A DNA stretch of 34,527 nt, from the NCBI GenBank assembly GCA_009377605.1, contig WHTT01000068.1, positions 1-34,527 on the forward strand. The letters are read 5' to 3'. The position numbers and the translations under genes were made by a program. Source of the stretch: Luteitalea sp. Its GTDB lineage: Bacteria; Acidobacteriota; Vicinamibacteria; Vicinamibacterales; Vicinamibacteraceae. Shown piece after piece: positions 1-34,527 of this stretch (position 1 is its first letter; the number at the start of each line of letters is the position of its first letter). The notes under the pieces are model-generated. The model was not told the origin of the DNA, did not search any database, and was given only the letters and a program-made list of their open reading frames with translations.

Positions 1-136
1 CCCGTCGAAGTTCTGAAGGCGGAGTGACGACCAAGGTCCCGATCAGGTTGGCGCTATCGGCCTGCCTCTTGACCTTGGCCAAGGAGTGGAACGCTCGGGT
101 CGAGAAGCTCGCAGCGCTCGGTCAATCGCACATCGG

Positions 137-199
137 CTATTCGTGGCGCAGCGCGACCAGCGGATCGACTCGCGCCGCTCTTCGCGCAGGAATCCAGCA
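137..199 (-). pseudogene. C-terminal remnant of an FtsX/MacB-type (ADOP) permease
   Basis: Reading the minus strand into the TAG at 139-137 gives a short tail with [19 protein letters not shown]. This closely resembles the ARRATRVDP end of duplicated FtsX/MacB-type permeases, including the intact one that ends at 10550 here (HRATRVDPVSALTES). Upstream of about 199 the frame soon stops resembling a membrane helix, so only the tail appears to remain. It is likely debris of a lost permease gene. The identification rests on about 19 residues and is therefore moderate. The rest of positions 1-316 shows no gene I can support. Confidence 0.45.
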
Positions 200-316
200 C
201 ACAATCGCGGCACTATTGGGGGTTCGAATCGAGGGCGTGCAACCGGCGGTACTTGCCTTTGTGGAGCGGGGCGGCGTGAACGAGTCGTCCGACGTTCAGG
301 AGTGGCGGCGTTGGCG

Positions 317-883
317 CTATGACGTCGCGGTACGGCGTGCAGGCCGACAACGTTCTCCAGTTCCGGGTGAGTGGCTTCCCCGCTCGGGGCGCTCGCTGTC
401 CTGACCCGCCGGCGCGTATGCTGCCGGCAGATAGACGCCGCTCCGGGCCGAGATCACCTGGCGGATAGTGGCCGATCGTTCCGCCGCCGTCAGGGGCGTC
501 CGGTCGTCGATGGCGAAGTCGGCGAGGGTGGCATCCAGGTCGATTTCGCCCTGGGCGACGGCCGTGCCGTAGAGGCCGCTGACCAGGCTCTTCCGCACCG
601 AGTGCGCTTCGAACGGCCGGTCCACATCCCCGCAGGCGAGGACCACGTGACGCCGGAACACTACCATCAGGGCACCGGAGTGGAGGCGGTCGGCGCGCTC
701 GCAGACCGCCCGCAGGGCCTGCCCGTCAAAGCCGGCCTGCCGGACGTCGGCGTACTGGAGCCAGGGGCTGGAAGAAGCGGCAGTCGCCGAGTGCGCAGCC
801 GTCTCGAGCCCCGCCCGAGACGTCGCGCACGAGACGACGGCGAGGAGTGGGAGAAGGTATGAGTACAGAGCGGACGAGGACAT
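317..883 (-). pseudogene. Truncated class C beta-lactamase-family serine hydrolase (lipoprotein)
   Basis: From an ATG at 883 the product opens with a short hydrophobic segment ending in LLAVVSC, a lipobox-like signal, so a lipoprotein is likely. The serine beta-lactamase/esterase fold is recognisable: SVRK at residues 95-98 supplies the SxxK nucleophile motif, followed by the family's helix (KSLVSGLYGTAVAQGEIDLD) and a VISARSGVY segment. The frame keeps family resemblance through RGSHSPGT near 360, then turns into unrelated arginine-rich residues and stops at 317. The Y-x-N region and the whole C-terminal half are missing, so the enzyme cannot be functional. An upstream start at 1027 is also open but lacks a signal peptide. 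Confidence 0.65.
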
Positions 884-1082
884 CAGATCTCCAGGGCTGG
901 AGTCGCCCGGGCGGCTTCGGCCGGAGTCGCGTCTCCGTGCGGCCTCGGATCCTATCGCCACGCATCGAGAGAACCGCGGCGGTTCAACGCGCTTCGGGCC
1001 CAAGTTCCGGGCTGGCATGCCCGACATCGCGTTATCTGCGCCAGGCCGGGATGTCGAAGCGAACCCTGCCCATGGCCGGCGG

Positions 1083-1823
1083 TCAGTCCGGATACTCGTC
1101 CTTGCGCCACGCGCGCGGCTCGGCGTCGTCAGCGCCCTTCGGCGTCCGTTCGAGCAGGAACGAGTGGTACGGCGCGACGAACGGGTCGGGCGCCATCACC
1201 GTGTAGGTGTGGTAGACGGTCCCGTTCTCACGAGCGAACGCGATCCAGCTCGGGCTCTCGCGGAGGCCGTCCTCGAGCTTCGCGCCGACCTGCTTCCCCC
1301 AGTCCTGTAGCCACTCCGGGGGGTTGTCCAGCATCTCCTTGATCTCGGGGATCGCCTGCGCCTGCTCCTCGGTGATCGCGAGCCCGAAGTCAAAGGGGAA
1401 GTCCGTCCCGTGGGTCGAGACGTACGGGAGCTGCCAACCCATCCGTCGTTTGTAGGCGACGAGTCGATCGCTCGGCGCGCGCGAGAAGCAGATCAGCGTC
1501 ACGTCGCGGTGCCCGAGGTGCAGCGCAGCGGCGTCGAGATGATCCGCCATGTTCGAGCAGCCGGGGCAGGCCCCGACCTCGTAGTCGGGCCCGAACATGA
1601 CGTTGTAGGCGAGCAGCTGCGAGCGCCCCTTGAAGAGGTCCGCAGGCGTCTTGCGGCCGGCCTCGGTCTCGAACTCGTATTCCTTCTCGACCGGAACCCA
1701 AGGCAGCTCCAGGCGCCTGCGTTTGATCTCCGTATTGCGTTCCGCATGCTCCGCCTCTAGCTTTGCGAGCTCGTCGCGAGCCGCCTGCCACTCTTCGCGG
1801 GTTCCGACGTTGTGACCAGGCAT
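1083..1823 (-). CDS. DUF899 family thioredoxin-like protein
   Basis: The 246-residue product matches the DUF899 family, small cytosolic thioredoxin-fold proteins of unproven function. Typical features are the N-terminal EWQAARDELAKLEAEH helix, the ELPWVPVEKEYEFE segment, the CPGCSNMADHLD stretch at the position of a thioredoxin active site, and the C-terminal YHSFLLERTPKG region. The start at 1823 is chosen because an AAGGAG ribosome-binding site lies about 7 bases upstream. The upstream in-frame extension is arginine-rich and not conserved-looking. It is monocistronic on the minus strand and lies just downstream of the AbiEii deletion scar. Confidence 0.85.
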   Translation of the reverse strand: MPGHNVGTREEWQAARDELAKLEAEHAERNTEIKRRRLELPWVPVEKEYEFETEAGRKTPADLFKGRSQLLAYNVMFGPDYEVGACPGCSNMADHLDAAALHLGHRDVTLICFSRAPSDRLVAYKRRMGWQLPYVSTHGTDFPFDFGLAITEEQAQAIPEIKEMLDNPPEWLQDWGKQVGAKLEDGLRESPSWIAFARENGTVYHTYTVMAPDPFVAPYHSFLLERTPKGADDAEPRAWRKDEYPD

Positions 1824-1920
1824 CGTCTTCTCCTTTGAGGCTCGACAGATGAGACCGGGCGAGGACACCGGTCGGTAGGTGGCCATCATGCCGCATCTCG
1901 GCGAGCGGCACACAAGCAAT

Positions 1921-2010
1921 CTACGGACAGCGGCAGCCGCACGTATCACTCAAAGGTGGAAGCCGCGCTCTGACGGACGCCCCGATGTTGACCGGAGTCT
2001 TCCGCTTCAT
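1921..2010 (-). pseudogene. abiEii: Truncated AbiEii toxin gene (N-terminal stub)
   Basis: The ATG at 2010-2008 overlaps the abiEi stop codon as ATGA, the usual arrangement of AbiE operons. The first 17 codons read MKRKTPVNIGASVRARL, which is the characteristic start of AbiEii nucleotidyltransferase toxins. Resemblance then ends abruptly near 1960, and the frame runs through 12 unrelated codons to a TAG at 1923. About 250 codons with the nucleotidyltransferase core are absent. This is a deletion scar; the toxin is gone while the antitoxin frame stays intact. Confidence 0.7.
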
Positions 2011-2597
2011 GACGCGATCGCGTCCCAGTATGGCCGGATTACTCGGGTCATGCGGAGCTGGTCTGCTTGGCGCCACAGCTCGTCGACGGTGCCCTTCCGC
2101 AGGCGCCGGTAATCCCTGAGCGCCTCGACGGCGACATCGATGCCGATCTTGTTGCGGAACTTGAAGCCGTCCACGACGGTCCGGGCGGGGCTCGTCACAC
2201 GAATGGTCACGCCTTCGATCTCGTGCTGGTCGATGCCGGCAGTGAGCGCCGCCCCGGAGAGGCGCACGATCCGAACCGGCGCAACATCGATCTTCGGGAT
2301 TGCCGCGCGCCGGTCCACGGCCAGCCAGACTTCACGCGGGTGCTGCGTGCCAATCGCGTGGAACCGCAGGGCCGTCAGCAGGCACACGATGCCCTTGGGC
2401 ACTCGCTTGGTGACCTCGGCCAGCGTCTGGTACTCGGTTGGGACTGCGGAGGCTGCGGTGTAGAGTCCTCGCCCCAGACGGGTCAGATGCCCGTGGCGGG
2501 CCAGTCTTCGGACCTGCTCAGCGTGCAGCCCGAACGCCTTGGCTTCCTTCAGACGGAAGATGCCCTTGTTCCGGATGGGCCACGGCAGGATTGGCAT
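2007..2597 (-). CDS. abiEi: AbiEi-family type IV antitoxin / transcriptional regulator
   Basis: This 196-residue protein has the AbiEi layout: an N-terminal winged-helix segment (about residues 8-50, including the LTRLGRGLYT wing) followed by the AbiEi C-terminal domain with HEIEGVTIRVTSPARTVVDGFKFRNK. In AbiE systems this protein neutralises the AbiEii nucleotidyltransferase and represses its own operon by binding inverted repeats. The gene is intact from ATG 2597 to TGA 2007. Its expected partner starts at the overlapping ATGA but is truncated after about 17 codons. A 7-bp inverted repeat covering the promoter lies just upstream. It sits beyond the last attC of the integron. Confidence 0.85.
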   Translation of the reverse strand: MPILPWPIRNKGIFRLKEAKAFGLHAEQVRRLARHGHLTRLGRGLYTAASAVPTEYQTLAEVTKRVPKGIVCLLTALRFHAIGTQHPREVWLAVDRRAAIPKIDVAPVRIVRLSGAALTAGIDQHEIEGVTIRVTSPARTVVDGFKFRNKIGIDVAVEALRDYRRLRKGTVDELWRQADQLRMTRVIRPYWDAIAS

Positions 2598-2605
2598 GAC
2601 GTGTC

Positions 2606-2635
2606 ATTATAACTCCATCTGATTATATATGGAGT
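2606..2635 (-). promoter_or_regulatory. abiEi promoter with inverted-repeat operator
   Basis: On the minus strand a perfect TATAAT (2611-2606) ends 8 bases before the abiEi ATG, so the transcript would be almost leaderless. Immediately upstream is a perfect 7-bp inverted repeat, ACTCCAT (2612-2618) and ATGGAGT (2629-2635), separated by 10 bases. AbiEi proteins are known to autorepress through inverted repeats at their promoter, so this is a plausible operator. Binding is inferred. Confidence 0.5.
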
Positions 2636-2684
2636 GATTTTGACACACATCGGATCCTGGCCAAAACCGGAGGGAATCCGTCGG

Positions 2685-2932
2685 TCACCCAAGGTCCCCA
2701 ACGTCGTCTGCGAGGACCCGCTCATCGTACTGGAGGAACGCCTGGTGTTCCTTCAGGAACCCCTCCGTCTCGAAGAACGTCATCCCGAGGAGGCGTCCAC
2801 ATCCCCGCGGCTGAGCGTCCCGTCACGATATGCCTCCAAGGCCACGGCTTCGAGCGCGCCGCGTGACACGTCATCCCATGCCGACTCCAGGTGCTTGGCG
2901 ATGTCTCCCGGCAGTTCGATGGCGATTCTCAT
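2685..2932 (-). pseudogene. UPF0175 family antitoxin-like gene, frameshifted
   Basis: The start MRIAIELPGDIAKHLESAWD and the following ALEAVALEAYRDGTLSRGDV match UPF0175, small ribbon-helix-helix-like antitoxins often paired with PIN-type DUF3368 toxins. After GDV (near 2800) the frame is lost, but the next frame continues the family with GRLLGMTFFETEGFLKEHQ and ends at a TGA at 2685. The total of 248 bases fits a single-base deletion in an 82-residue gene. The ATG overlaps the stop of the upstream zinc-ribbon gene (ATGA). No DUF3368 gene follows; abiEi comes next. A sequencing indel is an alternative explanation. Confidence 0.7.
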
Positions 2933-3141
2933 CTGACGGTCCTCGCGGGGGACACGCTGGCGGCGCGTCGTCCGATCATGCGCCGGATGGTCCCGGACTG
3001 TCCGCCTTGGACCGCTGGACGTTGTGGAACGGCACCTGCAGCAACTTCGCCGGAAATAGGCCCCGACACAGGTGCACCGCAACTGGGGCACGACACCGCT
3101 TTGTCCGAGACCTCACGTCCGCACTCGGTGCAATTGACCAA
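2929..3141 (-). CDS. Small zinc-ribbon protein
   Basis: A 70-residue product beginning VNCTECGREVSDKAVSCPSC carries two CxxC knuckles (C4/C7 and C18/C21) typical of a zinc ribbon. The remainder is low-complexity and unassigned. Start codon choice is uncertain: TTG at 3141 is the only plausible start after the attC boundary at 3190, and the frame is open further upstream. Its stop overlaps the ATG of the UPF0175 gene as ATGA, so the two were probably translationally coupled. It is the first gene beyond the last recognised attC and may be the start of a sixth cassette that lost its own attC. Confidence 0.55.
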   Translation of the reverse strand: MVNCTECGREVSDKAVSCPSCGAPVSGPISGEVAAGAVPQRPAVQGGQSGTIRRMIGRRAASVSPARTVR

Positions 3142-3183
3142 AGCGATCGGCGGCTCTCCCGTATCGTGGTAGTCGTCCTCGAC

Positions 3184-3256
3184 GCCTAACGTTCCGCTTC
3201 AGCCGCGGCGGCTCAGGATCGCATCGGCCGCCGACGGCTGCAAGCGGTTGTTGGGC
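3184..3256 (-). other. attC site of cassette 5 (GNAT cassette), 73 bp
   Basis: On the minus strand it runs from R'' GCCCAAC (3256-3250) to R' GTTAGGC (3190-3184). Between them are complementary blocks (AGCCGcGGCGGC and GCCGCCgaCGGCT on the plus strand) that fold into the interrupted hairpin of attC sites. The core closely resembles those at 4721-4793 and 5599-5672. It begins 11 bases after the acetyltransferase stop codon. R'' GCCCAAC matches the TTGGGC leading bases of cassette 5 at 4189-4184, confirming the cassette borders (3190-4189). Confidence 0.9.
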
Positions 3257-3267
3257 CGCCGCTGGAA

Positions 3268-4032
3268 TCAGCTTCGATTGGGTACCAGTTGTCCGACGAT
3301 ACCCGTTAACATGAATCCGCACTCACGCAGACCGGCCTTCCGCAATGCCGACCGGGAAGCGACATTCAGAAGACCACAACGGGCGGCCGGAACCCTACCG
3401 GCCATGTAACACTCCTTCTTCACTTCCTGAAGAAGGAAAGCGGCGAACCCGCGCCTTCTACAGTCTTCCCTTACCTCCATATACAGGTCAGCAAACGGCA
3501 TGTTGTAGTGGAGCATGAATCCACCGGTCGCGACGACCTCACTGCCGACAACCACAAGGAAGTCTCCGACCGGTTCAACCTTGTGGGAGAAGATCTGGTC
3601 GTCCTCACGTCTGCGGCGACAGAGCGCCCCGGGAATGACATGCTCGGTGACGGCATGGTCCGCGAACAAGAGGACCTCGGCGGTGATGTCTCGGGCGAAC
3701 TCGTAAAGGAGCGCTGTGAGCGCAACGTCGTTACTCTGACATTCCACGTATCGGGCGCCGGAGGCGCCGATCAATTCTTGGAACAGGTGGCTCGACATTT
3801 TTCGGAACGGGGGGAGCACAAAGAACTCGAACACCGTGTCCCGGTCCGGGATCTCTCGCCCCTTGACCGACCCGTACCCCACGGTCGCGCCATCGATCAT
3901 CAGGAGATACGAGTCCGTCCAGCCACGCTCGTGACACGCGTCATAACGGACCTGGGCGTTGTGTTCTTGGAGATATAGCGCGCGAAGCTGAAGGATGCGG
4001 CGGAGTTCGACCCGCTCGGCCCGTGACTTCAT
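3268..4032 (-). CDS. Cassette 5: tandem-domain GNAT N-acetyltransferase
   Basis: A 254-residue protein with two GNAT-like halves. The C-terminal half holds the acetyl-CoA pyrophosphate loop: DLYMEVREDCRRRGFAAFLL, with RRRGFA near residues 192-197. The N-terminal half (YGSVKGREI, then FEFFVLPPFRKMSSHLFQEL) looks like a degenerate acetyltransferase fold. The substrate is unknown. The frame is intact. The ATG at 4032 is preferred over an in-frame GTG at 4059, although neither has a strong ribosome-binding site. The gene fills an integron cassette (3190-4189) with its attC directly downstream. Cassette-borne acetyltransferases often modify small molecules such as antibiotics, but nothing in this sequence identifies the substrate. 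Confidence 0.85.
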   Translation of the reverse strand: MKSRAERVELRRILQLRALYLQEHNAQVRYDACHERGWTDSYLLMIDGATVGYGSVKGREIPDRDTVFEFFVLPPFRKMSSHLFQELIGASGARYVECQSNDVALTALLYEFARDITAEVLLFADHAVTEHVIPGALCRRRREDDQIFSHKVEPVGDFLVVVGSEVVATGGFMLHYNMPFADLYMEVREDCRRRGFAAFLLQEVKKECYMAGRVPAARCGLLNVASRSALRKAGLRECGFMLTGIVGQLVPNRS

Positions 4033-4183
4033 TCTCAATCCAGACTCATCGCAAGCCACGGGAGGCCCTCAGGCGAGGATGGACGGATTCCAAGGAATAC
4101 ACTCGCGTGTTCTGGCTTCCAGTTGTTCCCGCCGTATCGTTCACACGCTCATTCGCGTCCATCTCGCGGTCGCTCAATCGTCG

Positions 4184-4228
4184 GCCCAACGCGCACGTCA
4201 GCGTGTCCGCTGCATGTGCTTGTTATGC
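4184..4228 (-). other. Short attC site of cassette 4 (VOC cassette), 45 bp
   Basis: On the minus strand R'' GCATAAC (4228-4222) and R' GTTGGGC (4190-4184) bracket only 31 bases. These fold through GCAC/GTGC and an inner CAGCG-tgtc-CGCTG hairpin. At 45 bp it is shorter than attC sites usually described. It is supported because its R'' matches the TTATGC leading bases of cassette 4 (4726-4721) and it starts 20 bases after the VOC stop codon. Its core is unlike the other attC sites in the array. Confidence 0.75.
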
Positions 4229-4247
4229 GGCACTTTGTGCCTCCTCA

Positions 4248-4622
4248 TCAATCGTGCTCGATGTCTTGCCCGAATACGATTCCTACACCATTGAGATCTT
4301 GGAGAGCGAATTCTCGGATTCCATAGGGTTGGTCTTGAGGCTCCGACGCAATCTGTGCGCCGCGGCCGAGCAGTTCTTCATAGTATGCATCGAGGTCACG
4401 AATCCATTGGAATAAATGAACACCTTTCGGGGTAGCTGAATCTCGGACGAAATGAATCGCGGAGTTGTCGCGCCAGACAACTGCGTACGTCTCGTCTCCG
4501 AAATCCCATGTAAACCCTAAGACGTCTCGATAGAAGGCCGCTGCGGCCTTTACGTCCGGGACATGCAATACCGGCGCACCTTGAAAGAACTGTGCTGGAT
4601 TGGATGTGGGTAATGCTGGCAT
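4248..4622 (-). CDS. Cassette 4: VOC (glyoxalase/bleomycin-resistance) family protein
   Basis: The 124-residue product fits a single vicinal-oxygen-chelate unit: two beta-alpha-beta-beta-beta modules, with APVLHVPDVKAAAAFYRDVL opening the first and LFQWIRDLDAYYEELLGRGA the second. The family includes glyoxalases, dioxygenases and drug-binding resistance proteins; the length and lone gene resemble the binding/resistance type. Metal ligands cannot be assigned with confidence. The ATG at 4622 follows a weak AGGAAG. A TATACT element (4676-4671) upstream on the same strand may be a cassette promoter. The gene is intact and fills cassette 4190-4726. Confidence 0.85.
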   Translation of the reverse strand: MPALPTSNPAQFFQGAPVLHVPDVKAAAAFYRDVLGFTWDFGDETYAVVWRDNSAIHFVRDSATPKGVHLFQWIRDLDAYYEELLGRGAQIASEPQDQPYGIREFALQDLNGVGIVFGQDIEHD

Positions 4623-4720
4623 CGTTGGTCTTCCTAGGTGAGATCTTCTCGAGCACGTGTCTCTCCCTACAGTATAGCTACAGCCACTCCGGCCTTGGAA
4701 TGCGACAACGGATCGGTGCC

Positions 4721-4793
4721 GCATAACGTGCGGCTTCAGCCGCGGCGCTTCATGACCTCGCCGAGCGCCGTCGGCTGCAAGCGCTTGTTAGCC
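4721..4793 (-). other. attC site of cassette 3 (HNH-like cassette), 73 bp
   Basis: On the minus strand it runs from R'' GGCTAAC (4793-4787) to R' GTTATGC (4727-4721). The core shares the CTTCAGCCGCGGCG...GTCGGCTGCAAGCG pattern with neighbouring sites and folds into the interrupted attC stem. The HNH-like gene stops 4 bases before it. R'' matches the TTAGCC leading bases of cassette 3 (5604-5599), defining that cassette as 4727-5604. Confidence 0.92.
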
Positions 4794-4797
4794 AGCA

Positions 4798-5576
4798 TCA
4801 GAAGACCTGCACATCGCCAACAGGCTTCTCGACGGTGACCGGCTGAAACCCAGGTCTATACAACGTCGCACGGATGCTTCGCTCGAAGAGATTGCCACGA
4901 TTCCAGAACAGGTCGCTATCGACAAAGTACTCGAACGTTCCGACCAGCTTCGCGTCACCGGGATAAATCGGTTCACGATGATTGCGATCCGACACTCGGA
5001 GAATGCGATGTCCGATGAACTCCGCTCCGGGACGTAGAGCACACTCCTGCGCCGCTGCTCAGCAATTCGCGCCGGCATCTCGAGATCGATGTGATATTTG
5101 ACAATTGACTCGCTGCCAAGATTCGTCAGCGTAACGTCGAGACGATAGTCATGTCGCTCGGAGCTGATGCGAAGTTCTCGATAGGAAAGCGCCAGCTCCG
5201 CGGAATCTTCGCGACTCCTGCCGGCACCGACTTGTCCTTCGATCTCGGCGAGAGTCGATGCTTCGGCCCGAGTCTTCCAGGCGTTAAGCACTGCAACAGA
5301 ATAACGGGCAGGGTCGTTGTCAACGAGCTTCGCGCAGGTCTAGCAAAGCCAAATGCCGTTCTCGACGGAACGCCGCTGTTCGACCGTGAGGGCAGCATCG
5401 AATCGCGGCCCCGAGGCCGCGGCCGCCGTGATGTGAGCCGCCACGCCAATGTTCACGATGCGTTGAGTGTCCGAACGAGCTCCCGTCGTCACACGTCGGC
5501 ATGAGGGATTCGAACAGCGCACGCCGACACGCTTAGCGAGAACGTCGACCGTGTCCCGGTTGAATTCGTCTCTCAT
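4798..5576 (-). pseudogene. Cassette 3: HNH-like nuclease domain plus C-terminal beta-rich domain, disrupted
   Basis: The N-terminal 80 codons read as a treble-clef/HNH-type module: CSNPSC at residues 21-26, VAAHITAA with H48, ENGIWLC with N73 and C78, then TC with C81. HNH modules of this kind cut nucleic acids and occur in several defence effectors. After C78 an in-frame TAG (5342-5340) interrupts the gene; a single C-to-T change from CAG would explain it. The frame then continues (AKLVDNDPARYSVAVLNAWK) into a beta-rich domain with HDYRLDVTLTNLGSESIVKY. Near 5010 a further single-base loss moves the rest (DRNHREPIYPGDAKLVG) to the next frame, ending at 4798. The total length of 779 bases agrees with one deleted base in a 259-residue gene. 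Confidence 0.7.
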
Positions 5577-5598
5577 GCGATCGGCGGTGTCTCACACT

Positions 5599-5672
5599 GG
5601 CTAACGCCTGCGTTTCAGCCGCGGCGGCTCATGATCGCACCGGCCGCCGTCGGCTGCAAACGCTCGTTAGGC
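5599..5672 (-). other. attC site of cassette 2 (HEPN-like cassette), 74 bp
   Basis: On the minus strand it runs from R'' GCCTAAC (5672-5666) to R' GTTAGCC (5605-5599). Long complementary arms (GCGTTTcAGCCGcGGCGGC against GCCGCCgtCGGCTgCAAACGC) with extrahelical bases form a typical attC fold. It begins 17 bases after the reconstructed stop codon of cassette 2. R'' matches the TTAGGC at 6234-6229 that opens cassette 2 (5605-6234). Confidence 0.93.
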
Positions 5673-5689
5673 CGCGTCTCGTCTGGCTT

Positions 5690-6207
5690 CTATGCCACTC
5701 GCCGCTCTGGAAGGCTCGGGCGTCGAGCCTCGGCATGAGAGACGAACTGCTCCATCGCATCGGTATAGAGACGGATCTGCTCCTTGTACTGCAGCCACGA
5801 CTGGACTTCTTGTTCCCGTGGAACATGTTGTTGCGAAAACGGTACACGATGAGCGTAACGAAGAAGAGACTCTCTTCAGGACTGAACGTCTGGACTTTTC
5901 TCTGCAGCAGGGCATCCATTCTTGGACACTTCTGGCTGTGCATAAGCTGTCGGTATCGATCGCCGTCCTGGTACCTGGCGTGAAAGTGAGTCGCGGCGTC
6001 GCGGATCGAGCCGGAATCGAACCCGTCCGCGACAGCGTTTCTTGCGAACGCCTCGATCCGATCGATCTTGATGAACCCGCTAAAGCACTTCGACTCAAAC
6101 AACGACCATGCGATTAGGAAGTGAAGGGCTGTCTGATCGTTGAGCAAGCGACGAATCTCGAGTTCATCCTGCTGAAGAAGTGTTCTGAGCCATTTTGCAA
6201 ATTTCAT
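5690..6207 (-). pseudogene. Cassette 2: HEPN-like (RNxxxH) protein, frameshifted
   Basis: The ATG at 6207 lies 22 bases after the cassette crossover point. The product is helical and carries YRFRNNMFHGNK at about residues 122-133. R125-N126-N-M-F-H130 is the RNxxxH motif of HEPN ribonuclease domains, which act as toxins or defence effectors in many systems. Just after this motif (near 5810) the frame is lost, but one base over it continues sensibly (VQSWLQYKEQIRLYTDAMEQ) to a TAG at 5690, directly before the attC. The length of 518 bases fits one deleted base in a gene of about 172 residues. Family assignment rests on the motif and helical context only. Confidence 0.6.
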
Positions 6208-6228
6208 TACTGAATTCTCGCTGCTCGC

Positions 6229-6301
6229 GCCTAACGGACAGCGTTCACCAGCGGCCGCTCACGATCGCACCAGCGGCCGTCTGGTGCAACGCGTGTTAGG
6301 C
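6229..6301 (-). other. attC site of cassette 1 (PD-(D/E)XK cassette), 73 bp
   Basis: On the minus strand it runs from R'' GCCTAAC (6301-6295) to R' GTTAGGC (6235-6229). Its arms (AGCGTTcACCAGcGGCCGC against GCGGCCGtCTGGTgCAACGCg) are complementary and interrupted as in attC sites, though the sequence differs from the other 73-74 bp sites. The gene of cassette 1 stops 5 bases before it. Confidence 0.92.
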
Positions 6302-6306
6302 CGCGC

Positions 6307-6939
6307 CTACCCTACCACGCCGACGCGGTCTACAAATTCCTGTGAACTCCGGCTTTGCTCCGAGACAACCCAAAGTGCGCGCCCCTGTTCGTCCCATTGG
6401 CCGTGCGATTCCTTCTGGCGCCGGTACGAGTCGAAGCGGGTGTAGATAAACGACAGAGCTTTGAACCAAGTCATCTGTGGCATCTTCGGGTAGTTTGTGG
6501 CGACCTCAGGACTCTCTTCCTCACCGAGGCACAATAATGAGGTGTGGTAAAGCTGGCTTTGGTAGAAACCCCGCTCATAGAGCGCAGCCGCGGCGATCTC
6601 GTTTTCGGCTGCCGGAAACGCTCCGACCGCCCGCAACACTTTGTGCATGTTCTGTCGGTCAGGATTCGTCCAAGGGCCGTTAAGCGCGCAGACCTTCGAC
6701 TTGATCTCAGCGAGCGCAATGAATGACTTGCCGCTGATGCGAGTGAACGGTTGGTCGTCCTGCATCGTTCTCAGTTCAGCACGATACGGAAACCGCACGG
6801 CAAGTATGTCGACATCAGTCTCTTGGTTGCGGCCTTGCTCCGGGTGAACGATGAAATTCGGTATCGTGAGGAAGCCATTCAGGCGCAGGTACCAGTACCC
6901 CAGTTGCTCCGCTCGAATTCGCATGTTCTGCGCCGGCAT
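6307..6939 (-). CDS. Cassette 1: PD-(D/E)XK nuclease-like protein
   Basis: This intact 210-residue product has the acidic and lysine residues of a PD-(D/E)XK core: QETDVDILAVRF (D42/D44) followed by SFIALAEIKSKV (E78-x-K80). The preceding NFIVHPEQGRN segment would form the first helix and strand region. The fold is shared by restriction enzymes and many repair and defence nucleases; the target is unknown. The ATG at 6939 is chosen because an AGAGGTGG precedes it and because it lies 27 bases inside the cassette border at 6966. The frame continues upstream into the attI region, but that part is not cassette DNA. As the first cassette next to the integrase it is the newest or best-expressed position in normal integrons. 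Confidence 0.6.
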   Translation of the reverse strand: MPAQNMRIRAEQLGYWYLRLNGFLTIPNFIVHPEQGRNQETDVDILAVRFPYRAELRTMQDDQPFTRISGKSFIALAEIKSKVCALNGPWTNPDRQNMHKVLRAVGAFPAAENEIAAAALYERGFYQSQLYHTSLLCLGEEESPEVATNYPKMPQMTWFKALSFIYTRFDSYRRQKESHGQWDEQGRALWVVSEQSRSSQEFVDRVGVVG

Positions 6940-6960
6940 CCACCACCTCTGAACAAAGCG

Positions 6961-7260
6961 GCCTAACGTCTCTTGGAGTAGACCGCCGGTCGGCCGCGCA
7001 GCCAAACGCCGAACTCTCCGCACCTTCTCCAATCCGGATGTCTCTGTGTCTGCGGATGTTAGCACGGATGGCCGGGAACAGCGGACCGTGGTTGGCTGCG
7101 AACAGGACGTTGGACGCGGCGACTCGCGGCCAACCGCGTTTCGCCTGCCATTCGACGAGGCGGCGAAGAGTTTTCGGCATCGACGATTGCGGCAGACTTG
7201 TTCCCCAAGCGCTGCCGCCGGTTGGCTGCGAGCGGCGCGGCCAATTCCTCGCTGCCGCCG
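6961..7260 (-). other. Candidate attI region between integrase and first cassette
   Basis: Between the integrase stop (7261) and cassette 1 lies about 300 bases with no gene. On the minus strand it ends in GTTAGGC (6967-6961), the crossover site where cassette 1 was inserted. It contains a 12-bp direct repeat, GGTTGGCTGCGA, at 7090-7101 and 7220-7231, reminiscent of the direct repeats that integrases bind in attI sites. CTAACATC (the complement of 7054-7061) resembles CTAACGTC at 6963-6970, so the proximal 100 bases might instead be a relic attC. Confidence 0.5.
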
Positions 7261-8217
7261 TCACAGACGGTCGACAGGGCTGCGCACGCCGAGCGGACGT
7301 CGATTCAGGACGTGGGTGTACACGATCGTCGTACTGACGTCGGCGTGCCCAAGGAGCTCCTGGACCGTACGAATGTCGTATCCATCCTCGAGCAGATGCG
7401 TCGCACACGAACGCCTGAAGGTGTGCGGACCCACCCGCTTCGTGATGCCGGCTCGTCGTGCCGCCCGGGCAACGGCCCGTTGAACGACGGATTCGTGGAG
7501 GTGAAAGCGAGACGGCTGTCCCCATCGCGGATCCGTGCAGATGCGTGATGCGGGAAACACGAACTGCCATCCCCAGTCAGTCGCCGCATTCGGATACTTG
7601 CGATCGAGCGCGAACGGGAGGACGACGCGGCCAAAGCCTCGTGCGAGATCCACAAGGTGCCGCCGCTTGACGGCTTCCAGATGCCGTGAAAGTGGCGCGA
7701 TGACCGCAGTCGGGAGGACGGTGGGCCGATCCTTCTGGCCTTTGCCCCGGCGAATCACAATCTGCCGTCGCTCCAGATCGATGTCTTTGACGCGAAGCTC
7801 AAGGCATTCCTGCAGGCGCAGCCCCGCGCCGTACAGGAGAGCGACGCCAATCCACACCGACCCATCGAGCTCTTTCATGATGCGCGCAACTTCGTCCCGG
7901 CTCAGCACGACAGGCACACGGACCGGCATGCGGGCGCGCGGAACGTGTTCGATGGTGCCAATCTTCATGTGCCAGCACGTCACGGTACAGGAACAAGATG
8001 GCGCTGAGCGCCTGATTGTGCGTCGAGGCGCTGACGCGACGGCTCGATGCCAGCCACGTCAGAAAGGACGTGATCTCCGGCACTCCCATGTCGGATGGAT
8101 GTCGCTTCTTGTGAAACAGAATGTAGCGGCGAATCCAATCGACGTAAGCGCTCTCGGTTCGGCGGCTGTAGTGCTTCGCGCGAATCGCGCCCCGGGAACG
8201 CGATCAAGGAGCTTCGG
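7261..8217 (-). pseudogene. intI: Integron integrase IntI, disrupted
   Basis: This is a tyrosine recombinase with the extra helix that marks integron integrases: [19 protein letters not shown], which other XerC-like proteins lack. The catalytic set is present: Arg in [17 protein letters not shown], and [13 protein letters not shown] with the nucleophile Tyr. The C-terminus GVRSPVDRL is complete. The N-terminal half ([20 protein letters not shown], then [20 protein letters not shown]) is in another frame; the switch lies near 7965. A second switch near 8195 separates PKLLDRV, the usual IntI opening, and no start codon remains. It lies on the same strand as the cassettes and its 3' end faces them, the reverse of class 1 integrons. 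It is presumably inactive unless the indels are sequencing errors. Confidence 0.85.
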
Positions 8218-8551
8218 TTCACCACGACCAGCAGCCGAACATCCAGACGGCGTGGGAGACGCTGAAGCTTCTGGCCTACGGCTACGAGCCCAAGCCCGGC
8301 CGCACCGGCGCCGCCTGGAACCGTGAACAGCTCCAGCGCATCGACCTGCGCTGGCACGACCTGCGCCACGAGGGCGCCTGCCGGCTGCTCGCCGACGGCG
8401 TCGACATCCGCATCATCCAACTGATGCTCGGGCACGCGAGCATCCAGCAGACGCAGCGCTACCTGAACGTGACCGACGAGGAACTGAGGAGGGGACTGGA
8501 GGTGAGGTGGAACAACAAAGGCCGACCGCTTCGACTCGCATCGGGAGCGTG
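8214..8551 (+). pseudogene. C-terminal part of a phage-type tyrosine recombinase
   Basis: The plus-strand frame gives LRWHDLRHEGACRLLADGVD and IIQLMLGHASIQQTQRYLNV, the HxLRH, GH and Tyr motifs of a site-specific integrase catalytic domain, ending at TGA 8551. The upstream part (QPNIQTAWETLKLLAYGYEP) fits the preceding family helix. The first Arg motif and the whole N-terminal domain are missing, and similarity fades near 8214, exactly where the oppositely oriented IntI also loses its 5' end. The gene sits 86 bases from the 3' end of a tRNA gene, the usual integration target. It looks like a remnant of an integrative element. Confidence 0.75.
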
Positions 8552-8595
8552 AAGTGCTCAACCGCTACGAGAAAAGCATGTCGGCCTGTGCCGTT

Positions 8596-8627
8596 GTCAC
8601 CAATTTGTCACCAACGGGCTTGGTGAC
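8596..8627. repeat. Direct and inverted GTCACCAA repeats beside the integrase remnant
   Basis: GTCACCAA occurs at 8596-8603 and 8607-8614, followed by its exact complement TTGGTGAC at 8620-8627 with a 5-base loop. The second and third copies form a perfect 8-bp hairpin between the integrase stop codon and the tRNA 3' end. It could be an integrase terminator or an arm-type binding site; there is no T-tract. Confidence 0.5.
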
Positions 8628-8637
8628 CGTGGAAATT

Positions 8638-8714
<77 letters not shown>

Positions 8715-8755
8715 TCACGGATCGACCAGCAACGCCTTCGACGCAACCGTCGATC

Positions 8756-8777
8756 GCGGTGGCCTCTCGGCCACCGC
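8756..8777. terminator. Perfect 9-bp hairpin between FtsB-like gene and tRNA
   Basis: GCGGTGGCC and GGCCACCGC flank a TCTC loop. It lies 92 bases after the FtsB-like stop and upstream of the tRNA on the same strand, so it could end FtsB-like transcription. No T-tract follows on the minus strand, so factor-independent termination is uncertain. Confidence 0.35.
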
Positions 8778-8868
8778 AACGAAATCAGTCTACCACTCGA
8801 TAACAACCTCGTCAAACGGCACAGGTCATGCCGTCAGACCGCCGGGGCGTTCACAAGGGCGTCGTGCC

Positions 8869-9315
8869 TCACTGCACCGGCGCCGCACGGCGCTCTCGCT
8901 CCTGGTCTGACTCGTCATCGCCACGACCGTCACCACCCCGCTGGCGGGCCCTGGACTGCGCTCGAGCCGATGCTGATGTCGATGGGATGTCCTTCACGAT
9001 GAACAGGAGCTCGCCAGGCTTGACCAGACCAAGCTCTCGGCGTGCAATAGCCTCGATGGCCGAAGGATCCTCGCGGAGTCGCCGTGCATCCTCTCGCAGC
9101 GACCGGTTCTGCTCCTTGAGCGCATCCACGGAGACCTTGAGCTGCTCGTACTGACCACGAACCCGCATCCGCTCGAGGACGCCCTTTTGACCGAAGATCG
9201 CATCCGCCGCGAGCACGACCGTGGCAAACACTATGAGGCCGCGAACGAGACGCCGAACGAGCCCGCGGTGACGGGGCGGACTGGAGCTCGACGAACGAGG
9301 AGTGGACGAGGCCAT
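8869..9315 (-). CDS. ftsB: FtsB/DivIC-type septum formation protein
   Basis: The 148-residue product has the FtsB/DivIC layout: a short basic cytoplasmic tail, one membrane helix (GLIVFATVVLAADAIFG, about residues 23-40), a periplasmic coiled coil (YEQLKVSVDALKEQNRSLRE), then the conserved AIEAIARRELGLVKPGE segment. These proteins link FtsL and FtsQ at the division septum. The last 40 residues are charged and variable. The ATG at 9315 is chosen because the cytoplasmic tail then has normal length; no strong ribosome-binding site precedes it. It is divergent from cutA. Positions 9316-9545 hold no gene and presumably both promoters. Confidence 0.8.
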   Translation of the reverse strand: MASSTPRSSSSSPPRHRGLVRRLVRGLIVFATVVLAADAIFGQKGVLERMRVRGQYEQLKVSVDALKEQNRSLREDARRLREDPSAIEAIARRELGLVKPGELLFIVKDIPSTSASARAQSRARQRGGDGRGDDESDQERERRAAPVQ

Positions 9316-9545
9316 GCTGTACGATGCGGACCGTCGAAAGCCGCAACAGGCCGCCGAGACATCACGGCCTGAACGCAACTGGCGACACAGCGCACCAATC
9401 GCCGTGCGCCTGGCATGCTGGGCGATACGCGCTCAGGCTGCGGGCTCGTCAGCAGCCTGCTAACAGCTTCGGCACGTTGAAGATACTGGAAATGTGCCCG
9501 GCAGGCAATAGTGCGAGCGCTGCCAGCGAGCAGGAAGGAGTCAGT

Positions 9546-9872
9546 ATGGACCATGATGAGGTAGTGATTGTGTTGACGACAATTCCAGATGAGGTCGATC
9601 GAGCCGCGTTCGCCGACGCGCTCGTCCGCGATCACCTGGCGGCGTGCGTGAGCATCCTGCCAGTCATGGAGTCCACCTATCGGTGGCAAGGCGCCGTCGA
9701 GCAAACGCGCGAGCGGCAAGTACTCCTCAAGACCGTCCGCTCACGGCTGGATGCGTTGCAGGCAGCCGTCCAGACACACCACCCATACGAGGTCCCGGAA
9801 TGGCTCGTGGTGTCCACCTCGGGCGGCTCGGACGCCTATACGAGCTGGCTGAAGGAGTCCGTCAACGTGTGA
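9546..9872 (+). CDS. cutA: CutA divalent-cation tolerance protein
   Basis: A 108-residue protein matches CutA1, a small trimeric ferredoxin-like protein linked to divalent-metal tolerance. Conserved stretches are LTTIPDEVDRAAFADALV, LAACVSILPVMESTYRWQG, the VLLKT strand and HHPYEVPEWLVV. The ATG at 9546 follows a clear AAGGAG with normal spacing. The in-frame upstream extension is not conserved-looking. It converges on the DUF2721 gene with a 25-base gap. Confidence 0.92.
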   Translation: MDHDEVVIVLTTIPDEVDRAAFADALVRDHLAACVSILPVMESTYRWQGAVEQTRERQVLLKTVRSRLDALQAAVQTHHPYEVPEWLVVSTSGGSDAYTSWLKESVNV

Positions 9873-9897
9873 CGACGTGGTGAAGATCGTTTGGCCA

Positions 9898-10392
9898 CTA
9901 TGGCGAAAACTGCGTCACCGCCCGGGCCTCCTCTGCGAGGTACTGGACAGCAAGCCGCGTCTCACGAACCATCTCCACGCAGCCATACACCAAGGCAACA
10001 ACCGCGACGCTGCCCGCCACGAACGCCACAGTGGTGATGGACCTGAGCGCAACCATCTGGGCATGGAAGGCAAAGAACGTCCCGATCACCATCAGCAACG
10101 CTGCCGCCGCAAAGGCGCCGAGCGCGGCGTAGAAGCTGCGCAGCGCCTTGAGCAAGAGCTGCGACCGTCTGTTGAGACCGTCACGCTGGCGACTCCAGGC
10201 GTCGTGCTCAGGTGTGCCTGGCTCGAACGAGCGCATCTCGCGAATGACGATACGCATGCGGTCGACGACGCGGGCGAGACGGTTGCCTGTGCCGAGCGCG
10301 AGCACGGAGCAGGCGTTGGTCAAGATGGCCGGAGCCACAACAGCTGTAAGCGCCGCAAACGGATTGTTCACCAACGTATCGGTCTCGGGCAT
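9898..10392 (-). CDS. DUF2721 family membrane protein
   Basis: The 164-residue product resembles DUF2721 proteins of unknown function. An amphipathic N-terminal part (PFAALTAVVAPAILTNACSV) is followed by NRLARVVDRMR, an Arg/Gln-rich linker and two membrane helices (about FYAALGAFAAAALLMVIGTF and TTVAFVAGSVAVVALVYG), then a short charged tail. The ATG at 10392 is preferred; an in-frame GTG at 10431 would add 13 residues. Neither start has a strong ribosome-binding site. It is a lone minus-strand gene downstream of a REP-like repeat cluster. Confidence 0.75.
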   Translation of the reverse strand: MPETDTLVNNPFAALTAVVAPAILTNACSVLALGTGNRLARVVDRMRIVIREMRSFEPGTPEHDAWSRQRDGLNRRSQLLLKALRSFYAALGAFAAAALLMVIGTFFAFHAQMVALRSITTVAFVAGSVAVVALVYGCVEMVRETRLAVQYLAEEARAVTQFSP

Positions 10393-10458
10393 GTGCTGGT
10401 CCGCCAATGGTGGGGCGCGTTCGCCGAACACGCCGCTCGGATGCCTCGGCGAGGTAAC

Positions 10459-10551
10459 GGCCGCCTCGGCGAGGCGGCCCTACCTTCCGACTATCTAGAG
10501 CGCGTCAGCCTCCCGCGTCGGTTCGGACGCCACGGCGAGGCGGCCCTACCT
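10459..10551. repeat. REP-like palindrome and 19-bp direct repeat
   Basis: GGCCGCCTC and GAGGCGGCC (10459-10467 and 10471-10479) form a perfect 9-bp hairpin with a GGC loop. A 19-base unit starting CGGCGAGGCGGCCC and ending TACCT occurs at 10467-10485 and again at 10533-10551. The second copy includes part of the stop codon of the permease gene that ends at 10550. This looks like a dispersed intergenic repeat and may also terminate transcription. Confidence 0.65.
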
Positions 10552-13027
10552 ATGACTCGGTCAGCGCTGAAACCGGATCGACTCGCGTGGCCCGATGCGC
10601 CGGTACGATGCAGGCTGCCACGGCGGCAGCAACCATCACGAAGACAACGAGCGCGAGAACCGCAGGATCGAACGGGGAGACGCCGTGAAGCTGGCTCTCG
10701 ATCGCGCGACGCAGCGCCACGATGCCAGCCAACCCGCCCAGCAAGCCGACGGCGAGCATGATCGCTCCTTCACGCAGCACGAGACGGAAGATCGCTGATC
10801 GATCGCTGCCCAGAGCCATTCTGATGCCAATCTCTCGCGTTCGTTGCTGGACGATCGAGGCAAGCACACCATAGATGCCAATCGTCGCCAACAGGAGCGC
10901 CAGGACGCCGAACCCCAGCGTGAGGAGCATCGGCGTCCGGCGGTCGGTCAACGATCGGCTGATGCGCTCCTGCATTGTCCGGACGTCGAAGATCGGCAAC
11001 TCGGGATCGATCTCCGTCATCGCGCGACGCACCGACGACATGAGCCGTTCGGGATCGCCAGCCGTCCGGACCGCCAGAACGAAATCATCGTCCGGGTCCT
11101 GCGTGTACGGGAAGTAATAGGCGCCGACCTGATCAGCAGGTGACAACAGGCCGCGCATCTGCACCGACGCCACGACACCAACGATGTCGAAGTACGAGGC
11201 CTTGCTCGGATCGCGGAAATCGTCCACGCTGGTCGGCCGCCACATCCGCCGGCCGATGGCACCGCCCTCGGGCCAAAAGCGCTTGGCGAGCCGCTCATCG
11301 ATCACGATCACACGCCCGCTCTTCGGCGTATCGCGCTCGTCGAAGCCCCGCCCCTCGATGATACGAATGCCCATCACCTCGAAGTATCCCGGCGTAACCA
11401 CGCTCTGCGACGGCGACACGGCCGACTCCCCCGGACGCGGCACGTAGCCTTCGGCGAAGATCACGCTGTTGCTTTGATCGTCGCCAAAGGGAATCTGACC
11501 GGCGATCCCAGCGCGCTCGACACCCGGCAAGCGCCGCAGGCGGGCGAGCGCTCGCTCCGCAAAGCTCCTCCGCGCCGCTTCGTCTTCGTATCGCGAGTCG
11601 GGCAGGTCGACAGCTGCCGTGAGCACACCGCGCGGCTCGAAGCCCGGATCGATCGCGAGGAGCTCGCGAAAGCTGGCCAGCAGCAGCACGGCGCCGGCCA
11701 GCAGCACGAGCGCCGTCGCCACCTGAGTCACCACGAGCGCTTGACGCGCCAGCCGCACACCGCGACTGGCAGTGCCCGATCGCCCTTCGTCTCGGAGCAC
11801 GGACGTCGGGCTCACGCGGAGAATGCGGGCGGCCGGCAGCAACGCCACGAGGACACCCACGAGCAGCGCGATCCCTATCGTGAAGACGACCGCCGCGCTG
11901 TCGAGTTGGACCTCGCCCGCCCGCGGCAGTGTTCCAATCCCCAACGCGTCGAGCCCGGCGAGGCCCGCCCACCCGACGAGCAAGCCGAGCGCCCCGCCGA
12001 ACACGGCAAGCAGCAGGCTCTCGGTCAGCATCTGGCCGGCGATGCGCGCACTGGAGGCGCCGAGCGCGACGCGCGTGGCCAGCTCGCGCCCACGTGCCGT
12101 GGCTCGCACGAGCACAAGGTTTGCGACGTTCACCGCACCGATGAGCAGGACGCAGGTCACGCCACCCCACAGCAGAAAGAGGATGCCACGGATATCGCGG
12201 ACCAGCTCGCCGTGAAAGAACCGCACCGGTGTGTGGAATCCGGCATCCAGCAACAGCGGCTTCAGATCCGGCAACCGATCCATGTTCCGCTGGTTGAGCG
12301 CATCGACCCTGGCTTGCGCCTGCGCGAGCGTCGCACCAGGCTGGAGACGCGCGACCATGCTCCAGCTGTTGCTGTGATACTCCTGTCGCTGCTCAGGCGT
12401 GAAGGCGAGTGGCGTGAAGAGACGTGGTTCTTGATCACGGAACGAGAAGAACTGGAACTCTTGCGGCATCACGCCAACGATGGTGTACGCACGATCATCG
12501 AGGCGCAGCTCGCGGCCGACGACACCGGGGTCGCCGCCGAACGCTTCACGCCAAAAGCCGTGGCTGAGCATCACCACCCGATCCTGCCCCGGCTCGGCTT
12601 CCGCCTCGGTGAAGGTGCGTCCAAGCGACGCGCTGGCCCGCAGGAGCGGAAAGATCGAGGGTGTCACCGTGAGCCCGGGAATGCGCTGCGGCGCTCCCGG
12701 GCCACCGACGTTGTGATCGCGCCCGTTGTAGGCGGCAACCGTCTCGAACACATCGGTCAGTGCCCGTCGATCGAAGTAGTCGGGCGCACCGTTCCCGCCA
12801 CTCGTATCGGTGCCCACCGCCTTCGGATAAGCGTTCCACATCGTCACGACACGATCAGGCTCGGGCACCGCCAGTGGCCGTAGAATGACGGAATTGACGA
12901 CGCTGAAGATTGTGGTGTTGGCTCCGATGCAAAGCGCCAACGTCGGAACGGCAGTGAAGAGAAAGGCCTTGTGCTTGAAGAGCTGGCGGAGCGCAAAGCG
13001 CAGATCACGCAGGAAGGTGCCCATCAT
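10550..13027 (-). CDS. ADOP-family ABC permease (duplicated FtsX/MacB)
   Basis: The 825-residue protein has the 'acidobacterial duplicated orphan permease' layout. It starts with a RDLRFALRQLFKHKAF helix and a first membrane segment, followed by a MacB-type periplasmic domain, an FtsX core with three helices (from GILFLLWGGVTCVLLIGAVN), and a second copy of the whole unit (QALVVTQVATALVLLAGAVL, then GFGVLALLLATIGIYGVLAS). It ends in the usual HRATRVDPVSAL. Such permeases are numerous in Acidobacteriota, lack an adjacent ATPase, and probably act with a MacB/LolD-type ATPase encoded elsewhere. The gene is intact, with ATG at 13027. It is divergent from the Rdx gene, and no PadR regulator lies beside it. 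Confidence 0.93.
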   Translation of the reverse strand: MMGTFLRDLRFALRQLFKHKAFLFTAVPTLALCIGANTTIFSVVNSVILRPLAVPEPDRVVTMWNAYPKAVGTDTSGGNGAPDYFDRRALTDVFETVAAYNGRDHNVGGPGAPQRIPGLTVTPSIFPLLRASASLGRTFTEAEAEPGQDRVVMLSHGFWREAFGGDPGVVGRELRLDDRAYTIVGVMPQEFQFFSFRDQEPRLFTPLAFTPEQRQEYHSNSWSMVARLQPGATLAQAQARVDALNQRNMDRLPDLKPLLLDAGFHTPVRFFHGELVRDIRGILFLLWGGVTCVLLIGAVNVANLVLVRATARGRELATRVALGASSARIAGQMLTESLLLAVFGGALGLLVGWAGLAGLDALGIGTLPRAGEVQLDSAAVVFTIGIALLVGVLVALLPAARILRVSPTSVLRDEGRSGTASRGVRLARQALVVTQVATALVLLAGAVLLLASFRELLAIDPGFEPRGVLTAAVDLPDSRYEDEAARRSFAERALARLRRLPGVERAGIAGQIPFGDDQSNSVIFAEGYVPRPGESAVSPSQSVVTPGYFEVMGIRIIEGRGFDERDTPKSGRVIVIDERLAKRFWPEGGAIGRRMWRPTSVDDFRDPSKASYFDIVGVVASVQMRGLLSPADQVGAYYFPYTQDPDDDFVLAVRTAGDPERLMSSVRRAMTEIDPELPIFDVRTMQERISRSLTDRRTPMLLTLGFGVLALLLATIGIYGVLASIVQQRTREIGIRMALGSDRSAIFRLVLREGAIMLAVGLLGGLAGIVALRRAIESQLHGVSPFDPAVLALVVFVMVAAAVAACIVPAHRATRVDPVSALTES

Positions 13028-13108
13028 CGTGTCCGGCGTCCCAGCGAGACATTGTGGTGGGTCATTGTAGCGTCAATACGGGTACGCCACTCAGGGGGTT
13101 CCAAACCC

Positions 13109-13396
13109 GTGAAGAACCGAATAGAGATTCGCTATTGCACGCAGTGCCGGTGGCTGCTGCGAGCCGCCTGGATGGCGCAGGAGCTGCTCACGACCTTCGA
13201 GCAGGAGATCGGCGAGATCGCGCTGGTGCCCGGCACCGGTGGGGTGTTCGAGGTACGAGTCGATGACTCACTCCTGTGGTCACGCCAGGAGGAGCGTCGC
13301 TTTCCGGAGCTGAAAGAGCTCAAGCAGCTCGTGCGTGACCGCATCGCGCCTGGCAGGGAGCTAGGCCACTCGGATCGAAGTGGCCCTGAACCGTAG
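13109..13396 (+). CDS. Rdx/SelW-type thioredoxin-like protein
   Basis: A 95-residue product of the SelT/SelW/SelH (Rdx) family: IEIRYCTQCRWLLRAAWMAQ carries the redox CxxC motif at residues 10-13 near the N-terminus, followed by GEIALVPGTGGVFEVRVDD and a FPELKELKQLVRD helix. Here the second position is Cys rather than selenocysteine. Family members are small thiol-redox proteins with poorly known partners. The GTG at 13109 is chosen because an AGGGGG lies just upstream and the family starts there. It is divergent from the ADOP permease. Confidence 0.88.
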   Translation: MKNRIEIRYCTQCRWLLRAAWMAQELLTTFEQEIGEIALVPGTGGVFEVRVDDSLLWSRQEERRFPELKELKQLVRDRIAPGRELGHSDRSGPEP

Positions 13397-13430
13397 GTCT
13401 CTCTGACAATGAATTGCCTACCGTCTGGCA

Positions 13431-13450
13431 GGCCAACCTTGCGGCTGGCC
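13431..13450. terminator. Hairpin after the Rdx gene
   Basis: GGCCAACC and GGCTGGCC pair over 7 of 8 positions around a TTGC loop, 35 bases after the Rdx stop. A pyrimidine stretch (CTCTCTCTCC) follows but there is no T-run, so it is only terminator-like. Confidence 0.35.
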
Positions 13451-13530
13451 CTCTCTCTCCGATTCGGAGGAGCCAGGAGTCGCAGATTCGGAGACGGGGA
13501 GAAACGGCGCGCCGTCCAGAGCAGCAAGCA

Positions 13531-13761
13531 CTACCGAGCGCGCCTGACGCTCGTCACAGCACCCACGAGGAAGTCGAGCAGAACAGTGTCACCGACATCC
13601 AAGCCTCGATCGACGGACTCCGGGCCGATGCGCGCCACGCGCACCTGCTCGCTCTCATCGTCGGTGAACACGTAGTGCAGATCGAGCGAGATCTGTCCAT
13701 GGACGCTGAGTGGCTGGATCTTCTTGAGGACGGCCGTCCGCGAACCCTTGAGCACAGGCAC
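13531..13761 (-). CDS. Small conserved-looking hypothetical protein
   Basis: A 76-residue frame opening with GTG at 13761 reads as a compact beta-rich protein: VLKKIQPLSVHGQISLDLHY, then DDESEQVRVARIGPESVDRG and VGDTVLLDFLVGAVTSVRR. The alternation of hydrophobic strands and the Gly-Asp turns suggest a small beta-barrel or OB-like fold. I do not recognise a named family. No strong ribosome-binding site precedes the start. It lies just upstream of the dienelactone hydrolase gene on the same strand, but the hydrolase ends there, so the two are not an operon in that order. Confidence 0.5.
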   Translation of the reverse strand: MPVLKGSRTAVLKKIQPLSVHGQISLDLHYVFTDDESEQVRVARIGPESVDRGLDVGDTVLLDFLVGAVTSVRRAR

Positions 13762-13792
13762 TCAGTCTACTATGCCGCCGCCCGACGAGCAC

Positions 13793-14578
13793 CTACTGAA
13801 AGACCTGCTCGAAGAACGCGAGCATCGCGGCCCAGGACTTCTTGGCCGCGTCTGCATCGTAGGCGATGGCCTCCATCCCGTAGCTCCCAGCGTCAGGGTT
13901 CGTGAAACCGTGCTTCGCGCCGGGGTAGCTGACGAGCTCGAAGTCCACACCGGCTGCGGTCATTTCCTTCCTGAATGCCTCAACCTGCTCCGGCGGGACC
14001 ATCGAGTCTGCCTCGCCGTGCAACGCGAGAATCTGTCCCTTGATCTTGCCCTTCTCCACCGGAGTTTCGGTGCCGAGCGTCCCATGGAAGCTCACGACGG
14101 CGTCGAGATCCGCGCCCGCACGCGCCATGCCCAGGACCACGCCCCCTCCAAAGCAATACCCGATTGCCGCAATCCTGTCCGCGTCCACGTGCGGATCTTG
14201 CTGGAGCTGCTCCAGCGCTACGTTGAACCGCTCCGGGATCGTCGCCGGGTCCTGCATGGTCGCCTTCATGAACGCCTCGGCGTCCTTGGGGTGCGTCGCC
14301 ACCTTGCCCTTGCCGTACATGTCCAAGGCAAAGCCAACATAGCCCGCCTCGGCGAGGCGCTTCGCTTGATTCCGCGTGTGCTCGTTGTGGCCCCACCATT
14401 CGTGCACCACGAGCACGCCCGGCCGCTTGCCATCCATGGCATCGTCCCAGGCGATGAGCCCCTGAAGCACGGTCTCACCCTGCCGGTATTCGACCTCTCT
14501 CGTCCTGACCTCCGCGATCGCGGCTGGCGCGAGCAAGAACAATGTAGCAGCCACCATGAGCACCCGTGTCATCGGCAT
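13793..14578 (-). CDS. Secreted dienelactone hydrolase family protein
   Basis: The 261-residue product begins with a signal peptide (TRVLMVAATLFLLAPAAIA) and continues as an alpha/beta hydrolase of the dienelactone hydrolase family. The nucleophile is C142 in IGYCFGGG, with D191 in LHGEADSMV and H223 in GAKHGF completing the triad. VLVVHEWWGHNEHTR is the family's oxyanion-side motif. The substrate is unknown, and export to the periplasm is predicted. The ATG at 14578 is preferred because a GGGAGG lies 7 bases upstream. Confidence 0.88.
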   Translation of the reverse strand: MPMTRVLMVAATLFLLAPAAIAEVRTREVEYRQGETVLQGLIAWDDAMDGKRPGVLVVHEWWGHNEHTRNQAKRLAEAGYVGFALDMYGKGKVATHPKDAEAFMKATMQDPATIPERFNVALEQLQQDPHVDADRIAAIGYCFGGGVVLGMARAGADLDAVVSFHGTLGTETPVEKGKIKGQILALHGEADSMVPPEQVEAFRKEMTAAGVDFELVSYPGAKHGFTNPDAGSYGMEAIAYDADAAKKSWAAMLAFFEQVFQ

Positions 14579-14669
14579 AGACGTACCTCCCTTCGAAAAG
14601 CAGAGCACATTTCTGCCAATGCGACAAGAACAGGTCATTCGTCGCGAAGGACACGCGGAACCCCGATCG

Positions 14670-14828
14670 TTAGATCAATAGCGGTTGCGTGGTGCGCGGA
14701 GAATCCAGCTCGCCACCGTTGGGCATCAGCTCCATGCAGGTGCGGCCGGAGTTGGTCCTGGCATCGGCGAGCGAGAGACGTGGCAAAGCGATCGACTCCG
14801 CCTGCACACTGGCGGCGCGTACGCTTTC
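14670..14828 (-). other. Open fragment with gene-like sequence downstream of Uma2
   Basis: Directly after the Uma2 stop, another minus-strand frame reads about 52 codons to a TAA at 14672, ending in TNSGRTCMELMPNGGELDSP and RTTQPLLI. The sequence looks protein-like rather than random, but there is no ATG; a GTG near 14814 is the only candidate start. It may be a small gene or the surviving 3' end of a lost one. I do not recognise a family. The rest of 14579-14669 shows nothing. Confidence 0.25.
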
Positions 14829-15422
14829 CTACCGCGCGGGCGGCGCTGACGACCCCCACAGGTAAGCCAGATCGATCTCCACGGCCTCAAAGGGCATCGC
14901 GCGCACGCGATCGGCTGCCTGATGAATCGCCTGGATCACCCAGTGTGGGCCATCGAGCGTAAGGACTTCGAGCGTCTGTGCTATGGGATCGAGTAGCCAG
15001 GCATACGGCACCCGCTCCCGCGCGTAGACGTCGAGCTTCTCGGCGCGGTCGAGACGTGCCGTGGATGGAGACAGAATCTCGCACACCCAGTCAGGTGCGA
15101 GCGTGAAGAAGGGCGTATCTGGAAACGTTGGCATCCGTTCCACCCGCCAGCCGGCAAGATCCGGCACCACGATATCCGACCCGAGGTGCAGCTCCGGCTC
15201 GTGGAGGATTTCCCACCCGCCGGGTCCACTACTGCCACGCTGGAAGGGATCGAGCCGGCCTATCAGTCGCGTTCCACCACGAGCGTGCAGTGAGGCGGGA
15301 CGCGGCGAGGTGTACAACTCGCCATCGATAATCTCGGCGACCAGATGTTCAGGCACGTGCACTAAGTCCTCGTAAGTCGCGCGCCGCCCCCGGCTCGTCG
15401 AATGGCTCACGTGTTGAAGCAT
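14829..15422 (-). CDS. Uma2 family (DUF820) PD-(D/E)XK protein
   Basis: The 197-residue product fits the Uma2 family of putative restriction-type endonucleases: ATYEDLVHVPEHLVAEIIDG at the N-terminus, then IVVPDLAGWRVERMP with the catalytic Asp, and DWVCEILSPSTARLDRAEKL containing the Glu and Lys of the core. These proteins are abundant in cyanobacteria and Acidobacteriota; their role is not established. The ATG at 15422 follows AAGGAG with 6-base spacing. The gene is intact and lies downstream of asnB on the same strand, separated by 136 bases with a hairpin. Confidence 0.88.
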   Translation of the reverse strand: MLQHVSHSTSRGRRATYEDLVHVPEHLVAEIIDGELYTSPRPASLHARGGTRLIGRLDPFQRGSSGPGGWEILHEPELHLGSDIVVPDLAGWRVERMPTFPDTPFFTLAPDWVCEILSPSTARLDRAEKLDVYARERVPYAWLLDPIAQTLEVLTLDGPHWVIQAIHQAADRVRAMPFEAVEIDLAYLWGSSAPPAR

Positions 15423-15444
15423 AGCACGCTCCTTCTGGACGACA

Positions 15445-15471
15445 ACGCCCCTCGACGAAGCTTGGGGGCGT
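15445..15471. terminator. Hairpin between asnB and Uma2 gene
   Basis: ACGCCCC (15445-15451) and GGGGCGT (15465-15471) form a 7-bp stem with a 13-base loop. It lies 88 bases after the asnB stop on the minus strand and could end asnB transcription. No T-run follows. Confidence 0.35.
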
Positions 15472-15558
15472 CCCGCGTATCGTCGAACGACGACGATGCC
15501 ATCGTCACAAAGGCGGCGTCAATGCTACGCCGACAGCGTCACACATTCGGGCGGAATC

Positions 15559-17454
15559 CTAGGCGCCGATTGAATCGGCCCAGCGCTCGAAGACCATGAG
15601 CGCGAAGAGCTGGTGGGCGTAATTCTGGCGGCCTGCGACGTGGGCGTCCATCATGCGCCGCACGGCTGGTGGATGGAACAAACCGCGGCGTCGCAAACGC
15701 TCGGTTGACAAGAGGCCGCGCATGAGTGGCTGGAGCTCGCGACGCAGCCAGTTCTTCATGGGAATGCTGAAGCCCTCTTTCTGACGAAGGCGGGTTCGGT
15801 CAGGCAAGATCCCTTCGAGCGCTCGCTTGAGAATGTACTTGCGCTCGCCGTTCCGGATCTTGAGGTCGCCCGGCATCGAAAAGGCGAGCTCCATGACGTC
15901 CACATCGAGAAACGGCGCACGCGTCTCGAGCGACGTCGCCATGCTCATGCGATCGACCTTCACGAGGATATCGTCTGCAAGATAGATACGCAGGTCCGCA
16001 TATAGTGCGCGGTTCAGGAAGTCGTCGTTTGTATACGCTCGCAGCGCTTCCGTGACTGGGCGATAGACGTCCGCGCGCGCCACGGCGTCGCGCAACCGAG
16101 CCGCGTAGAGGCTGCGCTTCAGGCCGGGCGACATGAAGCTCATCCACCGATACTGGCCAATACCAGGCGGTGAGGTTGCCATACCCTCTGTGAACCGACG
16201 CACCTTGTTGATGAAGCCCTTCTTCTTTTCTGTCGGCGGCAGCAGCGAGGCGAGCACGTAGGCCGCCTTGAAGGCCGCGCCAGGTGCGATCCGCTCGAGC
16301 CGCGCCGCAAGCTGATAGGCGGCGTACGCGTCGTATCCCCCAAACAGCTCGTCGCCGCCATCCCCTCCCAGCACCACCTTGACGTGCTCACGCGCCAGGC
16401 AGGAGACCAAGTACGTCGGAAACAGCGAGACGTCCGCGAACGGCTCGTCCAGGTGCACGATCAGTCGATCGAACAGCTCGACGAGGTCCGGCGTCACCGT
16501 GTCATCGCGATGCACCGTGCCGAATCGCTGGGCAATCTCCCGGGCGTACGGCAGCTCGTTGTAGCTCCCCTCATCGAATCCCAGACTGAAGCTCTGCACC
16601 GAGACACCGCGTCGCTCGGCCGCCTGGCTCATGAACGCCACGACGGCGCTCGAATCGATGCCCCCCGAGAGAAAGATGCCGAGGGGCACATCCGACATCA
16701 TCTGGCTGTCCACCGCCTTGCCGAGCGCCGCACGCACCGCCGCGACGGCATCCGGTTCCTCCCAGGCGCGCACCGCCACGGACGAGGCGTCCCAGTAGCG
16801 CTCCACCTCCACGCTCCCGTCGCGGTACCGCAGAAAATGCGCCGCCGGCAGCTTTCGCACACCGCGAATCATGGTCCGCGGCGCGATGACATACTCGTAG
16901 GTGAGGAACTCGTCGAGCGCCTCCAGATCCAACTCGCGCGACACCTCCGGCCGTGCCAGGAGCGCCTTGACCTCGGAGGCGAGGAGCAAGCCCTGAGACG
17001 TCTCGGTGTAGTAGAGCGGCTTCTCCCCCGCTCGATCGCGCGCGGCAATGAGCGTCGATGTCCGGCTGTCCCACAGCGCCAACGCGAACATCCCTCGCAG
17101 CCGCCCGAGAAACGCCTCACCATACTCTTCGTACGCGTGAACGATCACCTCGACATCGACGCGACTGCGGAACCGATGACCGCGCGCCGCCAGGTCGTGG
17201 CGGACCTCCTCGAAGTTGTAGATCTCCCCGTTGGCGACAGCCTGAATCGTGCCGTCCTCGTTGCTGACCGGCTGCTGCCCACCGGCCAAGTCGACAATCG
17301 CGAGCCGGCGCATGCCGAGCCCGAAGCCCTGCGCCACGACGAGGCCCTCTTCGTCCGGACCGCGATGATGCAGCGTGCGCACCATCCGTTCCACCTCGTC
17401 CCGGAGGACGGGTCGCGAGAGATCACGATCGACGATGCCGACGATGCCGCACAT
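15559..17454 (-). CDS. asnB: Asparagine synthetase (glutamine-hydrolysing)
   Basis: The 631-residue protein has the AsnB two-domain layout. The N-terminal glutaminase domain begins MCGIVGIVDRD with Cys2 as nucleophile and continues LHHRGPDEEG and ANGEIYNFEE. The synthetase domain follows, with the PP-loop LSGGIDSSAVVAFMS and the EGFSIPMKNWL region near the C-terminus. It makes asparagine from aspartate, glutamine and ATP, but in loci with glycosyltransferases AsnB-type enzymes often amidate surface-glycan sugars. Here an acyltransferase and a glycosyltransferase lie just upstream on the same strand. The start lacks a normal ribosome-binding site and abuts a tandem repeat at 17462-17497. Confidence 0.93.
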   Translation of the reverse strand: MCGIVGIVDRDLSRPVLRDEVERMVRTLHHRGPDEEGLVVAQGFGLGMRRLAIVDLAGGQQPVSNEDGTIQAVANGEIYNFEEVRHDLAARGHRFRSRVDVEVIVHAYEEYGEAFLGRLRGMFALALWDSRTSTLIAARDRAGEKPLYYTETSQGLLLASEVKALLARPEVSRELDLEALDEFLTYEYVIAPRTMIRGVRKLPAAHFLRYRDGSVEVERYWDASSVAVRAWEEPDAVAAVRAALGKAVDSQMMSDVPLGIFLSGGIDSSAVVAFMSQAAERRGVSVQSFSLGFDEGSYNELPYAREIAQRFGTVHRDDTVTPDLVELFDRLIVHLDEPFADVSLFPTYLVSCLAREHVKVVLGGDGGDELFGGYDAYAAYQLAARLERIAPGAAFKAAYVLASLLPPTEKKKGFINKVRRFTEGMATSPPGIGQYRWMSFMSPGLKRSLYAARLRDAVARADVYRPVTEALRAYTNDDFLNRALYADLRIYLADDILVKVDRMSMATSLETRAPFLDVDVMELAFSMPGDLKIRNGERKYILKRALEGILPDRTRLRQKEGFSIPMKNWLRRELQPLMRGLLSTERLRRRGLFHPPAVRRMMDAHVAGRQNYAHQLFALMVFERWADSIGA

Positions 17455-17461
17455 TACAGGT

Positions 17462-17580
17462 GCTTGGTCCTTGGTCCTTGGTGCTTGGTCCTTGGTGCGG
17501 CGCGGGCTAAAGCCGCGCCCTACCGCTGATTCCCGACTCCTGTTTCTCGTTTCCCGTTTCCTGATTCCCGTCTTCCCGAC
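17462..17580. repeat. Degenerate 7-mer repeats and REP-like hairpin upstream of asnB
   Basis: 17462-17497 repeats GCTTGGTCCTTGGTCCTTGG-type heptamers (TTGGTCC/TTGGTGC). A hairpin follows at 17499-17519 (GGCGC...GCGCC with inner GGCT/AGCC). Then comes a run of TTCCCG/TTTCTCG-like units to about 17580. The 17-base string CTGATTCCCGACTCCTG at 17526-17542 recurs exactly at 24140-24156. The block supplies the last codons of the acyltransferase gene. Confidence 0.7.
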
Positions 17581-18325
17581 GATCCCTTATTTTCTTTGCC
17601 GGAGTGCCGACGGCGATCGCAAATGGCGGAATCTCGCCCACCACGACCGCGCCAGCACCGATGATCGCATCGGCACCGATGCGCGATCCGTCGGTGACCA
17701 CCACGTGCGCCCCGAGCCAGACGTGGTCGCCTACGTCGATGCCGCTACTGGTACGCCCCTGGTCGAGCACTGGAATATCGACCCGATCGTAGAGATGATC
17801 CCCGCCGACGAGGTACGTGAAGGCCGCCATCAAGACCTTCGTCCCCACTCGGACGCGCGATCCGGAAAAGATCTCGCAATTGAATCCAATGTTCGCATGA
17901 TCCTCGATGACGATATCCCCGTTCTTGCAACTGAGGATCGTCCCCCGCCCAATGAAGACGCCGTTGCCAATCTCAATCCCTTTGTTGTCCTGCCCCTTGG
18001 CATCCAAACAGCATCCGTCATCGATGACCACATCGTTGCCAATCGTGATCTTGTGCGGGTGGCGAAGCACGACGTGCTGCCCGAAGGTCACATTGCGTCC
18101 CACGCGCCCCAGCAGCCGAGGGTAGAGCTTCGACCGCAAGAACAGGCCCAGCGCGCCCGGCATGCCGGCACACAGCATCGTCAGGAGCTCGTGCTTCAGG
18201 AGCGCGAGCAGGCCTGGCCGCCCAATCACGAGGTCGGCGTATCGCTGCGCCTTCGATCGGCGCTCGTCGAACAGCTCGCGCTGAATAACGGTAATGCGTG
18301 GATCGTGCTCCCGAGTCGATTTCAC
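17507..18325 (-). CDS. Hexapeptide-repeat (LbH) acyltransferase
   Basis: The 272-residue protein carries a left-handed beta-helix of hexapeptide repeats: VGRNVTFGQHVVLRH, ITIGNDVVIDDGCCLD, EIGNGVFIGRGTILS, IVIEDHANIGFNCEIF, then VGDHVWLGAHVVVTDGSRIG with the usual transferase loop around HLYDRVD. It probably acetylates a sugar in surface-glycan synthesis. The GTG start at 18325 lies 5 bases after the glycosyltransferase stop, so the two form an operon. The last 20 or so residues (from about GNQETGNEK) are read out of the 17507-17570 repeat, so the original C-terminus has probably been replaced or extended. Confidence 0.85.
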   Translation of the reverse strand: MKSTREHDPRITVIQRELFDERRSKAQRYADLVIGRPGLLALLKHELLTMLCAGMPGALGLFLRSKLYPRLLGRVGRNVTFGQHVVLRHPHKITIGNDVVIDDGCCLDAKGQDNKGIEIGNGVFIGRGTILSCKNGDIVIEDHANIGFNCEIFSGSRVRVGTKVLMAAFTYLVGGDHLYDRVDIPVLDQGRTSSGIDVGDHVWLGAHVVVTDGSRIGADAIIGAGAVVVGEIPPFAIAVGTPAKKIRDRREDGNQETGNEKQESGISGRARL

Positions 18326-18330
18326 GTTGG

Positions 18331-19329
18331 TCAGCGGCTCCGCGCCCGGACCGACTCGAGCGGGCGCTCGGTCCCGGCCTCGGGCGCCTCGAGAACTTGA
18401 CGAATGACGTAGGTCGGCTTGTCCTGCGACTCGTGGTAGGTCCGCGACTGGAGCTCCGCGAGCAGGCCCACGGTGACGAGCTGCACGCCCGTAAAGGTGA
18501 GCAGGATGCCCAAGAGCAGCAGCGGCCGGTCGGCAATGGCCTGATGGCTGATCAGTCGCACGTATGCCAAGTAGACGAGAATCAGCCCGCCGAGCCCCCC
18601 CATCATCAACCCGATGAGCCCGAAGATTTGCAGCGGGCGCGTCGAGTAACTCAGTAAGAACTTCACCGTGACCAGGTCGAGCACCACGCGCACCGTTCGC
18701 GAGAGCCCGTACTTCGACGCTCCCGCAAGGCGCGGCCGATGGTTGACGACCACTTCCGTCACGCGCACGCCAAGCTCGCTCGCGATGGCCGGGATGAAGC
18801 GGTGCATCTCGCCGTAGAGCCGCAACGGCTTGACGACCTCTGCCCGAAACGCCTTCAGTGAGCATCCGTAGTCATGAAGCTCCACGCCAGTGGCGCGGGA
18901 GATGAGCTTGTTGGCGATGATGGAGGGCGCGCGACGCGTCAACCAGGTATCCTTGCGGTCCTTCCGCCAGCCGCAGACGATGTCGTAGCCCTCGTCGAGC
19001 TTGGCCACCAGTGCGGGGATATCCCGTGGATCATTCTGCAGGTCGCCATCCGAGGTGACGATGACGCGGCCTCGGGCGTGGGCAATCCCCGCGGAGAAGG
19101 CGGCCGTCTGGCCAAAGTTGCGGCGGAACTGGATGATGCGAACGTGCGAATCGTGGGCCTGTATCCGCGTGAGCTCGGCAAAGCCGTCGTCCGTGCTGCC
19201 GTCGTCGACGAACAGCAGCTCGTACGGCCGGCCCCACGCCATCAGCGTGGCCGTCAACTCCTCGTGGAGCCTCTGCAGGTTCAGCGACTCATTGAAGACC
19301 GGGACGATGACAGACAGGTCGGGGGTCAT
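18331..19329 (-). CDS. Family 2 glycosyltransferase, dolichol/undecaprenyl-phosphate sugar type
   Basis: The 332-residue product has a GT-A catalytic domain (LSVIVPVFNESLNLQRLHEE, LLFVDDGSTDDGF, VTSDGDLQNDP with the metal-binding DxD-like acidic cluster, and GCSLKAFRAEV). Two C-terminal membrane helices follow (IFGLIGLMMGGLGGLILVYL and LLLLGILLTFTGVQLVTVGL). This is the DPM1/ArnC-like layout that moves a sugar from a nucleotide donor to a polyprenyl phosphate at the inner membrane. It is co-transcribed with the acyltransferase downstream. ATG at 19329. Confidence 0.9.
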   Translation of the reverse strand: MTPDLSVIVPVFNESLNLQRLHEELTATLMAWGRPYELLFVDDGSTDDGFAELTRIQAHDSHVRIIQFRRNFGQTAAFSAGIAHARGRVIVTSDGDLQNDPRDIPALVAKLDEGYDIVCGWRKDRKDTWLTRRAPSIIANKLISRATGVELHDYGCSLKAFRAEVVKPLRLYGEMHRFIPAIASELGVRVTEVVVNHRPRLAGASKYGLSRTVRVVLDLVTVKFLLSYSTRPLQIFGLIGLMMGGLGGLILVYLAYVRLISHQAIADRPLLLLGILLTFTGVQLVTVGLLAELQSRTYHESQDKPTYVIRQVLEAPEAGTERPLESVRARSR

Positions 19330-19404
19330 GCAATCGCGGGCGTCGGCCGAGCCACGCCGTAGCGATTATACCGTTAGGGCGGGAAAAGGAACCGGGTACC
19401 TTTT

Positions 19405-20022
19405 TCAAGCGGCACTCGCTCCCTTGTTCCCGTCGTTTCCGCGCCAGCGCCGCCAAACGAGGTAAATTGCAAGTCCCGTGAGAATCACGGCCACGGCCAC
19501 CAGGGCGACGGTGCGACCGTGCAGCTTGAGAAAGTCAATCGCCTGCGCCCCGTAGTAGTACGCGAGCAACCCCTCGCCGAAGTAGCGCAGCCCGCGGCCA
19601 ATGAGGATAGCGATCACGAAGTCCCGTAGCTTGACCCGCATCACGCCGCCGAGCAGCACGAACAGCTTGAAGGGCGCCGGCGGCGGCAGGAGGGCCGGCA
19701 CGAGAACGGCGAGCGCTCCCCAGCGCTCGAAGAGCGCGGTTGCACGTTCTACCATCGCGCTCTTGAACCGGCGCCGCAGCAGCGCTTCTCCACCCTTGCG
19801 GCCAAGGCCGTACACGACCAAGCAGCCGGCGACGGACCCGAGCGTCTGCATGGTCGCGTAGTAGAGGAGCCGCTGTGGCTCTCGCGTGACCATCCAGATG
19901 ATGAGGATGTCGTTGATCTGGGGGAGCGAGAGGAAGGATGAATCGAGGAACGCAATCGTGAAGAGGCCTAACCCGCCCCAGTTCGCTGCGGCGCTCTCAA
20001 TCCACTGGATGAAGCGGGGCAT
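19405..20022 (-). CDS. VTT/DedA-like membrane protein
   Basis: The 205-residue product fits the VTT (SNARE-associated/DedA, YqaA-like) family. It has hydrophobic helices around GLGLFTIAFLDSSFLSLPQI, the VVYGLGRKGGEALLRRR segment, VPALLPPPAPFKLFVLLGGV with the family's proline-rich re-entrant motif, and a C-terminal helix ending in a basic tail. DedA-type proteins transport or flip lipid carriers. The ATG at 20022 has no recognisable ribosome-binding site because a GTGACGA tandem repeat begins 5 bases upstream of it; a TTG at 20025 is also in frame. Confidence 0.83.
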   Translation of the reverse strand: MPRFIQWIESAAANWGGLGLFTIAFLDSSFLSLPQINDILIIWMVTREPQRLLYYATMQTLGSVAGCLVVYGLGRKGGEALLRRRFKSAMVERATALFERWGALAVLVPALLPPPAPFKLFVLLGGVMRVKLRDFVIAILIGRGLRYFGEGLLAYYYGAQAIDFLKLHGRTVALVAVAVILTGLAIYLVWRRWRGNDGNKGASAA

Positions 20023-20027
20023 CAAAA

Positions 20028-20055
20028 GTGACGAGTGACGAGTGACGAGTGACGA
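20028..20055. repeat. Four tandem GTGACGA heptamers
   Basis: Four exact copies of GTGACGA lie directly upstream of the VTT gene's start codon, where its ribosome-binding site would be. The unit is the reverse complement of the core (CACTCGTCAC) of the 20-mer repeats at 20194-20294. Confidence 0.9.
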
Positions 20056-20193
20056 GAGCGGGAGGGGGCAGGTCGCACGATCGGGGTATCATCCTACCGC
20101 GCCTCCCCACGCCCTTCAGAGTACGAGCAACCGCCGGGCCCTGTCCACCAACCAGATGTGTCACTCGTCAGCTCGTAGCGAGGGGCCTGCCCG

Positions 20194-20294
20194 CACTCGT
20201 CACTGCTCTTCATCACTCGTCACTGCTCTTTATCACTCGTCACTGCTCTTCATCACTCGTCACTGCTCTTCGTCACTCGCCACTCGTCACTGTC
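20194..20294. repeat. 20-bp tandem repeat array
   Basis: Four near-identical 20-base units (CACTCGTCACTGCTCTTCAT with single changes) run from 20194 to 20273, followed by degenerate copies to 20294, up to the stop codon of the outer-membrane protein gene at 20296. There are no unique spacers, so this is not a CRISPR array. 20056-20193 between the two repeat blocks holds no gene. Confidence 0.9.
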
Positions 20295-20295
20295 C

Positions 20296-21051
20296 TTAGA
20301 ATCGGAAGCCAACGGTCACCTGGAAAACGTGGCTCGCCAGGTCGATCTCATCGCCAAAGAACCCTTGGTTCGGGTCGTCTGGGTCGATCTCCGCCTTTCC
20401 TCCGTGGAATCGGTACTCGCCGCCAATTAGGAGCGTATTGCCTGCGGGAAAGCGCACACCGGCTAGAATGACCGGCCCGACGGTCGTGCCTTCACCAGCA
20501 AAGCTATCTTGAAAGATGTCGAACGTCTCAAAGTCGATGAACTCACCGATCTCGCTGTAGCGCCACCGCAGCACGCCGAGTCCTGCACCAATGTACGGCT
20601 GGATGGGCGCATCTCGAGTAATCGGAAAGAACCGGCCTGTAAAGGTGATCGGCAGCACGCGCAGCTTCGCGTCCATGTCGATCTCGGTCCCATCGGCGTC
20701 CTCGAGGTCCGCGTTGATGGTCGCCACGGTCCGCTGGTAGAAGGCAATACCGGCACCCGCCTCGAGGAAGCTGCCGATGCTGACCAAGTAGTCGGCGCCG
20801 AACGTGCCGCCGTTGAAGTCGCCGATGTCAAAGAGCAGTGGAAACTCGCCTCCGAGGAGATTGTTGGCGAGGACATCGCCGGTCACGAGGCCATCGCCGG
20901 GGCGATCCAGCTCTCGACCGTCCAGGCCTTTGACGACCCAGCCACCAGCATTCACGCTCAGAACGCTGTCCACTTGCGCCTGCGCTGGGCCCGCCGTCCC
21001 CAACAGACAGGCCCCACCCAATAAACTAGTAATGATTAGACGTCGCATCAT
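20296..21051 (-). CDS. Outer-membrane beta-barrel protein
   Basis: A 251-residue protein starts with a signal peptide (LIITSLLGGACLLGTAGPAQ, cleavage after AQA). Alternating strands typical of an 8-stranded barrel follow, and it ends VFQVTVGFRF with the C-terminal Phe used by the BAM insertase. Segments such as ADYLVSIGSFLEAGAGIAFY and PYIGAGLGVLRWRY resemble OmpW/opacity-type porin-like barrels. The function is not known. ATG at 21051. Confidence 0.8.
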   Translation of the reverse strand: MMRRLIITSLLGGACLLGTAGPAQAQVDSVLSVNAGGWVVKGLDGRELDRPGDGLVTGDVLANNLLGGEFPLLFDIGDFNGGTFGADYLVSIGSFLEAGAGIAFYQRTVATINADLEDADGTEIDMDAKLRVLPITFTGRFFPITRDAPIQPYIGAGLGVLRWRYSEIGEFIDFETFDIFQDSFAGEGTTVGPVILAGVRFPAGNTLLIGGEYRFHGGKAEIDPDDPNQGFFGDEIDLASHVFQVTVGFRF

Positions 21052-21355
21052 GAGACCGTGCTCCTATGAGACCGCTATCCGAAGGCGCTGCGCGGTCGTT
21101 CTCCTTCCATCTCCTCCGCCGAAGCGCAAAGCGCGAAGGCGGACCGTACCAGGGGCCGCCGGGCGGTCATCCGACGTCAGTGGCACGATGCACTACCGCA
21201 CGCACCCGTACTCGTATTGAAGCACGGTATGTGCCAAAGCTCGCGGCACCTGAAGGCGCCCCTAGAGGGGCACTCTACTACCGTGAAAGGGGCACCTTAG
21301 TGCCGTGGGTATGGCAAGGTCGGCTGGGCGGGCCGCAGAGTGTCCTGTGCTCCGG
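21052..21355. other. Intergenic region with hairpins and REP-like repeat
   Basis: No gene is supported in these 304 bases. They hold a structured repeat at 21115-21143 (TCCGCC-gaa-GCGC-aaa-GCGC-gaa-GGCGGA), a CCCCT-AG-AGGGG palindrome near 21270, and a perfect GGCAC-CTTA-GTGCC hairpin near 21292-21305. The hairpins lie downstream of the inositol phosphatase gene (minus strand) and could end its transcript. The promoter of the outer-membrane protein is presumably also here. Confidence 0.6.
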
Positions 21356-22177
21356 TCATCCCGTCCGCAAACGAGCACGCTCCTTGCCAACGGTCTGAAG
21401 CACCTCGAGCATGACCGGATGTAAGGGGCCATTGGAAGCGACCAGCTCCGTATCGCGTGACCCATGCCGGGAGCCATCCCAGCGCGTGACCGTCCCGCCG
21501 GCCTCCTCGGTAATGAGCGCGGCTGCCGCCGTGTCCCACGGTTGGAGGCGTGACTCCCAGAAGCCGTCGAGCCGACCAGCAGCCACGTAGCAGAGGTCGA
21601 GGGCGGCGGATCCAAGCCGCCTCACCGCGCGCGCACGCCCCACGAAGGCAATGAAGAACGCCATCACCTCGTCGAGCGACTGGTGCACGTCGTAGGGAAA
21701 TCCGGTGCACAGGAGGGCATCCAGCAGCGTCGTGGCCTGCGAGACGTGAAGCGGCTCGCCATTGAGAAAGGCCCCGCCACCGCGCTCGGCGGTGAACAGC
21801 TCGCGCCGCGTGGGATCGTACACGGCTGCGACCTCGACGGACCCGTTGATCTCGAGGGCGAGCGACGAGCAGAAGATGGGGAGACCGTGGGCGTAGTTCG
21901 TCGTGCCGTCGACTGGGTCGAAGATCCAGCAGTGCGAGGCGTCGGTCTGCCCTTCGTCTGCCGACTGTAGCTCCTCGGCGAGAACGGCATGATCGGGAAA
22001 GCGCTCGGCGACGAGCGCACGAAACATGCGCTCGACCGCCACATCCACTTCGGTCACGAGATCGATGGCGCCCTTCTTCTTCACCTCGATTGCTTGACCG
22101 AACTGCGCGAGCTGGATCTCACCGGCACGAAGCACCGCCTCGGTCGCGGTGGCCAAAAATAGCGGGTTCTGGGACAT
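21356..22177 (-). CDS. suhB: Inositol-1-monophosphatase family protein
   Basis: The 273-residue enzyme has the metal-binding motifs of the Li-sensitive phosphatase family: AEEL (Glu ligand), WIFDPVDGTTNYAHG, and LQPWDTAAAALITEEAGG with the second Asp. It hydrolyses inositol monophosphate or related sugar phosphates using Mg2+. The start MSQNPLFLATATEAVLRAGE is normal for the family. It lies 30 bases downstream of the RsbW-like gene on the same strand, so the two may be co-transcribed. Confidence 0.9.
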   Translation of the reverse strand: MSQNPLFLATATEAVLRAGEIQLAQFGQAIEVKKKGAIDLVTEVDVAVERMFRALVAERFPDHAVLAEELQSADEGQTDASHCWIFDPVDGTTNYAHGLPIFCSSLALEINGSVEVAAVYDPTRRELFTAERGGGAFLNGEPLHVSQATTLLDALLCTGFPYDVHQSLDEVMAFFIAFVGRARAVRRLGSAALDLCYVAAGRLDGFWESRLQPWDTAAAALITEEAGGTVTRWDGSRHGSRDTELVASNGPLHPVMLEVLQTVGKERARLRTG

Positions 22178-22207
22178 CGGGTTTGGATATTGAGCTAACG
22201 GCCGCTT

Positions 22208-22642
22208 CTAGCGCAGTCTCTTGACCATGCGCACTTCGATACCGCCCTCGCTGGCGGGGCGAATGTCGACTTCGTCCATGAAGCTGCGCATGAAGAAGAT
22301 GCCGCGGCCGCTCGACTTCAACAGGTTGTCCGGTTCACGGGGGTCCGACAGATCGTGGAGATCGAACCCCTCGCCCTCGTCTTGCACCCGGACCACGAGC
22401 TCGACAGGATTGTCGCCGGGCACGAGGGCGAACTCCACCGTAACATGTTTCGACTCGTCGAGCTGATTCCCATGCTTGATGGCATTGATGACCGACTCGC
22501 GGACCGCGACCCCGACCCAGTGGACCCCGTCCTCGTCGAGCGTCCCCGCCGCGCAGAATCGATCCGAGACGAGCTGCACGAAGTCGAGCATGTCGAACTC
22601 GCTCGGAATGGTGAGACGGACGATGCTCGCCGAATTGCTCAT
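22208..22642 (-). CDS. RsbW-like anti-sigma factor / ATP-binding protein
   Basis: The 144-residue product is a GHKL ATPase of the HATPase_c_2/RsbW type: the N box is ESVINAIKHGNQLDE, the G1 box VQDEGEGFDLHDL, and GRGIFFMRSFMDEV forms the G2/lid region. Such proteins are serine kinases or anti-sigma switches in stress-response partner-switching pathways. No sigma factor or anti-anti-sigma gene is adjacent. The ATG at 22642 is chosen over an in-frame start at 22732 because family similarity begins there; the AAGGA upstream lies inside a hairpin. Confidence 0.85.
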   Translation of the reverse strand: MSNSASIVRLTIPSEFDMLDFVQLVSDRFCAAGTLDEDGVHWVGVAVRESVINAIKHGNQLDESKHVTVEFALVPGDNPVELVVRVQDEGEGFDLHDLSDPREPDNLLKSSGRGIFFMRSFMDEVDIRPASEGGIEVRMVKRLR

Positions 22643-22658
22643 TAAGGACGAATCCTTA
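22643..22658 (-). promoter_or_regulatory. UUCG-loop hairpin over the ribosome-binding site of the RsbW-like gene
   Basis: On the minus strand UAAGGA-UUCG-UCCUUA forms a perfect 6-bp stem with an exceptionally stable UUCG loop, ending directly at the AUG. The 5' arm contains the only Shine-Dalgarno candidate (AAGGA). When folded it would block ribosome binding, suggesting translational control. No regulator is visible. Confidence 0.5.
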
Positions 22659-22761
22659 GCCCCGCGAACGATTACCATTAGTGAGATGGGTGGGTCAAGA
22701 TCAGGATTCACCACTCGAGACTCAGAGCTCAAAACTCAAAGCTCAGAAAACAGGGATATTG

Positions 22762-24093
22762 ATGTCAGTTGAGTTTCAAGCATGGACGACCGTGTCGCCT
22801 GCCCGCCGGGTGGCGGGCGAGGTACGCGTGCCGGGTGACAAGTCCATTTCCCATCGATACGCGATTCTTGCCGCGCTGGCCGAGGGTGTCACCGAGATTC
22901 GCGGCTACGCACCGGGTGCCGATTGCGCCTCCACGCTGGCGTGCCTAGCCCAACTGGGCGTCGAGGTGAGACGCCTCGAGGCGCCGCCGGACAACCGGAG
23001 GCAGCACTCCGGCCCGGTCATTCAGATCATCGGGCGAGGCCTGCGCGGACTGCAGGCTCCTGAGCGGCCGCTCGATGCCGGCAATTCCGGTACGGCGCTT
23101 CGCATGCTGGCCGGGGTCGTGTCTGCGCACCCGTTCGAGACGACGCTCACCGGAGACCAGTCGCTACGCCGGCGGCCGATGACACGCATCGTGCGCCCAC
23201 TCCGCCGGATGGGCGCCCATGTGGAGGCGGTCGACGGCCGGCCGCCGCTGGTCGTGCGCGGTGGCGATCTTTCTCCCATCGACTACACGCCGGAGACCGC
23301 CAGCGCCCAAGTGAAGACCGCCATCCTGTTGGCCGGACTCCAAACGCCTGGCAGAACGACCGTGCGTGAGGTCGCCGCAACGAGAGATCATACGGAGCGG
23401 GCCCTCCGCACGTTCGGCGCCCGAGTCGACGCTGACGGTCTCGTCATCAGGCTCGAGGGCAAGCAACCGCTGCGCGGTCGGGCGGTGCTCGTACCGGGTG
23501 ACGTCTCGTCGGCGACGTTCTGGGCCGTTGCGGCGGCCGCGCTGCCCGGCTCGGAGATCACCCTCGATGAGGTTGGCCTGAACCCCTCACGGACGGCGAT
23601 CGTTGGTGTGCTCGAGCGCATGGGCGCGCGCGTGGCGCTCGTTCCGCACGATTCGCGTACGCCAGGGGAGCCCGTGGGACGCGTGCGCGTCGCACATGGA
23701 AGCCTTCTGCCCGTGGAGATCGGCGGCGAGGAAGTACCAGGTCTCATTGATGAGCTGCCTGCACTCGCGGCGCTTGCCACCTTTGGCGGTGCCCTGCGCG
23801 TGACGGGCGCCGGCGAGCTCCGGACCAAGGAGAGCGATCGGATCACAGCGCTCGTGTCGGGGTTGCGCGCCCTCGGCGCGGATGTGGACGAGCTGCCGGA
23901 CGGCTTCGAGGTTCGCGGCAGCCGGCCGCTTGCTGGCGGCACGGCAAACGCGTGCGACGATCACCGGCTGGCCATGGCGTTCGCCATTGCCGCGCTCGGC
24001 GCGCGAGCCCCTGTGGTCATCCAGGGCGCAGACGCCGCGGATGTCTCGTATCCGGGCTTCTTCGCAACGCTGGAGTCGCTGTGCGAGTTTTGA
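22762..24093 (+). CDS. aroA: 3-phosphoshikimate 1-carboxyvinyltransferase (EPSP synthase)
   Basis: The 443-residue enzyme joins shikimate-3-phosphate and PEP in aromatic amino-acid synthesis. Conserved motifs are VPGDKSISHRYAILAALAEG, PLDAGNSGTALRMLAGV, LIDELPALAALATFGG, the TKESDRI loop and DDHRLAMAFAIAAL. The gene is intact. The ATG at 22762 follows a weak CAGGGAT, and upstream in-frame codons read from a CTCAAAACTC-type repeat. aroK follows 83 bases downstream on the same strand, separated by another degenerate repeat. Confidence 0.96.
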   Translation: MSVEFQAWTTVSPARRVAGEVRVPGDKSISHRYAILAALAEGVTEIRGYAPGADCASTLACLAQLGVEVRRLEAPPDNRRQHSGPVIQIIGRGLRGLQAPERPLDAGNSGTALRMLAGVVSAHPFETTLTGDQSLRRRPMTRIVRPLRRMGAHVEAVDGRPPLVVRGGDLSPIDYTPETASAQVKTAILLAGLQTPGRTTVREVAATRDHTERALRTFGARVDADGLVIRLEGKQPLRGRAVLVPGDVSSATFWAVAAAALPGSEITLDEVGLNPSRTAIVGVLERMGARVALVPHDSRTPGEPVGRVRVAHGSLLPVEIGGEEVPGLIDELPALAALATFGGALRVTGAGELRTKESDRITALVSGLRALGADVDELPDGFEVRGSRPLAGGTANACDDHRLAMAFAIAALGARAPVVIQGADAADVSYPGFFATLESLCEF

Positions 24094-24176
24094 GTGTTGA
24101 GTGCTGAGTCCTGGGTCCTGTTTCCTGCTCCCCCAGTTCCTGATTCCCGACTCCTGATTCCCGATCCCTGAGTTCG
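24094..24176. repeat. Degenerate heptamer-like repeat between aroA and aroK
   Basis: The whole gap consists of TGAGTGCTGAGTCCTGGGTC-like then CTGATTCCCGACTCCTGATTCC-like units. CTGATTCCCGACTCCTG (24140-24156) is identical to 17526-17542. It displaces any ribosome-binding site for aroK; the nearest purine stretch is GAGTT. Confidence 0.75.
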
Positions 24177-24674
24177 ATGGTGGACAAGATTTATCTGGTC
24201 GGTTTCATGGCGGCGGGCAAGACGACCGTGGCGCGGCTGCTCGCCCGGCGTCTCTCGTGGCGCATGGTGGACCTCGATGCGCTCATCGAGGCGCGGGAGC
24301 GCTCTTCGGTGGCAGACATCTTCGCCAAAAGCGGTGAGCCGTATTTCAGGCGGATCGAAAGTGACGTCCTCCGCGCGCTCTTGCCGGAGAGACACACCGT
24401 GGTGGCCGCTGGCGGCGGCACCTACAGCCTGCCAGCCAACCGTTTGGCGATGAACGCGGACGGGCTCGTGATCTGGCTCGACGCACCGCTCGACGAGATC
24501 ACAGCGCGGTTGCCAACCGACGGGAGCCGTCCCTTGGTTCAAACCCGTGCCCAGCTGGAGCAACTCTACCTCGCGCGCCGTGCCTTATACGCGGACGCAC
24601 ATATACAGCTCGACACGCGCGGGAAAGCTGCCGAGGAGCTCGTCGAGTGGCTGCTCGACCACCTCGACCTCTAG
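24177..24674 (+). CDS. aroK: Shikimate kinase
   Basis: The 165-residue kinase phosphorylates shikimate with ATP, the step before AroA. The P-loop is GFMAAGKTTVA (about residues 9-19), followed by DLDALIEARE for shikimate binding, FRRIESDVL, the VVAAGGGTY substrate loop and RPLVQTRAQLEQLYLARRAL in the lid region. The gene is intact, with ATG at 24177. It lies downstream of aroA in the same orientation; gene order and function support a shared transcript. Confidence 0.94.
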   Translation: MVDKIYLVGFMAAGKTTVARLLARRLSWRMVDLDALIEARERSSVADIFAKSGEPYFRRIESDVLRALLPERHTVVAAGGGTYSLPANRLAMNADGLVIWLDAPLDEITARLPTDGSRPLVQTRAQLEQLYLARRALYADAHIQLDTRGKAAEELVEWLLDHLDL

Positions 24675-24749
24675 CCCTGTTCGGCTCGCGTTACGTAAAC
24701 GTTGTACATCCCCAGGGGGGTGTGCTCGTAAGGAGACCCACGGTCCTCG

Positions 24750-24786
24750 GTCCCGTCCGCCAGGGCGGGACATGCCCTTTTATTTC
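24750..24786 (+). terminator. Hairpin with T-rich tail after aroK
   Basis: GTCCCGTCC-GCCA-GGGCGGGAC (24750-24771) forms a 9-bp stem with one G-T pair, followed after a few bases by TTTTATTTCTTT. This resembles an intrinsic terminator, or an attenuator for the phosphoesterase gene that starts at 24799. Confidence 0.5.
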
Positions 24787-24798
24787 TTTCAGTTTCAC

Positions 24799-25542
24799 AT
24801 GCGTTATCTCGTTTTGAGCGACCTCCACGCCAACCTCCAGGCGCTCGAGGCCGTGCTTGCGGCAGCGCCGCCCCGTTCCTACGACTGCTTCCTCGTCCTC
24901 GGTGATCTCGTCGGCTACGGCGCCGACCCAAACGTGGTCATCGAACAGATCCGCGAGCTCCGGCCCGATGCGGTGATCCGCGGGAACCACGACAAGGTGG
25001 CAGGGGGACTACTCGCGCCCGAGACGTTCAATCCTGCCGCCCGCCAGGCAGTCGACTGGACCATCGAGGCGCTCGACGCCCCCAACCGCGATTACCTGCG
25101 CGCATTGCCCGCTGGGCCGCTCGTGTTGGATGAGCGCATCGAGCTCTGGCACGGTGCGCCGGATGACGAAGACTTCTACATCTTCACGCTGGAAGACGCC
25201 GAGCACGCCGCGTACCTCCTCCGTCGTCCCATCGGCCTGTTCGGCCATACGCACGTGCAAGGTATCTACCGGTTCCCGGGCGAGACCAACGGTGTTCGAT
25301 ACGTGCGCCCGGATGCCGAGGGACGAGTCGCACTACCGGAGGACGGTCGAGTGCTCATCAATCCCGGCTCGGTCGGACAGCCGCGCGACGGTGACCCGCG
25401 CGCCGCCTTCGCCATCGTCGACACCACCGCCGGCGTCGTCGATCTCCGCAGGGTCCCCTACGCCATCGCCACCGCGCAAGCGCGGATTCTCGAGGCCGGC
25501 CTGCCAGCGAGCTTGGCGACACGGCTGGCGATGGGAAGGTAG
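24799..25542 (+). CDS. Metallophosphoesterase (calcineurin-like)
   Basis: The 247-residue product has the full set of calcineurin-type metal motifs: SDLHANLQALEAVL (DxH), LGDLVGYGADP (GDxVG), IRGNHDKVAG (GNHD), ELWHGAP and FGHTHVQG (GHTH), then NPGSVGQPRDGDPRAAFA as in YfcE/MJ0936-like phosphodiesterases. The substrate is unknown. The ATG at 24799 is chosen because MRYLVLSDLH is the normal family start; no clear ribosome-binding site is visible. It is downstream of aroK and a hairpin. Confidence 0.92.
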   Translation: MRYLVLSDLHANLQALEAVLAAAPPRSYDCFLVLGDLVGYGADPNVVIEQIRELRPDAVIRGNHDKVAGGLLAPETFNPAARQAVDWTIEALDAPNRDYLRALPAGPLVLDERIELWHGAPDDEDFYIFTLEDAEHAAYLLRRPIGLFGHTHVQGIYRFPGETNGVRYVRPDAEGRVALPEDGRVLINPGSVGQPRDGDPRAAFAIVDTTAGVVDLRRVPYAIATAQARILEAGLPASLATRLAMGR

Positions 25543-25563
25543 CGGCGGCGGAGAAAGGTCGAC

Positions 25564-25682
25564 GAGGGATCCAGGGACCGAGGGATCAAGGGATCAAGGG
25601 ATCAAGGGATCAAGGGATCAAGGGATCAAGGGATCGAGGGATCAAGGGATCGAGGGATCAAGGGATCAAGGGATCGAGGGAC
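25564..25682. repeat. 8-bp tandem repeat array (GGGATCAA)n
   Basis: Twelve consecutive 8-base units, GGGATCAA or GGGATCGA, run from 25582 to 25677, with degenerate units on both sides. The array reaches into the 3' end of the hydrolase pseudogene on the minus strand, where it encodes an 8-residue periodic tail (SLDPLIPR) and supplies the stop codon at 25626. There are no unique spacers. Confidence 0.92.
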
Positions 25683-26172
25683 GGAAGGTTCGAGCTCCTG
25701 GATGAATGCCACGAGGTCGACCGCGACGCGCCCAGGGTCCTCCCAGTGAAGTCCATGCCCCGCGCCGCGATGGACGATGAGCCGTGCGCCTGGTATGGCG
25801 GTGCGCAACGCCTCCTGATCCTGCCGCGGGGACAAGCCATCCTGGTCGCCCCAGAGAATCAGCGTCGGTGCCGTGATCGCCCCAGCGCCCGGGAAGTCCG
25901 GGGTCTCGAGGAACGCCTTGAACGTCTGCCGCCACACCTGCGCCGGCACCTTTAGGCTCTCGCGCACCACCGTCTCGAAATACGCCGGTTCGACGTCGCG
26001 CGCCAGCGTGCTCTTCTGGAACGCTCTGACGAATGCCGGGGCCACCGGATCCGTTAGCGTCGACACGGTGGAGTCCCACAGCTCCTGCACGGTGGCGTGA
26101 CCGCGTAGAGTGGTGAACACGCCCATCAAGACGAGTCCGAGCGTGCGATCGGGATGATCGATCGCAAAGCAC
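25626..26172 (-). pseudogene. 5'-truncated alpha/beta hydrolase
   Basis: From about 26172 the frame reads FAIDHPDRTLGLVLMGVF, the region just after the nucleophile elbow of alpha/beta hydrolases. It continues with the cap region, then TLILWGDQDGLSPRQDQEAL (Asp) and GARLIVHRGAGHGLHWEDPG (His). The N-terminal half with the GxSxG nucleophile is absent; upstream sequence belongs to the TPR gene. The C-terminus runs into the GGGATCAA repeat. It is a non-functional remnant created by a deletion that joined the two genes near 26175. Confidence 0.75.
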
Positions 26173-26179
26173 GTGCTCC

Positions 26180-27891
26180 TCCGCGCTCTTGGCACTGGGC
26201 GTGGACGCCGGCTCGCGATCGCGCTCTCCCCCTGCCCGCAGCATGCGCGATGAGGTGAGCGCGATGTCGGCCCGCGCCCACGCCTTGTCGAAGCGGGCCC
26301 GCACAGCCCGTGCCTCATCGGCCCGGCCCTGCGCCTCGAGACTTTGCCACAGACCGAAGAGCGACCATCCGGTCTCGCGGAAGCGCTCCAGATCCTCGCG
26401 ATACGCCTTCTCCGCCTGGCGCGGTCGCGCAGCCTCCAGCAACAACGCGCCGAGCACATGCCGCGTCGGCTGATGCCAGACCGGCGGGCTCGTTGTAAGG
26501 GATGGTGTCCTCAATCGTGACGGCTTCTGACACGAGCGCGATGGCCTTGTCCATCTTCCCCGCGCGCGCCGCCAGCTCCCCTCGAACGATACGGCTGGCA
26601 ATCTCCAGATTGGTGAGCAGTGGCAGATCCTTCAGGGTCGTCCGAAACGCTTCATGATTCATCACGGTCGCCAACAAAGCGACCTCCGCCTGCGCGCGAA
26701 CCGCCTGGTTCCGCGCCACGAAGGCAAGGCCGCGCGCATAGTGCCAAATGCCTGTGGCGTACGGCTCGGAAGCGGGCGGCTTTGGCTCGGTCAGCATCTC
26801 CTGCCATCGGCCAAACCGTACGTAGGCGAGCCACGGCGTGACCGGGAAGTCGGCGGTCCATGCGAGCGCCCCGGCGTGATGATGCGGCACCTTGGTGGCC
26901 ACCCGGCGAGCGGCATCGATGGCCACCGCGCCGCGTCCCTCGAACGTTGCCGCCGCCCACAGAAAGTGGAGGTTGTGCGGGTAATAGCTGACGGGAGGCC
27001 CTGCCTCTGGCACTGAGCCAGGTAATCCTCGTCGGCGGCGATCGCCCGTCGGTTGATGTCGGCCGCATCGGCATAGCGGCCCACGGGGATGTAGATGTGC
27101 GACGGCATGTGAACCACGTGGCCTGCAGCGGGCATCAGCGAGCCGAGACGGTCGGCGCTGGCTTCCGCGCGCTCCGGCATCTCGGAGGCTTCGAGGAGGT
27201 GGATGTAGTAATGATGTGCGCCCGCGTGGTCACGATGATTTGCGATCACGTCTTCCAGCACGCTCATCAACGTGGCCGTCTCCGCCTTCGGCGAACCGTC
27301 CTTCTGCCAGTAGTCCCACGGCATCGTGTTCATCACGGCGTCTGCGTAGAGCGTCTGCACATCCGGATCCCGTGGATGCGCCGCGGCTACGCGGGCCATC
27401 GCGGCCGCGTAGGCATGATCGAGCGGCACGCGGGGCGCCGTTGGATCCGACGCGAAGCGTGTGGCCAACGCCTCCACCAACGCCCGTTCTCGCGGGCCCG
27501 CTTCGTCCAGCGCTCCGCTCGCCGCCGCGACGGCCTGGTGTGCGAGCGTGGCATTCTCGTCGGTCAAGGGCGCGTTGAGGTTGGGGGCCAGCGCCATGGC
27601 CTGACCCCAGTACGCCATCGCCAGGTCAGGATCCAGGCGCGCCGCTTCCTGGAAGGCGCGTCGCGCCTCCTGGTGGTTGAACGCGTACAGGAGGCGCAGC
27701 CCCTGGTCGAAGAAGGCCTGCGCCTTCGGGTTGACGGTAGTGACCTCCATATGCAGCGTGCCGAGGCCGCGAAGCTCCGGCGCCAGAGGCCGGTCGGATG
27801 CTCGAGCGATGGCCGGCACGAGGACGACGAGCGACGTGAGCGTCAAAAAGACGAGGACATGGCGTCTATTGGGAATTCGCAGTGATGACAT
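26180..27891 (-). pseudogene. Secreted TPR-repeat protein with two frameshifts
   Basis: The product starts with a signal peptide (VLVFLTLTSLVVLVPAIARA) after a GGAGGAG ribosome-binding site and continues with tetratricopeptide-like helices (FDQGLRLLYAFNHQEARRAF, AYWGQAMALAPNLNAPL, HAGAHHYYIHLLEASEMPER). Near 26997 the frame shifts by one base and continues as PVSYYPHNLHFLWAAATFEG. Near 26490 it shifts again, continuing as VWHQPTRHVLGALLLEAARP and AEKAYREDLERFRETGWSLF. In the combined reading the protein is about 550 residues. Its 3' end runs into the truncated hydrolase. Function is unknown; relatives are exported TPR proteins common in Acidobacteriota. Indel sequencing errors could explain the shifts. 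Confidence 0.75.
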
Positions 27892-28019
27892 TTGATACTC
27901 CTCCCTGTCTGACAGAGATCCCCCGCATTCATGGATCTGGGCGTGAGGGCGCGCCTTACGGTGTGAGGCGCTACATCCGCCCGCGGCAAGAAGGGATGCC
28001 CGCGACGAAAGGTTCTACC

Positions 28020-28055
28020 TTGACACGGGCCCCGAGAGCGAGATAGGTATTACCT
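28020..28055 (+). promoter_or_regulatory. Putative promoter and palindrome upstream of the TonB-dependent receptor
   Basis: A consensus TTGACA (28020-28025) is followed after 18 bases by TAGGTAT (28044-28050). The -10 region overlaps an 11-bp palindrome AGGTA-T-TACCT (28045-28055), a possible operator. The receptor ATG lies about 120 bases downstream. Otherwise 27892-28173 shows no gene. Confidence 0.4.
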
Positions 28056-28173
28056 GTTAAGGCTACACGTTTTCTGCGGGGCCGTTGATCTGCCCGCTTT
28101 GCTGGATTGGTCTCGATGGCCGGGAGCGAAAGGTTCGTCCGGCACAGGACCACGATTTGGAGGAGGGATGACC

Positions 28174-31100
28174 ATGTCCACGCGACTCTCGCGTTCAGCT
28201 CGGCGTTGCTTGCGTCTGATCGGCGGTGCCGCGGCTGCCGTCGCGCTCATCGTCGCCGCTCTGGCCCCGGCCGAGGCGCAGGTGCTCTACGGGTCCATTG
28301 TGGGCAACGTCAGGGATTCGAGCGGCGCGGCGGTCCCAGGCGCGACGGTTGTCATCACGCAGCAAGGCCGCAACCTGACCCGTGAAACGGCGACCGACCA
28401 GCAGGGGAGCTACACCTTCTCGACCGTACCGACTGGGCCGTATACGGTTCGGGTCACGCTCGATGGCTTCCGCACGTTCGAGCGCGAGCAGGTGCCGGTG
28501 ACGCTCAACTCGGTCGCCCGCGTCGACGTCACGCTCGAGGTCGGTGCGCTGGCCGAGACGGTCATGGTGGCTGCCGACACGCCGCTCCTCCAGACGGATC
28601 GCGCGGAGGTCCGGGCGGAGATCAACGCCACCGAGCTCGAGAACCTACCGGTGCCGCTCGGCCGCAACTACCAGCAGCTCTTCAAGTATCTCCCGGGCTT
28701 CACGCCACCCGACGACGCCCACTCCGTGCCGTCCAACCCGTCGCGCGCGCTCGTCTTCAACGCCAACGGCGCGAGCCGTAGCAGCAACAACACACGGATC
28801 GACGGCGTGAGCACGACCAACATCTGGCTACCCCACGTCGCGGCGTATGTCCCGGCGCTCGAGTCGCTCGAGACGGTGAACGTGGTCTCCAACAGCTTCG
28901 ACGCCGAACAGGGGTTGGCGGGTGGCTCGGCGATCAACGTGCAGATCAAGAGCGGCACGAACGAGATCACCGGCTCGGCGTTCGAGTATCACCACAACGA
29001 GAACCTGCGATCGCGCGATTACTTCGCGCCGCCCGGCACCGACAAGGGCGACTTCTCGTACAACCAGTTCGGCGGCACGCTCGGCGGGCCGCTCGTCCGG
29101 AACAAGCTGTTCTTCTTTGGGAGCTACGAGAGCACCCTCGACCGCCAGACGGTCAACTCCATTCGAGATGTCCCGACCGACGCGCTGCGGCGGGGTGATC
29201 TGTCGGCCTCCCCAAACCCGATCTACGACCCCCTGACCGGCAACCCCGACGGATCGGGACGCACACCGTTCCCAAACAACCGAATCCCAGCCGATCGCAT
29301 TCACCCCATTGCGCAGTGGTTCATCGACCGCGTCCCGGGCGCCAACTTGCCGCGCGAGGATGGGACGATGCCCGAGACCGACAACTACTTCGTGCAGGCG
29401 CCGTACAAGTTCGACCGGTGGACGGTCGATAGCAAGTTCAACTGGAACGCCACGGACCGTCTGAACACGTTCGTTCGCTACAGCGTGCTCGACTTCTATA
29501 CGGAGAACGAGACGGTGTTCGGCGAGGAGCTTCAAGGACCGCCCATCGGCGGTGGCAATCCGGGCATCGGCTCGGGCAACACGTACAACCTCTCAGCAGG
29601 CGCCACCTACACGGTCACGCCGAACTTGGTCGTCGATGCCAACGTGGGCTGGGTCCGGATGAACGCCGGCGTCGAGATGTCGAACATCGGCGTCAACGTC
29701 GGGCGTGACGTGCTGGGGCTGCCAGGCACGAACGGCACGCGGGACTTCGAGGGCGGCATGCCGCGATTCGACGTCTCGAGTTACACGGGCTACGGGACGA
29801 CCGAGAACTACATGCCCTACTACCGGAGCGACGATCAGATCCAGTACGTGCTGAACGCGACCTGGATCAAAGGCAGCCACAGCTTCCGCTTCGGCAGTGA
29901 CATCTACTACCAGGCCATGAACCATACACAGCCGGAAATCAGCGGCGGCCGGGGTGCCCGCGGCAGTTTCGAGTTCGGGTCCGGGCCGACGCAGATCCTG
30001 GATGGCCCGTCGGGCACCAATTTCAATTCCTGGGCGACGTTCCTGCTCGGCTTGCCGGACACGACCGGGCGCATCCTCGAGGTGGACGCCCCGTACACGA
30101 CGCGAAATTGGCAGTACAGCCTCTACGTCCGCGATCAGTGGCGGCTGGGCCCGAAGCTCACGCTGTCGTTGGGCACACGCTGGGAGTACTTCCCCATCCC
30201 GCGCCGCGCGGACCGCGGCCTCGAGCGCTACAACCCCGAAACGAACATGATGGAGATCGGCGGCGTCGGATCGGTGCCGATGGATCTCGGTGTCAAGGTC
30301 AGCAAGATGATGTTCGCGCCGCGGCTGGGCCTGGCGTGGCGGCCAACTGAGAAGACCGTCGTGCGCGCCGGGTATGGCATCACGAACGATCCGTACGCGC
30401 TCGCACGGCCGATGCGCACGAACCATCCCGTGCTGCTCAGCCTGGTCGTGCAGGCGCCGAATGCGTACTCGTTCGCCAGCCGGCTCGAGGACGGCATTCC
30501 CGAGATCCCGGCGCCGGATCTCGGCAACGGCATCATCCCGGTGCCGGCGAACGTGTCCACGGTGACATTGCCGGACGAGTTCGACCGCGGGCACGTCGAG
30601 TCGTGGAACGTGATCCTCCAGCACGAGCTCGGGGCAGGCTTCGTGGGCGAGGTGGGCTACATCGGCACGCGCCAAGTGGACCAACTGGGCACCCGTGAGC
30701 TGAATTGGTCGCCGATCGACGGCGGCCGTACGGGCCGTCAGCTCTTCGGCGAGTTCCAGCGCGATGCCCAAACGCGGCTCGTCGCGCCCCTCGGCAACAG
30801 CGACTACCACGCGCTGCAGTCGGGCCTGAAGCGGCGCTTTGCCAACGGCCTCCAGCTCCAAGCCAATTACACCTGGTCGCGCTCGATGGGCATCGCCGGC
30901 AACGATAACAGCGACGGCACCCCGCGCATCAACATTCCGGAGTTCTACCATCTCAATCGGGCGCTCTCCGGCTTCGACCGCACCCACGCGTTGCACATCC
31001 TCGGCGTCGCCGAGCTCCCGTTCGGCACGGGCCGCCGCTGGCTGAACAACGGCGGTGTCGCGTCGGCCCTCCTCGGCGGGTGGCAAGTGAACAATGCCGT

Positions 31101-31554
31101 CAGCTTCTACAGTGGGACGCCGTTCAGCGTCCAAGCCTCTGGCACGTCGCTCAATGCGCCTGGCAACGCACAGATGGCCGATCAGGTCAAGCCCGAAGTC
31201 GACATCCTCAACGGGATTGGCGAAGGCAATGCATGGTTCGATCCGTTGGCCTTCGCGCCCGTCACGGAGCCACGCTTCGGCAATGCCGGCTACAACTCGA
31301 TGCGCGGGCCTGGCTACGGCAATTGGGATCTCGGCGTGTTCCGGGTGATCAGCGTCGGCGGTCGGCGCACGCTGGAGCTACGCTTCGAGGCGTTCAACGT
31401 CCTCAACACGGCGCACTTCAACAACCCGGGGGCGAACGTCTCGAATCTCCTGCTCAATCCCGATGGGTCGGTTCAAGACTTGAACGGCTTCTCGGAAGTC
31501 ACCAGTGCTTCCGGCGAGCGCCTCATACGGCTCGGCGTGCGCTTTGCGTTTTGA
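28174..31554 (+). CDS. TonB-dependent receptor with N-terminal carboxypeptidase-regulatory-like domain
   Basis: The 1126-residue protein has a signal peptide (LIVAALAPAEAQ) and then a carboxypeptidase-regulatory-like beta-sandwich (YGSIVGNVRDSSGAAVPGAT through YTVRVTLDGFRTFEREQV). A plug domain follows (ATELENLPVPLGRNYQQLFK), then a large outer-membrane barrel ending in GERLIRLGVRFAF with a terminal Phe. This Oar-like architecture is greatly expanded in Acidobacteriota and imports unknown, often polymeric, substrates with TonB energy. The ATG at 28174 has GGAGGAGG about 7 bases upstream and is preferred to the ATG at 28168, which is too close. The gene is intact and alone, with a promoter-like element upstream and a strong hairpin downstream. 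Confidence 0.93.
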   Translation: MSTRLSRSARRCLRLIGGAAAAVALIVAALAPAEAQVLYGSIVGNVRDSSGAAVPGATVVITQQGRNLTRETATDQQGSYTFSTVPTGPYTVRVTLDGFRTFEREQVPVTLNSVARVDVTLEVGALAETVMVAADTPLLQTDRAEVRAEINATELENLPVPLGRNYQQLFKYLPGFTPPDDAHSVPSNPSRALVFNANGASRSSNNTRIDGVSTTNIWLPHVAAYVPALESLETVNVVSNSFDAEQGLAGGSAINVQIKSGTNEITGSAFEYHHNENLRSRDYFAPPGTDKGDFSYNQFGGTLGGPLVRNKLFFFGSYESTLDRQTVNSIRDVPTDALRRGDLSASPNPIYDPLTGNPDGSGRTPFPNNRIPADRIHPIAQWFIDRVPGANLPREDGTMPETDNYFVQAPYKFDRWTVDSKFNWNATDRLNTFVRYSVLDFYTENETVFGEELQGPPIGGGNPGIGSGNTYNLSAGATYTVTPNLVVDANVGWVRMNAGVEMSNIGVNVGRDVLGLPGTNGTRDFEGGMPRFDVSSYTGYGTTENYMPYYRSDDQIQYVLNATWIKGSHSFRFGSDIYYQAMNHTQPEISGGRGARGSFEFGSGPTQILDGPSGTNFNSWATFLLGLPDTTGRILEVDAPYTTRNWQYSLYVRDQWRLGPKLTLSLGTRWEYFPIPRRADRGLERYNPETNMMEIGGVGSVPMDLGVKVSKMMFAPRLGLAWRPTEKTVVRAGYGITNDPYALARPMRTNHPVLLSLVVQAPNAYSFASRLEDGIPEIPAPDLGNGIIPVPANVSTVTLPDEFDRGHVESWNVILQHELGAGFVGEVGYIGTRQVDQLGTRELNWSPIDGGRTGRQLFGEFQRDAQTRLVAPLGNSDYHALQSGLKRRFANGLQLQANYTWSRSMGIAGNDNSDGTPRINIPEFYHLNRALSGFDRTHALHILGVAELPFGTGRRWLNNGGVASALLGGWQVNNAVSFYSGTPFSVQASGTSLNAPGNAQMADQVKPEVDILNGIGEGNAWFDPLAFAPVTEPRFGNAGYNSMRGPGYGNWDLGVFRVISVGGRRTLELRFEAFNVLNTAHFNNPGANVSNLLLNPDGSVQDLNGFSEVTSASGERLIRLGVRFAF

Positions 31555-31580
31555 CGTGATCCTGTCGCGGCCATCTTCAC

Positions 31581-31611
31581 GCCGGTCGGCACAAACGTTG
31601 TGCCGACCGGC
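31581..31611 (+). terminator. Strong 14-bp hairpin after the TonB-dependent receptor
   Basis: GCCGGTCGGCACAA and TTGTGCCGACCGGC pair perfectly around a 3-base loop, 26 bases after the receptor stop codon. There is no T-run after it, so it may act as a transcript-end stabiliser or bidirectional terminator. 31612-31769 holds no gene. Confidence 0.6.
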
Positions 31612-31769
31612 TCTCGGTCCGGACCGCAGTTCGGCGCCTGCTCGGCATCACGGCCAGTATAATCGATAATCGAGTGATAACAGCGGTTGGCCAGCCGGCC
31701 CAATAGCGGAACGATGTGTTTCACTCCAGGTTCGAGAGACCAACGGTCATGAATGCGCGCGATCGTAGG

Positions 31770-31943
31770 TCAGCGCCTGTCACCTGGCGCTTGCCTCAGC
31801 CGCTCCTCGCGGCGGCGGAGCTCGGCGCGGTAGTGGTCCGCAGCGGCGCGCGAGCCGAGAATCCAACCGATGACGATGCCGATGAGGAGAACCGCCGGGA
31901 TGAAGATGAAGTGACCGGCGGTCATGTTGCTGAATTCAGGCAT
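31770..31943 (-). CDS. 57-residue single-pass membrane protein
   Basis: A short gene starts with ATG 31943 after GGGAGG at 6-base spacing. It encodes one clear membrane helix (FIFIPAVLLIGIVIGWILGS, about residues 12-31) followed by a charged helical tail (AAADHYRAELRRREERLRQ). It lies 142 bases downstream of the ccmD-like gene on the same strand and may belong to the cytochrome maturation operon. I do not recognise a family; the pattern is that of a small membrane anchor or assembly factor. Confidence 0.65.
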   Translation of the reverse strand: MPEFSNMTAGHFIFIPAVLLIGIVIGWILGSRAAADHYRAELRRREERLRQAPGDRR

Positions 31944-32085
31944 CGTACCGCCTCCCGCCGGGTGACAGGGTGACAGGTGATTCGACGATTGGGAGGTTCG
32001 CGAGCGGCCGCCGCTTCTGCCGACGCGGGACCATTAGGCCGCGCGCTACGCACGCTCGAGCACCCCCTCACCTTGTTACGCCCGG

Positions 32086-32466
<381 letters not shown>

Positions 32467-32473
32467 CCACTCC

Positions 32474-33133
32474 TCACGCTTCCGAGGTGCGCATCACATC
32501 GTCCAAGAGCGCCTCCTGCTCGGCGATGCGTACTCGCGTCGCCAGTAGGGCAACGAACAGAAGTAGGAACGCACCGGCGCACCACCAGAGCGGCCCCATC
32601 ATCGCCGGCACCAGCGACGGCACCACGGTTGTCTTCGGATGCAGCGTGCGCCAGAGGTTCGCCGACAAGTACACGAACGGGACGTTGACCATCCCGAACA
32701 GCGCCACGGCGGCGCCCAATCGCTCCGATCCGGGTCCACCAAACCGGCGCAGCAGCCCGTAGGCGGCAAAGATCATCCAGAGCACGAGCGCCGAGGTGAG
32801 CTTCGCATCCCACACCCACCACACGCCCCACACCTTGCGCGCCCACATCGGACCGGTCAGGAGTCCGATGGCGCCAAAGAGCAGGACGAGCTCCGCCGCG
32901 GCGTTCGCCACATGGTCGGCAGATGGCCGCCGCGTCCAGAGGAAACGGACGCTCGCGATGCCGCACACGAACGTCGCCAGAAACATCACGATCCAGGACG
33001 GCACGTGGAAGTAGAAGATCTTCTGAACCAGCCCCATGGTGGACTCATAGGGCGCGGCGGCAATGAAGAACGGCGCGAGCATGAACATCACCAGCGCAAG
33101 CACGAGCGCCCGTACCGCGATCCGATTCAACAC
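32474..33133 (-). CDS. ccmC: Heme handling protein CcmC
   Basis: The 219-residue integral membrane protein has six hydrophobic segments and the heme-binding WWD motif (VWGVWWVWDAKLTS, about residues 101-114). Flanking histidines at FYFHVPSW (H43) and NLWRTLHPKT act as axial ligands in this family. CcmC passes heme to CcmE in the periplasm for cytochrome c assembly. The GTG at 33133 is preferred because GGAGGGG lies 6 bases upstream; an in-frame TTG at 33148 would place the ribosome-binding site inside the gene. It lies downstream of ccmAB and upstream of the ccmD-like gene. Confidence 0.9.
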   Translation of the reverse strand: MLNRIAVRALVLALVMFMLAPFFIAAAPYESTMGLVQKIFYFHVPSWIVMFLATFVCGIASVRFLWTRRPSADHVANAAAELVLLFGAIGLLTGPMWARKVWGVWWVWDAKLTSALVLWMIFAAYGLLRRFGGPGSERLGAAVALFGMVNVPFVYLSANLWRTLHPKTTVVPSLVPAMMGPLWWCAGAFLLLFVALLATRVRIAEQEALLDDVMRTSEA

Positions 33134-33196
33134 CGCAATCCCCTCCAAGATGTCCCGTTCACCTGTCCCCCACTCACCTGGTCACCCGCTCACGCC

Positions 33197-34527
33197 CTAC
33201 TCCGTCATGACGGCGTCGAACGTCCAGAGGGCGAGCGTGACGAATACCGTGTCGAAGAATATCAGCATGGCGAGCCAGGTCACAGCCATCGCGTCGCCGC
33301 GTGTTGGATCGACCACCGACAACGTCCCGCGCACACCGGCAATCAGCACCGGCACCGTCATGGGATAGAGCAGGATTGGCAAGAGCACTTCGCGACTTCT
33401 GGCCCGCGCGAGCATGGCGGCAAAGAGCGCGCCCACGGCCGCAAACCCAAGCGTGCCAGCCGCCAAGAGCGCGGCGAGCAGCCATGGCCGTGGCACAGCG
33501 CGCACCTGGAAGAACAGCCCAACCAGCAAGACGACCACGAGCTCCACGGCAGCCATGAGGACGAGAACGCCGCCGAGCTTCCCGAGATAAATCGCGGCAC
33601 GCGAGACCGGCGCTAGTAGCAGCCCCTGGAGCGTGGCGTTTGCCCGCTCCCGCTCGAACAGGCGGCCGAGCGCTAGTGTGCCGGAGAACGCGAGCGCTAT
33701 CCAGAGAATGCCGCCGATCGCTCCTTGCAGAGGACGCCCCTCGTCTACGAAACCAAACGAAAAGACGAGGACGCACGCGACGGCAAAGAACACAGTGGTC
33801 GCCAAGATCTCACGGCTGCGCGTCTCGATGACCAGGTCCTTCCGTAGCACTTGCCAGACCACTCGGAAGAACGCCGCAGCCGATCCGGTCGCGCGAGGCG
33901 CAGAGACGCTCGGTGCAGGAGTGCTGCTCGTCCGCCGGCTCGCGGCTTGTCCGCCGTAGCGGCGATCCGCCGTCGGCTCCGGGCCGCGAAGGCGGAAGCC
34001 CGAGGGCGGAGGTGCAGCGGGGCTGGGCTCACCGTGGACGACCTGTGCATAGTGCACACGCAATGCGGTGCCCGGAGCCTCGACGACCGTAGCGCGCCCC
34101 GCGCGAAGAATCACGGCGCGATCGAGCATGCCATCGACGAGCTCGAGGTCGTGCGTCGCCACGATCACGCCAACACCAGCGGCGCGTAGGTCTCGTATTC
34201 GCTCCACGAGCCGCGCCGTCGACGAGTCGTCGAGGCCCGTGAACGGTTCGTCCAGCAGGAGAAAACGGGGCTCGTGAACAACGGCGCGCTCGAACGCGAG
34301 ACGCTGACGCATTCCCCGGGAAAAGCCGCTCACGGGATCGTCGGCACGCTCGTCGAGCCGCGCCGACGCAAGTCCGGCCTCGGCGCGCGCTTCGACATCA
34401 CTGGCGCCGTACAGTTGGGCGAAGAAACGGAGGTTCTCGCGTGCGGTCAGCTCCGGATAGAGACACAGCTCATGGCCGAGCACGCCAAGATCGCCACGAA
34501 CGCTGGCCGTGGCGTCAGGGCCTTCCG
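33197..34527 (-). CDS. ccmAB: Fused CcmA-CcmB heme exporter (ATPase-permease), 5' end outside window
   Basis: One uninterrupted frame, open to the window edge, contains both ABC subunits. The ATPase part has the Q-loop region GHELCLYPELTARENLRFFA, the signature SGFSRGMRQR, Walker B RFLLLDEPF and the H-loop VIVATHDL; Walker A would lie upstream of 34527. A Pro/Ser/Arg-rich linker (about 34040-33890) follows. The CcmB permease then begins FFRVVWQVLRKDLVIETRSR, with six membrane helices and GRLFERERANATLQGLLLAP. In most bacteria CcmA and CcmB are separate. The complex works with CcmC in heme delivery to CcmE. Part of the linker is encoded by a REP-like repeat at 33950-33996. Confidence 0.85.
   Translation of the reverse strand, partial: EGPDATASVRGDLGVLGHELCLYPELTARENLRFFAQLYGASDVEARAEAGLASARLDERADDPVSGFSRGMRQRLAFERAVVHEPRFLLLDEPFTGLDDSSTARLVERIRDLRAAGVGVIVATHDLELVDGMLDRAVILRAGRATVVEAPGTALRVHYAQVVHGEPSPAAPPPSGFRLRGPEPTADRRYGGQAASRRTSSTPAPSVSAPRATGSAAAFFRVVWQVLRKDLVIETRSREILATTVFFAVACVLVFSFGFVDEGRPLQGAIGGILWIALAFSGTLALGRLFERERANATLQGLLLAPVSRAAIYLGKLGGVLVLMAAVELVVVLLVGLFFQVRAVPRPWLLAALLAAGTLGFAAVGALFAAMLARARSREVLLPILLYPMTVPVLIAGVRGTLSVVDPTRGDAMAVTWLAMLIFFDTVFVTLALWTFDAVMTE
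33950..33996. repeat. REP-like repeat inside the ccmA-ccmB linker
   Basis: TCCGCC-gta-GCGGC ... GCCGC-gaa-GGCGGA forms a nested inverted repeat with the same layout as the intergenic element at 21115-21143 (TCCGCC-gaa-GCGC ... GCGC-gaa-GGCGGA). Here it lies in frame within the coding sequence and encodes part of the linker between the two ABC subunits. Confidence 0.6.

Follow-up and report, generated by a model that had tools for sequence, protein, structure and literature searches.

The window, by which we mean the whole stretch of DNA analysed here (34,527 b), is an entire contig that ends at position 34527. At this end lies a single stop-free frame of 442 aa, read from 34525 to 33197 on the minus strand, which joins the ATPase (CcmA) and the permease (CcmB) of a heme exporter. 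The features discussed below, including two copies of a palindromic repeat termed E1, are the following.

33197..34525, minus strand: fused ccmA-ccmB reading frame, 442 aa and a stop codon, truncated on its 5' side where the contig ends
34028..34525, minus strand: CcmA portion (ABC ATPase), residues 1-166, boundary drawn by eye
33872..34027, minus strand: linker, residues 167-218, about 52 aa, boundaries set by eye
33197..33871, minus strand: CcmB (permease) part, residues 219-442 plus stop, boundary set by eye
33950..33996, unstranded: E1 in the linker, arms TCCGCCGTAGC / GCGAAGGCGGA, 25-nt interior
32474..33148, minus strand: CcmC-like gene beside ccmAB, PF01578; TIGR01191 at 107 bits, below the cut-off of 186
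32086..32466, minus strand: CcmD-like small gene, TIGR04391 (CcmD_alt_fam) at 33.1 bits, cut-off 24
21115..21143, unstranded: intergenic E1 copy, TCCGCCGAAGC..7 nt..GCGAAGGCGGA, in a gap between called genes

A first-pass annotation of this DNA had described the ATPase and the permease as joined, and the reading frame at 33197-34525 confirms this with a Pfam match on either side of the linker. ABC_tran matches residues 6-95 (48.8 bits) and CcmB (PF03379) residues 224-437 (103.1 bits, cut-off 24.9). The ABC_tran match covers positions 54-136 of the 137 in the profile and starts only at 54, hence the N-terminal part of CcmA is missing in the window; about 80 first residues including Walker A are lost because the contig ends at 34527. 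The full-length CcmAB of the congener has 519 aa. The CcmA part was taken to end with the tail that corresponds, in the alignment, to the C-terminus of CcmA proteins that are not fused. The ccmA model TIGR01189 (NCBIfam) reached 70.2 bits against a cut-off of 131.6, scored on the truncated and divergent copy of the window. Even though the NCBIfam models for ccmA and ccmC remain under their cut-offs, the exporter most likely belongs to System I, because CcmE was found above cut-off in all seven genomes of the family (84.5 bits in the genome of the window, on a separate contig). The same Pfam families as in CcmA and CcmB of System I and the CcmC-like and CcmD-like neighbours complete this likeness; elsewhere in the order, CcmA and CcmB of System I are two separate proteins, whereas in the family of the window they form one frame. 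A scan of a collection of genome contigs returned eight loci, with the congener as the only full relative, and an Rfam scan gave nothing beyond one tRNA at the gathering threshold. All matches listed from a PDB search (60 of 355) cover the ATPase part, and an AlphaFold model from a two-sequence alignment reached a pLDDT of 38.5 and a pTM of 0.27 and was set aside. The CcmD-like reading frame contains a hexamer tandem repeat (32407-32437) that encodes CLCLCLCL in its N-terminal segment and constitutes a further coding repeat adjoining ccmAB.

We compared the ccmA/ccmB junction across 60 genomes, 57 loci of which were analysed by script. In the following, G000 denotes the genome of the window and G001 its congener (genus g1), while the sister genus g2 comprises G002, G003, G004, G005 and G006, which gives a family set of seven genomes in all. 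Only weaker ATPase-type matches were present among those listed for G006, G012 and G032, which lie outside the junction analysis. The fusion was found in 5 of the 57 analysed loci, namely in G000 and G001 and in G002, G003 and G005. The contig of G004 ends inside the linker and was not counted as fused, and three other junctions (G018, G027, G049) are incomplete. In relatives from other families, ccmA and ccmB are separate in 48 of 48 assessable cases. All five assessable family members thus carry the fusion, in both genera, and no unfused member appeared among the seven family genomes (G004 is broken and G006 lacks a ccmAB match). An order-wide survey based on the best match per genome (162 genomes, 136 matched at E <= 1e-60) recovered the same five as full-length matches in one frame and no fusion among the 130 matches from outside the family. 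In a sample of the phylum (247 genomes, 142 matched at 1e-35), the matches listed include only G000 and G002 as fused, and these are the family members within that sample. The best explanation of this distribution is that the CcmA-CcmB fusion is typical of the window's family of soil bacteria. An assembly artefact was considered and is disfavoured, as several independent assemblies, two of which consist of a single contig, contain the fusion.

Among 47 separate pairs (G010, with an early break in its ccmA frame, was excluded), the two genes overlap by 4 nt in 27 and by 1 nt in 3, while 17 are otherwise arranged. Both genes share the same frame in 7 of the 47. Two genomes of the phylum sample are a single codon short of fusion, G024 by one TAG and G337 by one TGA. 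In G024 (L029, G024:C35:199934-201376), ccmA and ccmB lie in the same frame with the single TAG between them, and CcmA has an Ala-rich tail; this arrangement possibly gives a picture of the state just before fusion.

In the alignment, CcmA of unfused relatives typically ends with '..LRERYRAAV..*' and CcmB starts with 'M..FFRVAWLVMRKD'. The counterparts in the window, 'ALRVHYAQVV' and 'FFRVVWQVLRKD', are separated by about 52 residues that have no counterpart in most unfused relatives; longer CcmA tails also occur in a few of them (G024, G034, G058). The linkers of G000 and G001 are homologous, with FRLR..GGQAA in common, and both contain E1. In the congener, the E1 copy is compact (29 nt) and occupies the position aligned with the copy in the window. 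The g2 linkers have nothing evident in common with these two and do not match the E1 pattern, whereas they share a short segment at the CcmB end, SLSDI in G002 and G005, SLADI in G003 and SLTDI in G004. Since this segment is common to them, the g2 linkers probably descend from a single fused ancestor older than the individual repeats. A second hairpin repeat, E2, is present in two of the four g2 linkers seen (G002 and G004). In G002, part of the linker additionally resembles one arm of E1 without fitting the E1 pattern, and the linker of G005 contains no recognisable repeat. The G003 linker was dropped as a repeat-derived candidate, as the evidence is weak: its candidate sequence AACGCGGAACGCGG occurs once in a 200-kb sample, in the ccmAB gene itself. 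The G002 sample contains a related motif, AACGCC, as a repeat located mostly between genes, and an AACGCC-like stretch is also found in the broken G004 linker. For G002 and G003, k-mer counts alone are too blunt. An AGCACC array of G001 has one other site in the sample of that genome. The assembly break of G004 inside the CcmAB linker (L035/L036, end of C138 and start of C139) adjoins an E2 copy.

The palindrome in the window's linker had been likened to the intergenic repeat at 21115-21143 and taken for a mobile or dispersed element. The likeness holds for the arms and fails for the interior, which is expanded in the linker copy and contains a further TCCGCC (33966-33971); one more TCCGCC lies at 33931-33936. 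Counting with the pattern TCCGCCKNMGC..GCKNMGGCGGA and its reversal as a control identified 30 copies of E1 in G000 and 84 in G001, with no control match in either, which establishes E1 as a dispersed repeat. In g2, 51 copies were detected in G002 and 15, 11, 3 and 0 in the other four genomes. Altogether, E1 is present in 39 of the 60 genomes of the order, with 0 or 1 control matches per genome. Both arms of the linker copy fit the family pattern, and in the congener a copy stands at the corresponding position. Part of the linker is repeat-derived, as the first-pass annotation had supposed. A GTAG was found up to 25 nt before E1 in 5 of 25 copies in G000 and 3 of 10 in G001 (GTAG background 5% and 4%, respectively), and a CTAC up to 25 nt after it in 5 of 25 and 5 of 10. 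None of the loci (about 3 kb) around the three Y1_Tnp matches in G000 and G001 contains E1.

E2 was searched with the pattern GTAGGGNCSGCTCTCCG, the reversal of which gave no match in 59 of the 60 genomes and one in G001. Among these genomes, the element is confined to the five of g2 (284 copies in G002, 123 in G004, and 46, 9 and 1 in the others), with no copy in G000 or G001. The full copy, GTAG-GGACCGCTC-TCC-GAGCGGTCC, consists of GTAG followed by a 9-bp stem with a 3-nt loop; this form was read by eye from 40 of 62 G002 matches printed with their flanks and from the consensus of all 62. In some copies, including the one in the linker, the second arm is degraded.

To place the linker copies among other repeats inside genes, we used an in-house dicodon gene caller, the coding fraction of which (0.77-0.88) implies that some genes were missed. 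The sample of G000 comprised 16 stretches chosen for holding E1 and that of G002 20 stretches chosen partly for E2, neither of them for gene position. Most sampled copies lie between genes. In the samples, E1 matches overlap called genes in 7 of 26 cases for G000 (where the pattern matched some loci twice and one of the overlaps is partial), in 1 of 10 for G001 and in none for G003 (1 match) and G002 (4 matches); for E2 in the G002 sample the figure is 18 of 62, four of them partial and two no more than 16 nt from a gene start. Matches inside genes are 17-50 nt long, and their reading in several frames gives several peptides. We then asked where 15 interior copies, one per gene and with the g1 CcmAB counted once, lie relative to Pfam stretches (E <= 0.001). 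Partial overlaps, the two gene-start cases and L107 15164-18034, which has multiple Pfam stretches, were left out. Outside such stretches lie 14 of the 15 copies, against 5.8 expected from protein lengths (P = 3e-6), and 12 of 13 against 5.2 expected (P = 3e-5) without the two CcmAB cases; the test rests on the best stretches only, some of them below the curated cut-off. The sole exception is a gamma-glutamyltranspeptidase (L181 15961-17811). In G000, E1 lies between the homocysteine S-methyltransferase and MTHFR domains of one protein (L160:2143-4080, G000:C7), in a linker region that is 16-20 aa longer than in 7 of 8 aligned relatives. In G001 the same region is 7 residues longer than in G000 and of other sequence, which was not recognised as a repeat within the G001 sample. 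Another repeat copy of G000 is located between a ketoacyl-synthase and an acyltransferase, and E2 in G002 lies between B12-binding and radical SAM domains as well as between a sigma-54 AAA lid and an HTH domain (L188:5897-7471, L188:8861-10279).

All six frames are open in the main form of E1, five in the linker copy of the window, four in another E1 variant and five in E2. The G000 genome also contains octamer arrays (TCACCnnG, GGGATCAA), for example at 25565-25681 of the window, which are dispersed over many loci. None of the 40 sites in the G000 sample lies wholly inside a called gene, which counters the notion that all repeats enter genes equally. On one strand, the arrays have no open frame among the three. 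This fits the idea that openness matters, although array length alone may be reason enough.

The first-pass annotation had further suggested that E1 removed the stop codon of ccmA and thereby created the fusion. The comparison of junctions across relatives, set beforehand as a test, speaks against this: g2 members have the same fusion with unrelated linkers, and G005 shows that the fusion can do without a recognisable repeat. We therefore rejected E1 as the maker of the fusion across the whole family, given that the g2 linkers lack it and two of them carry E2, which is absent from g1. Instead, we consider it probable that the fusion came first, family-wide, and that the linker later tolerated different repeats, provided that these preserved the frame. 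The sequences are most simply read as a single fusion with subsequent turnover of the linker. The ccmA stop would have been lost before the two genera split, leaving a new linker under little constraint. Short GC-rich palindromic repeats, open in most frames, could then have settled there neutrally while the frame was kept, in a lineage-specific manner: E1 in g1 and E2 in two of the four g2 linkers. This would amount to at least two independent landings rather than four, as E1 is shared by descent between G000 and G001 and E2 may be so between G002 and G004.

The order of events could also be reversed, with a repeat inserted at the ccmA/ccmB border having made the fusion independently in each genus, which we regard as unlikely. 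A tree of CcmA plus CcmB (50 of 53 rows; L044 was dropped for internal stops, L052 and L059 as incomplete rows) places the fused genera apart and needs two changes, with a single fused clade in 36% of the bootstraps; enforcing that clade costs 3.6 log units (AU p = 0.338), so that a single origin is not rejected. Another tree with 52 rows agrees (single clade 44%). In it, the inner branches of the two fused lineages are the longest of all (1.06 and 0.53), which makes their placement uncertain and suggests faster evolution after fusion, or two histories. The linkers of the two genera share no evident sequence, and those of G000, G001, G002 and G004 carry repeats. A small event would moreover suffice to join the genes, considering the 7 of 47 unfused pairs that share a frame and G024, which is one TAG short. 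However, G005 is fused without a recognisable repeat (and the G003 case is weak), and the SLSDI-like segment points to a fused g2 ancestor older than the repeats. Two fusions within one family are also less likely given that none was seen among the 130 order-wide matches outside it. A broader form of the insertion idea takes the junction for a recurrent target, at which REP-like insertions fused the genes more than once in the family and lineage-specific, repeat-encoded linker peptides set the length and flexibility between ATPase and permease. This is quite improbable in our view; if true, repeats open in most frames would generally supply new linkers between domains in these genomes.

Alternatively, the palindrome could be a GC-rich inverted repeat that arose by chance as the linker evolved rapidly, unrelated to the E1 family. 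This would account for the unusual 25-nt interior, and short palindromes of this kind are common, as the looser six-base pattern discriminates poorly (69 matches against 49 in the control). Against the fit of both 11-nt arms to a pattern without control matches in G000, the compact family copy at the aligned place in the congener and an expectation by uniform chance of 0.0009 E1 copies in a 195-nt linker, such a coincidence is barely credible. We infer that the fused frame yields one protein; a frame that is fused while its product is not one working polypeptide, be it through an internal start, proteolysis of the linker or an annotation artefact, appears very unlikely. GC-rich DNA readily yields long open frames, and in-frame start codons occur in the linker or early CcmB of three fused genomes: ATG and GTG in the linker of G003, TTG codons in that of G005 and, in G000, a GTG located 18 nt inside the CcmB match. 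On the other hand, both domains stand in one stop-free frame in five divergent genomes, and in G001 no ATG, GTG or TTG is present from a GTG 153 nt before to a TTG 45 nt after the start of the CcmB match, which leaves its CcmB without a usual start of its own.

The fused gene is predicted to encode a half-transporter, a single chain of ATPase, linker and permease, two copies of which would presumably pair to form the usual exporter of two ATPases and two permeases. This would represent a covalent half-transporter form of the cytochrome maturation machine with a fixed subunit ratio. ABCG half-transporters likewise combine in one chain an ATPase and, following it, an ABC-2 type membrane domain; they resemble CcmAB in domain order only, being eukaryotic and having other substrates. 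We found no report of a CcmA-CcmB fusion in the literature searched, which covered few subscription journals. The accessible parts of a System I review state that no variants of CcmA and CcmB are known and mention a fusion of CcmH and CcmI in E. coli (PMC3601427), and those of PMC9084895, PMC3601427 and PMC9012536 describe no fusion of CcmA with CcmB. Palindromic repeats within genes, in contrast, are already known from other phyla. According to the accessible part of PMC10969869, Rickettsia palindromic elements are translated in frame in unrelated proteins. E1 and E2 resemble them in being palindromic and read in frame inside unrelated proteins, whereas the Rickettsia elements measure about 150 bp and encode a conserved peptide, which sets them apart from the short and variously read E1 and E2. 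The accessible part of PMC3733652 reports REPs inside genes and proposes flexible linkers as one reason for their tolerance. The CcmAB linker constitutes a natural experiment in this respect, as one site has received different dispersed repeats in relatives of known kinship. With it one can ask by which route such repeats turn into protein sequence and whether being open in most frames determines which of them may enter genes.

E2 has GTAG at one end of a short hairpin, which is the criterion of GTAG-tagged REPs, and its stem and loop are within the ranges given for these in the accessible part of PMC3733652. The same text lists GTAG repeats for Proteobacteria, Cyanobacteria, Chloroflexi and PVC, and for Acidobacteria related transposases with other flanking repeats. 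In hairpin form, E2 is like the GTAG-tagged REPs; E1 has no adjoining Y1_Tnp gene in the loci covered. A tie between E2 and RAYT genes has observations on both sides. Of the PF01797 matches in g2, one of two in G004 has two E2 copies nearby, and in G002 one match (L223) is accompanied by a single E2 copy. Speaking against a firm tie, two matches in G002, perhaps pieces of one broken gene, and both in G003 have no E2 copy, and G005 and G006 contain E2 copies without a PF01797 match. At the remaining G002 match (L215, G002:C1 around 4000455), a Y1_Tnp (RAYT-like) gene stands beside 13 E2-like copies, mostly 54-56 nt apart. The locus holds 15 E2-like copies in 3.2 kb, compared to 0.14 per kb in the G002 sample, and may represent a GTAG-REP/RAYT unit in an acidobacterium.
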